This document shows, in pieces, positions 1-64,000 of a stretch of 64,000 bases of DNA. The first letter of the stretch is position 1. Every line of letters starts with the position of its first letter. Made by a program: the position numbers and the translations under genes. Source of the stretch: Hydrogenophaga sp. (GTDB lineage Bacteria; Pseudomonadota; Gammaproteobacteria; Burkholderiales; Burkholderiaceae_C); the NCBI GenBank assembly GCA_030653975.1, contig JAURYH010000044.1, forward strand, positions 1 through 64,000, read 5' to 3'. The notes below the pieces were generated by a model, which was not told the origin of the DNA, searched no databases, and saw only the letters and a program-made list of their open reading frames with translations.

Positions 1-45
1 CCCATAACGTCCCAGGAAATCCCGCAAGATTTCACGTATATTTCG

Positions 46-90
46 ATGGGGTGCAAGGGGTCGCGAGTTCGAATCCCGCCACGCCGACCA
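46..90 (+). other. 3' fragment of a proline-type tRNA (attachment-site scar)
   Basis: The stretch reads as the 3' part of a tRNA: an anticodon-loop-like ATGGGGT (GGG anticodon), the 3' half of the anticodon stem (GCAAG), a T-arm with TTCGAAT loop, the acceptor strand CACGCCG and ACCA. The partner strand CGGCGTG and any D-arm are missing from the 45 bases to the left. Identity running from the anticodon loop to the CCA end is what a tyrosine-recombinase integration duplicates. The non-tRNA DNA at 1-45 would then be the end of an integrated element, and the chromosome continues to the right. Proline identity is from memory of bacterial tRNA-Pro(GGG), not a search. Confidence 0.65.
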
Positions 91-98
91 TATGAATC

Positions 99-137
99 AA
101 GGACTTAGAGCAGAAATGCTCTAAGTCCTTTCTTCTT
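99..137 (+). terminator. Rho-independent terminator behind the tRNA fragment
   Basis: A perfect 14-bp stem (99-112 with 117-130) closes a GAAA loop and runs into a T-rich tail (TCTTCTT). It lies nine bases after the CCA end, where a native tRNA terminator would be, which supports this side being the original chromosomal flank. Confidence 0.85.
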
Positions 138-196
138 TGTGCCTTCAAAATCATCCGTTGTCCCAACTGCGGGCAAAGCTGGAGATGATCCCAATC

Positions 197-588
197 CACC
201 AGCGATAGCTGTGTGGTGGTCGATCCATGTGCCATCTGGGCACTTTTCGGGAAAGAAGCTGTTCATGTGATCAGCGACGGCTTTCGCCAATTCTTCGTCT
301 GCGAGAGACCTGTCGGCACAGCCGGCGGCATCCAGGCGCGTCACATCTTGCCAGTGACGGGCAATGCGATCACCACCGCGGAAGGCGCCCTGTTTGCAGA
401 AAACGTGAATGGCTGTGGCCTTTTCCCAGGAGGTTCGCTCTGCGCGCATGACCAGCGGCATTGCTTCCGGAAATGACAAACCCTAAAAGTGCTGCTGCAT
501 CACAGTGAACGGCACGGGGTTCTGATGGTTCACCTGTTGGGCGAGTGCCGAATTCGAGCATGACAGTCACTCGCTTTTTTGTAGTCAT
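197..588 (-). pseudogene. Remnant of an AbiEii/AbiGii-type nucleotidyltransferase toxin
   Basis: Two overlapping reading frames on the minus strand join into one recognisable C-terminus. The first (from 588) carries VMLEFGTRPTGEPSEPR; the second (from about 479) carries ERTSWEKATAIHVF, ARHWQDVTRLD and a VADH..FF segment. Those motifs in that order are typical of the C-terminal half of AbiEii-family nucleotidyltransferases, toxins of type IV abortive-infection pairs. The N-terminal catalytic domain and any AbiEi antitoxin gene are absent, a frameshift lies near 480-490, and the 3' end dissolves into the tRNA terminator. It is a dead fragment. The family call rests on motif recognition only. 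Confidence 0.65.
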
Positions 589-704
589 CGCATCACCTTG
601 TGCCGCGCACATCTGCGGCGCAGCGTGAAGTTTTACTATTTGCGGATGAGTGCTACACCATTCGATAGGATCGTTAGCCTTGTTTCAACACGGAAGGCAC
701 GTCC

Positions 705-1475
705 ATGAGCGCACCGAACCATGCCGACCTGTTGCAGCAACTCGTGCCCATCGTTCGCGCGGCTGGTGAACTGGTGATGGCGGTCTACGCCACCGACTTC
801 CATGTGCTCAGCAAAGCCGACGCCTCGCCGGTGACCATGGCCGACCAGCAGGCGGAAGACCTGATCACCGAAGCACTGATGCGGATCACGCCCGGGATTC
901 CGGTGGTGGGCGAAGAGGCGGTGTCGGGTGGCGAAAAGCCCGACATCAGTGAACGATTCTGGCTGGTGGATCCGCTCGATGGCACCAAGGAATTCATCAG
1001 CCGCAACGGCGAATTCACGGTCAACATCGCTCTGGTGGAGCACGGGCAGCCGGTGCTGGGTGTGGTGCTGGCCCCGGCCCTGGGCGCGCTGTACGCTGGT
1101 GGCGTGGGCCTGGGCGCCTGGGTGGAGCAGGACGGCCAGCGCACACCGATTGCCTGCCGCGCCGTGCCGCCCGAAGGCCTGTCGGTGGTGGCCAGTCGCT
1201 CGCACGGCGACGCGGCAGCGCTGGACGCGTTCCTGGCCGGGCGCAAGGTCGCGCACAACGTCAGCGCAGGCTCATCGCTCAAGCTGTGCCTGGTGGCCAG
1301 CGGGCAGGCCGACGTGTATCCGCGTCTGGGCCGCACCATGGAATGGGACATCGCCGCCGGTCACGCGGTGCTCAGTGGGGCCGGTGGCGCGGTCGAACGG
1401 CTGGACGGACAACCGCTGCGCTACGGCAAGCCGGGCCTGGACAACCCCCACTTTGCTGCCTGGGGGTTGCGCTGA
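705..1475 (+). CDS. cysQ: 3'(2'),5'-bisphosphate nucleotidase CysQ
   Basis: 256 residues, the usual length for the inositol-monophosphatase superfamily. Metal-binding motifs are all present: GEEAVSGG near residue 70, the WLVDPLDGTKEF box near residue 87, and EWDIAAGHAVL near residue 212. CysQ hydrolyses 3'-phosphoadenosine 5'-phosphate to AMP and recycles the by-product of sulfate assimilation in the cytoplasm. The ATG at 705 is the first start in frame and precedes the conserved N-terminal helix. The gene stands alone between the toxin remnant and a decayed permease fragment; SLC13-type permeases often neighbour cysQ, so the fragment may be its former partner. Confidence 0.93.
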   Translation: MSAPNHADLLQQLVPIVRAAGELVMAVYATDFHVLSKADASPVTMADQQAEDLITEALMRITPGIPVVGEEAVSGGEKPDISERFWLVDPLDGTKEFISRNGEFTVNIALVEHGQPVLGVVLAPALGALYAGGVGLGAWVEQDGQRTPIACRAVPPEGLSVVASRSHGDAAALDAFLAGRKVAHNVSAGSSLKLCLVASGQADVYPRLGRTMEWDIAAGHAVLSGAGGAVERLDGQPLRYGKPGLDNPHFAAWGLR

Positions 1476-1492
1476 AGCGCGACGGATCTGCG

Positions 1493-1720
1493 GTGACCGC
1501 TGCCCTGACACTGTTGTCCGTCGTGGTCCTGCTGGGGCGGCTGGTCCACGGCCGGTGGTCGGCTGCGGTGTTGGCCCGTGGGCCGCGGCATATTTCCTGT
1601 TTGGCCTGTTCGACGAAAAGGTCTTGCTGTCGCGCTATTTCAATCCGACGCTGGCGATGCTGATCCTTTTGCTGCTGGTGTCGCTGGAGCTGGAACGTTC
1701 GGTGCGCGTTGCTTGCCTCG
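1493..1720 (+). pseudogene. N-terminal fragment of a permease (SLC13-like), frameshifted
   Basis: Starting at a GTG 17 bases after cysQ, one frame encodes a hydrophobic start (LTLLSVVVLLGRLVHG). After a shift near 1570 the next frame continues with AYFLFGLFDEKVLLSRYFNP and a run of leucines (LAMLILLLLVSLELERS). Together this resembles the first two membrane segments of an SLC13/CitT-type anion:sodium symporter. Nothing downstream continues the protein, and the convergent exonuclease gene follows. It appears to be a truncated relic; the family assignment is tentative. Confidence 0.4.
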
Positions 1721-1844
1721 CAACGCGTCCGATACGCAATTTGGCACCATGTTCGGTGCGGGTGTGGCGGGTATTCGACGGGGCGACAAACGCCTCCAAG
1801 GGCCGCTTGGCCGGGTGCCAGAGCGCACTGGCACTGGGGTCTCA

Positions 1845-2438
1845 TCAGAGGCGCAGCGCCGCGTGCACACGCGCCGCGGCGTACGCATCGTTCGCCGCGT
1901 AGACCAGTTGCGCCTCGCTCAGGCGCGGATTGGCCCAGTTGGAGGTAGCGGCCTTTTTCGATTTGATGAAGCGCTGGTTGAACAGCACCGCCACTGCGCC
2001 TTTCACGCCCATGTCCTTGCGGTAACCCTGCCGGCGAAAGACGTGATTCAGCTCCAGCACGCCAGCGGGTTCTACCAGCAGTTTGCTCACGATGCGCTTG
2101 GTGTCGTCGCCGAGGCCAAAACCGGCCTTGGTGAAACCGGCGTCGGCGAGCAGGCCGGCCACCAGTTCGCGGCAGGCCGTGTCCGTCAGCTGGAATACCC
2201 AGGCGTGCTGCTGTGTGGCGAGCTGCACGATGTGCGGTCCGTCGGACACCTGGTCCTTGAAGAAGGTGGGCTTGCTCTCGGTGTCGAAGCCCCAGGCCGC
2301 ATGGTCGCGCAGCGCCGCCGCGGCTTCGCGGGCCTGCACCACCGTGTCCACCAGCGTGATGCGGTCCAGACCCAGACGGTCAAATTCGGGCAGCAGCGCG
2401 ATGGCTTCCTTGTCGGGCGTGGGGCGGGTGGTTTGCAT
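1845..2438 (-). CDS. 3'-5' exonuclease, RNase D-like (DEDD superfamily)
   Basis: 197 residues from the ATG at 2438; the open frame extends further upstream but lacks family features there. Exo motif I is seen as WGFDTESKPTF, motif II in the GFGLGDDTKRI region, and motif III as YAANDAYAAARVH near the end. These acidic residues coordinate two metals in DnaQ/RNase D-type nucleases. There is no HRDC domain, so it is a stand-alone nuclease, probably for RNA or DNA ends. It is convergent with the permease relic and divergent from the small gene at 2541. Confidence 0.85.
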   Translation of the reverse strand: MQTTRPTPDKEAIALLPEFDRLGLDRITLVDTVVQAREAAAALRDHAAWGFDTESKPTFFKDQVSDGPHIVQLATQQHAWVFQLTDTACRELVAGLLADAGFTKAGFGLGDDTKRIVSKLLVEPAGVLELNHVFRRQGYRKDMGVKGAVAVLFNQRFIKSKKAATSNWANPRLSEAQLVYAANDAYAAARVHAALRL

Positions 2439-2540
2439 GGCGTCGGAGGCGGGTGGTCGCTGCGGGCGGGATCGATAATCAAGACATTGTGCAACGCACC
2501 CCGATGCACCCCGATGCACCCCTTTGTGCCCGATGCTTTC

Positions 2541-2849
2541 ATGACCTACACGCTCCAGCTCTACGTCTCCGACGACACCACGCCCGCGCAGCGCCAGGCG
2601 GCCGAGCGGCTGTTCCGCCAAGCGCTGGAGTCGGCTCTGGGTGATGCCGCATTGGTGGCGCCGGTGTATGCGGCCTATCAGGCCATCGTGGCCCGGTATG
2701 GCGACACGCCAGACGTGGAAGCGCTCACGGTGGATGAGCGCACGGTGCTCGAACACTGGCAACTGGCCGAAACCGCCGCCGTCGAAGCGGTGTTCGGCCC
2801 GCACCGGCACCTGGACGAAGGCGGCTACCAGATCGTCTTGCCCGCATAA
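2541..2849 (+). CDS. Conserved hypothetical protein, 102 aa
   Basis: A small soluble protein, mixed alpha-helical by appearance (TLQLYVSDDTTPAQRQAAER at the start), ending YQIVLPA. No catalytic motif is evident and the family is not recognised. The ATG at 2541 was chosen because the upstream in-frame extension crosses a tandem CACCCCGATG repeat (about 2500-2520). It is divergent from the exonuclease and lies 55 bases before the next gene in the same direction. Confidence 0.7.
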   Translation: MTYTLQLYVSDDTTPAQRQAAERLFRQALESALGDAALVAPVYAAYQAIVARYGDTPDVEALTVDERTVLEHWQLAETAAVEAVFGPHRHLDEGGYQIVLPA

Positions 2850-2904
2850 TCGCTACCCCGTTCACGTCCTCCCTGGGCGCTCATTCCCTTTGAAGGACTT
2901 CCCC

Positions 2905-3252
2905 ATGCGAAAAACCTATCCCCTGCGGCCCGAGGGCAAAAATCCCGATCGCGTGCTCGATGCCGTCAAGCACGACATCCGCAAATACATGAAACGCGAG
3001 CGCCGCCGCGATCTGCCCGAAGGCGCCACCTTCTGGGATTTCGACTGCCGCTTCGGTGCGGACAAGGACAGCGCACAAGCCGCCAATCCGGCCGAACTGA
3101 TCGGCCTGCTCGACGCCTTGGCGAAGGCGGGTGGCGAACAGTGTTACGTGGAGCTGCTGGCCAAGCCTGGCGTGCGCCAGCCACGACCGGCCGGCCTGGA
3201 GGCGAACGGCGATGTCGGGTCTTCGCCCGCGCCTTCCGATTCCGACGACTGA
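2905..3252 (+). CDS. DUF6172-like small conserved protein
   Basis: 115 residues. The N-terminus (MRKTYPLRPEGKNPDRVLDA) and the DFDCRFG segment near residue 50 match a small family of proteobacterial proteins that I recall as DUF6172; its function is unknown. The lysine/arginine-rich KYMKRERRRDLPEG stretch suggests nucleic acid contact but is not diagnostic. The C-terminus is low-complexity and acidic. The ATG at 2905 follows TGAAGGACTTCCCC, with an acceptable ribosome site. Confidence 0.75.
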   Translation: MRKTYPLRPEGKNPDRVLDAVKHDIRKYMKRERRRDLPEGATFWDFDCRFGADKDSAQAANPAELIGLLDALAKAGGEQCYVELLAKPGVRQPRPAGLEANGDVGSSPAPSDSDD

Positions 3253-3300
3253 TGCTGTGTGGTGGGCCGTCCGGCAAGCGGGTGGCCAAAGGCTTCGCCG

Positions 3301-4551
3301 CTACTCGGGCTGGCCGGTCTTCGCGGCTGCAGCTGAAGCGCGCAGCTTGTCTTTCTTGCTCGGGCGCTTGCCCTTGATGCCGCCGCCCGCCGGCCCGGCC
3401 GGCGCAGCCACATCGGTGGGCTCGAACCCGGTCAATTGTTCCAGCGGCAGGCTCAGGCCCTGGCGCTTTTCGATCAGGCGCCAATGGGCCTCGGTGTCGG
3501 CACTCACGAAGCTCACGGCCAGCCCGCTCTCGCCTGCGCGCCCGGTGCGGCCGATGCGGTGAACGTAGTCCACCGCCGAGCGCGGCAGGTCAAAGTTCAC
3601 CACCACGGGCAGCTGCGCGATGTCGATACCGCGCGCGGCGAGATCGGTGGTGACCACCACGTCCCAGCGCTTTTCCTTGAACTCCTGCAGCGCCTGCTTG
3701 CGCGCGCCCTGGCTCAGACCGCCGTGGAACGACGTGGCGAACAGGTCTCCATGGTGCAGCTTGGAAGCGAGCCGCTCGGCCGCGTACTGCGTGGCCACGA
3801 ACACCAGCACGCGCTCCCAGCCGTTGTCCTTGATCAGTTGGCGCAGCAGCTGGGTGCGCCGGCTTGCATCGACCGCGATCGCTCGTTGCAGGATCACGGC
3901 TTCTGCCTGCGCCGGGGTGGGCAGGTCCACGCGCTGCGGGTCACGCAGCAGGCCGCCCGCGAGCGCTTCCACAGCGGGCGGGAAGGTGGCCGAGAAAAAC
4001 AGGTTTTGTCGCTGTGCGGGCAACAAGGCGAGCACGCGGTCCAGCTCATCCGCAAAACCCAGGTCGAGCAGGCGGTCGGCCTCGTCCAGCACCAGCAGCT
4101 CCACGGCCGAGAGCCGCAGCGCGTTGTGCTCGACCAGGTCGAGCAGGCGTCCGGGCGTGGCGACCATCACATCGGCACCGCCGCGCAGCGCCATGAGCTG
4201 CGGGTTGATGGACACGCCACCAAACGCCACGGCAATGCGGGGGCGGGAGGGCAGGTGTTGCGCCAGGCTGCGCAGCACTTCGCCCACCTGGGCCGCGAGT
4301 TCGCGCGTGGGCACCAGCACGAGTGCGCGAACGCGCCGCGGGGTGTGCACGGGTCCGGTTTGCAGGCGTTGCAGCAGCGGCAGGGCAAAGGCTGCGGTCT
4401 TGCCCGAGCCGGTCTGGGCCGTGGCGAGCAGATCGGCGCCGCCCAGCACGGCGGGGATGGCTTCCAGCTGGATGGGGGTGGGCGCGGTGAAGCCGAGTTC
4501 GGCGGCGGCCTGGGCGAGGGTGGGGGCAAGCCCGAGGGAGATGAATGGCAT
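3301..4551 (-). CDS. DEAD-box ATP-dependent RNA helicase, RhlE type
   Basis: 416 residues with the full helicase signature: Q-motif (FTAPTPIQLEAIP), Walker A AQTGSGKT, PTRELAAQV, DEAD box VLDEADRLLDLGF, FSATFPP (SAT), RGIDIAQLPVV and HRIGRTGRAG. The C-terminal tail is short and basic (GKRPSKKDK), typical of RhlE-like helicases that remodel ribosomal or messenger RNA. The start at 4551 gives the expected N-terminus (MPFISLGLAPTL). It is divergent from the SUI1 gene, with about 60 bases between starts. Which RhlE paralogue it is cannot be told from one window. Confidence 0.93.
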   Translation of the reverse strand: MPFISLGLAPTLAQAAAELGFTAPTPIQLEAIPAVLGGADLLATAQTGSGKTAAFALPLLQRLQTGPVHTPRRVRALVLVPTRELAAQVGEVLRSLAQHLPSRPRIAVAFGGVSINPQLMALRGGADVMVATPGRLLDLVEHNALRLSAVELLVLDEADRLLDLGFADELDRVLALLPAQRQNLFFSATFPPAVEALAGGLLRDPQRVDLPTPAQAEAVILQRAIAVDASRRTQLLRQLIKDNGWERVLVFVATQYAAERLASKLHHGDLFATSFHGGLSQGARKQALQEFKEKRWDVVVTTDLAARGIDIAQLPVVVNFDLPRSAVDYVHRIGRTGRAGESGLAVSFVSADTEAHWRLIEKRQGLSLPLEQLTGFEPTDVAAPAGPAGGGIKGKRPSKKDKLRASAAAAKTGQPE

Positions 4552-4610
4552 GGGGGGTCGAGTTTAACGGTCGGCCCCCGCGGGGCAGCCCCGCGTTACG
4601 ATGCGGGCCC

Positions 4611-4973
4611 ATGAAAAACAAGTTGTCTTCTTTGGGCGGCCTGGTGTATTCCACCGAAGCGGGTCGCATGTGTCCCGCTTGCCGGCAACCGGTGGCGCAG
4701 TGCGTCTGCAAGCAGGCGGTGGTGCCCGCGGGCGACGGCACCGTGCGGGTGTCGCGCGAAACCAAGGGCCGGGGCGGCAAGGCGGTGACGCTGGTGAAAG
4801 GCGTGGCGCTGGATGCCGCAGGACTGGCCGCGCTGGGCAAACAGCTCAAGGCGGCTTGCGGCACGGGCGGGACGGTGAAGGATGGCGTGATCGAGATCCA
4901 GGGTGATCACATCGAGCGCGTGATGGCGGCGCTGATCGCGCAAGGTCACAAGGTCAAACGCGCGGGTGGCTGA
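4611..4973 (+). CDS. yciH: Translation initiation factor SUI1/YciH family protein
   Basis: 120 residues. An N-terminal Cys cluster (MCPACRQPVAQCVC) precedes the SUI1 fold with VSRETKGRGGKAVTLVKGV and a terminal GDHIERVMAALIAQGHKVKR. The bacterial YciH proteins resemble eIF1 and influence start-codon fidelity in vitro. The ATG at 4611 (MKNKLSSLGGLVYST) is the family's usual start; the upstream in-frame sequence is the helicase promoter region. Confidence 0.9.
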   Translation: MKNKLSSLGGLVYSTEAGRMCPACRQPVAQCVCKQAVVPAGDGTVRVSRETKGRGGKAVTLVKGVALDAAGLAALGKQLKAACGTGGTVKDGVIEIQGDHIERVMAALIAQGHKVKRAGG

Positions 4974-4985
4974 GGGCGCCTGTGC

Positions 4986-5540
4986 TCAGGTGAGCCGCGC
5001 CCACCACAGGCGCAGGCGCATGCCGATTTCACTGGTGTAGCCCACGCTGGCGCTGCGCAAACGGCCATCGGCATCCACCACCACGAACGCGGGCACGGCC
5101 CGAAAACCCAGCGTTTGCGCCAGCGCGCCGCGCGTATCGATGGCGGTGGCCCAGGGCAGTTCCCGTTTGGCCAGCACGCGCGCCACGGCATCGGGTGGAC
5201 CGGACTGCATGGCGACGGTGAGCACGGGCCAGTCACGCGAAAGGCGTGTGACGCTGTGTTCCTCGGTGCGGCAGATGGGGCACCATTCGGCCCAGATGTG
5301 CAACGCCACCGGCTGGCCCGGGTGTAGAGCGCGCCAGTCGGCCAGGGTGGCGTCGACATGGCTGCCGTCGGACTGGATCAGGGTGAAGGCCAGATCGGGC
5401 GCAGGGCCGGTCGGCACGTGGCGCGTTTGCCAGGCCTGCACGCCGACGAACACGAGCACCACCAGCAGCAGGGTGCCGAGGTGGCTCTTCCACTGTGCTC
5501 GCCAGTGGTTGCGAAGACGAGGCCAGATTGAAGGGGGCAT
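4986..5540 (-). CDS. Membrane-anchored thioredoxin-like disulfide oxidoreductase
   Basis: 184 residues from the ATG at 5540. One N-terminal membrane anchor (LGTLLLVVLVFVGVQAW) is followed by a thioredoxin fold with the active site WAEWCPICRTEEHS and the cis-proline region FRAVPAFVVVDADG. It should face the periplasm and act in thiol-disulfide exchange, like ScsD/TlpA-type proteins. A GTG at 5573 overlaps the stop of the upstream redox gene and could start a 195-aa form by translational coupling. It forms a two-gene unit with the glutaredoxin-CcdA fusion gene. Confidence 0.85.
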   Translation of the reverse strand: MPPSIWPRLRNHWRAQWKSHLGTLLLVVLVFVGVQAWQTRHVPTGPAPDLAFTLIQSDGSHVDATLADWRALHPGQPVALHIWAEWCPICRTEEHSVTRLSRDWPVLTVAMQSGPPDAVARVLAKRELPWATAIDTRGALAQTLGFRAVPAFVVVDADGRLRSASVGYTSEIGMRLRLWWARLT

Positions 5541-5569
5541 GGGATTGAGCGGCGCGTGAAGGAAGGGTG

Positions 5570-6706
5570 TCACATCAGCCAGCCGGGCCGCAACAGCAGC
5601 ACCAGACCCAGCAACAGCATGACGCTGCCGGCGAGCAGCTTGAGCACGCGGCCGGCGCGCTCGCTGAGCTTGCGCCGACTCAGTGCGGTCACAGCCAGTC
5701 CCACCATGAGCGCGTCGTCGGCCATGTAACCCAGGATGTAGAGGCCCAGGTAGGCATAGCGGGCCACAGCGGTTGGCTCGTGTTGCGTGAGCACGGCGGT
5801 GTAGATGGCCGGAAACCCTGCGGTGCACAGCAGCTCGACGAAGTTCACCAGCACCGCCAGCGTGATGACCGAGATCATGGCCAGTCCGAGGGTGGGGGCC
5901 GCGATGACACGTCGCATCCGATCGTACAGGCCGGGCTTGGCCGAATCGGGAATGCTGAACGAGGGGCCGCGCCCGAAGGCAAAAAAGTCCTTCACGTTCA
6001 ACAGACCGATCAGCAGCGCCACGGTTCCCAGCGACACGCGCAGGGCGTTCGACAGACCAAGCACGAGAAAGAAGTTGAGCCAGGCCGCCATGAAGGCGTA
6101 GTACACCGCACCACTGGCCAGCACGAAAGTGCCTGCCACCAGCGCCATGCGCCGGCGGTCCTGCAGGCGCACCAGCAGCGACAGCAGGAACAGCAGCACC
6201 CAGGTGGCGCAGGGGTTGAATCCATCCAGCAGGCCCAGCGCCAGCGTGAACAGCGGCAGACCCAGGCGGTTGACATTCAGGGGGCCGAAAAGCTGTGTTT
6301 CGACCTGATCTCGAACGGCTGGCCTGGCGCCGTCTTGCTGGATCAGCTGCAGCAAAGAGCGGCCAGTGTGCCCGCTGTCGTCAAAGCCCACCAGCACGGT
6401 GTCCTTGAACAGGAAGGTGGGCACGCCCGGCGGCCAAGCGCCAACCGCCCGCGAGATCCGTTCCAGATCGCTGCGGGCCTGTTCGTCCTGGCCCACGTCG
6501 CGCAGAACGACGCGCACACCGCGCAGGTCTTCGGGGCCCAGCGCAGAGAGGAACGCCTTGGCGCTCGCACAGTGCGGGCAACCCTCGCGAACAAAAACAT
6601 GCAGCTCGGCCTGGACGCTGGTGTCGGCCGGTGTGCCTGGGGTTTGAGCGCTGGCCGGTAGCGACATCAGGGTCAGCAGGACGAGGAACCCTGTCACCAG
6701 CCGCAT
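5570..6706 (-). CDS. Glutaredoxin-like domain fused to a CcdA/DsbD-type membrane domain
   Basis: 378 residues from the ATG at 6706, which follows AAAGG at good spacing and begins a signal peptide ending PASAQ. A periplasmic redoxin domain with GCPHC and the cis-proline VPTFLF is followed by six or so membrane helices starting at LDGFNPCATWVLLFLLSLL, a Cys-containing segment as in CcdA. Such fusions pass electrons across the inner membrane to periplasmic thiol proteins. The downstream thioredoxin-like protein is the obvious partner. An upstream in-frame extension to 6772 was rejected in favour of the signal peptide. Confidence 0.82.
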   Translation of the reverse strand: MRLVTGFLVLLTLMSLPASAQTPGTPADTSVQAELHVFVREGCPHCASAKAFLSALGPEDLRGVRVVLRDVGQDEQARSDLERISRAVGAWPPGVPTFLFKDTVLVGFDDSGHTGRSLLQLIQQDGARPAVRDQVETQLFGPLNVNRLGLPLFTLALGLLDGFNPCATWVLLFLLSLLVRLQDRRRMALVAGTFVLASGAVYYAFMAAWLNFFLVLGLSNALRVSLGTVALLIGLLNVKDFFAFGRGPSFSIPDSAKPGLYDRMRRVIAAPTLGLAMISVITLAVLVNFVELLCTAGFPAIYTAVLTQHEPTAVARYAYLGLYILGYMADDALMVGLAVTALSRRKLSERAGRVLKLLAGSVMLLLGLVLLLRPGWLM

Positions 6707-6799
6707 CAACAGCCTTTGCGCGAGTGACTCTGAAGCCGGGCAGGAACGAGGCAACATGCCAGCTGAGTACACAGTTACAAAGGCGGGTGTCGGGCGACT

Positions 6800-7525
6800 T
6801 CAGCGCAGCACTTCGAGCAGGCGGTCCAGCCCGCCCTCGTTGATGGCGACCATGGCCTGCTCGCGCACCCTGGGTTTGGCGTGGTAGGCCACCGACAGGC
6901 CCGCCTCGCCCATCATGGGCAGGTCGTTGGCGCCGTCGCCCACGGCAATCGCCTGCCTGGGACTGATGCCCAGCAGCGCGCAGGTCTCCAGCAACATCTT
7001 GCGTTTTTCGGCGCCGTCGCAGATGTCGCCCCAGGGCTGGTCCACCATGCGGCCGGTCAGCTGGCCGCAGTTGGGGCCGCTTTCAATTTCCAGCACGTTG
7101 GAGCGCGTGTAGTCGATGCCCAGGCGGTCGCGGACGCGGTCGGTGAAATAGGTGAAACCGCCCGAGACCAGCAGCACTTTCATGCCCACGGCCTTGCAGG
7201 CTTTCACCAGCGCCTCAGCGCCGGGATTCAGCTGCAGGCGTTCGGCCAGCACCTGTTCCATGTGGGCCACGGTCACGCCGCGCAGCAGCCGCACGCGCCG
7301 GCGCAGGCTTTCCTTGAAATCGGCGATCTCGCCGCGCATGGTGGCTTCGGTGATGGCCGCCACCTCGGCCTTGAGCCCGGCCGCGTCGGCGATCTCGTCC
7401 ACGCACTCGATGTTGATGAGCGTGGAATCCATGTCGAACGCGATGAGCTTGAAATCCTTCAGGTTCAGCGGCGGCGTGAAGCCCTGGACGGTGAGGCCGG
7501 GGGCGAATTCGGAGGAGGAGGTCAT
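6800..7525 (-). CDS. serB: Phosphoserine phosphatase SerB
   Basis: 241 residues, HAD superfamily. The nucleophile motif is FDMDSTLINIECVDE, motif II is LLVSGGFTYF, and motif III is VGDGANDLPMM. It removes phosphate from L-phosphoserine in the last step of serine synthesis. It is the shorter form without the N-terminal ACT domains seen in some SerB proteins. It lies 94 bases from the start of the redox operon on the same strand. Confidence 0.95.
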   Translation of the reverse strand: MTSSSEFAPGLTVQGFTPPLNLKDFKLIAFDMDSTLINIECVDEIADAAGLKAEVAAITEATMRGEIADFKESLRRRVRLLRGVTVAHMEQVLAERLQLNPGAEALVKACKAVGMKVLLVSGGFTYFTDRVRDRLGIDYTRSNVLEIESGPNCGQLTGRMVDQPWGDICDGAEKRKMLLETCALLGISPRQAIAVGDGANDLPMMGEAGLSVAYHAKPRVREQAMVAINEGGLDRLLEVLR

Positions 7526-7562
7526 CCCGGAATTATCGCGGGAGCCGGGACGATCGTTCCGA

Positions 7563-8069
7563 TCAGGACCTGGGGTGGGCCAGCACCTTCGTCATCGTGC
7601 CGATCTGCGCCTTCAGATCACCACCCACGAGATCCGCCACCGATTGCTGTTCGTTGGTCACGGTGAAGCCGGCGGCCTGCAGCCGGGCCTTGACGTCTTC
7701 GGTGCTGGTGCCTGCCACCTGGGCCAGCACGGTGATCGGGGCCTTGGCCAGGGCGCGCACCGGGGGCGCGAAGCCGGGCTCGCTGCCCCCAGCGCCGCCG
7801 GCTGGAATGAAGCTCAGGGCCAGCACGAGGGCGAACAGACCCATGACCACGCGGCCCGGGGTCTGGTTGAAGTAGCGTTTGAAGGCCGGCATGTTCAGCA
7901 GCACATGCAGCAAGACGCCGATCACCATGGCCCAGCTCAGCCATTCGTGGGCGGTCTTGTTCAGGCCGCTGTCGAGGTGGAAAAACATCAGCACGCCGGT
8001 GACGGCGGACAAAAAGAAGGCACCGATCACGACGGGCGTGATCCAGGGGCGGTGGGCGTTGAGGTTCAT
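7563..8069 (-). CDS. DUF4405-like membrane protein
   Basis: 168 residues. Three hydrophobic segments lie in the first 100 residues (ITPVVIGAFFLSAVTGVLMF, WLSWAMVIGVLLHVLLNM, VVMGLFALVLALSFIPAG) and carry conserved histidines (FHLDSG, AHEWLSW, LLHVLL). This is the layout of DUF4405/cytochrome b561-like heme-binding membrane proteins. The C-terminal half is soluble and periplasmic by prediction. A heme role is inference from histidine placement. Confidence 0.75.
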   Translation of the reverse strand: MNLNAHRPWITPVVIGAFFLSAVTGVLMFFHLDSGLNKTAHEWLSWAMVIGVLLHVLLNMPAFKRYFNQTPGRVVMGLFALVLALSFIPAGGAGGSEPGFAPPVRALAKAPITVLAQVAGTSTEDVKARLQAAGFTVTNEQQSVADLVGGDLKAQIGTMTKVLAHPRS

Positions 8070-8189
8070 GGTGGGGTTCCCTTTTGGTTTAGGTGAAAAC
8101 CCCAGTGTGAAAGCGGTATTTGAAGAAGATCCTCTGCTGTGTGAACGGTCGGTAAAGCAAGGGACCCGTTGGACCTTTGTTGATCTGGC

Positions 8190-11100
8190 TCAAATGGCGG
8201 CCGACTCGGCGGCTTTCAGCGGTTGTCCCAGCGAGCGCAGCACGTCGCGCACCAGTTGCACCCGGTCTTTCACCTCGGGCAGGGCGCGCTCGATGCGCAG
8301 CTTCTCGTTGCCGGCGAGCTTGATGTGCCGGTTCTTCTGGATCAGCTCGATGATGCGCATGGGCTCGACCGGCGGGTTGGCCTTGAAGGTGATGTTCGTG
8401 ACGCCGGGCGCCGCATCGACCTTCACCACGCCATAGGGCGCGCTGATGCAGCGCAGGCGGTGCACGTCGATCAGCGTCTGTGCCTGGGACGGCAGTTTTC
8501 CGAAGCGGTCCACGATCTCTTCGAGCAGACCGTCCACCTGGTCGGTGGTCTTGGCGGTGGCGAGCTTCTTGTAGAACGAGAGGCGCAGGTGCACGTCGCC
8601 GCAGTAGTCGCTGGGCAGCAGGGCGGGCGCGTGCAGATTGATGTCGGTCGTCACGCTCAACGGGCTGAGCAGGTCGGGTTCGCGCCCGGCTTTCAGCGAA
8701 CGCACGGCTTCGTTGAGCATTTCGTTGTAGAGCTGGAAGCCGACCTCCAGCATGTTGCCGCTCTGGTTCTCGCCCAGCACCTCGCCGGCGCCGCGGATCT
8801 CCAGGTCGTGCATGGCGAGGTAGAAACCGCTGCCGAGTTCTTCCATCTGCTGGATCGCGTCGAGCCGCTGCGCGGCCTGCTTGGTCAGGCCCTCGATGTC
8901 CGGCACCATGAGGTAGGCGTAGGCCTGGTGGTGGCTGCGGCCGACGCGGCCGCGCAGCTGGTGCAGCTGGGCCAGACCGAACTTGTCGGCGCGGCTCATG
9001 ACGATGGTGTTGGCCGTGGGCACGTCGATGCCGGTCTCGATGATGGTCGAGCACAGCAGCAGGTTGTAGCGCTGCGCCACGAAATCGCGCATCACGCGCT
9101 CCAGGTCGCGCTCGGGCATCTGGCCGTGGGCGATCGCGATGCGTGCCTCGGGCAGGATTTCTTCCAGCTTCTGCTTGCGGTTCTCGATCGTCTCGACCTC
9201 GTTGTGCAGGAAGTAGACCTGGCCGCCGCGCTTCAATTCGCGCAACACGGCTTCGCGGATCACGCCGTTGCTCTCGCTGCGCACGAAGGTCTTGATCGCC
9301 AGGCGGCGCTGCGGCGCGGTGGCGATCACGCTCAGGTCGCGCAGGCCTTCGAGCGCCATGCCCAAGGTGCGCGGGATCGGCGTCGCGGTGAGCGTGAGCA
9401 CGTCCACCTCGGCGCGCATCGCCTTCATGGCCTCCTTGTGGCGCACGCCGAAGCGGTGCTCCTCGTCGATGATGAGCAGGCCGAGGTCCTTGAACTGGGT
9501 CTTTTCGCTCAGCAGCTTGTGCGTGCCGACGACGATGTCCACCGAGCCGTCGGCAATGCCCTTGATGGCCGCCGTGATCTCCTTGCCGGAGCGAAAGCGC
9601 GACACCTCGGCCACCTTCACCGGCCACTTGGCGAAGCGGTCCACCAGGGTCTGGTAGTGCTGCTCGGCCAGCAGCGTGGTGGGCGCGAGGAACGCCACCT
9701 GGCGCCCGCCCGTCACGGCCACGAAGGCGGCGCGCAGGGCCACTTCGGTCTTGCCGAAGCCCACGTCGCCGCACACCAGCCGGTCCATCGGGCGTGGGCT
9801 GATCATGTCCTGGATGACAGCGTGAATCGCGCCGCGCTGGTCGGCGGTTTCGTCGAAGCCGAAGTCGTTGGCGAAGATCTCGTAGTCCTGCGCACTGAAG
9901 CGGAACGCGTGGCCCTGGCGCGCGGCGCGGCGGGCGTAGATGTTCAGCAGCTCGGCGGCGGCGTCGCGCACCTGTTCGGCAGCCCTGCGTTTGGCTTTCT
10001 CCCACTGGCCGCTGCCCAGGCGGTGCAGCGGCGCCTCGTCGGCGCTCACGCCGGTGTAGCGGCCGATCAGCTGGAGCTGGCTCACCGGCACGTAGAGCAC
10101 CGCCTTGTCGGCGTATTCGAGGTGCAGGAACTCCATCAGCGCGGGCGTGCCGTCCGGGTTCTTCTCGCCCATGTCCATGTGGACCAGGCCGCGGTAGCGG
10201 CCGATGCCGTGCGCGTTGTGCACCACCGGGTCGCCCACGTTGAGCTCGCTCAGGTCCTTGATCAGCGCGTCGACGTCGCTGACCTGCTCCTGCCTCTTGC
10301 GCCGGCGCGTGGTGGGGCCGGCGGCGAAGAGCTCGGTCTCGGTGACGAAGTCGATGCCGTCTTCCAGTGAACTGAAACCGACCGTGAGCACCGAGGTGGC
10401 GATGCCGGTCTTTTCGTCGCTGGCCTGGAATTCGGCCAGCGAATCGAAGGCCGGCGGGTTCAGGCCACTGGCGCGCAGGAAGTCCAGCAGGCTTTCGCGC
10501 CGGCCATCGCTCTCGGCCAGCAGCAGCACGCGGTTCGGTGTGTTGCGGATATGGCCCTGCAGGCGCGAGAGCGGGTCTTCGGCGCCGCGCAGAACCGACA
10601 GGTCGCCCAGCTTCTGCGCGAAGGCGTTGTCGGCCACGTCTTCCACCGCCGGGCGGAGGGCGAGCTGCGCGTGGGCGTTGGCGCCGGTGTAGAACTGCTC
10701 GGCCGAGAGGAACAGGCTCTCGGGCGGCAGGGCCGGGCGCTCGGGGTCGCCCTTGACGAGGCGGTAGCGGTCCTGCGTGTCCTGCCAGAAGCGCTGGAAG
10801 GCGGGTTCGAGGTCGCCGTGCAGCACCACGGTGGCGGCCTCGCCGAGGTAGTCAAAGACGGTGGCGGTCTGCTCGAAGAACAGCGGCAGGTAGTACTCGA
10901 TGCCGGCGGTGGCCACGCCGTTGCCCATGTCCTTGTAGACGCGGCTCTTGGTCGGGTCGCCATCCAGCAGTTCGCGCCAGCGGCTGCGAAATTTGGCGCG
11001 TGCCGCGTCGTCCATCGGGAATTCGCGGCCGGGCAGCAGACGCACCTCGGGCACCGGGTAGAGGCTGCGCTGGCTGTCGGGGTCGAAGGTGCGGATGCTG

Positions 11101-11678
11101 TCGATCTCGTCGTCGAACAGATCCACCCGGTAGGGCACCTGTGAGCCCATGGGAAAGAGGTCGATCAGCCCGCCGCGCACCGCGTATTCGCCCGGGCTAA
11201 CCACCTGGGTCACGTGCTGGTAGCCAGCCAGCGTGAGCTGTCCTTTGAGCTTGGCTTCGTCGAGCTTTTGTTTGACCTTGAACCGGAAGGTGTAGCCGGC
11301 CAGGAAAGACGGCGGCGCCAGGCGGTACAGCGCGGTGGTGGCGGGCACCAGCACCACGTCGGCGCCGGTCTCCTTGTCGCGCTGCTGGATACGCCAGAGC
11401 GTGGCCAGGCGCTCGGAGATCAGGTCCTGGTGCGGCGAAAAGGTGTCATAGGGCAGGGTCTCCCAGTCCGGGAACAGCGCGCAGCGCAGTCCGGGCGCGA
11501 AGAACGCCATCTCGTCGATCAGGCGTTGCGCGTCGGTGGCGTCGGCGGTGACGATGGCGGTGAGCCGGCCAGCCGCCTTTTCGCGCACACCGAGCTGGGC
11601 CAGCAGCAGCGCATCGGCGGCGCCGGTCGGGCGGGGCAGGGTGTAGCGTTTGCCGGGAGTGAGTTTGGGCAGGTCCAT
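8190..11678 (-). CDS. mfd: Transcription-repair coupling factor Mfd
   Basis: 1162 residues from the ATG at 11678 (MDLPKLTPGKRY), full length for Mfd. N-terminal UvrB-like region, then the RNA polymerase interaction domain (DPVVHNAHGIGRYRGL), Walker A GDVGFGKTEVALRAAF, LLIIDEEHRFGV, TATPIPRTLGMAL, and the RecG-like motor with RGRVGRSHH. The C-terminal domain that masks UvrA binding is present. Mfd displaces polymerase stalled at lesions and recruits UvrA. A 22-residue upstream extension in the open frame has no family support. The gene is divergent from ispD. Confidence 0.97.
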   Translation of the reverse strand: MDLPKLTPGKRYTLPRPTGAADALLLAQLGVREKAAGRLTAIVTADATDAQRLIDEMAFFAPGLRCALFPDWETLPYDTFSPHQDLISERLATLWRIQQRDKETGADVVLVPATTALYRLAPPSFLAGYTFRFKVKQKLDEAKLKGQLTLAGYQHVTQVVSPGEYAVRGGLIDLFPMGSQVPYRVDLFDDEIDSIRTFDPDSQRSLYPVPEVRLLPGREFPMDDAARAKFRSRWRELLDGDPTKSRVYKDMGNGVATAGIEYYLPLFFEQTATVFDYLGEAATVVLHGDLEPAFQRFWQDTQDRYRLVKGDPERPALPPESLFLSAEQFYTGANAHAQLALRPAVEDVADNAFAQKLGDLSVLRGAEDPLSRLQGHIRNTPNRVLLLAESDGRRESLLDFLRASGLNPPAFDSLAEFQASDEKTGIATSVLTVGFSSLEDGIDFVTETELFAAGPTTRRRKRQEQVSDVDALIKDLSELNVGDPVVHNAHGIGRYRGLVHMDMGEKNPDGTPALMEFLHLEYADKAVLYVPVSQLQLIGRYTGVSADEAPLHRLGSGQWEKAKRRAAEQVRDAAAELLNIYARRAARQGHAFRFSAQDYEIFANDFGFDETADQRGAIHAVIQDMISPRPMDRLVCGDVGFGKTEVALRAAFVAVTGGRQVAFLAPTTLLAEQHYQTLVDRFAKWPVKVAEVSRFRSGKEITAAIKGIADGSVDIVVGTHKLLSEKTQFKDLGLLIIDEEHRFGVRHKEAMKAMRAEVDVLTLTATPIPRTLGMALEGLRDLSVIATAPQRRLAIKTFVRSESNGVIREAVLRELKRGGQVYFLHNEVETIENRKQKLEEILPEARIAIAHGQMPERDLERVMRDFVAQRYNLLLCSTIIETGIDVPTANTIVMSRADKFGLAQLHQLRGRVGRSHHQAYAYLMVPDIEGLTKQAAQRLDAIQQMEELGSGFYLAMHDLEIRGAGEVLGENQSGNMLEVGFQLYNEMLNEAVRSLKAGREPDLLSPLSVTTDINLHAPALLPSDYCGDVHLRLSFYKKLATAKTTDQVDGLLEEIVDRFGKLPSQAQTLIDVHRLRCISAPYGVVKVDAAPGVTNITFKANPPVEPMRIIELIQKNRHIKLAGNEKLRIERALPEVKDRVQLVRDVLRSLGQPLKAAESAAI

Positions 11679-11740
11679 GGGCGTTGGTGGCTCGCGCGGT
11701 GCGGGGTGCAAGACCTCGGGTCCTGCAGATCCCATGACAA

Positions 11741-11770
11741 ACACCCCCCGCCTGTTGAGGTGGGGGGTGT
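11741..11770. other. GC-rich hairpin in the mfd/ispD divergent region
   Basis: A perfect 9-bp inverted repeat (ACACCCCCC at 11741-11749 with GGGGGGTGT at 11762-11770) lies between the divergent starts of mfd and ispD. There is no T-tract on either side, so it is not a standard terminator. A TAGAAT at 11785-11790 could be a -10 element for ispD, 13 bases before its ATG, but no clear -35 was seen. Confidence 0.5.
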
Positions 11771-11802
11771 GAAAGCACTGATTCTAGAATGCGGTCACTT
11801 CC

Positions 11803-12525
11803 ATGACCGACACCCTTCTTCCAAATCCCCCCAACCCGGCACCCCGTTGCCATGTCGTGCTGCCTTGCGCGGGAACGGGATCGCGAGCAGGAACCGCTGC
11901 GCCCAAACAGTACGAGCCCGTGGCCGGAAGGCCCATGGTCTTGCACACGCTGGCCGCGTTCCAGGCGGTGGAGCGTATCGGGCGCTGCCTGGTGGTGGTG
12001 GCGCCCGGCGACCACTTTTTGAGTCTGGATGATCCACGCACCCAGCTCGCACGTTGTGGTGGTGCCACCCGGGCTCAGAGTGTGTTCAATGGCCTGCAGG
12101 TGTTGCTGGACAGCGGGGCCGATACCAGCGACTGGGTGCTGGTGCACGATGCGGCGCGCTGCCTGGTCACCCCGGCGCAGATCGAGCAACTGATGGACGC
12201 CTGCGCGCACGATGCCGTGGGTGGCCTGCTGGCGCTCAAGCTGCCCGACACGCTCAAGGTGGAAACCGCGGGCCGGGTGGCTGCGACCGTGGACCGGTCG
12301 GACAAGTGGCTAGCGCAGACGCCGCAGATGTTCCGCATTGGCGCCTTGCGCGCGGCACTGGCCGCCCAGGCAGACAATGGCTTTGCCGGTGTGACCGACG
12401 AGGCCAGCGCCATGGAGCTGGCGGGGCTTCAACCGCTGCTGGTGCCCGGCAGCGCGCAGAATTTCAAGGTTACCTATCCGGAAGACTTTGCAATGGCAGA
12501 AGCCATTCTCAGGAGCAGAACATGA
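11803..12525 (+). CDS. ispD: 2-C-methyl-D-erythritol 4-phosphate cytidylyltransferase IspD
   Basis: 240 residues. The nucleotide-binding loop [16 protein letters not shown] near residue 23, the [11 protein letters not shown] motif near residue 110 and the [15 protein letters not shown] end are family hallmarks. IspD transfers CMP to MEP in the non-mevalonate isoprenoid pathway. Its stop overlaps the ispF start by four bases (ATGA), so the two are translationally coupled. Confidence 0.97.
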
Positions 12526-13019
12526 ATGCCGCGCACATGTCTTTTCGCATCGGCGAGGGCTGGGACGTGCATGCCCTGGTACCCGGTCGTCCGTTGATCA
12601 TCGGCGGCGTCACCATTCCCCACACCATGGGCCTGCTGGGCCATTCGGATGCCGACGTGCTGTTGCATGCGATTACCGATGCGTTGCTGGGAGCGGCTGC
12701 GCTGGGCGATATCGGTCGCCATTTTCCGGACACCGATGAACGCTTCAAGGGTGCCGATTCCAGCGTGTTGCTGGCCGAAGCGATGCGCCGCGTGCGCGCG
12801 GCCGGCTTCGAGGTTGGCAACATCGACAGCACCGTGATCGCGCAGGCTCCCAAGCTGGCATCCCACATCGCTGCCATGGGCGAGGCCATCGCGCGTGCGC
12901 TCGGCGTGGCGGTGCACCAGGTCAATGTGAAAGCCAAGACCGCCGAGAAGCTCGGACCCGTGGGGCAGGGGTTGTCGATCGAAGCCCGGGCGGTGGTCTT
13001 GCTGACTGGCACACCCTGA
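12522..13019 (+). CDS. ispF: 2-C-methyl-D-erythritol 2,4-cyclodiphosphate synthase IspF
   Basis: 165 residues. The zinc-binding GWDVHAL motif, [19 protein letters not shown] and [10 protein letters not shown] are all present, and the C-terminal [12 protein letters not shown] closes the active site of the trimer. It cyclises CDP-ME-2-phosphate two steps after IspD in the MEP pathway. A second ATG 15 bases further on (MSFRIGEG) would also give a normal IspF; the overlap with ispD favours 12522. Confidence 0.96.
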
Positions 13020-13031
13020 GCGGGTTCGGCC

Positions 13032-14435
13032 TCAGGCTTTGGCGAGCGGCAGCTTGATGTGGGCGGCCAGTCCGCCGGTGCTGCTGTTGGCCAGTGCAAA
13101 GCGCCCGCCCATCCGCGCAATCGCCCGCTCGACGATGGCCAGGCCCAGGCCGGTGCCGGTGGCCGAGGTCCGGGAAGCGTCACCGCGGAAGAACGGCTGG
13201 GTCAGCTGGGCCAGCATTTCAGGGACCACGCCGGTGCCGTGATCGCGCAGTTTGATCAGCACCCAGTCGTCTTTCCTGCGGGCAGCGATCTCGATCCGCA
13301 CCCGGCCGCTTTCCGGTTCTCTGCCATAACGCTGGGCGTTTTCCAGCAGGTTGGAGAAGACGCGGTGCAGTTCCACCGCGTCGCCCGTGACCACCGTGTC
13401 GGCCGGAATGCTCGTGTGCACCTCCACGTCCGGCGCGCTGCCCAGCGAAAACACGGCGGCGTCGATGACCTGGTTGAGGCTCACGCGCTCGGGTTCCAGG
13501 TGGTCGGGGCGCGCGTAGTCGAGGAACTTGTCGATGATGGCGTTGACCTGTTCGATGTCGGCCGCCATGTGTTCCCGCGCTTGCGGGTCGCCCACGCTCA
13601 TCTCGGTTTCCAGCCGCAAGCGCGCCAGGGGCGTACGCAGATCGTGGGAAATGCCGGCCAGCATGAGCGCGCGGTCCTGCTCGATCTTGGAGAGCCGCTG
13701 GGCCATGCGGTTGAAGCCGATGTTGACCTGGCGAATTTCACTGGTGGCCACCGCCTCGTTGAGCTGGCTGGCGCTGAAGTCACCTTCGCGCACGCGGCTG
13801 GCGGCAAATGAGAGCTTCTTCAATGGGCGGTTGATCAGCCGCGCAATCAGGGCCGCTCCGGCCATGGAGAGCAGGGCGGCCGTGCCGAGCCAGATGAGCC
13901 ACGTGATGCCGGCCACCAGTTCGACGCGTGAGGGATCGGTCTGCAGCCAGTAGGGATCGTTGTCGATGCTGAATCCGATCCACAGCCCGGCCGTGTTGTT
14001 CACTTCACGGGCCACTACGGTGTCTGGTCCCAGGCGGGCCTTGACCTGTTCGCTGATGCGGCGGCTGAGCGAGTCGGTGTTGTAGAGACGGTAGGTGTCG
14101 CCCGGCTCCCGCGGTGCGATGCGCACCTTCTCTTCGTCTGCCAGTGTCTTGACCAGAGACACCCGCGCGATGGAATCGGCGTGGATCAGGCCGGCGCGGG
14201 TCAGGTTGACCAGCGAGGCCAGCTGCTGGGCGCTTTGCAGGGCACGGGGTTCAAACTCCAGGGCGCGAAAGGTCTGCAGCCACGCGATGATGCAACCCAG
14301 CAGCAGCATGGCCAGCAGGAAAAACGTGCGCCAGAAAAGGCTGACTTCCCTGGGCGGACGGCTGTCCAGTGGCGCCGGGACCGTTTCGAGGGCAGCGGGC
14401 TGGGTTTCAAACGGGACGCGCGACTCTTCGGACAT
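13032..14435 (-). CDS. envZ: Sensor histidine kinase, EnvZ type
   Basis: 467 residues from the ATG at 14435, which overlaps the ompR stop (ATGA). Two membrane segments (FFLLAMLLLGCIIAWL and ITWLIWLGTAALLSMAGAAL) flank a periplasmic domain. HAMP follows, then the H-box GISHDLRTPLARLRLE, N-box FSNLLENAQRYG and G-boxes RDHGTGVVPEM and GTGLGLAIV. It phosphorylates the response regulator encoded just upstream. The EnvZ name follows from the OmpR-type partner and shared layout; the stimulus in this genus is unknown. Confidence 0.9.
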   Translation of the reverse strand: MSEESRVPFETQPAALETVPAPLDSRPPREVSLFWRTFFLLAMLLLGCIIAWLQTFRALEFEPRALQSAQQLASLVNLTRAGLIHADSIARVSLVKTLADEEKVRIAPREPGDTYRLYNTDSLSRRISEQVKARLGPDTVVAREVNNTAGLWIGFSIDNDPYWLQTDPSRVELVAGITWLIWLGTAALLSMAGAALIARLINRPLKKLSFAASRVREGDFSASQLNEAVATSEIRQVNIGFNRMAQRLSKIEQDRALMLAGISHDLRTPLARLRLETEMSVGDPQAREHMAADIEQVNAIIDKFLDYARPDHLEPERVSLNQVIDAAVFSLGSAPDVEVHTSIPADTVVTGDAVELHRVFSNLLENAQRYGREPESGRVRIEIAARRKDDWVLIKLRDHGTGVVPEMLAQLTQPFFRGDASRTSATGTGLGLAIVERAIARMGGRFALANSSTGGLAAHIKLPLAKA

Positions 14436-15166
14436 CAGGCGTTGCCGTCCGGCACGAAGACATAGCCCACGCCCCAAACCGTCTGCAGGTAGCGCGGCGA
14501 AGCGGCGTCTTCTTCGATCAGCTTGCGCAGGCGCGACACCTGCACGTCCAGGCTGCGGTCGAACGGTTCGAACTCCCGGCCGCGGGCGAGCTGGGCCAGC
14601 TTCTCGCGTGACAGCGGCTGGCGCGGGTGGCGCACCAAGGCCTTGAGCATGGCAAACTCGCCCGTGGTCAGGGGCAGGTCCACGCCCTCCTTGCGCAGGG
14701 TGCGCAGGCTCAGGTCGAACTCGAACGGACCAAAGGTCACCATCTCGGCTTCCTGCGACGGTGCACCGGGCACTTCGATCGGCGGGCGGCGGCGCAGCAC
14801 GGCGTGGATGCGGGCCAGCAGTTCGCGCGGGTTGAATGGCTTGCCCAGATAATCGTCGGCGCCGACTTCAAGCCCGACGATGCGGTCCACGTCTTCGCTC
14901 TTGGCGGTCAGCATGATGATGGGTGTGCGGTCGGCGTTGGCGCGCAGGCGACGGCAGATGGACAAGCCATCTTCACCGGGCATCATGAGGTCAAGCACGA
15001 TCAGGTCCACCGCTTCGCGTTGCAGCACGCGGTTGAGGGCCTTGCCGTCTTCGGCCAGCATCACCTCAAAGCCTTCCTGCATCAGGTAACGGCGCAGCAG
15101 ATCGCGGATGCGGACGTCGTCGTCTACGACCAGGATCTTGTTCGGGCGGGTGTTGGTTTGTGGCAT
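14435..15166 (-). CDS. ompR: OmpR-family response regulator
   Basis: 243 residues from the ATG at 15166 (MPQTNTRPNKILVVDDDVRI). The receiver domain has the acidic pocket (VVDDD), phospho-accepting Asp in LIVLDLMMPGEDG and the conserved Lys in MLTAKSED. The C-terminal winged helix has LTTGEFAMLKALVRHPRQPL and the RSLDVQVSRLRKLIEED recognition region. It binds DNA as a dimer when phosphorylated by the downstream kinase. The open frame continues upstream, but family alignment stops at this start. Confidence 0.93.
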   Translation of the reverse strand: MPQTNTRPNKILVVDDDVRIRDLLRRYLMQEGFEVMLAEDGKALNRVLQREAVDLIVLDLMMPGEDGLSICRRLRANADRTPIIMLTAKSEDVDRIVGLEVGADDYLGKPFNPRELLARIHAVLRRRPPIEVPGAPSQEAEMVTFGPFEFDLSLRTLRKEGVDLPLTTGEFAMLKALVRHPRQPLSREKLAQLARGREFEPFDRSLDVQVSRLRKLIEEDAASPRYLQTVWGVGYVFVPDGNA

Positions 15167-15185
15167 GGCAGCAACTCTCGGAAAA

Positions 15186-15289
15186 TGTAACAGAGGCCAT
15201 TGTGGCAGCGCCAAGTGCTTGTCAGACCACGTTTTTTGTGATCTTGACAGGCTGTTACAACTGTTGCCCAAGGGGTCAAGACCGTTACC
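15186..15289. promoter_or_regulatory. ompR upstream region with TGTAAC/GTTAC repeats
   Basis: Between divergent ompR and the gene at 15335 lie TGTAACA (15186-15192), TGTTACA (15253-15259) and CGTTACC (15283-15289), plus a TTGACA at 15244-15249. GTTACA-like half-sites are known in OmpR-bound promoters of enterobacteria, so autoregulation is possible. This is by eye and weak. Confidence 0.35.
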
Positions 15290-15334
15290 ATGCTTGACTC
15301 CCACAATGATGTTTTATCCACGCCCCGTTCCAAC

Positions 15335-15625
15335 ATGAAGCTGGTTTTTTCTCTGGGAAGTCTTTTGCTGAGTCTCTCGCCCCTGGTGGGTGCCGCGGAG
15401 AACCCCACCCACCAGAACCAGGTTCAGTCAGCGGCCATGGTGCTGCCTCTGGAATCTCCCGCGGGCGAGCCGCGTGGTCCGTTGCGGCTGCGTGATGCCT
15501 TTCGCTATTCGGACAGCGACAGTGTCGCGGAGGAGGTCAAACCTTTCCGACTCTCGGCCGAAGAACGGCAGCGGTTGCGCGAGCAGTTGCGCAACCAGTC
15601 ATTTGATCATCAGCCAAGAAAGTAG
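15335..15625 (+). CDS. Small exported protein of unknown function
   Basis: 96 residues from the ATG at 15335, beginning a clear signal peptide (MKLVFSLGSLLLSLSPLVGA) with a cleavage site near AAEN. The mature part is polar, with an Arg/Glu-rich end (LSAEERQRLREQLRNQ) resembling small periplasmic proteins annotated only as hypothetical in Burkholderiales. It ends six bases before the SIMPL gene and probably shares its transcript. Confidence 0.7.
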   Translation: MKLVFSLGSLLLSLSPLVGAAENPTHQNQVQSAAMVLPLESPAGEPRGPLRLRDAFRYSDSDSVAEEVKPFRLSAEERQRLREQLRNQSFDHQPRK

Positions 15626-15631
15626 CGTGCC

Positions 15632-16390
15632 ATGCGGAAAAACTGTCAGAAGAAAAATAGCGCTGAAATTGCATTTGTTCCTGGTCGGTCGCTGCTGGTC
15701 GCGTTGGCTTGTGGTGGGCTGCTGTCGGTTGGATGGGCCCAGACACCCGCTGTTGCCCACGATCCGGCCCACGTGGTGAACTTGTCCGCGAGCAGCTTTC
15801 TGGAGGTCGAGCAGGACTGGCTTTCCATGAGCCTGAGCACCACGCGCGAAGGCAACGACGCCACTGCGGTCCAGAATCAGCTCAAACAAGCGCTTGACGC
15901 AGCGCTGGCCGTGGCCCGGCCGGCGGCGCAACCCGAACTGCTCGAACTGCGGACCGGGCAGTTCAGCCTGTACCCGCGCTATGGCACCAACGGCAAGATC
16001 AACGGTTGGCAGGGCAGCACCGAACTGTGGCTGGAGGGGCGCGACTTTGGGCGCATCAGCAGCACGGCCGGCAAGATCCAGACGCTCACCATGGGCCAGG
16101 TGGGGTTCTCTCTGTCGCGCAAGGCCCAGCAGCAACTCGAATCGGATGTGCAGGCGCAGGCGATCGAGCGCTTCAAGAGAAAATCCGTTGAAGTGGCCAA
16201 GGGTTTTGGTTTCGGCGGCTACACGCTGCGCGAGGTGTCGGTCAGTTCGGCCGACCAGGGCGGTGGACCGGTGCGGCCGCGCATGATGACCATGGAAGCC
16301 AAGACCGCGATGACAGATGCCCCGGTGCCGGTGGAGGCGGGCAAGAGCACGGTGAGTGTCACCGTGTCCGGTTCGATCCAGCTGCGCTGA
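15632..16390 (+). CDS. SIMPL (DUF541) domain periplasmic protein
   Basis: 252 residues. An N-terminal signal segment (LLVALACGGLLSVGWAQ) precedes a SIMPL domain: VNLSASSFLEVEQDWLSMSL, repeated strand-helix units, and a C-terminal VSVTVSGSIQLR strand. SIMPL proteins are periplasmic or outer-membrane associated; functions are poorly known, with oxidative-stress links for E. coli YggE. A terminator and the collapsed group II intron follow. Confidence 0.85.
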   Translation: MRKNCQKKNSAEIAFVPGRSLLVALACGGLLSVGWAQTPAVAHDPAHVVNLSASSFLEVEQDWLSMSLSTTREGNDATAVQNQLKQALDAALAVARPAAQPELLELRTGQFSLYPRYGTNGKINGWQGSTELWLEGRDFGRISSTAGKIQTLTMGQVGFSLSRKAQQQLESDVQAQAIERFKRKSVEVAKGFGFGGYTLREVSVSSADQGGGPVRPRMMTMEAKTAMTDAPVPVEAGKSTVSVTVSGSIQLR

Positions 16391-16412
16391 GTGGTGCTGC
16401 TTCCATGAAAAA

Positions 16413-16437
16413 GGACCGGACATCCGGGCCTTTTTTC
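16413..16437 (+). terminator. Terminator of the SIMPL gene
   Basis: GG-CCGG (16413-16419) pairs with CCGG-CC (16424-16430) around an ACAT loop with one A/G mismatch, followed by TTTTTTC. It sits 22 bases after the stop. The group II intron starts two bases after the T-tract, the classic insertion position of terminator-targeting introns. Confidence 0.8.
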
Positions 16438-16438
16438 T

Positions 16439-17173
16439 GTGCGCCCAGCATGGGCGCGCACCTGCGGGTGCAAGTCCCGCTGCAAACCTGCAAGCGGCGT
16501 GGAAGCGGGTCAAGGCCAACAGGGGCGCAGCCGGGGTGGATGGGCTCGGCATTGAGCAAACCGCCTGGCTGATCCGTCAAAGTTGGTCAGACATCCGCCA
16601 AGCGCTGCTGGAGGGCGCATACCGGCCCAGTCCGGTACGCAAAATGATGATTCCCATACCGGACGGGAGCCAGCGCGAGCTGGGCATCCCCACGGTGCTG
16701 GATCGGCTGATCCAGCAGGCACTGCTGCAAGTGCTGCAACCCCGGATCGATCCCGGCTTCAGCGAACACAGCCACGGGTTCGGCCCGGGCAGGCGAGCGC
16801 ACGACGCGGTCAAGGCCGCGCGGGCGTACGTTCAATCGGGCAAACGCGGGGTGGTGAGTGAGCGCCACTTGGGTACGCCGCAAGGCGGGCCACTGAGCCC
16901 GTCGCTGGCCAACGTGCTGCTCGACGAGGTGGACAAGGCGTTGGAGGCGCGAGGCTACAGCTTCGCGCGCTACGCCGACGACTGCAACGTCTGCGTGGGT
17001 GGCATAACAGCGGCCTATTGCCCAACAGCGTGCTGACGATTGCGCACTTTGACAGGTTGGGAGTGCCACGACTGTCGTGACCTCGAACTCAAGAGCCCCC
17101 CGCCCGGTGCGGACCCGCATGCCGGGTGGTGTGGCGGGGGTGCCTCCGACAATGGAGGCACCCTGTGCCGATT
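16439..17173 (+). mobile_element. Collapsed group II intron with maturase remnant
   Basis: Both ends are recognisable. The 5' end is GTGCGCCCAGCATGGGCG; the 3' end has a domain V-like stem (about 17090-17145, GGTGCGGACCCGCATGCC) and a domain VI-like hairpin (17149-17164), ending near CCGATT. Between them, most of domains I-III is gone. The reverse transcriptase reads AAWKRVKANRGAAGVDGL to AYVQSGKRGVV, jumps to the GTPQGGPLSPSLANVLLDEV block and YADD, then stops. The true C-terminus (LTIAHFDRLGVPRLS) appears in another frame, with a stop at 17078-17080. At least three deletions leave about 735 bp, so it cannot splice or move by itself. Confidence 0.8.
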
Positions 17174-17189
17174 CGATCGCTGGCGGGAA

Positions 17190-17960
17190 CTATTGCGCTA
17201 CCCAGCCGCCATCCATGTTCCAGGCCACGCCGCGCACATTGCTGCCGGCGGGCGAACAGAAAAAGACGGCGAGTTCACCCAGTTCCTCCGGTGTGGTGAA
17301 CTGCATCGAAGGCTCTTTCTCGCCCAGCAAGGCGTTCTTCGCTTCCTCATTGGAAATGCCGAGTGCAGCCGCCTTGGCGTCCACCTGTTTCTGCACCAAT
17401 GGCGTGAGCACCCAACCCGGGCAGATCGCGTTGCAGGTCACGCCGGAAGCCGCGTTTTCCAGGGCCGTCACCTTGGTGAGGCCGACCACGCCGTGCTTGG
17501 CCGCCACATAGGCCGACTTTTCGGCCGAGCCCACCAGCCCGTGCACCGACGCTACGTTGATGATGCGGCCCCAGTTGGCCGCGCGCATGGCCGGGATCGC
17601 GAGGCGCGAGGCGTGGAAGGCACTGGTAAGGTTGATTGCGATGATCGCATCCCACTTCTCGACGGGGAAGTCTTCAATGCGTGCCACGTGCTGGATGCCG
17701 GCGTTGTTGACCAGGATGTCCACGCGCCCGAACCGTTCTGCGGCGAACTTCATCATGTCTTCAATCTCGGCGGGCTTGCTCATGTCGGCACCGTGGTAAG
17801 CGACCTGGACCCCCAAAGCTGCGATCTCGGCTTTCGGGCCTTCGACATCGCCGAAACCGTTGAGCACGATGTTGGCACCCTGGCGCGCGAGCGCTTTGGC
17901 GATACCCAGGCCGATGCCGCTGGTGGAACCGGTGACAAGGGCAGTTTTGTTGGCAAGCAT
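17190..17960 (-). CDS. bdhA: 3-hydroxybutyrate dehydrogenase (SDR family)
   Basis: 256 residues. Rossmann glycine motif TGSTSGIGLGIA, NNAG at about 87-90, catalytic Ser in VASVHGLVGS and Tyr-Lys in AYVAAKHGVVG. The NAICPGWVLTPLVQKQ segment and the ending NMDGGWVAQ match bacterial D-3-hydroxybutyrate dehydrogenases. It interconverts 3-hydroxybutyrate and acetoacetate with NAD, linking polyhydroxybutyrate turnover to central metabolism. Confidence 0.93.
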   Translation of the reverse strand: MLANKTALVTGSTSGIGLGIAKALARQGANIVLNGFGDVEGPKAEIAALGVQVAYHGADMSKPAEIEDMMKFAAERFGRVDILVNNAGIQHVARIEDFPVEKWDAIIAINLTSAFHASRLAIPAMRAANWGRIINVASVHGLVGSAEKSAYVAAKHGVVGLTKVTALENAASGVTCNAICPGWVLTPLVQKQVDAKAAALGISNEEAKNALLGEKEPSMQFTTPEELGELAVFFCSPAGSNVRGVAWNMDGGWVAQ

Positions 17961-18039
17961 GGGTAAGCTCCTGTTCCATTACGATAGGTTGAAAAACACT
18001 GGATTCATTATCACGGAGACACAGGGAAGGGCCCGGTTC

Positions 18040-18963
18040 ATGCAGTCACCACAGCTTCGATTTCTGCCCGTCAGCGGGCCTGCTCCCCGCGACGGTGGGG
18101 TGCGCCGCATGGCCTACTGGGACTGGACTTCCGACCCGGTGGCGCAGGGGCACCACGTTGTCATCTGTGTGCACGGGCTGTCGCGCCAGGGGCGTGATTT
18201 TGATGTGCTGGCGCAGGCGCTGACGCCGCGTTCGCGCGTGCTGGCGGTTGATGTGGCCGGACGCGGTCACAGCGACTGGCTGGCCGACCCCATGGCGTAT
18301 CAGGTGGGCAACTACGTGGCCGATCTGGCCGCTCTGGTGCTGCAGGTGCGGGCGGAAACCCCTGATGTGGTGATCGACTGGGTGGGCACCAGCATGGGCG
18401 GTCTCATTGGCATGGCGATTGCGGCCCAGCCCGCGCTGGCACCGCGCCGCCTGGTGCTCAACGATGTCGGTCCGGTGATTGAGTGGGCGGCCCTGCAGCG
18501 CATCGGCCGCTATCTGGGCCTGAACCCGTCGTTCGCCAGCGAGCAGGATGCCGTGGCCTACCTGGCCTCCATTTCCACCGGGTTTGGTCCCCATTCGCCT
18601 GCGCAGTGGCTGGCATTTTCGCGGCCCATGCTGCGCGAGCGCGACGGGCGCTGGTGGCTGCATTACGACCCGGCCATCGCGCAGCCCTACAAGGCGATGA
18701 CCACCGGTCTGGACGAGGCAGCCTCGAGGCAGCTCGTGCAAGACGGCGAGCGCACGCTCTGGGGCCTGTACGACGCCATCGTTGCGCCCACCCTGTTGCT
18801 GCGCGGTGCCGACTCCGATCTGCTGACCCGTGCCACCGCATCCGACATGGGCCAGAGGGGCCCTCGAGCGCGTTGTGTTGAATTCGCGGGCGTCGGACAC
18901 GCGCCGACCCTGTTGGCCGCCGATCAGGTTGCCGTGGTGCAGGAATTTTTATGGGCGGTGTGA
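18040..18963 (+). CDS. Alpha/beta-fold hydrolase
   Basis: 307 residues. Oxyanion strand VVICVHGLSRQGRDFD, nucleophile elbow GTSMGGLIGM (Ser), acid residue in LLLRGADSDLL and the catalytic His in FAGVGHAPTL. The substrate is unknown; esterase and peptidase-like members share this layout. The ATG at 18040 was chosen over an upstream frame extension that overlaps the bdhA start. relA follows 19 bases after its stop. Confidence 0.85.
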   Translation: MQSPQLRFLPVSGPAPRDGGVRRMAYWDWTSDPVAQGHHVVICVHGLSRQGRDFDVLAQALTPRSRVLAVDVAGRGHSDWLADPMAYQVGNYVADLAALVLQVRAETPDVVIDWVGTSMGGLIGMAIAAQPALAPRRLVLNDVGPVIEWAALQRIGRYLGLNPSFASEQDAVAYLASISTGFGPHSPAQWLAFSRPMLRERDGRWWLHYDPAIAQPYKAMTTGLDEAASRQLVQDGERTLWGLYDAIVAPTLLLRGADSDLLTRATASDMGQRGPRARCVEFAGVGHAPTLLAADQVAVVQEFLWAV

Positions 18964-18982
18964 GCCGTTCCTTTGGGTTGAC

Positions 18983-21310
18983 ATGAAACGTTCTCCTGCT
19001 ACTGAGCTGTCCGAGGGGTCTTTGTCACCGACCGCAGTGACCCAACCGGGCATGGGTGTTTCATCGGCCATCGTCGCCGCCACCTCCGACAGCCTGCCCC
19101 ACCAGGCGCAGGCACTGGCGCGCGCACGCGCTTTCGCCGAACCGCTGCTGGCCTGTGAAGAGCTTGATACCGGCGAGAACATCCTGGCCCATGCCGATGC
19201 TGTGGCCGCCATCCTGAGGGACATTGGCGGGTCCGAAGCCATGCAGGCTGCCGCCTACCTGGTGTACACGTGTCCGTACCTCAACCGTCCGCAGGAGGTG
19301 ATTGCCAAGGCCTTTGGTGACAACTTTGCCGCCCTGGCCATGGAGACCACCAAGCTGGTGCAACTGCAGCATCAGGCGCGCATCAAATCGGCCGAGGTGC
19401 AGGCCAAGAAGGTTGAGGAGCGCCAGGCCGCGCAGGATCAGGCCTTGCCCGTCGTTTCGGCGGGCAAGGCGCCCGTCTCGGAGCTGGCGGCGAGTCAGAC
19501 CGAAAACGTGCGCAAGATGCTGCTGGCCTTTTCGCGTGATCTGCGCGTGGTGATGCTGCGTCTGGCTTCCCGGCTGCAGACCCTGCGTTTTTTCGCGGCC
19601 CGTAAAGGCGACCCGGGTGAGGCGCTGGCCAGTGAGTCGCTGCATGTGTTTGCGCCGCTGGCCAATCGGCTGGGCATCTGGCAGATCAAGTGGGAAATGG
19701 AAGACCTGGCCTTCCGCTTCCTGGAACCGCACACCTACAAGCAGGTCGCGCGCCTGCTGGACGAGAAGCGCGCCGAGCGGGAAGCGCATATCGAACAGGT
19801 CCGTCAACAGCTCGAACAGGACCTTCAGCGCCAGGGCATAAAAGCTTCGGTGCAGGGCCGGCCCAAGCACATCTACAGCATCGTCAAGAAGATGCGCGGC
19901 AAGGCGCTCGATTTTGACCAGGTGTTCGATATCCGCGCCTTGCGCGTGGTGGTGCCGCAGACCGATGACTGCTATGGCGTGCTGGCGCTTGTGCACGCCC
20001 AGTTCAGGCCGGTTGCCGAAGAATTTGATGACTACATTGCGAAGCCGAAACCCAATGGCTACCAGTCGCTGCACACCGTGGTGCGCGACGAGCAGGGCAG
20101 GGCGTTTGAAATCCAGATCCGTTCCCAGGCCATGCACGACCATGCCGAGCACGGTGTGGCCGCGCACTGGGCCTACAAGGAAGCGGGCGCGAAAGGGTAT
20201 GCGGGCGTTTCGGCGAGTTCGGAATACGACGCCAAGATCGCCGTGCTGCGCCAGCTGCTGGCCTGGGAACGCGACCTCAGCGGCAGTGCCAAGGGTCTGT
20301 TTGACGACCGCATCTATGTGCTGACGCCCGATGCCGCGATCGTGGAGCTGCCCCAGGGTGCCACCGCCGTGGACTTCGCCTACACCGTTCACACCAACCT
20401 GGGTCACCGTTGCAGGGGCGCCCGGGTGGATGGGGCCATGGTCACGCTCAACACACCTTTGCAAAACGGGCAGACGGTGGAGATCACGGCAGCCAAGGAG
20501 GGTGGGCCATCCAGGGACTGGCTCAATGCCGATCTGGGCTACCTGGTCAGTCACCGGGCCAAGAGCAAGGTGCGTGCTTGGTTCAACGCCCTGGCCATGG
20601 AGGAAACCATCGCCAGAGGGCGCGACGCGGTTGAAAAGCTGCTGCAGCGCGAGGGCCGCACGGCGCTCAGGTTCGACGACCTCGCCACGGCCATGGGGCT
20701 GACGTCGGCACAGGCGCTGTTTGAGCAGGTCGGCAAGGACGAACTCTCGTTGCGGGCCATCGAGACCCATCTTCGGCCCGCCGAGCCGACCGAACCGGCT
20801 GAAGAACTTGCATGGCTGAAAAAGCCGCGCAAGCGCGCCAGCCCCTCTTCCGGCGGTGTGCTGGTGGTGGGGGTCGATTCCCTCATGACGCAACTCGCGA
20901 AATGCTGCAAGCCTGCCCCGCCGGACGACATCCGCGGGTTCGTGACGCGAGGCAAGGGCGTGAGCATTCACCGCAGCGACTGCAGTGACTTCGCCCACCT
21001 TCAGCGCAAGAGCCCGGACCGTGTCATTGAGGTGCAGTGGGGCGGGCCGGCGGGCGGAGGGCGCGATGGTTCGGCCGAGGTGTACCCGGTGGACGTGGCG
21101 GTCGAGGCGCAGGACCGGCAGGGCTTGCTGCGCGACATTTCCGAGGTGTTTGCCCGCGAAAAAATGAACGTGATCGGCGTGCAGACCCAGTCGGTCAAAG
21201 GCATCGCGTGGATGACGTTCACCATCGAGGTGGTCGACTCGCGTCAGGTGAACCGAGCGATGGCGGTGGTGGGTGATGTGGCTGGTGTTCGCGTGGTGCG
21301 CCGCAAATGA
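18983..21310 (+). CDS. relA: (p)ppGpp synthetase RelA
   Basis: 775 residues. The HD hydrolase domain is degenerate: the usual HD pair is replaced (AAAYLVYTCPYLN), as in RelA proteins that only synthesise. The synthetase domain has RPKHIYSIVKKM, FDIRALRVVV and KPKPNGYQSLHTVV. TGS (VDFAYTVHTNLGH), zinc-finger region (AKCCKPAPPDDIRGF) and ACT domains follow. RelA makes pppGpp on stalled ribosomes during amino acid starvation. The ATG at 18983 gives the family's N-terminus. Confidence 0.94.
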   Translation: MKRSPATELSEGSLSPTAVTQPGMGVSSAIVAATSDSLPHQAQALARARAFAEPLLACEELDTGENILAHADAVAAILRDIGGSEAMQAAAYLVYTCPYLNRPQEVIAKAFGDNFAALAMETTKLVQLQHQARIKSAEVQAKKVEERQAAQDQALPVVSAGKAPVSELAASQTENVRKMLLAFSRDLRVVMLRLASRLQTLRFFAARKGDPGEALASESLHVFAPLANRLGIWQIKWEMEDLAFRFLEPHTYKQVARLLDEKRAEREAHIEQVRQQLEQDLQRQGIKASVQGRPKHIYSIVKKMRGKALDFDQVFDIRALRVVVPQTDDCYGVLALVHAQFRPVAEEFDDYIAKPKPNGYQSLHTVVRDEQGRAFEIQIRSQAMHDHAEHGVAAHWAYKEAGAKGYAGVSASSEYDAKIAVLRQLLAWERDLSGSAKGLFDDRIYVLTPDAAIVELPQGATAVDFAYTVHTNLGHRCRGARVDGAMVTLNTPLQNGQTVEITAAKEGGPSRDWLNADLGYLVSHRAKSKVRAWFNALAMEETIARGRDAVEKLLQREGRTALRFDDLATAMGLTSAQALFEQVGKDELSLRAIETHLRPAEPTEPAEELAWLKKPRKRASPSSGGVLVVGVDSLMTQLAKCCKPAPPDDIRGFVTRGKGVSIHRSDCSDFAHLQRKSPDRVIEVQWGGPAGGGRDGSAEVYPVDVAVEAQDRQGLLRDISEVFAREKMNVIGVQTQSVKGIAWMTFTIEVVDSRQVNRAMAVVGDVAGVRVVRRK

Positions 21311-21343
21311 TGCGATTCGGCGAAAAGCCGCTTGGAAAGCTGT

Positions 21344-21349
21344 TATACT
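21344..21349 (+). promoter_or_regulatory. Probable -10 element of tRNA-Val
   Basis: TATACT lies 22 bases before the tRNA 5' end, the right place for a stable-RNA promoter. No convincing -35 was found at 17 bases. Confidence 0.5.
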
Positions 21350-21370
21350 GCGAGGCTTCGGACAGTTTGT

Positions 21371-21447
21371 AGGCGCGTAGCTCAGCTGGTTAGAGCACCA
21401 CCTTGACATGGTGGGGGTCGTTGGTTCGAGTCCAATCGCGCCTACCA
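21371..21447 (+). tRNA. tRNA-Val (GAC anticodon)
   Basis: 77 nt with a complete cloverleaf: acceptor AGGCGCG pairs with CGCGCCT, D-arm GCTCAGCTGGTTAGAGC, anticodon stem CCACC/GGTGG around a loop with GAC, T-loop TTCGAGT, and an encoded CCA end. It is intact and marks the left prophage junction. Confidence 0.97.
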
Positions 21448-21520
21448 ATTCTCCCTCTGGAGAATTGAGAAATCAAACTCCCAGGGACATTCCAGGGGGA
21501 TTGATCGGTAAACATGCACC
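21424..21520. other. Candidate attL region
   Basis: The 3' half of tRNA-Val (T-arm to CCA) is the probable core. Immediately beyond are a GGAGAATT/AATTCTCC hairpin (about 21448-21467) and two near-identical direct units, TCCCAGGGACAT and TTCCAGGGGGAT (about 21479-21503), that could be integrase arm sites. The right copy of the core would be needed to prove the boundary. Confidence 0.55.
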
Positions 21521-21559
21521 GGTCAAAAAAGTTGGCCTGGTGCTGTTTTGCAACAGCCA

Positions 21560-22096
21560 TCAGGCCTGCTCGACGGGGCTGAAAACCACGCGGAACCCAT
21601 CGATCTGACCGATCTCGCTCTCCAGGCATGCAGCGCGAAGCGCCTCGTTCGTGTGCAGCCCTTCTGGCCAGACGTCGTACCGCGCCTTTGAGCGCTCGAA
21701 CAGCCAGCGCTGTTTGGCGCTCCTGAACTCTGCGCGTATCCGCGCCACCTTTCTCGGCGCTCGGTGCAGTCTCAGCCCATATGGCTTAGTCCGATCCCTT
21801 GAATCCATGCCGCCATCGCTCGCGATGTCGGTGTAGCCGGCGCTTCCATGGTTCGGCTTTATCAAGTACATCGATTGCGTCCGTGCCATGTGCTCGAGGT
21901 ATGACTCCCGCGTATTAGACAGTGCGACCAGTGCGTGGTAGGCCAGAAACGTGTAGCGATCCTCGCCAGAGAGACCTGCTACATCAGCTGCCGTCATGGC
22001 GTTGTGCACGATGGCATCCTGCCGACGTAGTCTCGCCATCTCGGCGCGCATTTCGGAGGGCGTGTCTGCTTTTCTTGGGTGCTCAAAATCGCTCAT
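21560..22096 (-). CDS. Phage protein of unknown function, 178 aa
   Basis: Last gene of the leftward integrase operon, next to attL. Charged, soluble, with an Arg-rich segment (LHRAPRKVARIRAEFRSAKQ). No domain recognised. Its start (ATG at 22096) is preceded by the conserved leader hairpin GGGCTGCGGCCC and AGAGG (see repeats), so start and ribosome site are well supported. Confidence 0.65.
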   Translation of the reverse strand: MSDFEHPRKADTPSEMRAEMARLRRQDAIVHNAMTAADVAGLSGEDRYTFLAYHALVALSNTRESYLEHMARTQSMYLIKPNHGSAGYTDIASDGGMDSRDRTKPYGLRLHRAPRKVARIRAEFRSAKQRWLFERSKARYDVWPEGLHTNEALRAACLESEIGQIDGFRVVFSPVEQA

Positions 22097-22102
22097 GTTT
22101 TT

Positions 22103-22224
22103 CCTCTGGGCCGCAGCCCATCTCCGTGTTGTCGTGTTTGTTTCCGGCAGGCCTTTTGAATCAATGGCTTGCCGTCGATTTCACCTTGTTATACGACGGT
22201 TGCGTCGCCTAATTCGTGTTGGGC
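22103..22224 (-). repeat. Cassette-boundary element 1 with start-associated leader
   Basis: On the minus strand: GCCCAAC then ACGA and ATTAGGC (22224-22207), a small CGAC/GTCG hairpin, TATAACAAGG, a larger GGCAAGCC...GGCCTGCC hairpin, and the leader TGGGCTGCGGCCCAGAGG just before the ATG at 22096. The middle section is a diverged copy of the element at 35678-35784. The stop codon of the upstream gene (22224-22226) abuts the 7-mer. Confidence 0.6.
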
Positions 22225-22520
22225 TACATACCACCATCTCGACCGTCCATCAGAAACCCGGTGCGCTCGCGCCAAGCGGCGAAACGCTGGCGAAGCGTGC
22301 GCGGCTCTTGCTGCTCCGGCCGTTGCGGTGTTGCGGCTTTCAATTCGCGTTCTGCCTTCACGCGGCGAACGCGCTCTGCAACAGCGGCGTCTTGCCAAGT
22401 CGCGTAGCCCTGCGGTCCCGCCACAGCAGCGCGCAGCGTGTGAATCTCAGCCCACAGGCGTGCCGGGTCTTCTTCGCTGTCCAGCAGTTGGTCAGTCGGT
22501 GCGGCGGTGGTGTTGCTCAT
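22224..22520 (-). CDS. Phage protein of unknown function, 98 aa
   Basis: Alpha-helical and charged (AVAERVRRVKAERELKAA), probably a short coiled coil. It overlaps the previous gene by four bases (start 22520). It ends directly against the GCCCAAC boundary 7-mer. No family recognised. Confidence 0.6.
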   Translation of the reverse strand: MSNTTAAPTDQLLDSEEDPARLWAEIHTLRAAVAGPQGYATWQDAAVAERVRRVKAERELKAATPQRPEQQEPRTLRQRFAAWRERTGFLMDGRDGGM

Positions 22521-22843
22521 GGTGCGTCCTTCTGAGTCTCCCGGCTCGTCTCGTCGCCGGTGTTTGGCTGCTTGCGATCAATCGACTCGACCGCAGCAAC
22601 AGCAAGGGCCGCTATCTCGATCAATATGCTCCGAGGTGTTTCTCCACGATATGCAAGTTTGGTAGTGCCGTTGGCCTCCGGGTTGACGTGCATGAAGACC
22701 CTGATCCGGTCAGCTCGCAGATCGATGAACTCGGCGAATTCTTTCGTCTTGTGCCTGTCATCATGGGCAGGACCACCCCATTTGGCATCTTGACGGCCGC
22801 GCTCTTTTGCGACCTCAAAAAGTACAGATTGCATGTTCATCAT
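22517..22843 (-). CDS. Phage protein of unknown function, 108 aa
   Basis: Begins MMNMQSVLFEVAKERGRQDA and contains KWGGPAHDDRH, a segment shared by several phage and prophage proteins of unknown role. Its C-terminus (KQPNTGDE) is encoded by a boundary motif (CAGCCAAACACCGG). The start at 22843 follows the conserved leader hairpin and GGAGAGG. Confidence 0.65.
   Translation of the reverse strand: MMNMQSVLFEVAKERGRQDAKWGGPAHDDRHKTKEFAEFIDLRADRIRVFMHVNPEANGTTKLAYRGETPRSILIEIAALAVAAVESIDRKQPNTGDETSRETQKDAP
22555..22570 (-). repeat. Cassette-boundary motif (short form)
   Basis: CAGCCAAACACCGG on the minus strand inside the 3' end of the 22517-22843 gene, encoding its QPNTG tail. It is one of the recurring GCCCAACACCG-type motifs; no inverted partner 7-mer is present here. 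Confidence 0.45.
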
Positions 22844-23091
22844 GTTCCTCTCCGGGCCTTAGCCCAATCGGTGTTGGGCTGCTCGCCCGCATCTTCCATC
22901 GCGCGGTTGATTCTGCGCAGTTGCTTGTCAAGCTCGGGGTGTTCTTCTCGCACGGACTGAGAGCAACCCTCCCATGCATCCAAAAGGGGCCCGACCAGCG
23001 GCATAACTGCCTCGGCCTGAGCGGCGCGCAGACGGTCGCGCTCCGGTGCAGGTCGCCCAACTCTGCAATCCATCGAATTCGCTTCGCTCAT
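22840..23091 (-). CDS. Phage protein of unknown function, 83 aa
   Basis: Helical, with AWEGCSQSVREEHPELDKQL. It starts at 23091 behind GGAG, overlaps the next gene by four bases, and ends EQPNTDWAKARRGT, encoded by a full boundary motif plus leader. Family unknown. Confidence 0.6.
   Translation of the reverse strand: MSEANSMDCRVGRPAPERDRLRAAQAEAVMPLVGPLLDAWEGCSQSVREEHPELDKQLRRINRAMEDAGEQPNTDWAKARRGT
22847..22879 (-). repeat. Cassette-boundary element 2 with leader hairpin
   Basis: Minus strand: GCCCAACACCGATTGGGC, a 6-bp inverted repeat, followed at once by TAAGGCCCGGAGAGG and the ATG of the next gene. The same leader precedes the genes starting at 22096 and 36991. Confidence 0.65.
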
Positions 23092-23092
23092 C

Positions 23093-23115
23093 GCTAATCT
23101 CCGGTGTTTGGCTAT
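23093..23115 (-). repeat. Cassette-boundary motif (short form)
   Basis: GCCAAACACCGGAGATTAGC on the minus strand lies in the gap between two small genes and supplies the GGAG ribosome site for the gene starting at 23091. It resembles the other boundary motifs without the central hairpin. Confidence 0.45.
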
Positions 23116-23354
23116 CAGTACTCCACTGATTCCCACTGTTCTGGCGTTGGGGTTTCCTTCTGCCGCCAGATGGCCCAGCCGCCCAGGTTGTCTGGTCGCG
23201 GGTCTGCGTGCTTATATCCGGGATAGCACTGGCCGCAATCGCTGCCGCACGGCACGAGATCATCAATCTCGCATCCGCACTCCGCTCCATCCGCCACCAA
23301 GCCCCCGAATCCGTGTTCTGTGAGGTGGGTCTTCACAATCTCAATTACTCGCAT
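23115..23354 (-). CDS. Small cysteine-rich phage protein, 79 aa
   Basis: Contains CGCEIDDLVPCGSDCGQC, four or more cysteines that could form a zinc site. Its start overlaps the integrase 3' end by 10 bases. It ends with a tryptophan-rich region (GGWAIWRQKE). No family recognised. Confidence 0.6.
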   Translation of the reverse strand: MRVIEIVKTHLTEHGFGGLVADGAECGCEIDDLVPCGSDCGQCYPGYKHADPRPDNLGGWAIWRQKETPTPEQWESVEY

Positions 23355-24505
23355 GGTGCTTCCTTTATGCTAGTTGTGCGCGGCTGATTTTTGGTGTTCT
23401 GGGCCGCCTCGATCTTCGCCAGCTCGCGGCCGCGGTCGGCGCCATCGATCCAGCGGCTGTAGATCTTGAACAGCATCTGGGTGTTCTTGTGGCCCATCTG
23501 CCGCGCGACGTAGCCCGGGTTGGCGCCGCCCATGAGCGCCGTCGTGGCGTAGGTGTGCCGGCACTGGTAGGCGCGCCGCTCGCGGATGCCAAGGGCTTGC
23601 AGGGTGGGCTTCCAGTAGTGGTCGCGCTGGCTGCGTTCGTCGTGCCATGGGCGCCTGGTCACCGGGTTGGTGAACACGTAGCCGTCCACCGCGTGCGGCA
23701 GCGCCAGGGCCCAGGCGCGCGCGGCCGGCGTGGTGAGGTCGACGTCACGCACCTGGTAGGTCTTGAGCGGTCCCACCTCGCCGCCCGACCGGGCGCGCTC
23801 GACGTGCGCCAGCTTGGGTTCGATCAGATCCTCCACTCGCAGCGCGATGATCTCCTCGGGTCGCATGCCGGTCGAGAGCGCGAACAGGAAGTAGGCGTAG
23901 ACACGTGTGTCGTATCGCTCCTGCATGTGGTCCAGGATGCGCTGGGTCTCGGCCTGGTCCAATGGATCCGGCGCTGGCGCCTGGTTCTTGCTGTTCTCGA
24001 TCCCGGCCATCGGGTCGTCCATGCCCTTGAGCTCACGGCCGGCGAGCTTGAACACGCCACGCAGGCAGATCAGGTAGTTGTTCAGCAGCTTGGCCGAGGC
24101 CCAGGGGTGCGAGCCCACCTTGCCTGCCACCACGCCGTGCGTGAGCTTGGCCATGGGCATGCTGGCGCCCAGCAGGGTCTTCCAGACCTCGATGGCGTTG
24201 CGGTACTGGTTGCGCGTCTTCAGAGCCAGGCGGCCTTTGCTCTTGAGCCACAGGTCGGCCATGTCGCCGAAGAGCTGGTTGTTCACCGTCTTCGGCGCGC
24301 GAGGCGAGTCCGGGAAGTGCGCGCTGTAGTCGAACACTCCGGCCACGATCTCGTTGTTGATAGTGGCCACCAGGCGCGCCGCGTACTTGCGGTTGGCCTC
24401 GGTGGGTTTGATTTTCAGGGTCTCGCGGCAGTATGTGCCGCCGTGCGTGAAGCCGATGCGGATCGACTTCTCGCGCAACTCAACCCCGTCGCCGGTCCTG
24501 GACAT
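23345..24505 (-). CDS. int: Tyrosine-recombinase integrase
   Basis: 386 residues. N-terminal arm-binding region, a core-binding SAM-like domain (about 75-165), and the catalytic domain. Catalytic residues: Arg215 (STGMRPEEI), Lys248 region, Arg316 in YQCRHTYAT (first His replaced by Tyr, common in this subfamily), His339 (RQMGHK) and nucleophile Tyr349 (FKIYSRW). It should integrate and excise the prophage at the tRNA-Val 3' end. It lies about 1.9 kb from the junction, with five small genes between. Confidence 0.95.
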   Translation of the reverse strand: MSRTGDGVELREKSIRIGFTHGGTYCRETLKIKPTEANRKYAARLVATINNEIVAGVFDYSAHFPDSPRAPKTVNNQLFGDMADLWLKSKGRLALKTRNQYRNAIEVWKTLLGASMPMAKLTHGVVAGKVGSHPWASAKLLNNYLICLRGVFKLAGRELKGMDDPMAGIENSKNQAPAPDPLDQAETQRILDHMQERYDTRVYAYFLFALSTGMRPEEIIALRVEDLIEPKLAHVERARSGGEVGPLKTYQVRDVDLTTPAARAWALALPHAVDGYVFTNPVTRRPWHDERSQRDHYWKPTLQALGIRERRAYQCRHTYATTALMGGANPGYVARQMGHKNTQMLFKIYSRWIDGADRGRELAKIEAAQNTKNQPRTTSIKEAPCE

Positions 24506-24710
24506 GGGCCTTCTCCCCTCGGACCAACCCCTGAAAGGCTGGCATGTTGATGTAGATGTTGCCGTCGTGGCGGTGGTAGTGGATGCCTTCGGCCAAGACG
24601 CCGCGCGCGATCTTGCGCTCCAGCGCCTTTGGCGTGTGGCCGGTCATGGCCGCGGCGAGCCGGATCAGCACCGTCTCGGACGGCTGCACGATGATGTCTG
24701 TCATGGTCAT
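24480..24710 (-). CDS. Excisionase-like protein
   Basis: 76 residues, overlapping the integrase start by 26 bases on the same strand, the usual xis-int arrangement. The sequence TGHTPKALERKIARGVLAEG followed by YHRHDGNIYINM looks like the winged helix of small excisionases that use an alternative residue binding mode. It would bend attachment-site DNA to favour excision. Confidence 0.7.
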   Translation of the reverse strand: MTMTDIIVQPSETVLIRLAAAMTGHTPKALERKIARGVLAEGIHYHRHDGNIYINMPAFQGLVRGEKAHVQDRRRG

Positions 24711-24712
24711 CC

Positions 24713-25147
24713 TCAGAACGTCAGCGTGTCCACGCCGTTGCCGCAGCCGGTATCGAACAGGCAGGCTATCTCGACCGCCTCCTGCGCGCTCTTGCCCAAG
24801 TGCATGGCGGCCATGGCGTAGTCGCGTCCGGATCCGATGGCGATGGTCTGCCCATGATCGAATCGCACCGGGAAAGGCGTGTTTTCGAACTTGAGGATTT
24901 CACCATCAGGCGTGATCGCCAGCAGGCCAGCCCAGTTCTCGTTGTCGCGCTGTGAGGGTGGAAAGTCTGCTGGCTTTGCACCTCTCTTGAACCAGTCCAA
25001 CATCTCCTCGCCGTGCGGCGTGGAGCCTGCGTAGGCCGTCAGGCAGCCCTGGATGCGATGCACCTTGGTGACGGAGCGGCGCAGGCCGCCAACGTCAGCC
25101 ATCTTGTCGGCGGCCAACGTGTGACCGTCCCAGCAGATCACCGTCAT
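24713..25147 (-). CDS. Phage Ntn-hydrolase (HslV/proteasome-like) protein
   Basis: 144 residues beginning MTVICWDGHTLAADKMA, the pattern of HslV/20S subunits in which Thr2 would become the N-terminal nucleophile after Met removal. Later segments (LLAITPDGEILKFE, AIGSGRDYAMAAMHLG) fit the beta sandwich and GSG loop of that fold. It is shorter than HslV (about 175 aa) and no HslU partner is present. The role is unknown: a protease, or a non-proteolytic relic. Confidence 0.65.
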   Translation of the reverse strand: MTVICWDGHTLAADKMADVGGLRRSVTKVHRIQGCLTAYAGSTPHGEEMLDWFKRGAKPADFPPSQRDNENWAGLLAITPDGEILKFENTPFPVRFDHGQTIAIGSGRDYAMAAMHLGKSAQEAVEIACLFDTGCGNGVDTLTF

Positions 25148-25150
25148 GCG

Positions 25151-25747
25151 TCAGGCGCCCGTGCTGCCAAGACCACCTTCACCGCGCTCGGTGTCGGACA
25201 GCTCGGACTCGTCGACCACCTCGAACGCCACGCGTGGGGTGGGCACCAGGGCGGCCTGGGCGATGCGGTCGCCGGCATTGATCATCAGGTGCGTGATGCC
25301 GTCGGAGCGCAGCTTGACCTTGGCCGTGCCGCGGAAGTCGGAGTCGATGACGCCGGCGCAGTTGGCCAGGCGCACATCGTTGTTGATGCCGTGGCCGCTG
25401 CGGCCGACGGCCAGCATCGTCCAGCCAGCCGGCACCTCGAACTTCACGCCGGTGTCGATGGTCACAGCCTGGCCCGCATTCAGGTGAACGGAGACAGGGC
25501 TGTAGATGTCGAAGAAGCCTGAGCCGTCGGTGGCGTAGGTGGGCTGCTTGGCGCCCGGAAGCACCAGGGCGATCTTCATCTTCAGGCCATCGGTGATGCC
25601 ATCCTTGTTTTCATCGACCTTGCGCGCGCCCTTGCTCTTGCCGTCGGCGCGTTTGACTTCGGGCTTGGCCGCCGGGATGCCGCTGGGGTTGGCGGTGTCG
25701 GTGGCGGGGGCATTGTAGATGCCGTCGGATGTGGTGATGTTGCTCAT
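25151..25747 (-). CDS. dut: dUTP diphosphatase
   Basis: 198 residues from the ATG at 25747. The trimeric dUTPase motifs are visible: SGFFDIYS, GRSGHG, VIDSDFRG, NAGDRIAQAALVP and the C-terminal RGEGGLGSTG arm that closes over the nucleotide. It hydrolyses dUTP to dUMP, keeping uracil out of phage DNA. A hydrophilic N-terminal extension of about 50 residues is unusual compared with the approximately 150-aa bacterial enzyme. Confidence 0.92.
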   Translation of the reverse strand: MSNITTSDGIYNAPATDTANPSGIPAAKPEVKRADGKSKGARKVDENKDGITDGLKMKIALVLPGAKQPTYATDGSGFFDIYSPVSVHLNAGQAVTIDTGVKFEVPAGWTMLAVGRSGHGINNDVRLANCAGVIDSDFRGTAKVKLRSDGITHLMINAGDRIAQAALVPTPRVAFEVVDESELSDTERGEGGLGSTGA

Positions 25748-25751
25748 GGCT

Positions 25752-25958
25752 TCAGTCCTTGAATTTGGGCAAAGGCGCCCAGTGCGAATAAAAAGTCTCT
25801 TCGGTGCCGAGTTGGCCGTAATGGGCAACGCCGGCCTTGCGGTTGATCAGCTGCAGCTTCACGCCGCGCGGCGTGTGCTGGTCGATCGGCAGCCAGGGAT
25901 ACGAGTGGTCCACGGCTGCCGAGCGGTCGTTGGTGAGTCGGATGCTGTCCTGGCTCAT
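25752..25958 (-). CDS. Phage protein of unknown function, 68 aa
   Basis: Small soluble protein (PWLPIDQHTPRGVKLQLINR, AHYGQLGTEETFYSHWAPLP). The pattern resembles small phage proteins upstream of nucleotide genes, but no function is known. It overlaps the preceding gene by four bases. Confidence 0.6.
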   Translation of the reverse strand: MSQDSIRLTNDRSAAVDHSYPWLPIDQHTPRGVKLQLINRKAGVAHYGQLGTEETFYSHWAPLPKFKD

Positions 25959-26167
25959 GGGGCGTGGTAGTCGGCGCAGCGCTGCAGCGTGCTCAGCAGT
26001 AGCTGCTTGGACGAGCGGTCGTTGTTGAGCACCTTGGTGGCGTCGGCGTGGAACTTCTTGTACTGGACAGCCATCTGGTGGCTGCCAGCGTTCACCTTCG
26101 CCGGCACCTTCTTGAGGGTCTCGGACAACCGGGCGCGCAGAGCCGGTCGGTCGTCGACTTCAAGCAT
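25955..26167 (-). CDS. Phage protein of unknown function, 70 aa
   Basis: Basic, helical (LRARLSETLKKVPAKVNAGS; ends LQRCADYHAP). In an overlapping run of tiny genes in the same operon. Family not recognised. Confidence 0.6.
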   Translation of the reverse strand: MLEVDDRPALRARLSETLKKVPAKVNAGSHQMAVQYKKFHADATKVLNNDRSSKQLLLSTLQRCADYHAP

Positions 26168-26399
26168 CGATGGGCTCCTGGGCCAGCGCGCTGCGGGTCT
26201 CGTCGCTCAGCGGCTCGTCGCCGACGCGCTCGATTTCCAGGCCGTCCTTTGCCATCTGGAACACCTCGTGCTGCGGCGGTATCGATGCCGTGATCTGGCG
26301 CGAGGCGATGTGCGATATGGCGCGCGACGGCGTGGGCGCTTCGACCAGGTGCACGCTGGTCGGCGTCTCGACTTTGTAGAGGCGGGTGCGGGTGGCCAT
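26160..26399 (-). CDS. Phage protein of unknown function, 79 aa
   Basis: Begins MATRTRLYKVETPTSVHLVE, reads as a small mixed alpha/beta protein. It overlaps the next gene by eight bases. No known motif. Confidence 0.6.
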   Translation of the reverse strand: MATRTRLYKVETPTSVHLVEAPTPSRAISHIASRQITASIPPQHEVFQMAKDGLEIERVGDEPLSDETRSALAQEPIDA

Positions 26400-26401
26400 G
26401 A

Positions 26402-26779
26402 TCAGGCTTCCTTTTCGGCGGTGGCGGTTTCGGCGGTGTCGGCGGCCTCTTCGACCTTGTCCTCGGCCGGCTTGGCCGCCGAGGCGGGGAACTTGTCGAA
26501 CGGCAGGTTCTTGATGTGCTGGCCAAAGAACTTGTCCTTGGACTCGGCCGCCATGAAGGCGTCGTAGGTCGCGCGCGAGACGCCGGGGTAGTGGTAAACG
26601 GCGCCGGTGCCGCGGGTGAAGGTGACGGCCAGCGTGCCGAAGGCGTCGCTGGGTGCTGCGTCAGCGGTGATGGGCGACGAGAAACCAATGGCCGCGATCT
26701 GGTTGCTGACCACGGGGTTCATGGTGATGGCCACGTACTCGGTTTCCGAGAAAGCGGCGGCGGGTTTGAATTTGCTCAT
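26402..26779 (-). CDS. KTSC-domain phage protein
   Basis: 125 residues from the ATG at 26779. The central segment GAVYHYPGVSRATYDAFMAA followed by KDKFFGQHIKN is the KTSC domain pattern found in small phage and bacterial proteins. An Ala/Glu-rich tail follows. It is the first gene of its operon, behind a strong promoter at 26813-26841. Confidence 0.7.
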   Translation of the reverse strand: MSKFKPAAAFSETEYVAITMNPVVSNQIAAIGFSSPITADAAPSDAFGTLAVTFTRGTGAVYHYPGVSRATYDAFMAAESKDKFFGQHIKNLPFDKFPASAAKPAEDKVEEAADTAETATAEKEA

Positions 26780-26812
26780 GGTGATCTCCAGATGTTGCTG
26801 AAATGAATTCGC

Positions 26813-26841
26813 ATTGTATGCCAAACGGCAAACTATGTAAA
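26813..26841 (-). promoter_or_regulatory. Promoter with operator dyad for the dut-xis-int operon
   Basis: Minus strand: TTTACA (26841-26836), 17-base spacer, TACAAT (26818-26813). The spacer holds TTTGCCGTTTGGCA, a version of the phage operator dyad (CGGCAAAC for CAGCAAAC). One of the best sigma70-like promoters in the window. Confidence 0.7.
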
Positions 26842-26891
26842 CAAAAAAGTGAGACGCCAAAGCCACCGGAGGCAGCCTGGGCCATTCATGG

Positions 26892-27440
26892 CTACCAAGG
26901 GATGTCGGAGTCCATATCGTCGAATCCGCCAGCTGCCGGGGCCGCCTGCGGTGCTGGCCGCACAGGCGCTTGCTGGCGCGGAGCCTGGCCCTGCTGCTGC
27001 CAGTAGCCCTGCTGCTGGCGTGGCGCCTTCTGGGGCGCTGGCTGCTGCTGGCGCTGACCCTGTTGACGCGGTGCTTGCTGTTCACCGCCGCCTTCGTTGC
27101 GGTCCCGGGAGCCCAGCAGCTGCATCTCGGTGGCCATGATGTCGCAGGTGTTCTTCTCAACACCGGTGGTCTTGTCGACGTAGGTGCCGTATTTCAGGCG
27201 GCCTTCGATGTAGACCGGGTGGCCTTTCTTCAGGTACTCGCCAGCGATCTCGGCCAGGCGGTCGAAGAAGGTGACGCGGTGCCATTGCGTCTCCTCAATG
27301 GTCTCTCCGCTGGTCTTGTCCTTGCGGCGGCTGGAGGTGGCGATGCTGACGTTGGCGACAGCCTGGCCGGAGGGCAGGTATCGGATTTCGGGATCACGTC
27401 CGCAGTTGCCTACGAGGATGACTTTATTGACAGATGCCAT
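26892..27440 (-). CDS. ssb: Single-stranded DNA-binding protein
   Basis: 182 residues. OB-fold start [20 protein letters not shown], the WHRVTFF strand and [14 protein letters not shown] region, a Gln/Pro-rich linker, and the acidic tip DDMDSDIPW that docks repair and replication proteins. Coats single strands during phage replication and RecT-mediated annealing. A full-length bacterial-type SSB. Confidence 0.95.
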
Positions 27441-27472
27441 GATGGCTGTTCCTTTTATGGTGGTTTGGGTGA

Positions 27473-27751
27473 TCAGTGCTCGGGGCGCTTGAAGCGCACC
27501 GGGCGGATGGTTTTGCCGGTGACGCCACAGGGGCGCTCCGGTCGGTCGGTGATGAGACCCTTGCTCGTCAGCTCGTTGACGCGGCCGCAGACGCTGGACA
27601 GGCGGATGCCGGTTGCGCGCTCGATCTCGGCGCGGGACCAGTTCTTGTTCGGGTGCTTCTTCAAGAAATCCAGAATGGCCTTGGCCTGTGCGCCGAGCTC
27701 ACCGGAGCGGCGGTGCTCGTGGTAGTTGTCGATGCTGGTGCTGCTGGGCAT
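27473..27751 (-). CDS. Winged-helix phage protein, 92 aa
   Basis: [20 protein letters not shown] followed by [20 protein letters not shown] is a clear helix-turn-helix/wing pattern of the MarR/ArsR-like type. Its location in the recombination operon suggests a DNA-binding accessory role; target unknown. Confidence 0.7.
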
Positions 27752-27759
27752 GGTTCACC

Positions 27760-28005
27760 TCAGTGGCTGGGCTCGACCTGGCCGGGCAGCGTTTCTGGCG
27801 CCAGGTCAGGCACTTGTGGTGCGCCGGACTGGCGTTCGTTCCAGGCCTTGTTGAAGTCTTCGATCAGGATGTTGATCGGGTTGGGCATTGCTATTCCAGG
27901 AGGCAAGCTCCTGGTCGCCAGCATCTCCCGGATGATGTGGCCAGGCCCGGTCAGGGCCGACAGCACATCTCGCAGCGCCTGCGCATCCACAGTGACGGTT
28001 TTCAT
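27760..28005 (-). CDS. Phage protein of unknown function, 81 aa
   Basis: Starts at 28005 (MKTVTVDAQALRDVLSALTG). The N-terminal half looks like a short strand-helix unit, the rest is proline-rich. It overlaps the preceding gene by four bases. Confidence 0.6.
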   Translation of the reverse strand: MKTVTVDAQALRDVLSALTGPGHIIREMLATRSLPPGIAMPNPINILIEDFNKAWNERQSGAPQVPDLAPETLPGQVEPSH

Positions 28006-28382
28006 TTCGCCACCTCGCAACGCATCTCGTTTTGGTACAGGGTGCGCCAGTCCGGCTGCAGACGCCCGGTCTTGACAAGGTGCGCGAGAACCTCCTTTTC
28101 GTCGTAGACCTTGAAGGGCTCACCCCACTGGATGGCGCCCTGGTGCACACCGATCTTGCGCAGGTAGATGGGGTTGTAGTAAGCCATCCACGCCGGTTTG
28201 CGGGAGCGCGACTTCTTCGGCCAAACGAACGGCTTGCCACCGCGCGAACCGCCGCCGATTTCCCACCACGCCGAGCCATCCCAGTAGCGCAGCGTGAGGT
28301 AGGTGGACTCGTTGCGGCGCGTCGTGTACACGTCCGGAGCGGGCGGCGCAGCAGCGACCCACGTGTAGTCGATGCGACTCAC
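28002..28382 (-). CDS. Phage protein of unknown function, 126 aa
   Basis: Aromatic and basic (LRYWDGSAWWEIGGGSRGGK, FVWPKKSRSRKPAW). It overlaps rdgC by four bases. Trp-rich character could mean nucleic acid or protein binding, but no family is recognised. Confidence 0.6.
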   Translation of the reverse strand: MSRIDYTWVAAAPPAPDVYTTRRNESTYLTLRYWDGSAWWEIGGGSRGGKPFVWPKKSRSRKPAWMAYYNPIYLRKIGVHQGAIQWGEPFKVYDEKEVLAHLVKTGRLQPDWRTLYQNEMRCEVAK

Positions 28383-29332
28383 AGGTCACCACCTTCCGGC
28401 GCAACCGGCAGACCGGCGCTGATCACCAGCTCGCCACCCAGCGCATCGACCAGGGCCGGGATCAGCTGGCGCAGCTCGCCGGTGCTCAGCGCCACATCAG
28501 CCTCGAAGCTGTCGGCGCTGTCGGAGCGGCTGTCGTCGAAGACACCCTCCAGGAAGTCGATCTTCTTCAGTGCCATGGCCTCGGTGAGCACGAAGGCGAC
28601 GCGGCCGTTCCAGCTCATGGCCACCTTGGTGGGCAGCTTGCCTTCGGTGATGTGCTTGCGCACCTCGTCGGTGGCCAGGTTGTGGCGCGTGAACTTGACC
28701 ACGCTTTTCTCCTCGCCGCCCGACTTCAGCTCGCACTCGCGCTCGATCGAGAACTCGCCCGGGGCGCCGCCGTCTTCATCGTCCGAAGCCAGGGTGGAGA
28801 GCCAGGCCGTCATGGCGGTCTGAGGCGTGATGACGGTGTTCAGCAGCGTCAGGTTCAGGTCGTCAGAGGCGCGCACCAGCATGGTGATCACGTCGTCGAT
28901 CTTGCCCTGGCTGCTGGCGTCGGTCATGAGCAGGCCGCGCTCGCGGTCGATCCACACCAGCACGTCGGTGCGTTTGGGGAAGGCGGCCGGCAGCAGGTTC
29001 AGCAGCGCGTCCTCGCGCAGCTCCTTCATCTGCTTCTTGCCGGGCTTGCGGCCGGTGGTCTGCTCGATGTGCTCAGCGGCCGCATCGGCCTCCTTGCGCA
29101 CCGCTTCGCCTGGCACGCTCTTGGTCTCGATCGCCAGGCGCAGAATCACCTGGCCGTTGACCGATTCGGCCAGGGCGCCATGGTCTTCACCGCGCGGAGC
29201 GATCCAGCCCATGGACTTGTCCTGCGTGGCGCCGCAGGGCGTGAAGCGCGCTGCGTCAAGCGAAGCCTCGATCAGACCAATCTCGGGATACCAGGCTTTG
29301 GCGAGGCGGTAGATGGTGAGTGCTTTAAACAT
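28379..29332 (-). CDS. rdgC: Recombination-associated protein RdgC
   Basis: 317 residues. N-terminus MFKALTIYRL, the FTPCGATQDKSMGWI segment and KPGKKQMKELRED are typical of RdgC, a ring-shaped DNA-binding protein that modulates RecA. Phage versions are less common than chromosomal ones. It is cotranscribed with recT, the exonuclease and ssb, so it probably works in phage recombination. Confidence 0.9.
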   Translation of the reverse strand: MFKALTIYRLAKAWYPEIGLIEASLDAARFTPCGATQDKSMGWIAPRGEDHGALAESVNGQVILRLAIETKSVPGEAVRKEADAAAEHIEQTTGRKPGKKQMKELREDALLNLLPAAFPKRTDVLVWIDRERGLLMTDASSQGKIDDVITMLVRASDDLNLTLLNTVITPQTAMTAWLSTLASDDEDGGAPGEFSIERECELKSGGEEKSVVKFTRHNLATDEVRKHITEGKLPTKVAMSWNGRVAFVLTEAMALKKIDFLEGVFDDSRSDSADSFEADVALSTGELRQLIPALVDALGGELVISAGLPVAPEGGDL

Positions 29333-29690
29333 TGACGGACTCCAGGTTGCGGATGGTTTTTTCGATCACGGTGCGCGACATCGCCGAGAACAGCCGGTCC
29401 AGGCTGGTGTGGCGGACGTTGAGCAGGCGACGGTATTCACCCGGGATGGCATTGCGGATCGCGACGTTGGCGCTGATGCCCATGGCGATGCAGAAACGCA
29501 CCGCGTGGCGCAGGTGGTGCACGCGCACCGGCTTGGTGGCCACGGCCATCGGCTGCTGGTAGCGCTGCCTCTCGACCTTGGGGTTTTGGGCGGCGCGGCG
29601 CGCGACGTCGATGTAGTAGCGCTTGGCGGCCTGGTATTCGCCGCGGCTTTTGCAGATGCTGCGGATGAGTTTGGAGCGTTTCCCGTTCAT
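29325..29690 (-). CDS. Basic phage protein of unknown function, 121 aa
   Basis: Starts at 29690 (MNGKRSKLIRSICKSRGEYQ) and overlaps rdgC by eight bases. Very basic and helical with YYIDVARRAAQNPKVERQRY. DNA or RNA binding seems possible. A longer open frame through this region to 31424 is only the shadow of the exonuclease gene. Confidence 0.6.
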   Translation of the reverse strand: MNGKRSKLIRSICKSRGEYQAAKRYYIDVARRAAQNPKVERQRYQQPMAVATKPVRVHHLRHAVRFCIAMGISANVAIRNAIPGEYRRLLNVRHTSLDRLFSAMSRTVIEKTIRNLESVNV

Positions 29691-29722
29691 GTGGTCTTTC
29701 GGTGGTGGGTGTGATGAATTTT

Positions 29723-31480
29723 TTAGGCGACGCTGCGCATCTGGACCGCTTTGAATGCTTCCCAGTCGCCGATGGCTGCGCGCACCGCGCCGCGCACCAT
29801 GGCGGGCAAGGTCAACGTGGCCATGAACTCGTCGATCTGGGCGTCGAGCGCGTCCTGGCTGACGGCCACCGGTGCAGCCTGGCGCGGCGCGGGCTGCTCG
29901 ACCAGGGGATCGGTGCGGCGCACCAGGGCAGGATGGCCCCCGAAGCGTGGCTGCGCAACGGACTGCGTTTCTCCGTGCGCCTGAGGCTGCTCCACCTGTT
30001 CCACCGGTGCTGCAGGCGCCACGTAGGCGGCCTTGGCGGCGGCCGCGGCAGCCTCGACGGCAGCTGCCGCGGCGGCAGCATCGTCCGCGGCTTTCTTGCG
30101 TTCTTCTGCGGCGCGCTCCTCCTGACGCTTCTTCTCGGCCGCGGCTTCGACGGCATCCTTGTGTTTCTGGACGCGCACCTGCAGCAGCGCCCCGAAGTCG
30201 TCGGTGGCCTTGTTGCAGACCGCGGCCAGATCCGGGAAGAGGGCGGTGTGGTCCTCGCCGTTGGCCTTCAGGCTGGCCAGGTTGGCCTTGATGCGCAGGT
30301 GCGCTTCCAGGGCCTTGGCTTTGGCACCCGACAGTTCGGTCTCCACCGCGTTCTTCAGGCTGGCCAGGTTGCGCTTGTTCTTCGCGGCGCCACCGAAGTC
30401 GGCGGTGATCTGCGGCATCAGTCGCGCACCCAGGTCGCGGTCGAGTGCGCCGACGTACTGCATCAGGCTGGCGGTGGCGTCGGTGACGATCTTGGCCTTG
30501 ATGTTGTCCTTGCGCAGCTTGACCGAGCGCTCGAGGGAGATGCGGGTCTGGCCCACGCGTTCCTTGATCTCGGCCATCATCAGCACCAGCTCTTCGAGCG
30601 GGCGGCTCTGGGCCAGGGCCTGGGACTTCAGCAGCTCCAGCTGGTCCTCGACGTTTTTGCACTCCTTGCCGAATGTTTCGGCGTCGGCGAAGTCCTGGTC
30701 GCTCTCCAGCTCGGCGGCCTTGGGGGCGGCGGCCAGCCAGCGCTCGGCCATCGCCTTCCACTGATCCATGTTGCCATCGATGGCGAGCTCTCCGGTCACG
30801 TTCACCACCAGGGCCGGCAGCTTCTCGACCACGGCACCTTCGAGCTTTGGGATCTCGACAGCATCGGCCGGCGTCCAGCGTGCCAGGTCTTCCATGAACA
30901 CCTGCCATCCCAGGATCAGCTGGCGGCGGCGCTCGGGCTTGGACTCGTACCAGCAGGTGGTGGTGTTCTCTCGCGTGCCGTCGCCCACGGCCACCAGCAC
31001 GCTGTCGGCGCCGGTGACCAGGAGTTGCTGCTCCACCTGGAAGACGCGCTCCAGGTCGGGCTCGCCGTTGACGTTGATGAAGTCGACCAGGGCGTTGTTC
31101 ATGAGCTTGTGTTCCATGAGCTTGTCGATCGCCACCGTGGCGCCGTCGCAACTGGCCAGCATCCGGATGCCGTTGACCACGGCCGTGACCGTGATCGGGT
31201 ACAGCGCCTCGCCCACGATGTCTTCGGCGTGTGGCAGGAACTGCTTCTCGGTCTCGTGGCCCTTGTCGAACAGGAAGCGCTGCACGTAGTCGGACACGTC
31301 CTTGGTCAGGCCGGTGGCCTTGGCGGTCAGCAACTGGTTGCGCGTCATCTTGGTGGAGACGCCGAGCATGGCGGGGGCCTCGCTGGCGGTGCAGGTGCCT
31401 GGCAGGGCGCGCAGGGCGTGCCACTCAGGAGTCCCTTGCACCACGTTGTGGACCTGGAAGTCGGTGATTTCGATGTTCAT
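29723..31480 (-). CDS. YqaJ-type viral exonuclease with long coiled-coil extension
   Basis: 585 residues; the ATG at 31480 overlaps the recT stop (ATGA). The first about 230 residues are a YqaJ/lambda-Exo-like nuclease: QGTPEWHALR, GTCTASEAPAMLG, Asp112 (LASCDG) and Glu123-x-Lys125 (LMEHKL) of the PD-(D/E)xK core. The remaining 350 residues are helical, with AEKKRQEERAAEERKKAADD and an Ala-rich linker. With RecT it forms an exonuclease/annealase pair for double-strand break recombination. The tail is far longer than needed for nuclease activity. Confidence 0.85.
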   Translation of the reverse strand: MNIEITDFQVHNVVQGTPEWHALRALPGTCTASEAPAMLGVSTKMTRNQLLTAKATGLTKDVSDYVQRFLFDKGHETEKQFLPHAEDIVGEALYPITVTAVVNGIRMLASCDGATVAIDKLMEHKLMNNALVDFINVNGEPDLERVFQVEQQLLVTGADSVLVAVGDGTRENTTTCWYESKPERRRQLILGWQVFMEDLARWTPADAVEIPKLEGAVVEKLPALVVNVTGELAIDGNMDQWKAMAERWLAAAPKAAELESDQDFADAETFGKECKNVEDQLELLKSQALAQSRPLEELVLMMAEIKERVGQTRISLERSVKLRKDNIKAKIVTDATASLMQYVGALDRDLGARLMPQITADFGGAAKNKRNLASLKNAVETELSGAKAKALEAHLRIKANLASLKANGEDHTALFPDLAAVCNKATDDFGALLQVRVQKHKDAVEAAAEKKRQEERAAEERKKAADDAAAAAAAVEAAAAAAKAAYVAPAAPVEQVEQPQAHGETQSVAQPRFGGHPALVRRTDPLVEQPAPRQAAPVAVSQDALDAQIDEFMATLTLPAMVRGAVRAAIGDWEAFKAVQMRSVA

Positions 31481-33405
31481 GCTGCTTTCTCCATTTCGAT
31501 GGGCTTGAGGTTGTTGATGCGCCGGATCTGGTCGGCGCTGAGCTGGGCCCGGCTGGCCACGGTGGCGATCACGTCTTCGGGTGTGCGGCGGCCGCTCTCG
31601 ATGACCTTGCGCCAGGCCGGCAGGTTTTTCGCGAAGTCTTCTTCGCTGTACTCGGGCAGGCCGGCTGGTTCCTGTGGCCCGGCGGGCTGGTTGTCGGACA
31701 GCTGGATGCCTTCGCCTGCGGTGGTGTCCATGTAATTGATGGCCTTGTTCAGCGCATCGCAGCGCGGCCAGAGTTTGGAGGCCTGCTTGACGGCGGTGTT
31801 GTGGGTGATCGCCATCCAGCGACCAGCCAAGTAGGTCTTGCTGTCGCTCTCCACAGCAATGCATCTGGTTGGGACGGTCTCGATCCGCTCAATGCTCTTG
31901 ATTGAGCGGTACTTTGCGAGCTTCCTTGGGCGGATTTGCGTCACCTTCCGAGGCAGGGTTGCGCAAACCACGGACGACTTCCATACGACGGCGTGAGACA
32001 GGGCCTCGACGCCATAACCCTTTTGAGTCCTGGAGTTCATGTTCGGCGACTCGCCAAGAGAGCACGCAAGCTCATAGACCGCATCGGCCAGAGATTTCAA
32101 TGTCGATTTGAAGTGGGTTCTTCCTCGCGCCTTATCGATGTGACCATCGGAGTCGACCAGTCCACGAAGAAGGGCTAGCCGCTGATGCGTTGACGCCCTC
32201 AGGTATGCGGCTGGGACGTGCTTGTTTTCGAGTAGCCCAGCAGATCGAAGGTCCATCAGGAATCCATCGGTGATGCCGATACTGCAAGCCTTGCTACGGC
32301 TGTCTCGACGGACGGCGCCCACCTTGTATCCGGCGGCTTCAACCGCCTGCTTGATGTGATCGACGTCGTCGATGTGGCAGGTGACACTCGATCTTCCGGT
32401 GGTCCCATTGCCAAGCCAGTACCCAAGCAGATATGGATCGATAGGCAGATCGGCCAAAGGGGTCTTGAGCTCACCCTGAACAGGTATCACCACTGACAGC
32501 CCTGCCTCCTTTGCGGTCAAAAGCTCGTTGACCGTTTTGACGGAGTACGGCTTCTTGCAAAGATCGCTTCCGCCAGCTTTGGCGAGCCAGCGGTGTTCGT
32601 CGTCGCAAATGATCGATTCGCCACCAGAGAAGGTGACCTTGAAGCATGGGATGCACTTCACCTCGGAGACATCGGTAACCTGCGTAGGAAGCCCATCTTT
32701 ATCGAACACAACGTCACCGACAGACAGCTCGCCCATCGTTGTCCACCCACCAGGAGTTGGGATTGGTGTACTCAGGGCGAGGCCCTTCTTGATCATTTCG
32801 CCCTCGTCCGTGACCCAGGGCGTCTTCTTGCTCTTGTCGGACAGGTAGGCCTTGAAGGACTCGCTGCGGGCCCGGATGCTGTGCACGTCGGCGATCGTCA
32901 TCTCGTGCGTCAGGTAGTCGCCATGCTCGGTCTTGGCGACGACGTAGACGCCGACGATGGGGCCGCGCTGCTCTTCGGGGGCGAAGGCTTCGTACTTGTG
33001 CTCTGGCGGGCGGTCGTAGCCCTGGGGCTCGTAGCTGTCGCTGAGCCGCACCACCTTGGCCTGCACCCATTGCAGCGAGCCACCGCCGACGGCCAGGTCG
33101 GCCATGCCTCGGTAGCTGATGTCCAGGATGATCTGGACCCTGCCGCCGACCTTGCGCGGCACCAGGTAGGCCTGCTTCTTGGCCGGGTTCAGACTGATGC
33201 CGATGGCGGCGATGTTGGTCACCGCGTCAACCAGGGACTGGCTGTTGGCGTAGGCGGTGTCGGTCAGGTATTTGCTGGCCTGCAACAGCTGGATCGCGAA
33301 CCCGGCCTCGCGGTCGAAGTTGATCTCCGGCGCCGGCTTGAACGAGGTGAAGGTGTCCCGGCAGCCGAGAACCCACCCGGTAACGACCTCAAGTTGATTG
33401 CTCAT
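31477..33405 (-). CDS. recT: RecT-family annealase interrupted by an intein
   Basis: 642-residue precursor from the ATG at 33405 (AGGAG seven bases upstream). N-extein residues 1-207 and C-extein 537-642 join as MIKK-TAVKQASKLWPR, the conserved RecT core, giving a 313-aa mature protein. Typical RecT segments: QSLVDAVTNIAAIGISLNP, AYLVPRKVGGRVQIILDISYRG. RecT binds ssDNA and anneals homologous strands. The intein at residues 208-536 must splice out for function, since it splits the core fold. Confidence 0.92.
   Translation of the reverse strand: MSNQLEVVTGWVLGCRDTFTSFKPAPEINFDREAGFAIQLLQASKYLTDTAYANSQSLVDAVTNIAAIGISLNPAKKQAYLVPRKVGGRVQIILDISYRGMADLAVGGGSLQWVQAKVVRLSDSYEPQGYDRPPEHKYEAFAPEEQRGPIVGVYVVAKTEHGDYLTHEMTIADVHSIRARSESFKAYLSDKSKKTPWVTDEGEMIKKGLALSTPIPTPGGWTTMGELSVGDVVFDKDGLPTQVTDVSEVKCIPCFKVTFSGGESIICDDEHRWLAKAGGSDLCKKPYSVKTVNELLTAKEAGLSVVIPVQGELKTPLADLPIDPYLLGYWLGNGTTGRSSVTCHIDDVDHIKQAVEAAGYKVGAVRRDSRSKACSIGITDGFLMDLRSAGLLENKHVPAAYLRASTHQRLALLRGLVDSDGHIDKARGRTHFKSTLKSLADAVYELACSLGESPNMNSRTQKGYGVEALSHAVVWKSSVVCATLPRKVTQIRPRKLAKYRSIKSIERIETVPTRCIAVESDSKTYLAGRWMAITHNTAVKQASKLWPRCDALNKAINYMDTTAGEGIQLSDNQPAGPQEPAGLPEYSEEDFAKNLPAWRKVIESGRRTPEDVIATVASRAQLSADQIRRINNLKPIEMEKAA
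31798..32784 (-). mobile_element. LAGLIDADG intein in RecT, class 3-like
   Basis: 329 residues (numbered from Gly1). Block A: GLALSTPIPTPGGWTTMGEL and GDVVFD. Position 1 is Gly, not Cys or Ser. Block B DDEHRWL has His64 and Trp66. Block F TRCIAVESD has Cys308. Block G is Thr327-His328-Asn329, followed by Thr as +1. Trp in block B, Cys in block F and Thr before His-Asn match the class 3 triplet. Two endonuclease motifs (LLGYWLGNG, LLRGLVDSDG) show a homing endonuclease domain. A sampled 60-base line is about 52% GC against 68% in the RecT part, which suggests recent arrival. Confidence 0.9.
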
Positions 33406-33418
33406 GTGATCTCCTGAT

Positions 33419-33457
33419 TTGCTGCACAGCATACCACAAATATGCAGAACAGCAAAC
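33419..33457 (-). promoter_or_regulatory. recT promoter with two operator dyads
   Basis: Plus-strand dyads TTGCTG-CA-CAGCAT (33419-33432) and ATGCAG-AA-CAGCAAAC (33442-33457). On the minus strand the -35 TTGCTG (33455-33450) lies in one dyad and the -10 TATGCT (33433-33428) in the other, spacer 16. Confidence 0.65.
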
Positions 33458-33508
33458 ATTTAGACGAAAAAAAGCGCGAACTTGTCGCGCCGCGTGGTGA
33501 GATTTTTG

Positions 33509-33955
33509 TCAGCGACGAAATGTCACGCCAACTTCCGCTCCGTAGGCGAACAGCCATTCGATGAAGGCGGACGCTAGCAGCTTCGGGAACTTCCGGGTCT
33601 GCTCGCCCAGCATGACAAATCCGTCGTGGTTCAGGGCTGGCGCCATCTGCATGTCGCCAACCTCGGCCCACAGCCGAGCCAGTTGCGGGTCGTCTTTGGT
33701 GTCGTGCTTGAACGCATCCACCAGGAGTCGCTTCCAGGACTCGGCCGACAGCTTGCGGCCCATGACCGTCTGCTGCTTCGCGATTTCTCCGACCATGGCA
33801 TGGTAGCGCTCCTCCTGCTCACGCGTCTTGGGCACGCTGCGCATCTCGAGGATGAACGACTGGTCGCTACCCACCAGGTCTTCCCCGGCTTTGTAGAACT
33901 CCGTGAACGCGTGGCGCAGCCGGATCTTGTTCTGTATCAGTGCAACCTGCTTCAA
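33509..33955 (-). CDS. ninB: NinB/Orf-family recombination protein
   Basis: 148 residues. The ERYHAMVGEIAKQ...GRKLSAESWKRLLVDAF block is the NinB signature (lambda Orf), a mediator that helps load annealases on SSB-coated DNA. It lies just upstream of recT but is the last gene of the cro operon, separated from recT by the recT promoter. Confidence 0.85.
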   Translation of the reverse strand: MKQVALIQNKIRLRHAFTEFYKAGEDLVGSDQSFILEMRSVPKTREQEERYHAMVGEIAKQQTVMGRKLSAESWKRLLVDAFKHDTKDDPQLARLWAEVGDMQMAPALNHDGFVMLGEQTRKFPKLLASAFIEWLFAYGAEVGVTFRR

Positions 33956-34353
33956 GTGGTCTCCGATCCGAAAAATGCCGCTGTCAGCGGGTCGCGCCGC
34001 GGCCGTCGGCCGGGCGCATCACGGTCCACAGCCAGGGCGTTGAGCCACAGCCGGCTATCGGCCGCCGCCTTGTTCTTGGACTTGGCCCGCTCCAGCGCCA
34101 CGGCGCCGCGGGTCTGGATGGGCCGGAACCAGCGGGGCTTGACGCCACGGCGGTAGGTGAACACCGGCGGACCAGGCCCGCGCGCCGGCCGGTCCACCCG
34201 GCACACGTAGACGATGCCGTCGGCGACCAGGGCCTTCAGGCAGCGACTGACCGTGGAAGTCGCCAGGCACAGCTCGGCTCGCAGCTGGGCCTGCGTCTTG
34301 TCACCGGCCAGCAGCGCGTCGCCGATCAGCACGCGCGCGTCCGGCTGGGTCAT
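33952..34353 (-). CDS. Winged-helix phage protein, 133 aa
   Basis: Start 34353 (MTQPDARVLIGDALLAGDKT). LRAELCLATSTVSRCLKALV is a clear helix-turn-helix and a wing follows (GIVYVCRV). C-terminal half basic. It overlaps ninB and the next gene by four bases each. Possible regulator or replication accessory. Confidence 0.7.
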   Translation of the reverse strand: MTQPDARVLIGDALLAGDKTQAQLRAELCLATSTVSRCLKALVADGIVYVCRVDRPARGPGPPVFTYRRGVKPRWFRPIQTRGAVALERAKSKNKAAADSRLWLNALAVDRDAPGRRPRRDPLTAAFFGSETT

Positions 34354-34712
34354 GGCGCATCCTTTCCGTGTGCTGGGTAGGCGTAGAGCCCCATACAAGT
34401 CGGCAAAACAGCCGCAGGGTTTATAGGCTGTACCACAAACCTACCACCAAAGTACCCTGTCACATACGCCACAGGATCACCCACAGGCTGCGCAAGCTGG
34501 CGCTCAAGTTCTTCTATCTTTGCCGCTTGATAACAGCACCCGGCTCCAGCGCCGCAATCGTTTTTCGTGCGCTCCAGTTCGGCAATGCGCTCAAGCAGCG
34601 TGGCTGTTGCTGCGGTTTCTACCGCTGCAGCAAACGCCTTGTGCGGAGACTCTCCGCCGCCGACAAAACGCGCCGCATCCCACATCTTTTCAATTTCGCT
34701 CGGTGTCAACAT
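34350..34712 (-). CDS. Phage protein of unknown function, 120 aa
   Basis: Helical start (MLTPSEIEKMWDAARFVGGG) with a Cys pair (GAGAGCCYQAAKIEEL) and hydrophobic end. Resembles accessory phage proteins that start with a short DUF-type helix pair. No function known. Confidence 0.6.
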   Translation of the reverse strand: MLTPSEIEKMWDAARFVGGGESPHKAFAAAVETAATATLLERIAELERTKNDCGAGAGCCYQAAKIEELERQLAQPVGDPVAYVTGYFGGRFVVQPINPAAVLPTCMGLYAYPAHGKDAP

Positions 34713-34713
34713 C

Positions 34714-35535
34714 TCAATCTCCTTTTATGCCGTGGGCACGCTCGACAATCCACGCCTTACGAAACCCGGCGTAAAAGATGCGACGCATTTCTGGAAAGTC
34801 GAGCGCCTTCCTTGCTGCGAAGTACTCATCCGATGCCGCGTTAAAGTGCGCCTCGCACAATGCGCTGTCCTGCTCGTCGCTCAGTGGTCGCGCAATGGGC
34901 GTGGCTTGTGGTGCTGCGTGGTGCTCGATGGTGATTACCACCGGCTCTTGTGCGGGCAGTCCACCAAAGAAGGTATCGCAGCACTGGTTCCAGCCATCTG
35001 CGAATACCACGCTGAGCATGTCTGCTTGTGCTGGTGGTATTGGCAGCTTTACCGGCGCAGCCGCACGCTGCGCGGCTTGTGGTGCCTGCTGGAGTGCTTC
35101 CAATCCCCACGCTGCATAGTCGAACACGGCGATTTCTTCCTCGTGATCGGCGGCGCTTCCGGGCCAGCGTTTTGCACTTGCCAGTGAACTATCTATGGCC
35201 GGGCGATTGCCACTTGTATCCGGGTTCGCCTTGTACCACTCAGCCATGGCAGCATTGTGTTTTTCGGCCATGTGGTTAGCTACGTGCTCGCTTGGAGCCG
35301 GGTAGTAGTCATCCATGCCGGGGATGTGAATCGCCCAGAGCTGCGGCTGGGGTGCTGCTGAAATCATGGCGTTGCAGAAATGAACCAGCTCACCTATCTC
35401 GTCCAGATCAAGAGCCCACCCAAACTGGTCAGCAAGTCGCTCGACATTCTCAGTGGTAACCCACCATTCCGGCACAACAGGCGCTTCCCGCTCGATCCGC
35501 CCCGCCAGTCCTTTGATGATTGCTGTGTTGGTCAT
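34714..35535 (-). CDS. Phage protein of unknown function, 273 aa
   Basis: Start at 35535 (MTNTAIIKGLAGRIEREAPV). Several modules look stitched together: an N-terminal segment (ENVERLADQFGWALDL), a middle with ADGWNQCCDTFFGGL, and a C-terminal EYFAARKALDFPEMRRIFYA. GC is lower than in neighbours. Such mosaic accessory proteins are common in phage cargo regions. Confidence 0.6.
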   Translation of the reverse strand: MTNTAIIKGLAGRIEREAPVVPEWWVTTENVERLADQFGWALDLDEIGELVHFCNAMISAAPQPQLWAIHIPGMDDYYPAPSEHVANHMAEKHNAAMAEWYKANPDTSGNRPAIDSSLASAKRWPGSAADHEEEIAVFDYAAWGLEALQQAPQAAQRAAAPVKLPIPPAQADMLSVVFADGWNQCCDTFFGGLPAQEPVVITIEHHAAPQATPIARPLSDEQDSALCEAHFNAASDEYFAARKALDFPEMRRIFYAGFRKAWIVERAHGIKGD

Positions 35536-35545
35536 GTCGATTCCT

Positions 35546-35677
35546 TCATTTGCTGATAAGCCGCAGGCAGTACAGGAAAGAGTTTGTTTCTCGGCACTCA
35601 GACCAGACGGCGACTTGGATATAGATGGCACCAACGATCAGTGCCGCGATGGAGAAAAGTGCTGCGAAGACTCTCAT
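35546..35677 (-). CDS. Tiny membrane protein, 43 aa
   Basis: ATG at 35677, stop at 35546-35548. One membrane span (VFAALFSIAALIVGAIYIQV) and a polar Cys-containing tail (WSECRETNSFLYCLRLISK). Small proteins with a WSECR..NSF..C pattern recur in related phages, as I recall. The span and Cys pair suggest membrane insertion. Too short for routine gene calling. Confidence 0.65.
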   Translation of the reverse strand: MRVFAALFSIAALIVGAIYIQVAVWSECRETNSFLYCLRLISK

Positions 35678-35784
35678 GTCGTGTTTCTCGGTTCTGTTAT
35701 TCGTGGAAGCCTTGTGGATCAAGGGCTTGCGTTAGCCGCTTGCCTTGTTACACGACATTTGGTGTCGTAGAACTTGTGTTAGCC
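35678..35784 (-). repeat. Cassette-boundary element C
   Basis: Minus strand: GGCTAACACAAGTT, a CGAC/GTCG hairpin, GTGTAACAAGG, CAAGCCCTTGATCCACAAGG and ACACGACA. It ends one base before the ATG of the tiny membrane gene. It is a diverged second copy of the middle of element 1 (22131-22224). Its GGCTAAC is complementary to the GTTAGCC that ends element B. Confidence 0.6.
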
Positions 35785-35790
35785 AGCATG

Positions 35791-36120
35791 TCAGTCGCCA
35801 CGAGAAATATTCCCTGCCAGGAAGTTGTCAATACACTCACGGTGCGTTTTCCCGTAGGAGACGAAATGGCTCGAAGCACCTCTGTCGTTGCCCGGGGCAT
35901 CTGCGGACAGCCACGCTGATATGTAGCAACGACCATTTGCCTCCGAATCGATGTTGGCACTGCAATGAAGAAGCAACCAATCAAGGCGCTTCGACTCTTG
36001 GCGCTGCGCCTCGGTCTTGGCTGGGACAATCAGCAATTCCATGTCGTTCGGCCCGGTGATGTGAAACGTCCCGTCGTCTCGCTGATCGACTTCGTATTCG
36101 ATTTTGTCTGTGTGGCTCAT
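35791..36120 (-). CDS. Phage protein of unknown function, 109 aa
   Basis: Start 36120 (MSHTDKIEYEVDQRDDGTFH). A strand-rich N-terminus and RLDWLLLHCSANIDSEANGR in the middle. Overlaps the previous gene's end by four bases. Its sequence style is less GC-rich than the surrounding phage core. Confidence 0.6.
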   Translation of the reverse strand: MSHTDKIEYEVDQRDDGTFHITGPNDMELLIVPAKTEAQRQESKRLDWLLLHCSANIDSEANGRCYISAWLSADAPGNDRGASSHFVSYGKTHRECIDNFLAGNISRGD

Positions 36121-36332
36121 GCTTGCCTCTTGTTGTGGAACGGGATGACAACGAAATTGCGCGCTGGGGCGGTACTGCATGCTCGGTATTTGGCCATTAG
36201 CTTTACGGCTTTCAGGCACACGGGACACGGCGTTATGTTTCTCTTGTCAGGGCTCCACTCAACCGAATATCGATTGAAGTCTTGGCCGCTTGCCGTGCAT
36301 CGAAGAGGTATCAGTTGTGGCGGTTTGCTCAT
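36117..36332 (-). CDS. Small zinc-ribbon-like phage protein, 71 aa
   Basis: Start 36332 (MSKPPQLIPLRCTASGQDFN), second cysteine pair in ITPCPVCLKAVKLM. One C plus CxxC may form a partial zinc site. First gene leftward from the divergent promoter region at 36364-36410. Confidence 0.6.
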   Translation of the reverse strand: MSKPPQLIPLRCTASGQDFNRYSVEWSPDKRNITPCPVCLKAVKLMAKYRACSTAPARNFVVIPFHNKRQA

Positions 36333-36363
36333 GGCGTTCTCTGTGTGTTTGTGTGCATTTATG

Positions 36364-36410
36364 GTGCCACTGAAAATACAAATAGTCAAGGCTTTTTTGT
36401 GGCACTACAA
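36364..36410. promoter_or_regulatory. Divergent promoter region with a spaced inverted repeat
   Basis: GTGCCAC (36364-36370) and GTGGCAC (36399-36405) form a perfect 7-bp inverted repeat around an AT-rich centre. A TTGACT on the minus strand and a TACAAT at 36405-36410 on the plus strand suggest promoters both ways. It lies between a leftward zinc-ribbon gene and the rightward regulator-like gene at 36418. Confidence 0.5.
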
Positions 36411-36417
36411 TTGCGCC

Positions 36418-36582
36418 ATGGAACAACCTAAAAAACCTCGTGGTCGGCCAGCGAAAGCGGAAGGCGAAAAGCTGGAGCGCCGCGCTGTGTACCTGCCGCC
36501 AGACCTATGGGCCAAGATCGACGCGAACGGGCTTGAGTGGCTTCGTGGCGTCATCCGTCGCGCTCGTCCACCTGCTGGCTAA
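36418..36582 (+). CDS. Tiny basic ribbon-helix-helix-like protein, 54 aa
   Basis: Opposite in direction to its neighbours. Basic arm (KKPRGRPAKAEGEK) followed by RRAVYLPPDLWAKIDANGLE and a terminal helix WLRGVIRRAR: a strand-helix-helix pattern of Arc/MetJ-like regulators. Its stop codon lies inside boundary element B. It probably binds the inverted repeat upstream of its own gene. AT-rich upstream DNA supports a separate promoter. Confidence 0.6.
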   Translation: MEQPKKPRGRPAKAEGEKLERRAVYLPPDLWAKIDANGLEWLRGVIRRARPPAG

Positions 36583-36627
36583 CTCTGCGTCCGACCGGAC
36601 TGAAGCCGGTCAACTTCGGTGTTGGGC
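36577..36627 (-). repeat. Cassette-boundary element B (attC-like)
   Basis: Minus strand: GCCCAACACCG, then a 6-bp hairpin GACCGG/CCGGTC with a 7-base loop, then GAGTTAGCC. Outer 7-mers fit the integron core forms RYYYAAC and (nearly) GTTRRRY. Shares order, hairpin and ends with element A. The end codons of two convergent genes lie in it. Confidence 0.65.
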
Positions 36628-36806
36628 TGCCCATCAGCAGTGTCGATTTCGTCGCCACAGAAAAGGCGCCGCATGTGCTCGGCAGCGGCATTGGCCTGGG
36701 AAAATGTTTCCAGGCCGGTCACCAGCATCTGTGCGGTGAATGTTCCGTCCTCGGCTTTGTCAACGCCGATGCTGATCGTCGGCGTGTTTCTGAGTGGTGC
36801 TGTCAT
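36579..36806 (-). CDS. Phage protein of unknown function, 75 aa
   Basis: MTAPLRNTPTISIGVDKAED then FTAQMLVTGLETFSQANAAA. Ends in DGQPNTEVDRLQSGRTQS, which is the translated boundary element B. Overlaps the previous gene by four bases. Confidence 0.6.
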   Translation of the reverse strand: MTAPLRNTPTISIGVDKAEDGTFTAQMLVTGLETFSQANAAAEHMRRLFCGDEIDTADGQPNTEVDRLQSGRTQS

Positions 36807-36991
36807 CGCATCTCCTCATAGTCGAGTGCGTGTCGCCGGCCACAGAGCTTGCATTCGTAGTGCTCGTGGCTCATGCTGGCGTCGCCATCAACTGGACGCA
36901 TGTTCGGGCACACCCAAGATTCGCGGTCTGTTTTGCACGGGGTATTGCCAAGGTTCTTATCCTCGTGCTCTTTCCATGGGTACAAAGCCAT
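36803..36991 (-). CDS. Small zinc-ribbon phage protein, 62 aa
   Basis: Contains CPNMRP and CKLCGRRHALDYEEM, with a further Cys (PCKTD). Start 36991 is preceded by the leader TTGGGCTTAGGCCCGGAAAGG. One of several tiny Cys-rich proteins of this accessory block. Confidence 0.65.
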   Translation of the reverse strand: MALYPWKEHEDKNLGNTPCKTDRESWVCPNMRPVDGDASMSHEHYECKLCGRRHALDYEEMR

Positions 36992-37011
36992 AGCTGCCTT
37001 TCCGGGCCTAA

Positions 37012-37063
37012 GCCCAACTCTTAAATCGACCGGACAGCTGGCCGGTCATCGGCGGTGTTAAAC
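37012..37063 (-). repeat. Cassette-boundary element A (attC-like) with leader
   Basis: Minus strand: GTTTAACACCG, hairpin GACCGG/CCGGTC with 8-base loop (37028-37047), GAGTTGGGC, then the start-associated leader TTAGGCCCGGAAAGG before the ATG at 36991. GTTGGGC is complementary to the GCCCAAC of the next element downstream (B). Confidence 0.7.
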
Positions 37064-37303
37064 AAATGGCGGCGGTTTGGCCGAAAACCTCAGCAGATCG
37101 TGCTCGGCCCGCAGTGCTGCAAGCTCTTCCCGCAAGTTCTGCTCAGTCGCCAGCAGTGCGGTTCGCTCTTCACGGGCCTGCTGTAGCTCGGAAATCAGGT
37201 CATCAACGATCTGAGCCGCGCCGGTCTGCGCCTCAAACTGCAAGTTGTGGTCGAGCAATTTGTCCAGAAGGTCATTCGCTCGCTTCATCAGTGCTTCGCT
37301 CAT
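37058..37303 (-). CDS. Coiled-coil phage protein, 81 aa
   Basis: Helical almost throughout: LISELQQAREERTALLATEQ and LREELAALRAEHDLLRF give a heptad-like coiled coil. Its stop TAA is part of boundary element A (37058-37063). Overlaps the preceding gene by four bases. Confidence 0.65.
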   Translation of the reverse strand: MSEALMKRANDLLDKLLDHNLQFEAQTGAAQIVDDLISELQQAREERTALLATEQNLREELAALRAEHDLLRFSAKPPPFV

Positions 37304-37734
37304 GTTGGCTCCTTGGCTGCGTCAAGACGGGCACGAAGCTTGTCAATTTCAGCGTCACATTCAACACTCCAGCCGTAGCAGCCACGCGATTCGATTACGC
37401 GCTCCGCATCTTTCCGAAGCGCCTCGTTCTCTTCGATCAGCGCATCAGCCTTCGCCCTGAGCTTGTGACTCTCCATCGCCAGGCCATGGTTGGCCTTGCG
37501 CAGCATCCGCGCATCAGCTGGTGTGCAGCCTTCTGGCGCGAGTTCGGCGCGGGTGTTCCATGCATCGATGTCGCTCTGTATATCCAGATTCAGGACCGGC
37601 AACTGCTTGCCTTTGCACCCGTCCGTTGTGCAGCGAGCACTTGGGTTGCAGCGGCCAACTTTTTGCAGCAGATGGCTCCCGCAAAACGGACGGGGCTCCA
37701 GGTAGATTTGTGGTTTTTCAGCGCTCATGCTCAA
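37300..37734 (-). CDS. Lar-like restriction-alleviation protein, 144 aa (tentative)
   Basis: N-terminal PRPFCGSHLLQ and CTTDGCKGK with NTRAEL resemble the small zinc domain of Lar-type anti-restriction proteins (CPFCG...W.r), joined to a helical C-terminal half (ALIEENEALRKDAERVIES). The first ATG at 37734 and a second six bases on are both possible. Confidence 0.5.
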   Translation of the reverse strand: MSMSAEKPQIYLEPRPFCGSHLLQKVGRCNPSARCTTDGCKGKQLPVLNLDIQSDIDAWNTRAELAPEGCTPADARMLRKANHGLAMESHKLRAKADALIEENEALRKDAERVIESRGCYGWSVECDAEIDKLRARLDAAKEPT

Positions 37735-37982
37735 TCTCCTTGAAAGTGGTTCAGCAGCCGGTCGACCATGTCGCCCATGGTCTTCGGCTGCAAGGTGGCC
37801 TGCAGCCTGGCCGAGAAAATCGCGTAGTCCGGATCCAACCCGTACAGCCGCACCAGGTGTGCAAAGGTCTCGGCCGACTGGTCGGTGGGTGGCGGCAGGT
37901 GTTACCCGGTCTTGAAGACCCGGGTGATGAGCTTTCGGCAGTGCACCTCCAGCTCGGCCGCAGTCAGATAGTCAAGCCGCAT
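37731..37982 (-). pseudogene. Small phage gene interrupted by an in-frame TAA
   Basis: From the ATG at 37982: MRLDYLTAAELEVHCRKLIT, RVFKTG, TAA (37904-37902), then in the same frame HLPPPTDQSAETFAHLVRLY to NHFQGD and TGA at 37731. Both halves have normal codon use, and the end overlaps the next start (ATG 37734) like its neighbours, so this is one 83-codon gene with a single nonsense change (perhaps CAA to TAA). A sequencing error is possible. Confidence 0.65.
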
Positions 37983-38205
37983 AGCCCATCTTTCGCAGCC
38001 GGCGGCGCCCGGTCGGGGTGATCTCGTAGATGTGGAAGCCACGCGAGAAGCGGGTGGTGGCGTGCACCCAGCGTTTGCGCTGCAGCCGGGTCAAGGCCAG
38101 GCGCGCGGCGTCGCGACAGCCACCCATGTCGTTCAGGTAGTCGAGCATGCTCACCGGATCCACGGCGATCAGCTTCAGAGCGACCTCGGTGCGGTCAGCG
38201 GCCAT
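37972..38205 (-). CDS. Winged-helix-like phage protein, 77 aa
   Basis: ALKLIAVDPVSMLDYLNDMG, AARLALTRLQRKRWVHATTR and YEITPTGRRRLRKMGY read as helix-helix-wing, typical of small DNA-binding proteins. Overlaps genes on both sides. Confidence 0.65.
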   Translation of the reverse strand: MAADRTEVALKLIAVDPVSMLDYLNDMGGCRDAARLALTRLQRKRWVHATTRFSRGFHIYEITPTGRRRLRKMGYAA

Positions 38206-38827
38206 GGTGTGGCAGCCCCAGCAGCTTGGCGGCTTCGTTGGCCAGCAGGGTCATGGGCGTCTTCGATCCCTTGTTACCACCGTGGTAAATATCGGCCGCT
38301 CGCTGTGGGTCGCCGATCAGCATGGGCAGGGCCGGCGCGCCCCAGCGCTTGGTGTCCTGGTCGCCACCCAGCAGGTGCGGGTACTCGAACTGGCCTCGGT
38401 TGGTGTACGAACGGTGCGTCTCGCAGAAACGGTGCTGCACGTAGCCGATGTCCTTGGTGGGTGTGCGGCAAAGCTTTGGCCATCCGCCCAGGTCTTCGAC
38501 CGTGGCGTGGATCGCCGGGTCGTCGAAGACCACGTTCTGGTACGCACCCACCGCGGTGAGGGCCTCCATCACCTTGCCCCAGGCGAGCAGCGAGCGGTCG
38601 GCATGGGTGCCGTGAACAGCGCGCACCACGTCAGCGATCTTGGGCGAGAACTGGCCACGGTCGGGGTCGGTGACGTGGGCGCTCAGCGCCTTGCGCGCCT
38701 GCTCCATGTCCATGCCGCGCAGGGCGTTCCACCAGACGTCGAGCACCATGGCGGTGGCCTCGGTCTTGTAGTACGCCAGCACGCCGGCCACGACCTGTCC
38801 GAATTCTTTCTTGTGAGAGTCGTTCAT
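38195..38827 (-). CDS. Phage replication-associated protein (DUF6475-like)
   Basis: 210 residues from the ATG at 38827. EFGQVVAGVLAYYKTEATAM and VWWNALRGMDMEQARKALSA then TDPDRGQFSPKIADVVRAVH are a recurrent phage block next to the replication initiator gene, comparable to lambda P-like loaders. Helicase-loading function is inferred from position. Confidence 0.7.
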   Translation of the reverse strand: MNDSHKKEFGQVVAGVLAYYKTEATAMVLDVWWNALRGMDMEQARKALSAHVTDPDRGQFSPKIADVVRAVHGTHADRSLLAWGKVMEALTAVGAYQNVVFDDPAIHATVEDLGGWPKLCRTPTKDIGYVQHRFCETHRSYTNRGQFEYPHLLGGDQDTKRWGAPALPMLIGDPQRAADIYHGGNKGSKTPMTLLANEAAKLLGLPHHGR

Positions 38828-39588
38828 GATGAGGCCCATCCTTCGACGGTTTCAAAGTTGCGTTTTTCAAGCGCCCCCTGGATGCCCGGGCGTTGGCCGG
38901 CCGCCCGCTCGCAGACGCCAACCAGGTACGACATGGGGTCCGCCGGCCGCTCGACGCAGGCCGCGCGCACCGCGTCGAGCACCACCGGGTCGGTGTAGCG
39001 TTTGATCAGTCGGCCAATGGCTGCGCCGGTCTGCCTGGCTGGCATGGAGGCCTCCAGCAGGGACTTGCCGGCCGACCACAATTCGTCCCGGTTCATCTCT
39101 TCGACCGACTTCGCTGGTGCCTGGGCTGGTGCAGGTTGCTCTGGCCGGGAAGGCCTCTGGGCTGCAGCAGGGGCCGCCTTGCTGCGTTCCGGCGCCTGGC
39201 CTTTGGCCTCGCGGCGCCGGCCTTGCCTCTCCCGGTTTCCCTTGCGTTTGCCCAACATCTCCAGCGTGCGGTCGACCAGCACGTCGTGGTACAAACGACC
39301 ATCGCTGGCCACCCACCAGCCACGCAGCAGCACCTCGCGCGCGGCCGTGAAGTCGGCCAGCAGCATGCCCAGGTGGGCGGCGATCAGGCGGTCGTCACGG
39401 GGCAGGCTTCCGCAGGGCGACTGTTGCCAAGCGACAGACCAGATCATCAGCAGCCAGGGGCGCTGCAGCGGGGATGCCAGCACCCATGTATCGGAGCGTT
39501 GGATGCGCTCCAAATCCAGCTCAAAACGCCAACCCTTGGACGTGATGTCCTTGGTGTATGGCGGGGTTCTTGGTGTGTCTTGATCCAT
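38824..39588 (-). CDS. Phage replication protein, DUF1376-like N-terminus
   Basis: 254 residues. First about 110 residues (SPLQRPWLLMIWSVAWQQSP, LPRDDRLIAAHLGM) match the DUF1376 type common in phage replication initiators. Then a basic linker and a second helical region (PVVLDAVRAACVERPADPMS). It overlaps the loader-like gene by four bases, an O-P style pair. Confidence 0.75.
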   Translation of the reverse strand: MDQDTPRTPPYTKDITSKGWRFELDLERIQRSDTWVLASPLQRPWLLMIWSVAWQQSPCGSLPRDDRLIAAHLGMLLADFTAAREVLLRGWWVASDGRLYHDVLVDRTLEMLGKRKGNRERQGRRREAKGQAPERSKAAPAAAQRPSRPEQPAPAQAPAKSVEEMNRDELWSAGKSLLEASMPARQTGAAIGRLIKRYTDPVVLDAVRAACVERPADPMSYLVGVCERAAGQRPGIQGALEKRNFETVEGWASS

Positions 39589-39589
39589 A

Positions 39590-39805
39590 TCACCGCCTTT
39601 CGCCGGCTATCTCAGAAAACCCCTTGCCGCTGTGGATCTTTTGCGCCAGACTGGCCTCCTGCAGCACTTTGTTTGCGTGATCGTCCAGGATCTGCCGAGC
39701 CACCGTGGTGACATCCAGGCCCCGCACCTGTGAGACGGCCTTCAGCCACGAGTGGGTGGCCTGGCCGACCTTGACGCTGCCAATGTCCTGCAGAGGGATG
39801 CTCAC
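39590..39805 (-). CDS. Phage protein of unknown function, 71 aa
   Basis: GTG start at 39805 overlapping the cro-like stop. VRGLDVTTVARQILDDHANK looks like a ribbon-helix-helix C-terminal part. In position, a CII-like or accessory regulator is conceivable, without proof. Confidence 0.55.
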   Translation of the reverse strand: MSIPLQDIGSVKVGQATHSWLKAVSQVRGLDVTTVARQILDDHANKVLQEASLAQKIHSGKGFSEIAGERR

Positions 39806-40047
39806 GGCCGCTCTCCGGCCGCCTTTTCCTTCGAGATGGCGCGGATGACCCGGTTGCGCATTCGGGTCAGGTACTCATAGGTGATGGCGCCGTCGGACAT
39901 CTGGACGATCACCGGGAACCAGGCGGTCGGCATGGGGCGACGCTCGTGACGCACGTTGGATGGTGTGCTTGGGTTGATGTTGAGCCGGTCTGCCAGCTCT
40001 TTGGCCTGGCCAGGGTTTTTTCCCAGCCACTTGGCGAATTTGTTCAT
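39802..40047 (-). CDS. Cro-like regulator (YdaS-type HTH)
   Basis: 81 residues. KFAKWLGKNPGQAKELADRL followed by NINPSTPSNVRHERRPMPTA is a YdaS/Cro-like helix-turn-helix (normally ...qsavSqW..g.rp.P...). First gene of the central leftward operon, divergent from the repressor across one operator. Expected to oppose the repressor during lytic growth. Confidence 0.8.
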   Translation of the reverse strand: MNKFAKWLGKNPGQAKELADRLNINPSTPSNVRHERRPMPTAWFPVIVQMSDGAITYEYLTRMRNRVIRAISKEKAAGERP

Positions 40048-40074
40048 GGGGGTGCCTTATGGTAAACGGATCGG

Positions 40075-40104
40075 TTGCTGAACAGCAAACGCACAAAGTA
40101 TACG
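40075..40104. promoter_or_regulatory. Central operator and divergent cI/cro promoters
   Basis: A perfect dyad TTGCTG-AA-CAGCAA (40075-40088, extended CAGCAAAC). Rightward: -35 TTGCTG, spacer 18, -10 TATACG (40099-40104). Leftward: -35 TTGCTG on the opposite strand and TACCAT as a likely -10. A single dyad can thus control both genes. Confidence 0.7.
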
Positions 40105-40112
40105 ATACCTGC

Positions 40113-40793
40113 ATGGATAAAAAAAACCCTGCCCAGCAGCGCCGAGAAAACCTGAAGCGCTGGATGGACTCTCGCACGGTGTCCTCGTCTGATCTTGCGC
40201 GGCGGATCGGCAGCGGGCGCGCTTACGTCTCGCTGCTGTTCCGCGAAGATCGTCACTTTGGAGAAAAGGCCGCCAGAAGCATCGAGGCCAGCCTGGGCCT
40301 GCCCGATGGATGGCTGGACGCGACCTCCATTCACCCATCCACCGTGTCCGAGTGGGCGTCTCCTGACGACCTGGACCCCGAGGTTTTCGCCTTGGTGCCG
40401 CGCATCGAGGTCAGCCTGTCCGCCGGCAGCGGCTCCCTGGTGAACACCGAGCAGCAGCTGCCACCGCTGGCGTTCCGGCGCGACTGGCTGCGCAAGAAGG
40501 GCGTGACATCCCGCGACAATCTGCGGCTGTGCGAGATCCGCGGCCAGAGCATGGAGCCCGGCCTGATGGATGGCGACATCGCCATGATTGACCTGGGTCA
40601 AAGACAGGTGAAAGACGGCGAGGTCTACGCCGTGCGTTTCGGTGACGAGCTGCGCATCAAGCGCCTGTTCAAAACACTGGACGGTGGCCTGCGCCTGCAC
40701 TCGGACAACCCGAACTTCCCTGATGAGCTGATCTCACCGGCGGGCAGCGGGCTGTTCGAGGTGCTGGGGCTCAAGCTCTGGCGCTGCGGCTGA
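40113..40793 (+). CDS. LexA/CI-like phage repressor with S24 peptidase domain
   Basis: 226 residues. N-terminal HTH (SSSDLARRIGSGRAYVSLLF), then an S24 domain with Ser146 (GQSMEPGLMDGD) and Lys183 (ELRIKRLF), and an Ala104-Gly105 pair that could be the self-cleavage site. It should keep the prophage silent and be inactivated by RecA filaments after DNA damage. The ATG at 40113 has no Shine-Dalgarno and would sit only a few bases after the predicted transcription start, implying a leaderless mRNA. Confidence 0.9.
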   Translation: MDKKNPAQQRRENLKRWMDSRTVSSSDLARRIGSGRAYVSLLFREDRHFGEKAARSIEASLGLPDGWLDATSIHPSTVSEWASPDDLDPEVFALVPRIEVSLSAGSGSLVNTEQQLPPLAFRRDWLRKKGVTSRDNLRLCEIRGQSMEPGLMDGDIAMIDLGQRQVKDGEVYAVRFGDELRIKRLFKTLDGGLRLHSDNPNFPDELISPAGSGLFEVLGLKLWRCG

Positions 40794-40805
40794 TGCCGTC
40801 GGTTT

Positions 40806-41195
40806 TCATGGGAGCGTCGGCTTTGGCTGGCGACGCAAGGCAGCCAGTCGTCTGCGGTGGATTGGCGCCCTGGACTCGCTGCTGCAGTTGCCGTTGAAGT
40901 AGTTCCACCAGGCGAAGCCGAGCGGGTCCGTCTTTCTGTTCGCGATGCTGATCTCGCGCTCGAAACGGTTTTTGCAGTGGTGCTCACAGTCCGCCTCTCC
41001 AGGCCCACCAGGGTCGCCGTAGTCATGGGTACCGCAGACGCGGCATTGGTAGACCGCCTGGCTGCAGTTGTCGTCGATGTCGTGCGGGCAGGGTCGGCCA
41101 CCATCAAATGCCCACTGGTGCTTGCCGGCCTGGCAGGCGGTGCTGCCAAGCTCTGTGGAGGCCTTTCTGATCAGGCTCAAAAGAACGTCTGTCAC
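40806..41195 (-). CDS. Cysteine-rich phage protein, 129 aa
   Basis: Cys/His-rich: KHQWAFDGGRPCPHDIDDNC, YQCRVCGTHDYGDPGG, ADCEHHCKNRFE. Probably binds one or two zinc ions. Last gene of the 47.5-40.8 kb operon, convergent with the repressor gene. Function unknown. Confidence 0.65.
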   Translation of the reverse strand: MTDVLLSLIRKASTELGSTACQAGKHQWAFDGGRPCPHDIDDNCSQAVYQCRVCGTHDYGDPGGPGEADCEHHCKNRFEREISIANRKTDPLGFAWWNYFNGNCSSESRAPIHRRRLAALRRQPKPTLP

Positions 41196-42079
41196 GTTGA
41201 GCTCCTGAGTTGTTCCCGCTGTGCGACCGAGGCATTGGCCTCGCCATAGGTGCGGTGGTGGGTGTTGAGCACCGGCGTGCAGTCGCCGGCCAGCGTGCGG
41301 TAGCCGCCGGCCAGGTTCCAGGCGATGCCGGCGCGGATGCCGCGGAAGACCATGCGGTCGCGCAGGGCCATGTCGTCGTCGTCCAGGAAGCCGCCCAGGG
41401 GGTCGTCCTTGTGCATGTCGGCACCGGCCTGGTAGATCACGACGTCGCAGTCGGCCTCGTTGATGGCGGCGATGGACTGTTGCAGCCAGGCGAAAAACTC
41501 CAGGCGCTCGGCATCCTCGTGGAAGTAACGCCCCGAGGTGTGGTGCACCACGCGGTCGGCCAGGAAGGGTAGGCGGCGCAGGATGTCGGCCGTGCCGTCA
41601 CCGTAGTGCACGTCGCAGTCCAGGATGCCAACCCGGTGGTCCGGGTGGTCCTGCAGGTACAGCGCGGCCGCCACGGCCAGGCCGTTGAAGGTGCAGAAGC
41701 CACCACCTTCGCCGAAGTGGGCGTGGTGGAAGCCGCTGGACGGCGACAGGGTCGGATGCACCGGGTGCTCTGCGGCGTGGCGCACGGCCCCCACCAGGCT
41801 GCCAACGGTCCACAGGCAGGCCTCCGGCACCCTGGAATCGATGCACTCGAAGCCGTTGAGGATGCGTCCGGCGAACACGCCGTCGACGTAGTCCGTGTCG
41901 TGCACCAGCTTGAGCTGCCCGATCGTCACCGGGGCGACCGGGTAGACACCGTGCACCACGTCGTAGCGGTTGCGCTCCTTCAGCAGCGCCATCAGCGCCG
42001 CGGGCTTGCTGGCCGATGGGGACAGGCTGCTCAGCCCGGTGACGTTCATGCGGGGGTCGTAGAAGATCGATGCGGGCAC
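41192..42079 (-). CDS. HDAC-fold deacetylase/amidohydrolase
   Basis: 295 residues from the GTG at 42079, which follows AGGAGG at ideal spacing. Arginase/deacetylase fold with complete active site: His118-His119 (SGFHHAH), zinc ligands Asp156 and His158 (DCDVHYGDGT), Asp221 (QAGAD) and transition-state Tyr260 (LAGGY). Family members remove acetyl groups from lysine or polyamines, or act on acetoin-type substrates. The substrate here cannot be told. In an early operon it may change host protein acetylation or polyamines. An ATG at 42106 would overlap the preceding gene. Confidence 0.88.
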   Translation of the reverse strand: MPASIFYDPRMNVTGLSSLSPSASKPAALMALLKERNRYDVVHGVYPVAPVTIGQLKLVHDTDYVDGVFAGRILNGFECIDSRVPEACLWTVGSLVGAVRHAAEHPVHPTLSPSSGFHHAHFGEGGGFCTFNGLAVAAALYLQDHPDHRVGILDCDVHYGDGTADILRRLPFLADRVVHHTSGRYFHEDAERLEFFAWLQQSIAAINEADCDVVIYQAGADMHKDDPLGGFLDDDDMALRDRMVFRGIRAGIAWNLAGGYRTLAGDCTPVLNTHHRTYGEANASVAQREQLRSST

Positions 42080-42095
42080 GGTGGCCTCCTGTGGT

Positions 42096-42821
42096 CTATG
42101 CCGCAACGGCGGCGATTCTGGTTTCGTGGGCCAGCACGATGTCGTTGAGCTTGTTGCGCAGCGTGCTCATGCCGCCATGCAGGCCAATGTACTTGGCGGT
42201 CCCGGCGCGCGCCACATCGGAGTCGGAGTGGCTGACGAAGTCGAGCATGGCCACGACGTGGTCGCACTGGTTGGACGCGACACGAATGTCGGCGGCGCAG
42301 TTCTTGGCGCCGTCAATGAAGCGCAGGTCGAGCTTGTTGCCGCCGTACTCGCTCTTGATCATGGCCACCTGGTCGCCACGCAAGCCGACGATCGCCACCT
42401 TGAAATGCGCGAACTTCGGAGGCGCCTTAGGCATGACGATGGGTGCATCCACCCGAGCGGCCTTGCTGACGGCGGCGCTGGTTTGCGCACTGGCCGTGGA
42501 GACGTCCACCTCGACGATGGGATTGGCTGGCCGGGTGGCGATCTCCAAGGCGGCGGTACCGATGGTCTTGTCCAGCGTCTGCACCAGGGCCGGCAGGAGC
42601 TGCTGGGCGAGCTCGGCGCAGATGCTGGACACCAGGTGCGACAGGATGGCGTCGAGCGCTCCTGGGCCCGGGTGGTCCTGGTGGCTGCGCTCGTAGGTCA
42701 TCAGCGTTCCCCAGCACTCGATGCAACCATGGTTGGCACCCATCTCCGGGAAGAAGGCCTCCAGGCCCTGGCGGCCCATGTCCTTCACGATGACCTTGAT
42801 GACCCGCTGCTGGGCGTTCAT
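42096..42821 (-). CDS. Phage protein of unknown function, 241 aa
   Basis: Start 42821 (MNAQQRVIKVIVKDMGRQGL). C-terminal part FKVAIVGLRGDQVAMIKSEY and CDHVVAMLDFVSHSDSDVAR resemble DUF2325-like domains (a Rossmann-like module). Immediately upstream of the deacetylase gene, 16 bases apart, so they are coexpressed. Confidence 0.6.
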   Translation of the reverse strand: MNAQQRVIKVIVKDMGRQGLEAFFPEMGANHGCIECWGTLMTYERSHQDHPGPGALDAILSHLVSSICAELAQQLLPALVQTLDKTIGTAALEIATRPANPIVEVDVSTASAQTSAAVSKAARVDAPIVMPKAPPKFAHFKVAIVGLRGDQVAMIKSEYGGNKLDLRFIDGAKNCAADIRVASNQCDHVVAMLDFVSHSDSDVARAGTAKYIGLHGGMSTLRNKLNDIVLAHETRIAAVAA

Positions 42822-43222
42822 GTTGCGTCTCCGTGGGCTTTGGCGATGACTGTGTGGACTTGCGCCCACTGCTCGGTTGTCAGGTTGAAGTCCAGCCCTC
42901 TCATATCAATGGCGGCCTCGCGGATCATGATCAGCACATCCAGCAGCTCGGGCGCGGCGGAGATCAGGTGGGCGTTGGCCTCGTCTGTCTTGTTTCCATT
43001 CATGGACCCAACGGTGCAGATACGCTTGGGCCCGGCGGTTTCGGTTCCGACCGATCGAACGGCCGGGTGCATGGACGTCGGGTGAAGAACCCAGGGACCG
43101 GGCGTGAACTTCCAGGTCATGGCGCGGTGGTCGTCGCAGTGAGAAAGCCCGCTGTCGCCGGGGCCGAAGGTTCCGCCGCACTGAGAGCAGTACGTGACGG
43201 GGAAGCGTGGATTGGCGCTCAT
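42818..43222 (-). CDS. Phage protein with N-terminal zinc finger, 134 aa
   Basis: Start 43222. YCSQCGGTFGPGDSGLSHCD is a Cys/His site, then MTWKFTPGPWVLHPTSMHPA and an end with NAHLISAAPELLDVLIMIRE, a pattern seen in many phage ead/Ea22-like accessory proteins. Function unknown. Confidence 0.65.
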   Translation of the reverse strand: MSANPRFPVTYCSQCGGTFGPGDSGLSHCDDHRAMTWKFTPGPWVLHPTSMHPAVRSVGTETAGPKRICTVGSMNGNKTDEANAHLISAAPELLDVLIMIREAAIDMRGLDFNLTTEQWAQVHTVIAKAHGDAT

Positions 43223-43413
43223 GACGTTCTCCACTGGGTCTGCAGATCGAGTGCGCGCTGGTCGTCTCGACGCCGCAGCTCGCCACTGTCCTTCAGGCGC
43301 ATGTATTCGAGGTCGGCCGCGATGCGGTGCACCTCGGAGCCGGGCGGCGCGAAGGGCGCCAGCGCCGCGGCCATCACGGGGTCGAGGCGGGACTCGGGTT
43401 TCTGTTTGCTCAT
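43219..43413 (-). CDS. Phage protein of unknown function, 64 aa
   Basis: SEVHRIAADLEYMRLKDSGE and ALDLQTQWRTS; helical and charged. Overlaps neighbours by four bases each side. Confidence 0.55.
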   Translation of the reverse strand: MSKQKPESRLDPVMAAALAPFAPPGSEVHRIAADLEYMRLKDSGELRRRDDQRALDLQTQWRTS

Positions 43414-43508
43414 GGCGAACTCCAGTAAAAGGTGTCCAGGTACAAAACAACGAGGGCCACGATGTACATGGCCCCCAGGGTGATGCGAACGGCGAGCCGG
43501 TGTGTCAT
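43410..43508 (-). CDS. Tiny membrane protein, 32 aa
   Basis: ATG at 43508. One membrane span (AVRITLGAMYIVALVVLYLD) and a short aromatic end (TFYWSSP). Overlaps genes on both sides by four bases in the same operon, the main support for it being real. Confidence 0.5.
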   Translation of the reverse strand: MTHRLAVRITLGAMYIVALVVLYLDTFYWSSP

Positions 43509-43672
43509 GGCGTCCACCGGTAGAGACGGGCCTTGAGCGTGTTGATCGTGAGCACGATGCCGGGCAGGTCCGGGTGACAGGGGTTGGTCCGCGTTAGGTG
43601 GTTGCGGGCCAGTTCGTAGTAGGTGATGCGCAGCTGGATGAGCGCATCGGCATAGAGGCGGACGAGGATCAT
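43505..43672 (-). CDS. Phage protein of unknown function, 55 aa
   Basis: MILVRLYADALIQLRITYYE then LPGIVLTINTLKARLYRWTP. Start 43672 overlaps the upstream gene end by four bases. Short, possibly membrane or DNA associated; unknown. Confidence 0.5.
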   Translation of the reverse strand: MILVRLYADALIQLRITYYELARNHLTRTNPCHPDLPGIVLTINTLKARLYRWTP

Positions 43673-44310
43673 GCGGGCACCTCGACTTTCCACGGGTCGC
43701 CGTAGACCACCAGGCCGAGAGACGCAACGCAGGCGTCGGCATCTGCCTTCCAGCGTGGCTTCTGGGCTTCGATCCAATGAGCAAATGCGGCCCGCGCCTT
43801 GACGCGCCCCAGTCCTAGGTAGACCCGGTCGTACTGGTTGACCGTCTCGGTTTCTGCAACGACCAGCTGGCGCAGCTCGGCGGCATCGGCCAGGCTGATG
43901 CGCACATGCTCGGCGAACACCTGCAGGCATTCGTCCGGCGTGCTTTCGCGGTAGCCATCGAACGAGCCGTCTGGCTTCCAGTGCTGGCGCTGGCCATTTC
44001 CGCCGTGGTACTGTCCCTGCGCCTGCAGTTCCGGGGCGGCGCCAGCCAGCCAGTACCAGCCGTTGCCCTCGGCATGCGTGGGCACACCATCGATGTCCGA
44101 CAGGTGCAGGTCGGCCAGCGGCTTGAGCTCTGGCCAGCGCTTGATCAGGCGGTTGTGCCCAGCGCCAAACTCATCTTCACGGCCGCCCTTCCAGCTCTCG
44201 ATGGTGAGCGAGAAGTAGGTCGGTGCGTTTCCGCGGATGAAGTGGAGCCCACCGACAGCCCGGACTTTTGTCTGGCCGTTGATGCTTTCGCGCAGGATGG
44301 GGTTTTTCAT
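43669..44310 (-). CDS. Phage protein of unknown function, 213 aa
   Basis: MKNPILRESINGQTKVRAVG, then FSLTIESWKGGREDEFGAGH and HLSDIDGVPTHAEGNGWYWL. This combination is common in betaproteobacterial phages and plasmids as a conserved hypothetical. C-terminal half helical. Confidence 0.65.
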   Translation of the reverse strand: MKNPILRESINGQTKVRAVGGLHFIRGNAPTYFSLTIESWKGGREDEFGAGHNRLIKRWPELKPLADLHLSDIDGVPTHAEGNGWYWLAGAAPELQAQGQYHGGNGQRQHWKPDGSFDGYRESTPDECLQVFAEHVRISLADAAELRQLVVAETETVNQYDRVYLGLGRVKARAAFAHWIEAQKPRWKADADACVASLGLVVYGDPWKVEVPA

Positions 44311-44426
44311 TGATCGTCTCCGGTGAATTCGAGGCCGCAGCAGATGCAGCGGAAGTAGTGGCGGCGACCCAGTGCACCCAGGTAGGCGCCCTGGCCATCA
44401 CAGGCGGGGCAGAAGACTTCGTCCAT
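44307..44426 (-). CDS. Tiny zinc-finger protein, 39 aa
   Basis: MDEVFCPACDGQGAYLGALG and RCICCGLEF: two CxxC pairs, a complete treble-type zinc ribbon. ATG 44426, overlapping the next gene by four bases. Below usual gene-calling length. Confidence 0.55.
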   Translation of the reverse strand: MDEVFCPACDGQGAYLGALGRRHYFRCICCGLEFTGDDQ

Positions 44427-44439
44427 GGCGATCTCCCTA

Positions 44440-44470
44440 AGAAAAAGCCACCGCGGCGGGTGGCTTGGTT
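44440..44470 (-). terminator. Terminator between two small leftward genes
   Basis: On the minus strand AAGCCACC / GGTGGCTT (8 bp) around CGCCGC, followed by TTTTCTT. It would attenuate the 47.5 kb operon in its middle unless transcription is antiterminated. Confidence 0.75.
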
Positions 44471-44493
44471 GAAGTGGTTGTTTGGCGGCCGGT

Positions 44494-44607
44494 TCAGAAG
44501 ATGCGCCAGTAGGACCAGCGCCCGCTCTTACTCTGCTTGCGGTAGACCGCGGCACTGGACGGGCCGCCGAAGCTGGCCCACTCGGCCTTGGTGATGCGGT
44601 AGCTCAT
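44494..44607 (-). CDS. Tiny basic phage protein, 37 aa
   Basis: ATG at 44607, stop 44494. MSYRITKAEWASFGGPSSAA then RKQSKSGRWSYWRIF. Overlaps the upstream gene end by four bases. Strong conservation-like aromatic pattern but family unknown. Confidence 0.5.
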   Translation of the reverse strand: MSYRITKAEWASFGGPSSAAVYRKQSKSGRWSYWRIF

Positions 44608-44891
44608 GCGCTCAGCCCTTCCTTGGTTTTTTCCGCCTCGGCCGGTGGCGCGTCAGGTTCGATCTTGCGCAGCCAGCTCTGGGCGAAGTCCGCCATGCCT
44701 GCAGGAGTGGGTGCGTTGTGCAGCTTGAGGGTCTGGGCGTACTCGGCTTCGCAGCGCCAGATGCGACCCAGGGTTTTCTCGTCCCCCAGGTACTGCCTGA
44801 CACGCACGATCAGGCCCAGGTTGGGACTGTCCTTGCCGAGCAGGCCGTTGATGACTTCGGCCAGGTCGCCGGCTTTGATGGGTTCGCGCAT
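44604..44891 (-). CDS. Phage protein of unknown function, 95 aa
   Basis: Start 44891. IKAGDLAEVINGLLGKDSPN then GLIVRVRQYLGDE..GRIWR is a small SH3-like barrel pattern seen in phage proteins. A helical tail follows. Confidence 0.6.
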   Translation of the reverse strand: MREPIKAGDLAEVINGLLGKDSPNLGLIVRVRQYLGDEKTLGRIWRCEAEYAQTLKLHNAPTPAGMADFAQSWLRKIEPDAPPAEAEKTKEGLSA

Positions 44892-44893
44892 GG

Positions 44894-45280
44894 TCAATAC
44901 TCCGTGAGCAGGATGCAGCGCAGGCAGCCGTCGCCGTCGTCGCTGACGTAGAACTGCCAGGTGCCGGCCGGCAGGTCGGTCCAGTCCACCTTGCGCCGGT
45001 ACTGCGGAGGAAGGTCGTCTGAGAACTTCCCGGTGATGACGGCGACGCTCTTGTCGCTCACGGCAACTTCGATGATCAGCGCCGACTGGTGCGGCAGGCG
45101 GTAGCGGAACACCTTGGGCAACTCGGACCCCAGGATGTCGAGCAGCCAATGACACCCCGCATCGGCGCACTCCTTCACGCCGTCCGAATAGAGGAAGCGT
45201 CGGAGCAGCGGGCTGAAGTGGAATCCGTCGGTGCCGTTGCGGATCTTGTTATAGGCCTTGGCGAATGCTGATGAGTCCAT
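44894..45280 (-). CDS. Phage protein of unknown function, 128 aa (DUF6876-like)
   Basis: FLYSDGVKECADAGCHWLLD with WQFYVSDDGDGCLRCILLTE matches a small family I recall as DUF6876, present in phages and plasmids. Function unknown. Its start region faces the rightward gene at 45371. Confidence 0.55.
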   Translation of the reverse strand: MDSSAFAKAYNKIRNGTDGFHFSPLLRRFLYSDGVKECADAGCHWLLDILGSELPKVFRYRLPHQSALIIEVAVSDKSVAVITGKFSDDLPPQYRRKVDWTDLPAGTWQFYVSDDGDGCLRCILLTEY

Positions 45281-45303
45281 TTAGCGCTCCTGATGTTGTC
45301 TGC

Positions 45304-45332
45304 TTGACAAAAGTAGTTGACAATGTTTGCTG
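45304..45332 (+). promoter_or_regulatory. Rightward promoter region with an operator half-site
   Basis: TTGACA occurs twice (45304-45309 and 45317-45322). GTTTGCTG (45325-45332) is the reverse of the CAGCAAAC operator half. A clear -10 at consensus spacing was not found, so exact promoter position is uncertain. Confidence 0.45.
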
Positions 45333-45370
45333 TCCCGGCGTGTTGCCCGGATCAACTGAAAGGCATTTCC

Positions 45371-45841
45371 ATGTTCGGATCTCTGAAAAAACTCGTGAAG
45401 CACAACCCGGTGGCCAGTCGTGCCATCAAGGACACCGAGAAGGTGACGGGTCGCATCACCAAGAATGTGGCCAAGGTGGCATCCATCACCGACAAGTTCG
45501 GCGGCGGCAATAGCCTGGCTGCCGCCATGGCCGCCAAGCACACCGCCAAAATGGCAGGGGCTACCGCTGCCAAGCCTACTCAGGCTGCTGCACCGGCCAA
45601 AACCGTCTCTGGACAGCCGTTTGGTCAGGCTGTCGCTGCTGTCGCCTCTTCCAAGGCATCCCGCCCGGCAGCCCAGGTTGCAGCCCGCGCCGCCAACCCC
45701 AGCACCACCCGGCCGGCGGCCGCTCAGAAGCCGGTTGTTCGCGCCACTCCCGCAACCCCGGCAACGCGCACCACGTCGGCAACGCCTGCGACTCCGGCTG
45801 CTCGACAGCCCCTGCACCGCAAGTACCAAAGCGATATGTGA
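45371..45841 (+). CDS. Ala/Pro-rich protein of unknown function, 156 aa
   Basis: The only long rightward gene within the 40.8-47.5 kb leftward block. N-terminal basic helical part (MFGSLKKLVKHNPVASRAIK), then GGGNSLAAAMAAKHTAKMAG and a low-complexity end rich in Ala, Thr and Pro (ATPATPATRTTSATPATPAA). No signal peptide. Placement with its own promoter is like a lysogeny-expressed cargo gene (moron). Function unknown. Confidence 0.65.
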   Translation: MFGSLKKLVKHNPVASRAIKDTEKVTGRITKNVAKVASITDKFGGGNSLAAAMAAKHTAKMAGATAAKPTQAAAPAKTVSGQPFGQAVAAVASSKASRPAAQVAARAANPSTTRPAAAQKPVVRATPATPATRTTSATPATPAARQPLHRKYQSDM

Positions 45842-45842
45842 A

Positions 45843-46088
45843 TCAAGCAGACCGACGGGCCCAGAATGGCTCGTAGGCAAACGGCGCATCGAAGGTCGGC
45901 TGACCATCGATGGCCGAGCAGAAGATCTGCGGCCGGTTGATCACACTGCCGTCGGCCAGGCAGTCGGCGACGATCTGCCGCGTCTGCTCGGTGGCCGGGA
46001 AGTACAGGTCCGACTGCCAGTGATCGAGCTCGATGCCGGCGTCGACCAGGCGCTGGTAGAGCGACTTGGGTGCTGGGGTTGTGCTCAT
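45843..46088 (-). CDS. Phage protein of unknown function, 81 aa
   Basis: LYQRLVDAGIELDHWQSDLY then FPATEQTRQIVADCLADGSV and FDAPFAYEPFWARRSA. Pattern is common among betaproteobacterial phages as an unnamed protein. It converges with the Ala/Pro-rich gene, with one base between stops. Confidence 0.6.
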   Translation of the reverse strand: MSTTPAPKSLYQRLVDAGIELDHWQSDLYFPATEQTRQIVADCLADGSVINRPQIFCSAIDGQPTFDAPFAYEPFWARRSA

Positions 46089-46360
46089 GCGGATGCCCCA
46101 GGTTCGTCATAGGTGAAGACCAGGCCAGCCATCAGCGGCTGGCAGTCAAGCAGGTCTTGGCGCTGCTCGGGTGTGCCATCGAAGCACACCAGCTTTCCGC
46201 GGCTGCTCATGATCCCGGCCTCGGCGTAGCGCTCGGGGTTGTTGCGGTAATGGGTGTGGATCCCATCGCCGTTGATGCAGCCAGTGAACTCGGCGCGGTA
46301 GATGCGGCACTGGCCGGCCAGGATGCCCTGGGCCGGCGCGATGTAGATGACGGTGGTCAC
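46085..46360 (-). CDS. Phage protein of unknown function, 91 aa
   Basis: GTG start at 46360 preceded by AGGAGA. TVIYIAPAQGILAGQCRIYR, then a polar end (QPLMAGLVFTYDEPG). The longer open frame upstream runs into another gene. Unknown function. Confidence 0.55.
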   Translation of the reverse strand: MTTVIYIAPAQGILAGQCRIYRAEFTGCINGDGIHTHYRNNPERYAEAGIMSSRGKLVCFDGTPEQRQDLLDCQPLMAGLVFTYDEPGASA

Positions 46361-46371
46361 GGCCTGATCTC

Positions 46372-46803
46372 CTATGGGTTGACAGGGACAATCGCGACCT
46401 CTGCCGCAACCGACCACTCGGACGTTGTTTCTTTGGCTGACAGCTTCTGCGCCAGGTCCAGCCGGCCGCACCAGCCGGCGACGTACCAGTGCGGATCGAA
46501 GTTGGTCGAGGCGCGAACCACCGCTTTGCTCACCAGGTGCTGGTTGTAGTCGGCGTAGCCCATCTGGATGGCGAACTTCGCCTCCTCGATCTGCGCCTCA
46601 TTCACGTACTGCATGAGCTCGTACGTGTTGTTTGCAACCTCGACCAGGCGGCTGAAGTCGCGCTGGCTGATGGGGGCGTTCCTGGCGGCGCGGGCCAGGG
46701 TCTTGTCGAGGCTGGGCCGCACAACCACGATGTGGCTGTAAGCCCGGTTGGTGGTGCGAGTGAATGTTTCGCCGTCGTGGGTGGCGGTGAGTTTGCGTGC
46801 CAT
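46372..46803 (-). CDS. Phage protein of unknown function, 143 aa
   Basis: MARKLTATHDGETFTRTTNR, YSHIVVVRPSLDKTLARAAR and SRLVEVANNTYELMQYVNEA. Charged, mixed alpha/beta. Family not recognised. Confidence 0.6.
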   Translation of the reverse strand: MARKLTATHDGETFTRTTNRAYSHIVVVRPSLDKTLARAARNAPISQRDFSRLVEVANNTYELMQYVNEAQIEEAKFAIQMGYADYNQHLVSKAVVRASTNFDPHWYVAGWCGRLDLAQKLSAKETTSEWSVAAEVAIVPVNP

Positions 46804-46820
46804 GTGGATCTCCCTGGTGG

Positions 46821-47048
46821 TCAGCTGCGGTCGCTGATGAATTTGTGGACGCCGGTGTGGTGCACGGTGGCGCGCTTGAACTCGGTGCGCTGGGTGTTGC
46901 CACCGTTCGAGACCATCACGGGATCCTGGATGTCGATCCAGCCCGGGTCGCAGAGTACAGAGGGCTTGGCGGTGTAGCCGGCGCGCTGCAGCTGCTGAAG
47001 GGCGAGCTCCGTGGCGTCGAGGCGGCGGGCGGTGCCTGTGTCATGCAT
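46821..47048 (-). CDS. Phage protein of unknown function, 75 aa
   Basis: ATG at 47048 overlapping the phosphatase stop. ATELALQQLQRAGYTAKPSV then TEFKRATVHHTGVHKFISDR. No known motif. Confidence 0.55.
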   Translation of the reverse strand: MHDTGTARRLDATELALQQLQRAGYTAKPSVLCDPGWIDIQDPVMVSNGGNTQRTEFKRATVHHTGVHKFISDRS

Positions 47049-47481
47049 GGCGTTCTCCCAAGCGGTAAAAGTTGATGGCCACCAGGTCACGCACCCGGTG
47101 GTTGAAGACGCTGGCGAAGGACTCACGCTCCATCCGGTTGACGTAGTCGAAGCCACAACGGCGCGCCGCCTCGGCCACACCACCGCTGCGGTAGATGCCA
47201 GCCTGGCAGTGCACCACCACATCACGTCCCTCGGCCAGGGCATCCCGCAGGATCACGGCGATGGACCGGGCCTGGTCGTTGTTGATGGCGAATTCGCCGG
47301 TGAGCTCCGAGGCGCGCTCCGTGTCGGTGAACTCGAAGTGGTGCAGGGCGTGGTATTGATCCCCAGCCCGCGGCGCAGCGCAGCAGGGGTCGGTGATCTG
47401 GATGGCCACAGCCTCACGGCTGGGTGCCGGGTGAACGCCAGCCAGGAATTCGGCGGCCGAGCAGCGGGTGATGGTGGGCAT
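47041..47481 (-). CDS. Dual-specificity/tyrosine phosphatase-like protein
   Basis: 146 residues from the ATG at 47481. The signature VVVHCQAGIYRSGGVAEA gives Cys92 and Arg98 in the HC(X)5R loop of cysteine-based phosphatases. General-acid Asp candidates lie before it. It is the promoter-proximal gene of the leftward operon that also carries the HDAC-fold enzyme, so both could act early on host proteins. Substrate unknown. Confidence 0.8.
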   Translation of the reverse strand: MPTITRCSAAEFLAGVHPAPSREAVAIQITDPCCAAPRAGDQYHALHHFEFTDTERASELTGEFAINNDQARSIAVILRDALAEGRDVVVHCQAGIYRSGGVAEAARRCGFDYVNRMERESFASVFNHRVRDLVAINFYRLGERHA

Positions 47482-47840
47482 GAAGACTCCTTGTGATGTC
47501 GGAGCGTCCTCAGGCTGAAGGCGCTCTGACATCCCTTGCGGGATGCTTGCAGGGTGTCGTTGGTTATGTGGTGCCCGGACCTCCGGGCCTACCCTGCGGT
47601 CGGCATAGTCCGGCTGGGCCGGTTCCGACATCCCCGCTTGAAGCAGCGGGGCGGTTTGTGTTTTCCCGGCGTCGGTATGCAGGTAATCGCTACCTGCATC
47701 CACATCCCGTTCGCTGAGCCTTATCCCATCCGGGGGCATCGCTACTGGTCTTGGCGGAGCCACCCATTTAATTGACCGCTCGGTGGAGGCGGTGTCGGCG
47801 TTTGGGCTGCCTTTCGATACGGTGATGCGGCGTCGATGGG
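47482..47840 (-). ncRNA. Long structured 5' leader of the phosphatase operon
   Basis: About 350 nt separate the promoter from the first ATG. At least four stem-loops: ATGCAGGTA/TACCTGCAT (47677-47699, perfect 9 bp), CCCCGCT/AGCGGGG (47632-47651), GCCCGGA/TCCGGGC (47573-47588) and a 14-bp stem at 47495-47533 ending next to the ribosome site. An open frame exists through it, but its sequence is not protein-like. Could be an attenuator or an antitermination RNA. Confidence 0.5.
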
Positions 47841-47844
47841 ATGA

Positions 47845-47873
47845 AGTATGCCGTGCAGCAAACAAGATGTCAA
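47845..47873 (-). promoter_or_regulatory. Early leftward promoter with operator dyad
   Basis: Minus strand: TTGACA (47873-47868), 17-base spacer, CATACT (47850-47845). The spacer holds the dyad read on plus as ATGCCG-TG-CAGCAAAC (47848-47863). Best -35 in the prophage. It should drive 47.5 to 40.8 kb. Confidence 0.75.
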
Positions 47874-47967
47874 GTGTTTTTTGAGGCACAAGTGGTAGAC
47901 CCCATGTTTTATCCAGACTAAATTGCATGGTTATTCGCTTTCTTACGGCTTCCTGACAAAAATAGTT

Positions 47968-48310
47968 ATCCACAGAAAAGTGGAGTGGTCACTCACGCGC
48001 CGCGTCGCGCACGAACTTGATGTAATGCGTGCGCGAGCGATGCGCATCGTGTCACGCGTGACTCACGCGTGATTTCCTGTGACTGTGCGTGACTCACGCG
48101 GACTTTTTTTAGATATGCGCCAAAACAGCCGTTTGTCAGTTTCGCGTCAGCATATCTATACAACTCGTTACAAAGTGTCGGATTTCCGACATCACGCACA
48201 AGCATTAGAAAACAGTGCGAATGCTGTGCAAATGTAATAACAAGGTTTTCTGAATCAGAAATGTCACGCGTGACACCGCGTGAGTCACACGAAGTCACGC
48301 GTGAGTCACG
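47968..48310. other. Candidate replication origin: DnaA box and palindromic iterons
   Basis: A perfect DnaA box TTATCCACA (47968-47976) is followed by TCACGCGTGA palindromes at 48052-48061, 48063-48072, 48264-48273 and 48295-48304, plus degenerate copies (48086-48100, 48276-48283). The first two are 11 bp apart, one helical turn. Between the clusters lies AT-richer DNA (48110-48250). No gene is seen in 47874-48432. Origin, partition site or regulator-binding array are all possible. Confidence 0.55.
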
Positions 48311-48432
48311 ACACCAGAACCAGAACCAGTATGTATTCCGTTACTGACGTAACGGGAGGCGAGGCCTCCGTTGGCCGGGATTGCTCAGCGATCGGTTGAC
48401 ATCCGTCTGCTGTTCGGCAATGATCGGCGCCA

Positions 48433-48954
48433 ATGTTTCAAATCGTTCCACCCACCGACTGCACGAGAGCCCTGGCCATGGCCTGTGCCGAGGGCTTCGC
48501 CGCCGGGGTCGCTGGGTCCAGGGTGCCGCTCGGCGCCTCACCGGCCAGCCGCCAGGCGTTCCTGGCTGGCGCCTCGGCCAGCGGAAAGCTCGATGGCAGC
48601 GAGCACGGCGAGCAGGTGGCGGTTTTCAAGTTCCTCGAGCTGCTGGAGCCGCACTGGCCCGAGCTGGTCGGCAGCATCCACGCCGTGCCCAACGGCGGCC
48701 AGCGCTCCAAGGCCGTGGCCGGCAAGCTCAAGGCCGAGGGCGTGCGTTCCGGCATCCCCGACATCTGCGTGCCTCTGCCATCGCAGGGATTTTCCTCGTT
48801 GCGCCTCGAGCTCAAGGCCAAAGGCGGCCAGCTGACGGACTCGCAGAAGCTGCGCATGCCGATGTTGCGCGCGCTGGGCAACCAGGTCGCCGTCTGCGTC
48901 GGCTGGCATGCCGCCGTGCGAGAAATCATCGACTACGTCTGGCCCGAACAGTGA
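48433..48954 (+). CDS. VRR-NUC domain nuclease
   Basis: 173 residues. The nuclease core: IHAVPNGGQRSKAVAGKLKA, GIPDICVPLP (catalytic Asp), LRLELKAKGG (ExK) and WHAAVREIIDYV. VRR-NUC proteins are PD-(D/E)xK enzymes, often structure-specific, common as phage Holliday-junction or repair nucleases. First gene of the rightward region. Confidence 0.85.
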   Translation: MFQIVPPTDCTRALAMACAEGFAAGVAGSRVPLGASPASRQAFLAGASASGKLDGSEHGEQVAVFKFLELLEPHWPELVGSIHAVPNGGQRSKAVAGKLKAEGVRSGIPDICVPLPSQGFSSLRLELKAKGGQLTDSQKLRMPMLRALGNQVAVCVGWHAAVREIIDYVWPEQ

Positions 48955-48986
48955 CGGCCATGGCGACAGCCAACCACTTTTCCCTG

Positions 48987-49008
48987 CCCCGTTCGACGGG
49001 GTTTTTTT
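48987..49008 (+). terminator. Terminator after the VRR-NUC gene
   Basis: CCCCG-TTCGA-CGGGG (48987-49001) followed by seven T. It lies 32 bases after the stop codon. Confidence 0.85.
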
Positions 49009-49031
49009 CTGTCAAATCGCCCGATGAGGGC

Positions 49032-49328
49032 ATGGAGAAGCGTGTGAGCGACATGAGTGCAGTGGATTTTTTGAGTGCGGCCGGTGCCATCCAGGAGGCG
49101 CGTGCAGGCGAGTACGACCAGCCGGGAGGCGAGCGTTCGATGGCCAAGACGGTGGCGATGTTCAACGTGGCGACAGGCGCCGACCTGAGCGAGTCCGACG
49201 GCTGGTTGTTCATGGTTTTCCTGAAGATCACGCGCGACCAGTCCCGGGCCAACTGTCACCTGGACGCCTGCAAAGACCTGGTGTCCTACGGCTCGCTGTA
49301 CGCCGAAGCCCGGAGCGCCGGCCTGTGA
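49032..49328 (+). CDS. DUF6378-like phage protein
   Basis: 98 residues from the ATG at 49032, chosen because the upstream frame runs through the terminator. EARAGEYDQPGGERSMAKTV, then LFMVFLKITRDQ and CKDLVSYGSLYAEA match the small phage family I know as DUF6378. Function unknown. Confidence 0.7.
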   Translation: MEKRVSDMSAVDFLSAAGAIQEARAGEYDQPGGERSMAKTVAMFNVATGADLSESDGWLFMVFLKITRDQSRANCHLDACKDLVSYGSLYAEARSAGL

Positions 49329-49600
49329 GCCGGTCCGACTTCGGGCGCATGGTGGACGAGATCGCATCCCGACCCACCCTGTTCGCGCAGGACACGCATT
49401 TCCGCACGCGGCTCTACTCGCGCTGGCTGGCCGCAAAGGGCTACGAGCGAAAGGATCCGAGCTGGGCCTGGCCCACTTGGCGCGATGCTGAGCTGGCCAA
49501 GGGTGTCCACCAGTCGCGACGCAAAGCTGCCACCAATGGGCACGCAGTCCTCCCGCTGGGCCCGCTCAGCAAAAACAAAACAGCGAAGGCTCGATCATGA
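49325..49600 (+). CDS. Phage protein of unknown function, 91 aa
   Basis: GTG start overlapping the previous stop (GTGA). SRSDFGRMVDEIASRPTLFA and LYSRWLAAKGYERKDPSWAW. Basic C-terminus. Unknown. Confidence 0.6.
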   Translation: MSRSDFGRMVDEIASRPTLFAQDTHFRTRLYSRWLAAKGYERKDPSWAWPTWRDAELAKGVHQSRRKAATNGHAVLPLGPLSKNKTAKARS

Positions 49601-50178
49601 TGGGCGACCACCGCAGCGTGATGGAGGCCTACCTGTCGGCCACCTACACCAGCAACCTGACGATGCGCAACAACGCCATGGGAGATGCGGATCGGCTGAT
49701 CGCCGCAGGGCTCTCCTGCATCGACCGCGACCTGGATCCGCACGAGAGGGTTCGGCGCTCGCTGGCCATGCAGGCCTTCCGGCTGCAGGGGTCGGGCGGC
49801 ATGACCGGCGCGCGCGGCCTGGCCGAGCGCCTGGGCGGCCTGCTGGTGCGCCGTTCGATGCGGGGCAGGACGCGCATGGTCTCGCCATCGGTGCGCCTGA
49901 TCGAGGCGCGCGACATTGCCTTGCTGGTGCTGCGTTGGCGCCAGCACAACACCTGCCCGGCCTGCCTGGGGCGCGGTCACCCGACCATCGGAGAAGGCCG
50001 AGAGGTGATCGACGACACCAGGGTCTGTGGTGAGTGCCATGGCACCGGCCGCATCCCGCTGGAGCGCCTGGTGCGCCGCGAGCACGCCGACCTGGCGCTG
50101 TGGCTGGCCTCCGAGATCGACTCCATGGTCGGCTTCGCCGAGGTCAAGGCGCGCAGCCTGCTGAGCCAGGCGGTATGA
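49597..50178 (+). CDS. Phage protein with DnaJ-type zinc finger, 193 aa
   Basis: CPACLGRGHPTIGEGREVID and CGECHGTGRIP are CxxCxGxG motifs as in the DnaJ zinc domain. Helical parts precede it (RTRMVSPSVRLIEARDIALL). Position ahead of the late genes and the zinc finger recall lambda Q-type antiterminators, a possibility only. Confidence 0.65.
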   Translation: MMGDHRSVMEAYLSATYTSNLTMRNNAMGDADRLIAAGLSCIDRDLDPHERVRRSLAMQAFRLQGSGGMTGARGLAERLGGLLVRRSMRGRTRMVSPSVRLIEARDIALLVLRWRQHNTCPACLGRGHPTIGEGREVIDDTRVCGECHGTGRIPLERLVRREHADLALWLASEIDSMVGFAEVKARSLLSQAV

Positions 50179-50624
50179 AACGCTCTGGTTTCAGGCAGCC
50201 GGTGCGCGAGCGCCAGCGCACGGTGCACACACCCATCCCGGAGCACCTGCGCCGCAAGGCCGTGATGGTGTCCGACATGGGGAATCCCATCTCGGCCATC
50301 GAGAAGGAAAACGCTGTGCGTTCCGAGGCCTACCGCCGTCTCGTGGCCGCCCGACCGTGCATCCACTGCGGCATCCACGGCCACTCGCAAGCAGCTCACG
50401 CTGATCAAGGAAAAGGCGGGCACATCAAGTCCGACGACCGGACTTGTTACCCGGCCTGCGGGCCGCGTGTTGGACACATCGGCTGCCATGCGCTGATCGG
50501 CATGACCGGGATCATGCCCCGAGAGGAACGCCGCGCGCTCGAGCAGAAATATGCCGAGCAAACAAGGGCGGAAATCATCAGATCTGGCCTGTGGCCAAAA
50601 AACCTGGAGCACCTCGAAGAATGA
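50175..50624 (+). CDS. HNH-superfamily nuclease-like protein (Ref/YbcO-like)
   Basis: 149 residues from the ATG at 50175. CIHCGIHGHSQAAHADQGKG, then CGPRVGHIGCHALIG: a Cys/His-rich beta-beta-metal core like the Ref and YbcO families, phage nucleases acting on recombination structures. N-terminus basic. Overlaps both neighbours by four bases. Confidence 0.65.
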   Translation: MKRSGFRQPVRERQRTVHTPIPEHLRRKAVMVSDMGNPISAIEKENAVRSEAYRRLVAARPCIHCGIHGHSQAAHADQGKGGHIKSDDRTCYPACGPRVGHIGCHALIGMTGIMPREERRALEQKYAEQTRAEIIRSGLWPKNLEHLEE

Positions 50625-51190
50625 GCCGAGCACGATCCAGGCCGTCCGAATTCATCGGACCTCCGCTGCACCTGTCCAACGCGCACGTCCTGCAGCGCGT
50701 GGCCGACAACTGCAAACCCTGCCACTGCTGCGGTGAGCCGTGGCACTGGACGGGGCGCCAGTACGGCCACGCCCTGCCGCTGATGAACGTCAACAAGAGC
50801 ATGGTCAGCGTGCGCAAGACCGCCTACCTGGCCAACGGCGGAAAGCCACCCGGAAAGGGTCAACTGATCGTCGGCCTGTGCGAAAACCCGGCCTGCATGA
50901 ACCCAGAGCTGTCGGGCCTGCGCACGCGCCAGTGGGTGATCAAGCGCGCGGTGGCGGCGGGCAAGATCCACACGCCGGCCGCGGCGGCCAAGATGGCGGC
51001 CCACCGGCGCGGCACCGGAAAGCTCTCGGGTGAAGCCGAGGCCGACCGCATCCGGTCCGCGGACCCGGCCGAGATTCAGAGCCTGTGCACCGAGATCGGC
51101 ATTAGCCGGCAGATGGCCTGGCGCATCCGAACCGGCCTGTCATGGCGCCAGTACGGCAGCCCGTGGGCCGGACTGGGGGCGAGGGCGTGA
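50621..51190 (+). CDS. Phage protein with zinc site and HTH, 189 aa
   Basis: CKPCHCCGEPWHWTGRQYGH near residue 33 and GLCENPACMNP form a possible zinc site as in HNH proteins. The C-terminal part (AEIQSLCTEIGISRQMAWRI) is a helix-turn-helix. Unknown function; possibly a nuclease or regulator. Confidence 0.6.
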   Translation: MSRARSRPSEFIGPPLHLSNAHVLQRVADNCKPCHCCGEPWHWTGRQYGHALPLMNVNKSMVSVRKTAYLANGGKPPGKGQLIVGLCENPACMNPELSGLRTRQWVIKRAVAAGKIHTPAAAAKMAAHRRGTGKLSGEAEADRIRSADPAEIQSLCTEIGISRQMAWRIRTGLSWRQYGSPWAGLGARA

Positions 51191-51681
51191 GATGGCGCAA
51201 GAACCCGCGCGAGGCCGAGGCCTACTTCCGCAACCCCTGGGTGAAGGCGCAGCTGCAGCGCCAGGTCGAGGCCACGTTGGCCGAGATCCGCCAGGCGGCC
51301 GATTGGGAAGTCTGGGCCCGGGCCAAGAACCCGGTCGAGCTGATCCACCGCGGCACCCAGGTGCTGTGGATCGTGGACCAAGCAGCCATCGCCTGCCGCT
51401 TGCCGGCGGACCTGCCCGAGCTGCGCATCATCGCCGGGGCGGCCAGGGCGCTGGCCGAGATCGCCGAGCGACCAGTCTTGGTGGAGGCTAACCGGGCATC
51501 GATCCAGTCCGGCATGGCTGCAGCCGATCGCCTGTGGCCGCAGCTGAGCGTGTGGGCGCTGGCCGAGGCCGAGATGCGTTACCACGAGACGGTGGTGACG
51601 CGTGGCATGTGCCTGAGTGATTTCCGCTACTTCGCCAACCTCAAGACCAAGGAGGCCCTACCGCCGATCGCGACCGCATGA
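51187..51681 (+). CDS. Phage protein of unknown function, 164 aa
   Basis: GTG start at 51187 overlapping the previous stop (GTGA). Helical: WVKAQLQRQVEATLAEIRQA, LRIIAGAARALAEIAERPVL. Often seen as a conserved hypothetical in betaproteobacterial phages. It ends the rightward cluster before the large non-coding stretch. Confidence 0.65.
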   Translation: MRWRKNPREAEAYFRNPWVKAQLQRQVEATLAEIRQAADWEVWARAKNPVELIHRGTQVLWIVDQAAIACRLPADLPELRIIAGAARALAEIAERPVLVEANRASIQSGMAAADRLWPQLSVWALAEAEMRYHETVVTRGMCLSDFRYFANLKTKEALPPIATA

Positions 51682-51688
51682 AAAAATG

Positions 51689-51754
51689 TTGTCGAAACAG
51701 CAAACAGTTCTTGGAATAATGGTTGCTGAGTGGTAAAGTCTCTTTTGTCGATCT
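51689..51754 (+). promoter_or_regulatory. Promoter/operator at the head of the non-coding stretch
   Basis: CAGCAAAC (51698-51705) with TTGTCG to its left is a variant of the phage operator. Downstream TTGGAA (51711-51716) and TAAAGT (51734-51739) at 17-base spacing could be a promoter, its spacer holding another TTGCTG. It would transcribe the structured region that follows. Confidence 0.5.
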
Positions 51755-52500
51755 CAGCAGGGTTTCGGGTTGGCGCCGAAGCAAGTCATTCTCCTGTATC
51801 CCAATGTCAAACGCTGCCCTATGCGGCCTGCTGTATCGAACGACTGGCACCCGCAAGGTGCCGCCATCAGGTCATCGCCGTGCATTTTGGGGCGGACACC
51901 AGGCGGGCACCTAGGCTCTGTCGGGGTTCGATTCCCCGCAAGCCGCACAACGTGTACCGGCGATGACCTGATGGCGGCATAGTGAAAATGTGAGAACAAC
52001 GACACGCACCGACCCGGTGAAATACCCGAGTGGTGAGCAAAAGGTCTCTTCAAAACGGGCCGATGTCCGCGCCATCCGACACTCCCTGCCGCCGTCAACC
52101 TATTGTTCAGAGACCACGCCGCCCACAAGGCGCCGAAAGATGCGAAGACCCTGGTCGGGGTCCAGCCTGAAGCGGCACCAGCCATCGAACTGCTGTGGTA
52201 AGCAGGAGCAGCCGCCTTGAAATCGCCTGACGCCTCGGAAAGACGAGGACCATCAGGGCCGCGCATGGCAGGCGGGTCGAGGGCGGAGGTTAGCCGACGT
52301 CATCCTATTGCGCAGCACCGGCAGCCCCGGAAGTGCGCGGCCCTGATGGGCAGCGAAGTACAAGCGGCATCACGCGACCTGGCACTGTGATAAGCCAGGG
52401 GTAGCGGCCTGTGAGTGAAATCCGAACGAAACGAGTGGCCAACGGTGGGCCTGGGCAGGCAAACACCGAGACAGCCGGAGAGACGGCACCAACATCAACA
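51745..52500 (+). ncRNA. Candidate large structured phage RNA
   Basis: No plausible gene in 51682-52510. Structure is dense. A 21-bp perfect inverted repeat (51860-51880 with 51958-51978) encloses 77 nt that hold a T-arm-like hairpin CGGGG-TTCGATT-CCCCG. A 15-bp perfect repeat (52250-52264 with 52335-52349) encloses 70 nt. Further stems: GGTCTCT/AGAGACC (52043-52049 with 52109-52115), GGCACC/GGTGCC (51846-51862), GACCC/GGGTC (52147-52162), CCTCG/CGAGG (52233-52248), CCTGGC/GCCAGG (52378-52399). Size, phage setting and tRNA-like element recall ornate large RNAs such as GOLLD or ROOL, but identity is unproven. Confidence 0.6.
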
Positions 52501-52510
52501 GGGGATTCCG

Positions 52511-53038
52511 ATGCACAGCATGTTCATGAGTAAAGGCGAGGACTGGAAGTCCCGCGCGCTGGCCGCCGAGAATCGCCTCGCCAACGCCGCCGTGGCGCTG
52601 GAGACCGCCATCAAGGAGGCGGACCGCTGGTTCGATGAGGCCTGCGGTGACGGCCGCGTCGACTCGAAAGAAATGGACGGCGCTCGCGAGGTGCTGCGCA
52701 GCCTGCTGCCGAACTCGCCACAGGGCTCCTCGAGCAATGAGCTTGACGTCACCAAGACCGCCATCAACCAGGCCAGCCAGCGCTTGGCGCGTGACCTGGA
52801 TGCACTGGTGAGTGAAGGCATCACCCGGGCCTTGGGTGGTGCCGAGTGGATGTTGGCCGACGTGGCCAACCGGTGCACCCGCACCCGAGTGCAGGGCGAC
52901 GACATCGAGACCTGGTGCCTGGACGGCGTGCCGTTCCTCGAGGTGCAGGACGTGCCGCCATCGATCGACGACAAATTCATCGCCAAGATGCAGTTCAACT
53001 ACCGCTTCCTGTTCAATGAGGTGCAGCATGCCGGTTGA
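52511..53038 (+). CDS. Phage protein of unknown function, 175 aa
   Basis: MHSMFMSKGEDWKSRALAAE, helical with TKTAINQASQRLARDLDALV. Starts 11 bases after AACAGGGG. First gene after the structured RNA region. No domain known. Confidence 0.6.
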   Translation: MHSMFMSKGEDWKSRALAAENRLANAAVALETAIKEADRWFDEACGDGRVDSKEMDGAREVLRSLLPNSPQGSSSNELDVTKTAINQASQRLARDLDALVSEGITRALGGAEWMLADVANRCTRTRVQGDDIETWCLDGVPFLEVQDVPPSIDDKFIAKMQFNYRFLFNEVQHAG

Positions 53039-53324
53039 ATCCATCCTGGTGCTGGCTGGCTTGGCGCTGATCGCGGTGGGCGTCATCATTCTGTCGCTGG
53101 GCTGGTGGATGGATCGGTGCGAGGGATTGATCTGCGCCGAGGCGCACGACTGCCCGAACACGGACATGTTGGGCTGGGCGGATGCCATCGGCCAGCCAGA
53201 CGACGATCCGGACTCGCACCGCCTGGTGATGACAAGGCAGGAAGACATCCTGCGCAAGATCGATCTCGCCGAGCGCGCCTTCCAGGTGACGCCTATTCCG
53301 ATTCCGCAGACTCGCCGCGATTAA
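53028..53324 (+). CDS. Single-span membrane protein, 98 aa
   Basis: One N-terminal membrane span (SILVLAGLALIAVGVIILSL) followed by a polar, Asp-rich domain. It overlaps the previous gene by 11 bases. Lysis or superinfection-exclusion roles are conceivable but unsupported. Confidence 0.6.
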   Translation: MPVESILVLAGLALIAVGVIILSLGWWMDRCEGLICAEAHDCPNTDMLGWADAIGQPDDDPDSHRLVMTRQEDILRKIDLAERAFQVTPIPIPQTRRD

Positions 53325-53371
53325 GCAACTGCCGTGCCGGCCGGATGCCGGAGACTCACAAAGGATTTCCC

Positions 53372-53788
53372 ATGTCGAACATCATCAAGCCCAGTGTCGG
53401 TCGCAAGGTCTGGTACTGGCCCAGCGTCAGCGACAAGACTGGACCCGTGCCCATGTCGCAATCGCCCGGCCAGCCGCTGGACGCCACCGTGATCGCTGTG
53501 TGGAGCGACCGCATGGTAAACGTGCTGGTCACAGACACCATGGGCAAGCAGTTCCCGGTGCTGTCGTGCGACCTTCAGCAACCCGGCGACCCGGTGCACG
53601 TCTCCGAAAGCGGGCAGGTGATCGGCCGCTACGTCGAGTGGATGCCGTACCAGGTGGCCACGGCACCCAATCCGACCGACAAGGACTACCCGCAGGGTCC
53701 GGCGCTCAGCGATGCTGATGCCATGGCCGACCTGGCCGGTCTGCCGCGCGCCGACAACCCCGGCCTGGACACGGGTCCGAAGGCCTGA
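53372..53788 (+). CDS. Phage protein of unknown function, 138 aa
   Basis: GRKVWYWPSVSDKTGPVPMS, PLDATVIAVWSDRMVNVLVT: a beta-rich fold resembling small phage proteins of unknown role. It has a good ribosome site (AAAGGATTTCCC). Confidence 0.65.
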   Translation: MSNIIKPSVGRKVWYWPSVSDKTGPVPMSQSPGQPLDATVIAVWSDRMVNVLVTDTMGKQFPVLSCDLQQPGDPVHVSESGQVIGRYVEWMPYQVATAPNPTDKDYPQGPALSDADAMADLAGLPRADNPGLDTGPKA

Positions 53789-53790
53789 CC

Positions 53791-54045
53791 ATGGCTGACA
53801 ACGTCGACACCATCTCCCGGGTGACTGGCATGCCGCGCCAGGAGCTGCTGTCGCTCTGGGACGAGGTGCAGCGCAACCACACGCGCCTGCGGACGTGCCA
53901 GCGGCACGACTTCGGACCGCTGACACCGGGCGCCAAGCCCAGCACGCGCTACGAATGCCGCAACTGCGGTGGCTGGGCCGACTCCACTGCCATCTACTGG
54001 TACCAGATCGGGCTGGAACACGGCCTGATCACCTACAACCCGTGA
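53791..54045 (+). CDS. Phage protein with a zinc knuckle, 84 aa
   Basis: LRTCQRHDFGPLTPGAKPST then RYECRNCGGWADSTAIYWYQ: CxxH and CxxC as a zinc ribbon. Helical N-terminus. Unknown function. Confidence 0.6.
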   Translation: MADNVDTISRVTGMPRQELLSLWDEVQRNHTRLRTCQRHDFGPLTPGAKPSTRYECRNCGGWADSTAIYWYQIGLEHGLITYNP

Positions 54046-54058
54046 CAAGGAGAGAAAA

Positions 54059-54565
54059 ATGGATCTTGATGACAACGCCGACCGAATTTTTGTGATGGGT
54101 GTTCGGGATGCGTACCCGAAGATTCTGAACGGGGTCCAGCGCGCGCAGTGGCTCGAAGCCCTGGCCAGACGGATCGATGAAGAGCTGGTCGTGTCCGGCA
54201 TCGGCGTGCTCACCCAGGGTGATGACCCGGCCGCCACGCTGAGCAAGATCATCGGCTGGCACTGCCAGGTGGCGCTGGATCCCGCGGTGTCGAGCGATGC
54301 GGCTGCCCTGGTGAAAAAGGGCTGGGACATGGCGATCGCATCCATGCAGTCGGCCGTCGGCGAGGCGCTGCGGTCGCTGGCGGGAGCCGAGCCATCGAGC
54401 TACGTGTTCGCGGACACCGAGGTGGTGGGCCAAGAGCCCGAGGTGATGCCGGCATCCCTGTATGGGATTGTTGGCAGCAAGCCAAAGCCCCTCGAGCCCG
54501 GCCTGCACCTGGACAGCGGGGAGTTCATCCCGGCGGACCAGCTGCCGGCGTGGCATCCGGTCTGA
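54059..54565 (+). CDS. Phage protein of unknown function, 168 aa
   Basis: Strong ribosome site (AAGGAGAGAAAA) before ATG 54059. Helical core (AQWLEALARRIDEELVVSGI; GWHCQVALDPAVSSDAAALV). Family not recognised. Confidence 0.6.
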   Translation: MDLDDNADRIFVMGVRDAYPKILNGVQRAQWLEALARRIDEELVVSGIGVLTQGDDPAATLSKIIGWHCQVALDPAVSSDAAALVKKGWDMAIASMQSAVGEALRSLAGAEPSSYVFADTEVVGQEPEVMPASLYGIVGSKPKPLEPGLHLDSGEFIPADQLPAWHPV

Positions 54566-54813
54566 TGGGCCAAGCCAAGAAGGATGACATCAAGGACGGC
54601 GGTCTGACCGCGCTGGCGATGTCGTGCGCACTCGCGGTGCTGGCTGGACATCCCACGGTCACACTGTCGACGACCGGCAAGCGGCCGAAGAGCTTCCCGC
54701 GCGGCGAGCTGCTGAGCGTCGGCGCCGATGGATCGCACAACTACGCGGTCTGCCCGATCAAGGTGATGGCGTGGATCCATGCCAGGACCAGCAAGAGGCG
54801 CAGCGGTGGGTGA
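54565..54813 (+). CDS. Phage protein of unknown function, 82 aa
   Basis: ATG overlaps the previous stop (TGATG). KKDDIKDGGLTALAMSCALA then hydrophobic LAVLAGHPTVTLSTTGKRPK. Unknown. Confidence 0.55.
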   Translation: MGQAKKDDIKDGGLTALAMSCALAVLAGHPTVTLSTTGKRPKSFPRGELLSVGADGSHNYAVCPIKVMAWIHARTSKRRSGG

Positions 54814-55135
54814 CAGACAAACAGGGATAACGACCAGGCAAATGGTGGACGCCCCGCAGGGTGCAGTGTTTGTGTGGTGCAACAGCCGGACGCACTACCC
54901 GCGGGAGCTGGCCATCAGGCTAAGGCGAGACGACCTCCAGGTGGTTCCGCTTGCGTGGCTGCATGAGAGAAACGTGAGGGGCTGCACCTTCGCTGGCGTG
55001 GTGCTTGACCACGCAGCCCATTGCAGCATCGAAGCTCGCATGGCGCTGGACTACCTGCGCTACCGCGGATTTCTTGTGGAGTCCAACACCACCATGACCG
55101 GCGCAGCGCGTCCGGTCGATGAAGCGTTGGGCTAG
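54806..55135 (+). CDS. Phage protein of unknown function, 109 aa
   Basis: GTG start at 54806 inside the previous gene's end. VFVWCNSRTHYPRELAIRLR, TFAGVVLDHAAHCSIEARMA; a Rossmann-like strand-helix pattern found in several phage proteins. Unknown. Confidence 0.55.
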   Translation: MGDRQTGITTRQMVDAPQGAVFVWCNSRTHYPRELAIRLRRDDLQVVPLAWLHERNVRGCTFAGVVLDHAAHCSIEARMALDYLRYRGFLVESNTTMTGAARPVDEALG

Positions 55136-55153
55136 ATCCCGGAAAGGCAGAAG

Positions 55154-55387
55154 ATGGATCAACAAACAATGGTGACGCTTGAGGAGGCAAGGGCTATGTC
55201 TGATGCCGCTGTTCTCGCCGAACGCGAGCGCATCAAAGCAGGCCTTAAGGGGATTTCGGCTGGTCTGAAGTTGGCCGAGGTGGCGGCAAGGATGGAGCAA
55301 AAAGCCTACTACTCAACTCCGCGTCGACAGCCAAAGCGAGACGGCATCGACCGTGCTCTTTCCATCCTGACGTTTGGTGTTTGGTGA
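55154..55387 (+). CDS. Phage protein of unknown function, 77 aa
   Basis: MDQQTMVTLEEARAMSDAAV, helical; RIKAGLKGISAGLKLAEVAA. Followed by the second iteron cluster. Unknown. Confidence 0.55.
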   Translation: MDQQTMVTLEEARAMSDAAVLAERERIKAGLKGISAGLKLAEVAARMEQKAYYSTPRRQPKRDGIDRALSILTFGVW

Positions 55388-55419
55388 CTGCTTAAAGTCC
55401 CATCCATCGACCCCCAGTG

Positions 55420-55460
55420 TCACGGGTGAGTCACGCGGTGTCACAGCGCGTCACGCGTGA
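55420..55460. repeat. Second cluster of TCACGCGTGA-like iterons
   Basis: Four units about 10-11 bases apart: TCACGGGTGA (55420), TCACGCGGTG (55431), TCACAGCGCG (55441) and the perfect TCACGCGTGA (55451-55460). Same motif as at 48.05-48.30 kb, 7 kb away, just before the gene at 55496. It probably binds the same protein. Confidence 0.7.
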
Positions 55461-55495
55461 CAGGTTTAGATAATAGAACTTTCGGCACAGAAATC

Positions 55496-55858
55496 ATGAG
55501 AATCATCGTCTGCGGCGGCAGGGACTTCGAACACAAGGCGGACGTCTTCGCGGCACTGGACCGCCTGCACGGCCAGCGTCCGGTGAGCCTGCTGATCCAT
55601 GGCGCAGCGCCTGGCGCTGATCTGCTGGCCGAGGACTGGGCTAGGGCGCGCGAGATCCCGTACTTTGGTGTGCCGGCCAAGTGGACGGTAGATGGCAAGG
55701 CGGCGGGGCCCATGCGCAACGCGGCCATGGCGGCACTCAAGCCGACCGCCGAGCTGCTGGTGGCCTTTCCGGGTGGCCGCGGCACAGCCAACATGATTGA
55801 TGCCGCCGAGACCATGGACATCAAGGTCTGGCGCCCCTACCCCAACCGGAGTGCCTGA
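55496..55858 (+). CDS. SLOG-domain (YspA/DUF2493-like) protein
   Basis: 120 residues. Start RIIVCGGRDFEHKADVFAAL, then LLIHGAAPGADLLAEDWARA and ELLVAFPGGRGTANMIDAAE are the nucleotide-binding motifs of SLOG/lysine-decarboxylase-like domains. Relatives bind nucleotide signals such as ADP-ribose derivatives. Its phage role is unknown. It follows the iteron cluster. Confidence 0.8.
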   Translation: MRIIVCGGRDFEHKADVFAALDRLHGQRPVSLLIHGAAPGADLLAEDWARAREIPYFGVPAKWTVDGKAAGPMRNAAMAALKPTAELLVAFPGGRGTANMIDAAETMDIKVWRPYPNRSA

Positions 55859-56145
55859 TGCACCTGACCCCAACAGAAACCGCCATGGCCGCCAAAGCCC
55901 TGCGACTGCACGTCGAGCAGCTGAAGGACATCGAGGGCCAGATGGCCCGGCACTTCCTGCGCCTGCCCACGCTGCAAGAGAACGCCCGGATGGTGAACGA
56001 CGAGCTGTACCGGCTGCGCGGCGAGATGGGCGAGCTGGCCGGGCGGATGGAGCGCTTCTCGGCCGCGGCCAAGCTGGCGCACGCCATGCCGGAACCAGAG
56101 GATGACGTCCTGGAGAGCCGGGCGGCAGGCGGGCAGGGTTGGTAG
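55858..56145 (+). CDS. Coiled-coil phage protein, 95 aa
   Basis: ATG overlaps the previous stop (TGATG). Nearly all helical (KALRLHVEQLKDIEGQMARH, DELYRLRGEMGELAGRMERF) with heptad-like spacing. Last gene before the late leader. Confidence 0.6.
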   Translation: MHLTPTETAMAAKALRLHVEQLKDIEGQMARHFLRLPTLQENARMVNDELYRLRGEMGELAGRMERFSAAAKLAHAMPEPEDDVLESRAAGGQGW

Positions 56146-56156
56146 GGCGCCACAGC

Positions 56157-56660
56157 TTGACAGCTGAACGACAATCGAGTTGTATAGCGGACAGTAAATT
56201 CCGCTACAATGTCATGAGCAATAGAGCGGGACAGACAGCCCCCGCATAAAAACAAGCGGCAACTTCTGTTGGAGTTGCTCGCCCTGAAATTCCTGACGAG
56301 GTCGCCGATGGCGGCCTTTCGCGTTTCTGGGCCGCCGCAGCAGCAGGTGGCCAAACGGGTAAATCCGCCACCCCACTGAACCCTTCCCCGCTCGGGGGCC
56401 GGGTGAGGCCAAGGCGGCCCGTGCAGCGTTGGGAAAAGCGCGGCCATCAGTGTGGCCTTGACGGTGTGCGCCCAGGGGATCGCCTGTAAATCTCCCAAGG
56501 CCCCTCTGGGCGCCGCCACCTGAAACCAGTTCCATGAGAGCCGCAAGGCCTTCGCACCCGGGACAGCCTGACCACCAGGCCCCGGGTGCTTTTTTATACC
56601 CAGGCGTTGGCCGGGAGAGCCAATGAACACACATCACATGAAGAACCAGGAGCGCAACCA
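56157..56660 (+). promoter_or_regulatory. Late leader: promoter, untranslated leader and terminator
   Basis: TTGACA (56157-56162) and TACAAT (56205-56210) suggest one or two promoters. A GCGGA/TCCGC dyad (56187-56204) sits just before TACAAT. About 340-380 nt without a gene follow, ending at a strong terminator, then the terminase genes. This is the layout of lambda PR'-tR', where an antiterminator lets polymerase into late genes. Confidence 0.5.
56554..56595 (+). terminator. Strong terminator before the late genes
   Basis: GCACCCGGG (56554-56562) pairs with CCCGGGTGC (56581-56589), 9 bp perfect, followed by six T. An inner GCCTG/CAGGC also pairs. It lies 65 bases before the terminase small-subunit gene. 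Confidence 0.9.
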
Positions 56661-57271
56661 TGGCGCGCCCTAAGGCGGAGAACGCCACCGACTGGGGGCC
56701 GATCCAGCGCGAGCATCGCCTGGGGCAGAAGTCCAACAACCAGATCGCCCGTGAGTTCAGCATCCAGGCCAGCTCACTGAGTCGGCGCGCCAAGAAGGAA
56801 GGCTGGGTCCAGGACAAGTCGAAAGAGGTGCGAGCGATCGCTGACGCAGTCCTGCTGGTGAGCAATACCGAAAAAGCAAGGGCTAATGCAACACCCAGTC
56901 AGCTTGAGATCGAAGCGGCTGCAGATGTGCGCATCAACGTGGTCCTGGGCCACCGCAAGGGCCTGCGCAAGCTCAGCGAGATCCGCGACAAGTTGCTGGC
57001 CAGCGTAGAGCAGGCGGTCGATGAAATGCCGGTGCTGGCCGAGATCATCGACATGGTTCGCAAAGAGGATGCCCGCGGCGTGGACAAGTTTAACGACGCC
57101 ATGCGCAAGGCGATGGGCCGCTCCGATCTGGTCGATGACCTGAAGAAGCTGGCCGAGGTGGATGACCGGGTTCGCAAGGGCGAGCGCGAGGCGTTCAACA
57201 TCGATGACGGCGAAGACAAGGGCAGCTCGGTCGATGAGATCCTCAAAAAGATCAATGCCAGCGCCGACTGA
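56660..57271 (+). CDS. Terminase small subunit
   Basis: 203 residues. N-terminal HTH region (IQREHRLGQKSNNQIAREFS, then SLSRRAKKEGW) and a long helical oligomerisation domain (RKGLRKLSEIRDKLLASVEQ). It recognises the packaging site and activates the large subunit encoded next. Start ATG 56660. Confidence 0.85.
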   Translation: MARPKAENATDWGPIQREHRLGQKSNNQIAREFSIQASSLSRRAKKEGWVQDKSKEVRAIADAVLLVSNTEKARANATPSQLEIEAAADVRINVVLGHRKGLRKLSEIRDKLLASVEQAVDEMPVLAEIIDMVRKEDARGVDKFNDAMRKAMGRSDLVDDLKKLAEVDDRVRKGEREAFNIDDGEDKGSSVDEILKKINASAD

Positions 57272-57500
57272 TGCCATCGTCCGAGCAGGGACGATTCAGT
57301 GGATCAAGGTCGGCTACTCGCTGGGCCGCGCAGAGCGTGAGCACATCTATCCGCTGGACGACTACCGGCCGCACGAGATCGACCTGGATGGCGCCTGCTG
57401 GTGCCGGCCCGAGTTCGACGCGAAAGACCCTGGCCTGGTGATCCACAACGCCATGGATGGGCGCGAGGCGTTCGAGACCGGCGCGAGGTTGATGTCCTGA
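57255..57500 (+). CDS. Small phage protein between terminase genes, 81 aa
   Basis: ATG 57255, overlapping the small subunit's end by 17 bases and ending on the large-subunit start. AIVRAGTIQWIKVGYSLGRA and LVIHNAMDGREAFETGARLM. Unknown; its position suggests packaging or a regulatory peptide. Confidence 0.6.
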   Translation: MPAPTDAIVRAGTIQWIKVGYSLGRAEREHIYPLDDYRPHEIDLDGACWCRPEFDAKDPGLVIHNAMDGREAFETGARLMS

Positions 57501-59023
57501 TGAGCCTCACGCCAGAGGAGCGAGAGCAGGCGCTGCGCCGGGTGCGCGAGAGTCTGCTGGTGCACATCGCGCACTGCGCAAAGATCAAGGACAAGTCTGG
57601 CAAGGTGATCCCGTTTCGTCTGAACCGGGCGCAGCGCTACATCCATGAAAGGCTGGAGCAGCAGCGCGCGGCCACGGGGATGGTTCGGGCGCTGATCCTT
57701 AAAAGCCGTCAACAAGGATCGTCAACTTACGTCGGTGAGCGCTTCTATCACCAGGTGTCGACTCAGGGGAAAAGCGCCTTCATCATGGCGCATGAGGACA
57801 AGGCGACACGCAACTTGTTCGAGATGGTCAAGCGCTACCAGGACCACAACCCACTGGCGCCCAGCACCAAGGCCTCGAACGCACAGGAGCTGATCTTCGG
57901 GGCTTTGGATGCCAGCTACAAACTGGCGACCGCGGGCACGGACGACGTTGGCCGATCGAACACGGCGCAGTTGCTTCATGGCTCTGAGGTGGCGTTCTGG
58001 CGCAAGCCGCAGATGCACCTGGCGAGCATTGGCAACACGGTGGCCGACATGGTTGGCACAGAGATCATCCTGGAGTCCACCGGCAACGGCCAGGGCAACG
58101 CCTTTCATTTAATGTGGCAGGAGGCCGAGGCAGGGCGCGGCGACTACATCGCGATCTTCGTGCCCTGGTTCTGGCAGGAGGAGTACCGGGCACCGGTGAA
58201 GCCCGACCTCGAGCTGAGCAATGAAGACCTGAAGTACATGCAGGCCTACGGGCTGGACATGGAGCAGATGCAGTGGCGGGCGAACAAGATCTCGACCTAC
58301 GGCCGCGGCTTCGAGTGGCTGTTCGATCAGGAGTACCCGGCGACCGCCAGCCTGGCGTTCCAGTCGGCCACGGTGAACCCGCTGATCAGCCCGCACGACG
58401 TGATGGCGGCGGTGAACTCCAGTTTCGTCGAGGGCCGCGCGCCGCTGATCATTGGTTGCGACCCGGCGGGTGATGGCGCCAACAACGCCGACCGCACGGC
58501 GATCGCTTTCAGGCGTGGGCGCATGTGCTTTCGCGTCGAGTACCACGAGGGTCTCAACACCATGCAGGTGGCCGGCAAGCTGGCCGCCTACTGGAACGAG
58601 ATGCACCCGGATGCGATGTTCATCGACAAGACCGGCCTGGGTGCCGGCATCGTGGACCGGCTGCAGGAGCTGAACATCCCGGTGATCGGCGTGAGCAACG
58701 CCAGCGCCGCGATCGACAGCGAGCGCTACGAGAACAAACGTGCCGAGCTCTGGTACCTGATGAAAGAGTGGTTCGAGAACACCCCGTGCCGTTTGCCCAA
58801 CGACGCCGCGCTGATCTCCGACATCACCTCGCCCATGCCGCGCAACAGCAGCAACGGTCGAAAGATGGTCGAGAAAAAAGAAGACATGACCAAACGCGGC
58901 ATCCGCTCGCCAGACGGCGCCGATGCGCTGTCGCTGACATTTGCCATGCCCGTCCAGTTCCGCGACCAGAGCGCTGGACGTGCCCCAGAAACAACCAGCC
59001 CAGCCACCAAGGCGGGGTACTGA
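57500..59023 (+). CDS. Terminase large subunit
   Basis: 507 residues from the ATG at 57500. ATPase domain with a deviant Walker A (LKSRQQGSSTYVGE), Walker B region (LLHGSEVAFW) and coupling motif (ILESTGNGQGN). Nuclease domain: IGCDPAGDGANNADRTA, DAMFIDKTGLGAGI and the C-terminal PDGADALSLTFA. It cuts concatemers and drives DNA into the prohead. Its start overlaps the previous stop (ATGA). Confidence 0.93.
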   Translation: MSLTPEEREQALRRVRESLLVHIAHCAKIKDKSGKVIPFRLNRAQRYIHERLEQQRAATGMVRALILKSRQQGSSTYVGERFYHQVSTQGKSAFIMAHEDKATRNLFEMVKRYQDHNPLAPSTKASNAQELIFGALDASYKLATAGTDDVGRSNTAQLLHGSEVAFWRKPQMHLASIGNTVADMVGTEIILESTGNGQGNAFHLMWQEAEAGRGDYIAIFVPWFWQEEYRAPVKPDLELSNEDLKYMQAYGLDMEQMQWRANKISTYGRGFEWLFDQEYPATASLAFQSATVNPLISPHDVMAAVNSSFVEGRAPLIIGCDPAGDGANNADRTAIAFRRGRMCFRVEYHEGLNTMQVAGKLAAYWNEMHPDAMFIDKTGLGAGIVDRLQELNIPVIGVSNASAAIDSERYENKRAELWYLMKEWFENTPCRLPNDAALISDITSPMPRNSSNGRKMVEKKEDMTKRGIRSPDGADALSLTFAMPVQFRDQSAGRAPETTSPATKAGY

Positions 59024-59032
59024 AGGAGTCCC

Positions 59033-59200
59033 ATGGACCAAGTCGACGAATACACCGAAGCCTGGGGCGAGGGCGCCATCGTGGAGCCGGCTGAGAAAAC
59101 CGTGCAGGGCGCAGCCCGCAAGCGCGCCAAGCAGGACCAGGACGACTTCGAGGACGAGTTCGCCAACCTGACGGCCGACGAGAAGGATGAGAGCCAATGA
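59033..59200 (+). CDS. Small acidic protein, 55 aa
   Basis: MDQVDEYTEAWGEGAIVEPA, then AARKRAKQDQDDFEDEFANL. ATG 59033 with GAAGGAG upstream; stop overlaps the portal start (ATGA), which supports it being translated. Role unknown. Confidence 0.65.
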   Translation: MDQVDEYTEAWGEGAIVEPAEKTVQGAARKRAKQDQDDFEDEFANLTADEKDESQ

Positions 59201-61638
59201 GCCCCGCTGAAGAACAGCTGAGCCAGCCAGGCGTGCTGCCGGCCCTGGTGATCGCCGCCATCCCGGTGCCGGTGACGCGCGAGCAGGAGCAGGCCGAGTA
59301 CGACGCGCACGCCAACCAGCTGATGAGTTCGGATGACGCCCAGCCCGAAAATCTGGATAGCCTGGGCCAGGTGTTGGTGGCCGAGTTCACGCGCGCCGTG
59401 GCCGACCGCCAGACCACCGAGGAGCGCTGGCTGCAGGATCTGCGCCAGTACAAAGGACAGTACGACCCCGAGGTGCTGGCCAAGCTGGTGGACCGCTCGA
59501 CCGCCTTCGCCCGCAAGACGCGGGTCAAAGTCAAGACCACCGACAGCCGCGTCGCCGACATGCTGTTCCCGGCCGGTGCCGACAAGAACTGGTCCCTGGA
59601 ATCCACGCCTCGACCATCGATCAGCGAGCACCAGAAGGCCGAGATCGCCCGGATGCTGGAGCAGCAGTTTGCAGCGGACCACCAGCAGGCGCTGGCCGAA
59701 TACCAGGCCATGGCCGAGCAAGGCGAACAACCGGGTCCAGCGCCGCAGCCGATGCGGGTCACCGAAAAGGACATCGAGGCGGCCGTGATCGAGATGGCCA
59801 CGACCGCGTCCAAGGGCATGGAGCGCACCGTGGCCGATCAACTGATCGAGGCGCGCTACAAGAAGTCCTGCCTGAAGGCGATCCACTCGGGCCACCTGTA
59901 CGGCACCGGCGTCATCAAGGGCCCGCTGATCGAGCGCCGCGTGCGCTCCGAGCACGTCAAGCAGGGCGGCAAGTGGACGCGCCGGGCGGTCGAGTACATC
60001 ACGCCGTTCGTGGACTTCGTGCCGCTGTGGCGCTTCTATCCCGACATGTCGGCCACCGAGCTGGCCGGCTGCTCGTTCGTCTACGAGCTGCACGACATGA
60101 CGCGCGCCGAGTTCGCCGACCTGTCCACGCGCAAGAGTTTCCGCGGCAAGCTGATCCGCGAGCACATCAAGGCCAACCCGAATGGCCACCGCAGCACCAT
60201 CCGCTCGGTCGACAGCGAGCTCAAGCAGCTGGGCGAGCGACCGACCAAGCAGGGCGACCACGGCCAGACCTACGAGGTGCTGGAGCGCTGGGGCTACCTG
60301 AATGGCGAGCAGCTGCGCAACGCCGGTGTCGAGGTGCCCGAGGAGCGCTGCCACGAAACCTTCTTCGCCAACGTGTGGCTGCTGCCATCGGGCGTGATCC
60401 TGAAGGCCGTGCTGCAGCCGATCGATGGTGTCACCTGGCCCTACCACCTCTACTACTTCGACAAGGATGAAACAAGCATCTTTGCCGAGGGCATCGCCGC
60501 GGTGATGCGCGACGACCAGGACATGATCAACGCGGCGATTCGCATGTTGCTGGACAACGCCGGTCTGATGGCGGGGCCCATGTTTGAGATCCAGACGGAT
60601 TTGCTGACGAACCCGGATACGGCGACCATATTCAGGCCATGGAAGGCCTTCATGCGCAACGCCAAGTCGCCAGGCCAGCGGGCTATCACGCCGATCAAGG
60701 TCGAGGGCAATCTGTCTGATCTGATGGGTATCGCCGAGAAGTTCGAGGTGCAGGCAGACGAGACGACGGCGATCCCGCGCTACATGAGTGGCGAGAACCC
60801 GAACAGCGGCGCGGCCGCAACCATGGGCGGCATGTCCATGCTGATGGGCGCTGCCAACATCGTGCTGAAGGATCTGGTCTCCAACTGGGATGACGTGACC
60901 GATACCTTCATCCGCTCGATGTACGCCTGGAACATGCAGTTCCACAAGGACGACAGCATCAAGGGTGACTTCGATGTGAAGACCACCGGTGCTGCTTCCC
61001 TGGTGGCCAAGGAGGTCCGCGCGCGCCAGCTCAACGAGATGGCTGCGGCCACCAACAACCCGATGGATGCGCCGTACATCAAGCGCGGCCTGCTCAACAA
61101 GCTGCGCGCCGAGGCCAATGAACTGGGCAATCTGGTGCGCACTGACGAGGAGGTTGCGGCCGACCCGGACGCCAAGATGCAGCAGGAGCTCGCCGCCAAG
61201 GATCAGCAGCTGGCCCTGGCCGAGCGCGAGGCCAACGTCAACCTGCGCATGGCCCAGGCCGAGCGCTACAAGGCCGAGGCGCTGACGATGCAGAACCGAG
61301 CCCTGCTGCACAAGGCCGAGGCGGTGGACCGCAAGCTGGAGTCGGTCTACGTGGCGCTGCAGGCCGCCGGCATCATCGTGATGAACCCGGGCACCGCGAT
61401 CGTGGCCGACGAGATCCTGAAGTCCGCCGAATGGGAGGACAGCACGCCGGATCCAGGCATGGCCGAACTCGGCGCGTTGACCGGCGCGCAGGCGGGCGCA
61501 CAGCCGGCGCCAGGCAACCAGATGAACCCGCAGATTCCGGACCCTGCGGCCGGCTCCCAGGTGCAGGTGCAGGTGCAGCCGCCGAGCGGCAACCAGGGTC
61601 AGCGCCAAGGTGTTGAGACCGTGGCGCTGGAAGGATGA
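59197..61638 (+). CDS. Portal protein (large, podovirus type)
   Basis: 813 residues. Typical portal features: KTRVKVKTTDSRVADMLFPA, YGTGVIKGP, a wing region, and FDVKTTGAASLVAKEVRARQ. The long C-terminal part (about 640-720: ELAAKDQQLALAEREANVNL) is a helical barrel/coiled coil, then a Pro/Gln-rich tail. It forms the dodecameric DNA gate. Size is well above siphovirus portals and like P22-type barrels. Confidence 0.88.
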   Translation: MSPAEEQLSQPGVLPALVIAAIPVPVTREQEQAEYDAHANQLMSSDDAQPENLDSLGQVLVAEFTRAVADRQTTEERWLQDLRQYKGQYDPEVLAKLVDRSTAFARKTRVKVKTTDSRVADMLFPAGADKNWSLESTPRPSISEHQKAEIARMLEQQFAADHQQALAEYQAMAEQGEQPGPAPQPMRVTEKDIEAAVIEMATTASKGMERTVADQLIEARYKKSCLKAIHSGHLYGTGVIKGPLIERRVRSEHVKQGGKWTRRAVEYITPFVDFVPLWRFYPDMSATELAGCSFVYELHDMTRAEFADLSTRKSFRGKLIREHIKANPNGHRSTIRSVDSELKQLGERPTKQGDHGQTYEVLERWGYLNGEQLRNAGVEVPEERCHETFFANVWLLPSGVILKAVLQPIDGVTWPYHLYYFDKDETSIFAEGIAAVMRDDQDMINAAIRMLLDNAGLMAGPMFEIQTDLLTNPDTATIFRPWKAFMRNAKSPGQRAITPIKVEGNLSDLMGIAEKFEVQADETTAIPRYMSGENPNSGAAATMGGMSMLMGAANIVLKDLVSNWDDVTDTFIRSMYAWNMQFHKDDSIKGDFDVKTTGAASLVAKEVRARQLNEMAAATNNPMDAPYIKRGLLNKLRAEANELGNLVRTDEEVAADPDAKMQQELAAKDQQLALAEREANVNLRMAQAERYKAEALTMQNRALLHKAEAVDRKLESVYVALQAAGIIVMNPGTAIVADEILKSAEWEDSTPDPGMAELGALTGAQAGAQPAPGNQMNPQIPDPAAGSQVQVQVQPPSGNQGQRQGVETVALEG

Positions 61639-61856
61639 GCATCGCCGCGGCCACCGCCCGGGTTGTAGCGGCCTATGCGCACTCTGACCAGAGCCGGCAG
61701 GTCGTGAAGATGCTGGACGCGCTGATCTCCGAGTACCGCGACGAGCTGGAGGCCAGCACGGGCGATCGCACGCTGCAGCTGCAGATGGCAGCTCGGCAGT
61801 GCCGGGCCCTCAAATCAGTGCTCTCTGGTGTGGCTCACGCCGACCCGAGGGTGTGA
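61635..61856 (+). CDS. Phage protein of unknown function, 73 aa
   Basis: ATG overlaps the portal stop (ATGA). Helical (QVVKMLDALISEYRDELEAS; LQMAARQCRALKSVLSGVAH). Between portal and scaffold; possibly head assembly. Confidence 0.6.
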   Translation: MSIAAATARVVAAYAHSDQSRQVVKMLDALISEYRDELEASTGDRTLQLQMAARQCRALKSVLSGVAHADPRV

Positions 61857-61939
61857 ACGATTCTTTGACCCCTGGCAATTCAGCCAGGACAGTTGGAGCC
61901 GGGCGACCGGCTTCTTGGAAGCCGGAAGAAAGGAACCCC

Positions 61940-62947
61940 ATGGCAACCACCACGAGCGCAGACCTGCAAAACAGCGAGCAGGAATTCAACGCAGCATTCG
62001 ACGAGCCCGATGCCGAGGTCACCGAGATGGGTGAGGAGGAGGCCTTTGGTCTCGACTTGCCGGAAGGCGACAGCGACACCGATGCGGCGGTCGCTCTTGA
62101 CAGTGATGACACAATGAAAACAGATGCCGAGGCTGTCAATGACGAGGCCGAGGAGATGGCCGAAGCCGACGGGGCGGCCGCCGATCCTGCTGCAGAAATG
62201 CCGGCAGAAGATGGCGCTGAGGCCGAGCCCACTGGCGAGGAAGACATGCCGACCGACCCGAAAGAGCTGCAGCGCATGAAGTCCTGGGAAGGCCGCCTGA
62301 GGGCGCGCGAGAAAGAGCTGGAGGCCAAGGCCGCCGAGATCGCAGCGCTCAGCGGTGGCGCCTCCGAAGATGAGGGTATGAGCGAGGATCCTGGTGAAGC
62401 GGTGGCCGATCTGGCTGCCGCGGTGGATTCCGGTGAGATGACTGCTGAAGCCGCCATGCAGACGCTCTCGGATGACTTCGGTCCTGAGTTCGCCAAGATG
62501 CTCCAGGTGCTGGTTGCTGCCGAGGCCAGCAAGGTGGGCAGCAAGGTGTCGGGCGACATCAACTCCTTGGTCGATGCGATCAAGGACGACAAGACGCGCT
62601 CGCACTTTGAGGCCATTGCTGATGCCCACCCGGACTTCAATGAGGTCGCCGACAGCGAAGACATGAAGGCCTACTTGGACAGCCTGGATGAAGCTGGGCG
62701 CGCCAAGGCCGAACAGGTCGCCGCCGCTGGCAGTACCCGCCAGGTGATCCGCTTCCTTGATGGCTTCAAGGCCTGGAGCGAATCCCAGAAGGCGCCAGCT
62801 CAAGAAGAGCCGGCCCAGGACGAGCCGGCCGCTGAAGCCGCAGACCCCGCAGTGGATGCCGCAGAAGGTGTTCGCTCCACGGGCCTGCGTCTGCCAGAGC
62901 AGCCGTCGCGCAACGACGACTACGAGACGGCCTGGTCGAAGTTTTAA
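61940..62947 (+). CDS. Scaffolding protein
   Basis: 335 residues, very acidic N-terminal half (AEEMAEADGAAADPAAEMPA), coiled coil (WEGRLRAREKELEAKAAEIA) and helical C-terminus (AHPDFNEVADSEDMKAYLDS). Acidic/helical makeup and position between portal and capsid genes fit a scaffold that shapes the procapsid. Family-level identity is inferred. Confidence 0.8.
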   Translation: MATTTSADLQNSEQEFNAAFDEPDAEVTEMGEEEAFGLDLPEGDSDTDAAVALDSDDTMKTDAEAVNDEAEEMAEADGAAADPAAEMPAEDGAEAEPTGEEDMPTDPKELQRMKSWEGRLRAREKELEAKAAEIAALSGGASEDEGMSEDPGEAVADLAAAVDSGEMTAEAAMQTLSDDFGPEFAKMLQVLVAAEASKVGSKVSGDINSLVDAIKDDKTRSHFEAIADAHPDFNEVADSEDMKAYLDSLDEAGRAKAEQVAAAGSTRQVIRFLDGFKAWSESQKAPAQEEPAQDEPAAEAADPAVDAAEGVRSTGLRLPEQPSRNDDYETAWSKF

Positions 62948-62980
62948 ACCGCTGATCCGCCACGCGCGGACACAGCCCAA

Positions 62981-63012
62981 GAGGCCGCCCGGCAGCAATG
63001 CCCGGCGGCCTC
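62981..63012 (+). other. Strong hairpin between scaffold and capsid genes
   Basis: GAGGCCGCC (62981-62989) pairs with GGCGGCCTC (63004-63012), with further inner pairs. No T-tract, so more likely an mRNA-stability or processing element than a terminator. The remaining 63013-63306 holds no believable gene; a long leader may raise capsid expression. Confidence 0.55.
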
Positions 63013-63306
63013 TGTCATTCACGGTTGGTAGTGCTCGCACTGTCGGCCCGGCAGTCCTGGCAACAGGGCTGCGATCTCTGCCATGAGGCCTGAAAAGACT
63101 GCCTCACAGCCGGCGTGCAGGTGCGCCGGATACCAATCACCTGCAACCCCTCGGAGCACGACCTCGGTCGCGCTGACAGCTGGACTGGGACATGCCTCAC
63201 GGCCCCCACATGGTCCGGCCGGTCTGCATACGGCAACAAGAAGTTCACCGCTCCTTCCGATGGCGCAACCGCGCCAACGTCCATCACGACATCGCAAGGA
63301 TTTCAA

Positions 63307-64000
63307 ATGACTCAAACCGCCTACGGCGACATCTCGCCCCGCACCGCTGCCTACGCTGAAAAAGAACTGCTCAAGCGCGGCCTCCCCTACCTGGTCCTGG
63401 AAAAATTCGGCCAGGCCAAGCCCATGCCGTCGAACTCCACCAAGGTGATGAAGTTCCGCCGCTACAACGCGCTGCCCAGCACCCCGGTGGCCCTGACCGA
63501 AGGCGTGACGCCCGCTGGCCAGGCCCTGAACGTCACCGATGTGACCGCGACCCTGACCCAGTACGGCGACAAGGTCTCCATCACCGACGTGGTGATCGAC
63601 ACCCACGAAGACCCGACCCTGAACGAGGCCGTGAACGTGCTGGGTGAACAAGCCGCCCAGGTGATCGAGAAGATGCGTTTCGGCGTCATCAAGGCCGGCA
63701 CCAACGTGCTGTACGGCAACGGAGCCGCGCGCACCGACGTGAACACCGCCATCTCGGTGACGGTGCAGCGCCGCGCTGTCCGCGCCCTGAAGCGCCAGAA
63801 CGGCCGCCCGATCACCCAGATCGTGCGCTCGACCCCTGCCTACGGCACCGAGAACGTGGCTCCCGGCTTCGTCGGCCTGATCCATCCCGACCTGGAATCC
63901 GACGTGCGCGCCCTGCCGGGATTCACGCCGGCCGAGAAGTACGGCTCGATCACCCCCTGGGAGAACGAGATCGGCAAGGTCGATGAGGTGCGCTATGTGT
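63307..64000 (+). CDS. Major capsid protein, N4-gp56 type (partial)
   Basis: ATG 63307 after AAGGATTTCAA; runs off the window after 231 codons. KTYGDISPRTAAY-like start (MTQTAYGDISPRTAAYAEKE), AKPMPSNSTKVMKFRRYNAL, VLGEQAAQVIEKMRFGVIKA and VGLIHPDLESDVRALPGF are hallmarks of the N4-gp56 capsid family. It forms the HK97-fold head shell. Confidence 0.9.
   Translation, partial: MTQTAYGDISPRTAAYAEKELLKRGLPYLVLEKFGQAKPMPSNSTKVMKFRRYNALPSTPVALTEGVTPAGQALNVTDVTATLTQYGDKVSITDVVIDTHEDPTLNEAVNVLGEQAAQVIEKMRFGVIKAGTNVLYGNGAARTDVNTAISVTVQRRAVRALKRQNGRPITQIVRSTPAYGTENVAPGFVGLIHPDLESDVRALPGFTPAEKYGSITPWENEIGKVDEVRYV

What the first reader, a model, noticed from the sequence alone, without database searches (positions are those of the whole stretch)
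51682..52510. Approximately 800-nt gene-free region with nested long inverted repeats: a candidate giant ornate phage RNA
Two perfect inverted repeats (21 bp enclosing 77 nt; 15 bp enclosing 70 nt) and at least five shorter stems occur in order, with no convincing gene. The 21-bp stem encloses a T-arm mimic (CGGGG-TTCGATT-CCCCG), though no full tRNA can be folded. An operator-bearing promoter lies at its start. GOLLD and ROOL RNAs are about this size, live in phages and often sit with tRNAs. This could be one, a divergent relative, or a new class.
Basis: partly seen in the sequence, partly recalled or inferred. Interest (0 to 1): 0.8.

Follow-up and report, generated by a model that had tools for sequence, protein, structure and literature searches.

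The report
Modular tRNA-end-mimicking phage RNA cassettes
The gene-free stretch encodes one member of an apparently undescribed family of folded phage RNAs, built from swappable blocks that each start at a tRNA-like "CCA" end, and although its job is unknown its base pairing is strongly supported by evolution.

Summary
In detail: a ~790-nt stretch without a convincing gene, two perfect inverted repeats (22 bp/77 nt, 16 bp/68 nt) and an exact T-arm mimic. No Rfam 15 family, GOLLD and ROOL included, reaches its cutoff there. It belongs to a family of modular structured RNAs carried mainly by phages.

A typical block starts 1 nt after a hairpin GAC-stem-GGARAGAC-stem-ACYA; a long-range helix begins at that CYA: CCAUCA-N10...N10'-UGAUGG. 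A pattern that did not ask for complementarity gave 74 non-redundant viral matches; 71 can form the 4-bp stem, with 32 stem sequences. In 73 long-range helices pairs change on both sides at all but two of 16 positions, G·T exceeding A·C mismatches 45:16.

Fuller cassettes (not the window) add two hairpins with kissing loops and a 3' octamer matching the same internal "guide" (UGAUGGUG/CACCAUCA, UGAUAGUU/AACUAUCA). Related phages show filled, empty and swapped sites. Predicted tRNAs can replace the hairpin, the helix then starting at their CCA.

Inferred function: tRNA-3'-end mimicry in a phage RNA scaffold. A mobile, guide-carrying RNA cassette is the bolder reading. There is no transcript or biochemical evidence.

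The parts
51692..51720 (+). sigma-70-like promoter match before the RNA
   Evidence: 9 of 12 positions, 1 found against 0.4 expected; consensus match only
51846..51862 (+). leader hairpin GGCACC-CGCAA-GGTGCC directly before the first CCATCA
   Evidence: sequence; by eye the same position as leader hairpins in L172, L183, L185 and L187
51864..51880 (+). block 0, 5' arm of the long-range helix, starts CCATCA (22-bp arm 51859-51880)
51922..51938 (+). T-arm mimic CGGGG-TTCGATT-CCCCG inside block 0
   Evidence: T-arm mimics are enriched on the sense strand of such blocks
51958..51979 (+). block 0, 3' arm of the long-range helix, TGATGG then CGGCA at its end
51969..51976 (+). block 0 guide octamer TGATGGCG
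   Evidence: guide defined by comparison
52090..52097 (+). candidate 3' octamer CGCCGTCA of block 0; pairs 8 of 8 with the guide (one G.U), followed by AACCTATTG as in L087 and L104
   Evidence: sequence; pairing found by eye, no control; flanks of L087 and L104
52233..52248 (+). hairpin G1, CCTC-GGAAAGAC-GAGG
   Evidence: covariation of this hairpin
52250..52266 (+). block 1, 5' arm of the long-range helix
52333..52349 (+). block 1, 3' arm of the long-range helix
52344..52351 (+). block 1 guide octamer TGATGGGC (no full 3' match seen)
52352..52473 (+). 3' domain of block 1, conserved in L140 and L089 and more distantly in L204 and L163
52474..52491 (+). hairpin G2 GCC-GGAGAGAC-GGC followed by ACCA; next ATG at 52511

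Best explanation
The stretch is transcribed (inferred) as one ~790-nt untranslated phage RNA, or as the leader of the gene at 52511. It consists of two structured blocks, each opening after a hairpin; block 1 opens at a tRNA-like ACCA end. SHOWN by comparison: (1) the hairpin GAC-stem-GGARAGAC-stem-ACYA; (2) a long-range helix that starts at that CYA and closes a variable domain; (3) in fuller relatives, a central hairpin, a terminal hairpin, a loop-loop pairing between them, and a 3' octamer complementary to the same guide; (4) blocks that are present, absent or swapped between related phages; (5) predicted tRNAs that take the hairpin's place, the helix starting at their CCA. INFERRED: the hairpin-ACCA ends mimic tRNA 3' ends, the T-arm and cloverleaf domains mimic tRNA bodies, and the RNA serves as a scaffold or decoy that presents or hides tRNA-like ends during infection, for example towards tRNA-processing or tRNA-attacking enzymes. 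The structural claim stands at about 0.95, this function at about 0.35; the readings overlap, so the odds given need not sum to one.
For: Hairpin: a viral-contig scan that did not ask for complementarity (80 of at least 120 stretches listed and used) gave 74 non-redundant matches: 63 have four Watson-Crick pairs, 8 more have four with G.U, 3 have three of four; 32 stem sequences; G.T 10, A.C 1 (about 1 in 256 expected). Long-range helix: 37 of 94 hairpin sites at >=12/16 Watson-Crick, against 21 of 1880 shuffled and 11 of 428 offset controls; 73 of 171 modules in the enlarged set, pairs changing on both sides at all positions but 1 and 3. Guide and 3' end: 3' hexamer complementary to the guide in 20 of 23 cassettes, 0 of 10000 shuffles as high; octamers 180 of 184 Watson-Crick, best of 5000 shuffles 168. 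Whole structure on 16 cassettes: 95.1% of cells paired, 31-50% when slid; 12 of 27 pairs changed on both sides, 0 of 500 shuffles as high. Mainly phage-borne: 4 of 299 genomes of the family and 1 of 200 of the phylum, the window's own counted in both. tRNA link; helix at the tRNA CCA in 5 of 129 testable tRNAs, four of them ending TGG; Rfam scores a tRNA inside a long-range helix of L235; T-arm mimics 8 sense, 0 antisense, 0.05 in shuffles, in 75 cassettes.
Against: No transcript, probing or protein partner is known. The window lacks the canonical central and terminal hairpins, and its second guide has no full 3' octamer. Folding is no better than shuffles. T-arm mimics occur in 7 of 75 cassettes, so tRNA-body mimicry is not general. 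The 5' hexamer is an exact complement of the guide in only 11 of 23 cassettes (G.U is common, and one 5' arm, L086, was misplaced). 3-bp hairpins rarely carry the long helix (4 of 42), so standalone hairpins may have another role. Five of 129 tRNAs is a small excess over the ~1%, and tRNA adjacency was counted in loci fetched for these motifs or for a terminase, hence biased. Neighbouring genes are diverse and name no pathway. L005's array overlaps a mechanical 171-aa sense ORF, 1996-2511, not tested further. 32 of 176 modules lie in sense stop-free runs of >=150 codons (52 antisense), and in Bradyrhizobium phage ppBdUSDA122-1 a copy with a broken stem is read in frame inside a gene.
Confidence: 0.5

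Rival explanations
1. A mobile or self-excising RNA cassette: the internal guide UGAUGG(UG) recognises the 5' CYAWCA left of the insert and the 3' CCAWCA at its right end, so the cassette can leave or enter after hairpin-A or tRNA-CCA sites, much as an intron or guide-RNA element would.
For: Related phages filled and empty at one site: L105 (+163 nt) and L113 (+135 nt) against L103/L109; left flanks 93-95% identical, right flank 94-95% for L113 but only 52 nt available for L105 (100%). A different insert between similar flanks in L087/L104 (81-95%) and L086/L100 (78-81%); L090 filled where L122 is not. Guide complementary to both flanks. Two variable domains in a constant scaffold.
Against: No reverse transcriptase, IS110-type recombinase or Nop protein among the Pfam families shown (25 of 28) for 64 neighbouring proteins, chosen from 125. 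Insert ends are not exact target duplications (5' CUAUCA against 3' CCAUCA in several). Rfam intron models do not match. Loss or homologous recombination explains presence and absence equally well.
Confidence: 0.2
2. A new class of large RNA that assembles into a multimer like GOLLD and ROOL; the hairpin loops and kissing loops are tertiary contacts.
For: Size, phage setting and tRNA neighbours resemble GOLLD and ROOL (passages of PMC12286853); kissing pairing of >=5 bp in 18 of 21 cassettes.
Against: Modules vary from a lone hairpin to several cassettes, unlike one fixed architecture; no Rfam match; at least one of 2000 partner shuffles of the loops also reached 18 of 21.
Confidence: 0.25
3. 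A cis-acting leader switch: the guide pairs either with the 5' or with the 3' strand and so controls the next gene (translation or antitermination).
For: Guide shared by two strands; in 14 of 73 module loci the downstream ORF chosen by script starts within 60 nt, and in the window an ATG follows at 52511.
Against: The 16-bp 5' helix should outcompete an 8-bp 3' helix; some arrays end in terminators as read by eye; neighbouring genes share no theme.
Confidence: 0.2
4. DNA-level hairpins used for recombination or packaging, not an RNA.
For: Palindromic arms and intergenic, swappable position resemble folded single-strand recombination sites.
Against: G.T outnumber A.C mismatches on one strand (10:1; 45:16, 12 of the 45 at position 2; 30:9); T-arm mimics lie on the same sense strand.
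Confidence: 0.07

Closest known systems
GOLLD RNA
   Same: large structured phage RNA near tRNAs; some hold a tRNA in a linker (passages of PMC12286853)
   Different: no Rfam match; cassette architecture with shared guide
ROOL RNA
   Same: large phage/prophage RNA near tRNA islands, no known protein (passages)
   Different: no Rfam match; modular and variable in number
T-box and RNase P RNA (recalled, no call)
   Same: a UGG/GGU stretch that pairs with a tRNA 3' CCA
   Different: here in cis, inside a long helix; neither family matched at gathering score
TIGR-Tas stem-loop arrays and IS110 bridge RNA
   Same: phage RNA arrays with CCA/UG boxes and palindromes (passages of PMC12045711)
   Different: TIGR units hold 8-12-nt spacers and accompany Nop-domain proteins; here blocks are larger and no such protein appeared among the families shown
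Integron cassette arrays (recalled, no call)
   Same: swappable blocks added after a folded site
   Different: non-coding blocks, RNA-type wobble signature; an integron integrase was not specifically searched for

Membership tests
GOLLD | match to the Rfam covariance model | tested here: not met
   Searches (window; 33 distinct related loci): no match at gathering score; none at E<=10 in 51600-52600
GOLLD | phage-borne, near tRNAs, about 800 nt | tested here: inconclusive
   size and phage setting fit; the one predicted tRNA in the window is 30 kb away; some relatives do adjoin tRNAs
ROOL | match to the Rfam covariance model | tested here: not met
tRNA | cloverleaf found by ARAGORN or Rfam in the stretch | tested here: not met
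   only a T-arm in the window. One relative block (L235) scores as tRNA in Rfam, 48.4 bits, not in ARAGORN
tmRNA | ARAGORN or Rfam tmRNA | tested here: not met
   one search gives 10.7 bits against a cutoff of 70
HEARO, group I and group II introns | Rfam model match | tested here: not met
TIGR array | alternating 8-12-nt repeats and ~9-nt spacers, or stem-loop arrays, with a Nop-domain Tas protein | tested here: inconclusive
   no Nop family among the 25 of 28 Pfam families shown for 64 neighbours nor for ten proteins of the window; arrays not tested with a TIGR model
the family described here | hairpin GAC-stem-GGARAGAC-stem-ACYA | tested here: met
   two copies in the window
the family described here | long-range helix starting 1 nt after a hairpin at CYA | tested here: met
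   52250-52349; also 51864-51974 after another hairpin
the family described here | central and terminal hairpins with kissing loops | tested here: not met
   21 domains found in the loci held, none in the window
multimeric RNA cage | homo-oligomer | not testable with these tools
   needs mass photometry or cryo-EM

The most novel reading that the evidence does not exclude
A self-contained mobile RNA element of phages: a folded cassette of some 130-300 nt with no gene of its own that inserts after tRNA or tRNA-like CCA ends, carrying an internal guide that reads both flanks, perhaps a ribozyme that excises or inserts itself.
Probability: 0.15. Interest if true: 0.96.

Novelty: categorically new. 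Interest (0 to 1): 0.85.

Why it matters
Large phage RNAs of unknown function are a standing puzzle. This family is common in viral contigs, gave no Rfam 15 match in what was scanned, is modular, and is tied to tRNA 3' ends by a covarying guide. That gives direct tests: break and restore the pairings, look for processing at the ACCA ends, look for spliced or free cassettes. If it proves mobile it would be an RNA element without a gene; if it proves a decoy it adds a layer to the phage-host contest over tRNAs.

Tried and rejected
Rejected: GOLLD, ROOL, HEARO, tmRNA, introns; a hidden gene. Plain blastn in phages, plasmids and 100 related genomes found no credible homologue (the Myxococcus phage Mx8 hit covers 35 nt in the next gene). 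Flanking proteins as bait found none in viral contigs. The terminase as bait worked: 197 relatives, best 80 kept. Neighbour domains gave no theme (64 proteins that I picked from 125 computed). An upstream hairpin before GAC is a subset feature only: 41 of 174 with five perfect pairs, 3.6% in shuffles. Kissing loops: 18 of 21, but at least one of 2000 partner shuffles also reached 18 (mean 10.6), because two loop types dominate; letter shuffles give 2.7%. Right-hairpin searches fixed positions 1 and 6 of the hexamer and narrowed 2 and 3, so mainly positions 2 and 4 test the coupling; of 76 central-hairpin matches, 48 had a long helix and 23 had all parts. Two scripts with faulty patterns gave no usable count and were corrected (91 to 92, 102 to 103). 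Terminators and leader hairpins in relatives were judged by eye.

Rows dropped: near-duplicate sites (usually >80 of 100 letters alike) were dropped before the counts; copies of the window or of L005 (L001, L082, L095, later L189 and L308) and in several scripts L063 were left out. One search used the 80 stretches listed of at least 120; later scripts used all loci held.

Full report
What is there. The stretch between the ORF that ends at 51681 and the ATG at 52511 (frame open from a GTG at 52415) holds two perfect inverted repeats: 22 bp (51859-51880/51958-51979, 77 nt between) and 16 bp (52250-52265/52334-52349, 68 nt between). None of 40 dinucleotide shuffles of the window gave one of 16 bp or more; the window has two. 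The T-arm mimic is exact (51922-51938). Sense stop-free runs reach 79-83 codons; one 182-codon minus-strand run is open. A promoter-like match lies at 51692-51720. Against a special fold, 51727-52510 is no more stable than shuffles (z -1.04).

Known families. Rfam 15 gives nothing at gathering score in the stretch. At E<=10 it gives four weak hits, among them mascRNA (20.4 bits) and cyanobacterial tmRNA (10.7 bits), both tRNA-like as I recall. Two scans of 19 and 16 related loci (33 distinct) gave only tRNAs and one Burkholderiales-2 RNA outside the array. Blastn found no credible homologue in phages, plasmids or 100 related genomes.

How relatives were found. The terminase downstream (57494-59020) led to 197 viral relatives, the best 80 kept. 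One, L005, has a stretch at 1757-2520 that shares short words in order with the window but has different arm sequences with the same pairing; a mechanical 171-aa ORF runs through part of it. Two words were scanned in viral contigs: 46 and 42 stretches. They are two forms of one hairpin, GAC[AG]-stem-GGARAGAC-stem, followed by ACYA. The closest relatives of the window are L089 (70% over 281 aligned positions) and L140 (88.7% over 97); a five-way alignment shows the 3' domain of block 1 conserved, mean column identity 74%.

The hairpin covaries. Of 74 non-redundant matches in those 80, 63 have four Watson-Crick pairs, 8 have four with G.U, 3 have three of four. There are 32 different stems; G.T pairs number 10, A.C 1. 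In bacterial genomes the element is rare: 4 of 299 of the family, own one included; 1 of 200 of the phylum, the own one; 4 stretches in the whole genome-contig collection for one 23-letter form. So it is mainly a phage feature; whether the bacterial copies are prophages was not tested, though the Acidovorax arrays L173 and L174 recur in viral contigs L128 and L117.

The long-range helix. Starting 1 nt after the hairpin, the next 16 bases find a partner 45-240 nt downstream with >=12 Watson-Crick pairs at 37 of 94 sites (33 of 52 with 4-bp hairpins, 4 of 42 with 3-bp), against 21 of 1880 shuffled and 11 of 428 offset controls. In the enlarged set 73 of 171 modules have it; 45 G.T stand against 16 A.C. 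Positions 1 and 3 hardly vary (C-G 70, A-U 71 of 73); the rest change on both sides, for example position 2 C-G 39, U.G 12, U-A 21, and position 4 C-G 11, U-A 43, A-U 16.

The fuller cassette. In relatives the UGAUGG end of the helix ('guide') is followed by a central hairpin, a variable domain, a terminal hairpin and CACCAUCA. In 23 cassettes with all parts, the 3' hexamer is the exact complement of the guide in 20; 0 of 10000 shuffles were as high; the 5' hexamer is exact in 11 of 23, the rest mostly through G.U. Octamers: 180 of 184 pairs Watson-Crick, shuffles mean 150, maximum 168 of 5000. Types include UGAUGGUG/CACCAUCA, UGUUGGUG/CACCAACA and UGAUAGUU/AACUAUCA. RNAalifold, on 16 cassettes, found this pairing unprompted, and a loop-loop pairing GCUGAU/AUCAGC or GGUGAU/AUCACC. 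With these pairs named, 95.1% of cells pair (31-50% when slid) and 12 of 27 pairs change on both sides, 0 of 500 shuffles as high; further pair types were matched by 18 of 500. The guide thus matches both the strand before and the strand at the end of the cassette. In the window block 0 has guide 51969-51976 and a candidate 3' octamer at 52090-52097 (8 of 8, one G.U, by eye); block 1 has none. The canonical central and terminal hairpins are absent from the window.

Cassettes come and go. L103 and L109 (near-identical to each other) have the hairpin followed shortly by the next gene; L105 and L113 carry 163 and 135 more bases exactly there. Left flanks are 93-95% identical over 2.5 kb; the right flank is 94-95% for L113 and 100% over the 52 bases available for L105. 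L087/L104 (81-95%) and L086/L100 (78-81%) carry different cassettes between similar flanks; L090 is filled where L122 is not, in flanks of 76-90%. This shows presence, absence and exchange, not how they move.

The tRNA link. In L165, L120, L237 and L297 a predicted tRNA stands where the hairpin should be and the long-range helix starts at its CCA. Five of 129 testable tRNAs qualify at >=12 pairs, about 1% being expected; the fifth (L208) does not end TGG and may be chance. In L293 a tRNA-Thr ends C-ACCA-TCA, the same octamer. In L235 a tRNA-like cloverleaf fills the domain inside the helix and scores 48.4 bits as tRNA, though ARAGORN does not call it. T-arm mimics: 8 sense, 0 antisense, 0.05 in letter shuffles, in 7 of 75 cassettes. 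34 of 163 tRNAs lie within 1 kb of a hairpin, in loci that were chosen for the motifs or a terminase.

Where it sits. Neighbours are diverse: of 64 proteins that I picked from 125 computed neighbours, PD-(D/E)XK nucleases were 6, with capsid proteins, DNA polymerases and single-strand binding proteins among the rest. Of 35 phage records matched, many by chance words, seven were opened: the hairpin is intact in Morganella phage IME1369_02 and Providencia phage PSTRCR_117lys (near-identical stretches), EBPR podovirus 1, Pseudomonas phage Itty13 and Myoviridae ctjtQ328; Stenotrophomonas phage phiSHP3 has a loop one base longer, after the major capsid gene. In Bradyrhizobium phage ppBdUSDA122-1 a copy with a broken stem is read in frame inside a gene. 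Long-range helices were not sought one by one in these named phages.

Reading. The pairings are about as well supported as comparison allows. Function is inference. I favour tRNA-3'-end mimicry in a phage RNA scaffold or decoy, because hairpin-ACCA ends and tRNA CCA ends are interchangeable in some arrays and T-arm domains recur. The bolder reading is a mobile RNA cassette, because the guide reads both flanks and filled and empty sites exist. A two-state leader and a GOLLD-like multimer remain open.

Literature. Seven library searches (listings only) showed no description of this element. I saw passages of PMC12286853, PMC2864571 and PMC12045711, none in whole. The 2017 paper on 224 candidate RNAs (recalled) is not held, so prior description under another name cannot be excluded. 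T-box, RNase P and integron comparisons rest on recall.

Noticed in passing
window 31477-33459 (-): A RecT-family annealing protein with an in-frame, apparently intein-like insert carrying a LAGLIDADG endonuclease ('intein' is my reading).
   Followed up: partly
L005 781-1120: A second hairpin-rich stretch between two likely genes upstream of the array in the same phage, without the GGARAGAC hairpin.
   Followed up: no
L171, L172, L183, L185, L187 terminal hairpins: The terminal hairpin reads GCCGGGATCACCTCCGGC (one base differs in L172); GGATCACCTCC is, from recall, the 3' end of 16S rRNA (anti-Shine-Dalgarno). May be chance.
   Followed up: no
L160, L138, L139, L143, L154: Two or three hairpins in tandem between two genes, as GGUGUGACA-hairpin-AGCGACACC repeats.
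   Followed up: partly
L175 3001-3045 (Bradyrhizobium phage ppBdUSDA122-1); also L137, L144, L150: Copies of the hairpin region inside long sense open frames, perhaps read as protein.
   Followed up: partly
L006 8544-8615, L007 5803-5874: A lone 16-bp CCATCA...TGATGG helix with a GGTTCGATACC T-arm-like word, about 1.4 kb upstream of the terminase.
   Followed up: no
window 50136-51187: Two adjacent endonuclease-like genes (an HNH family and another phage endonuclease family) just upstream of the RNA.
   Followed up: no
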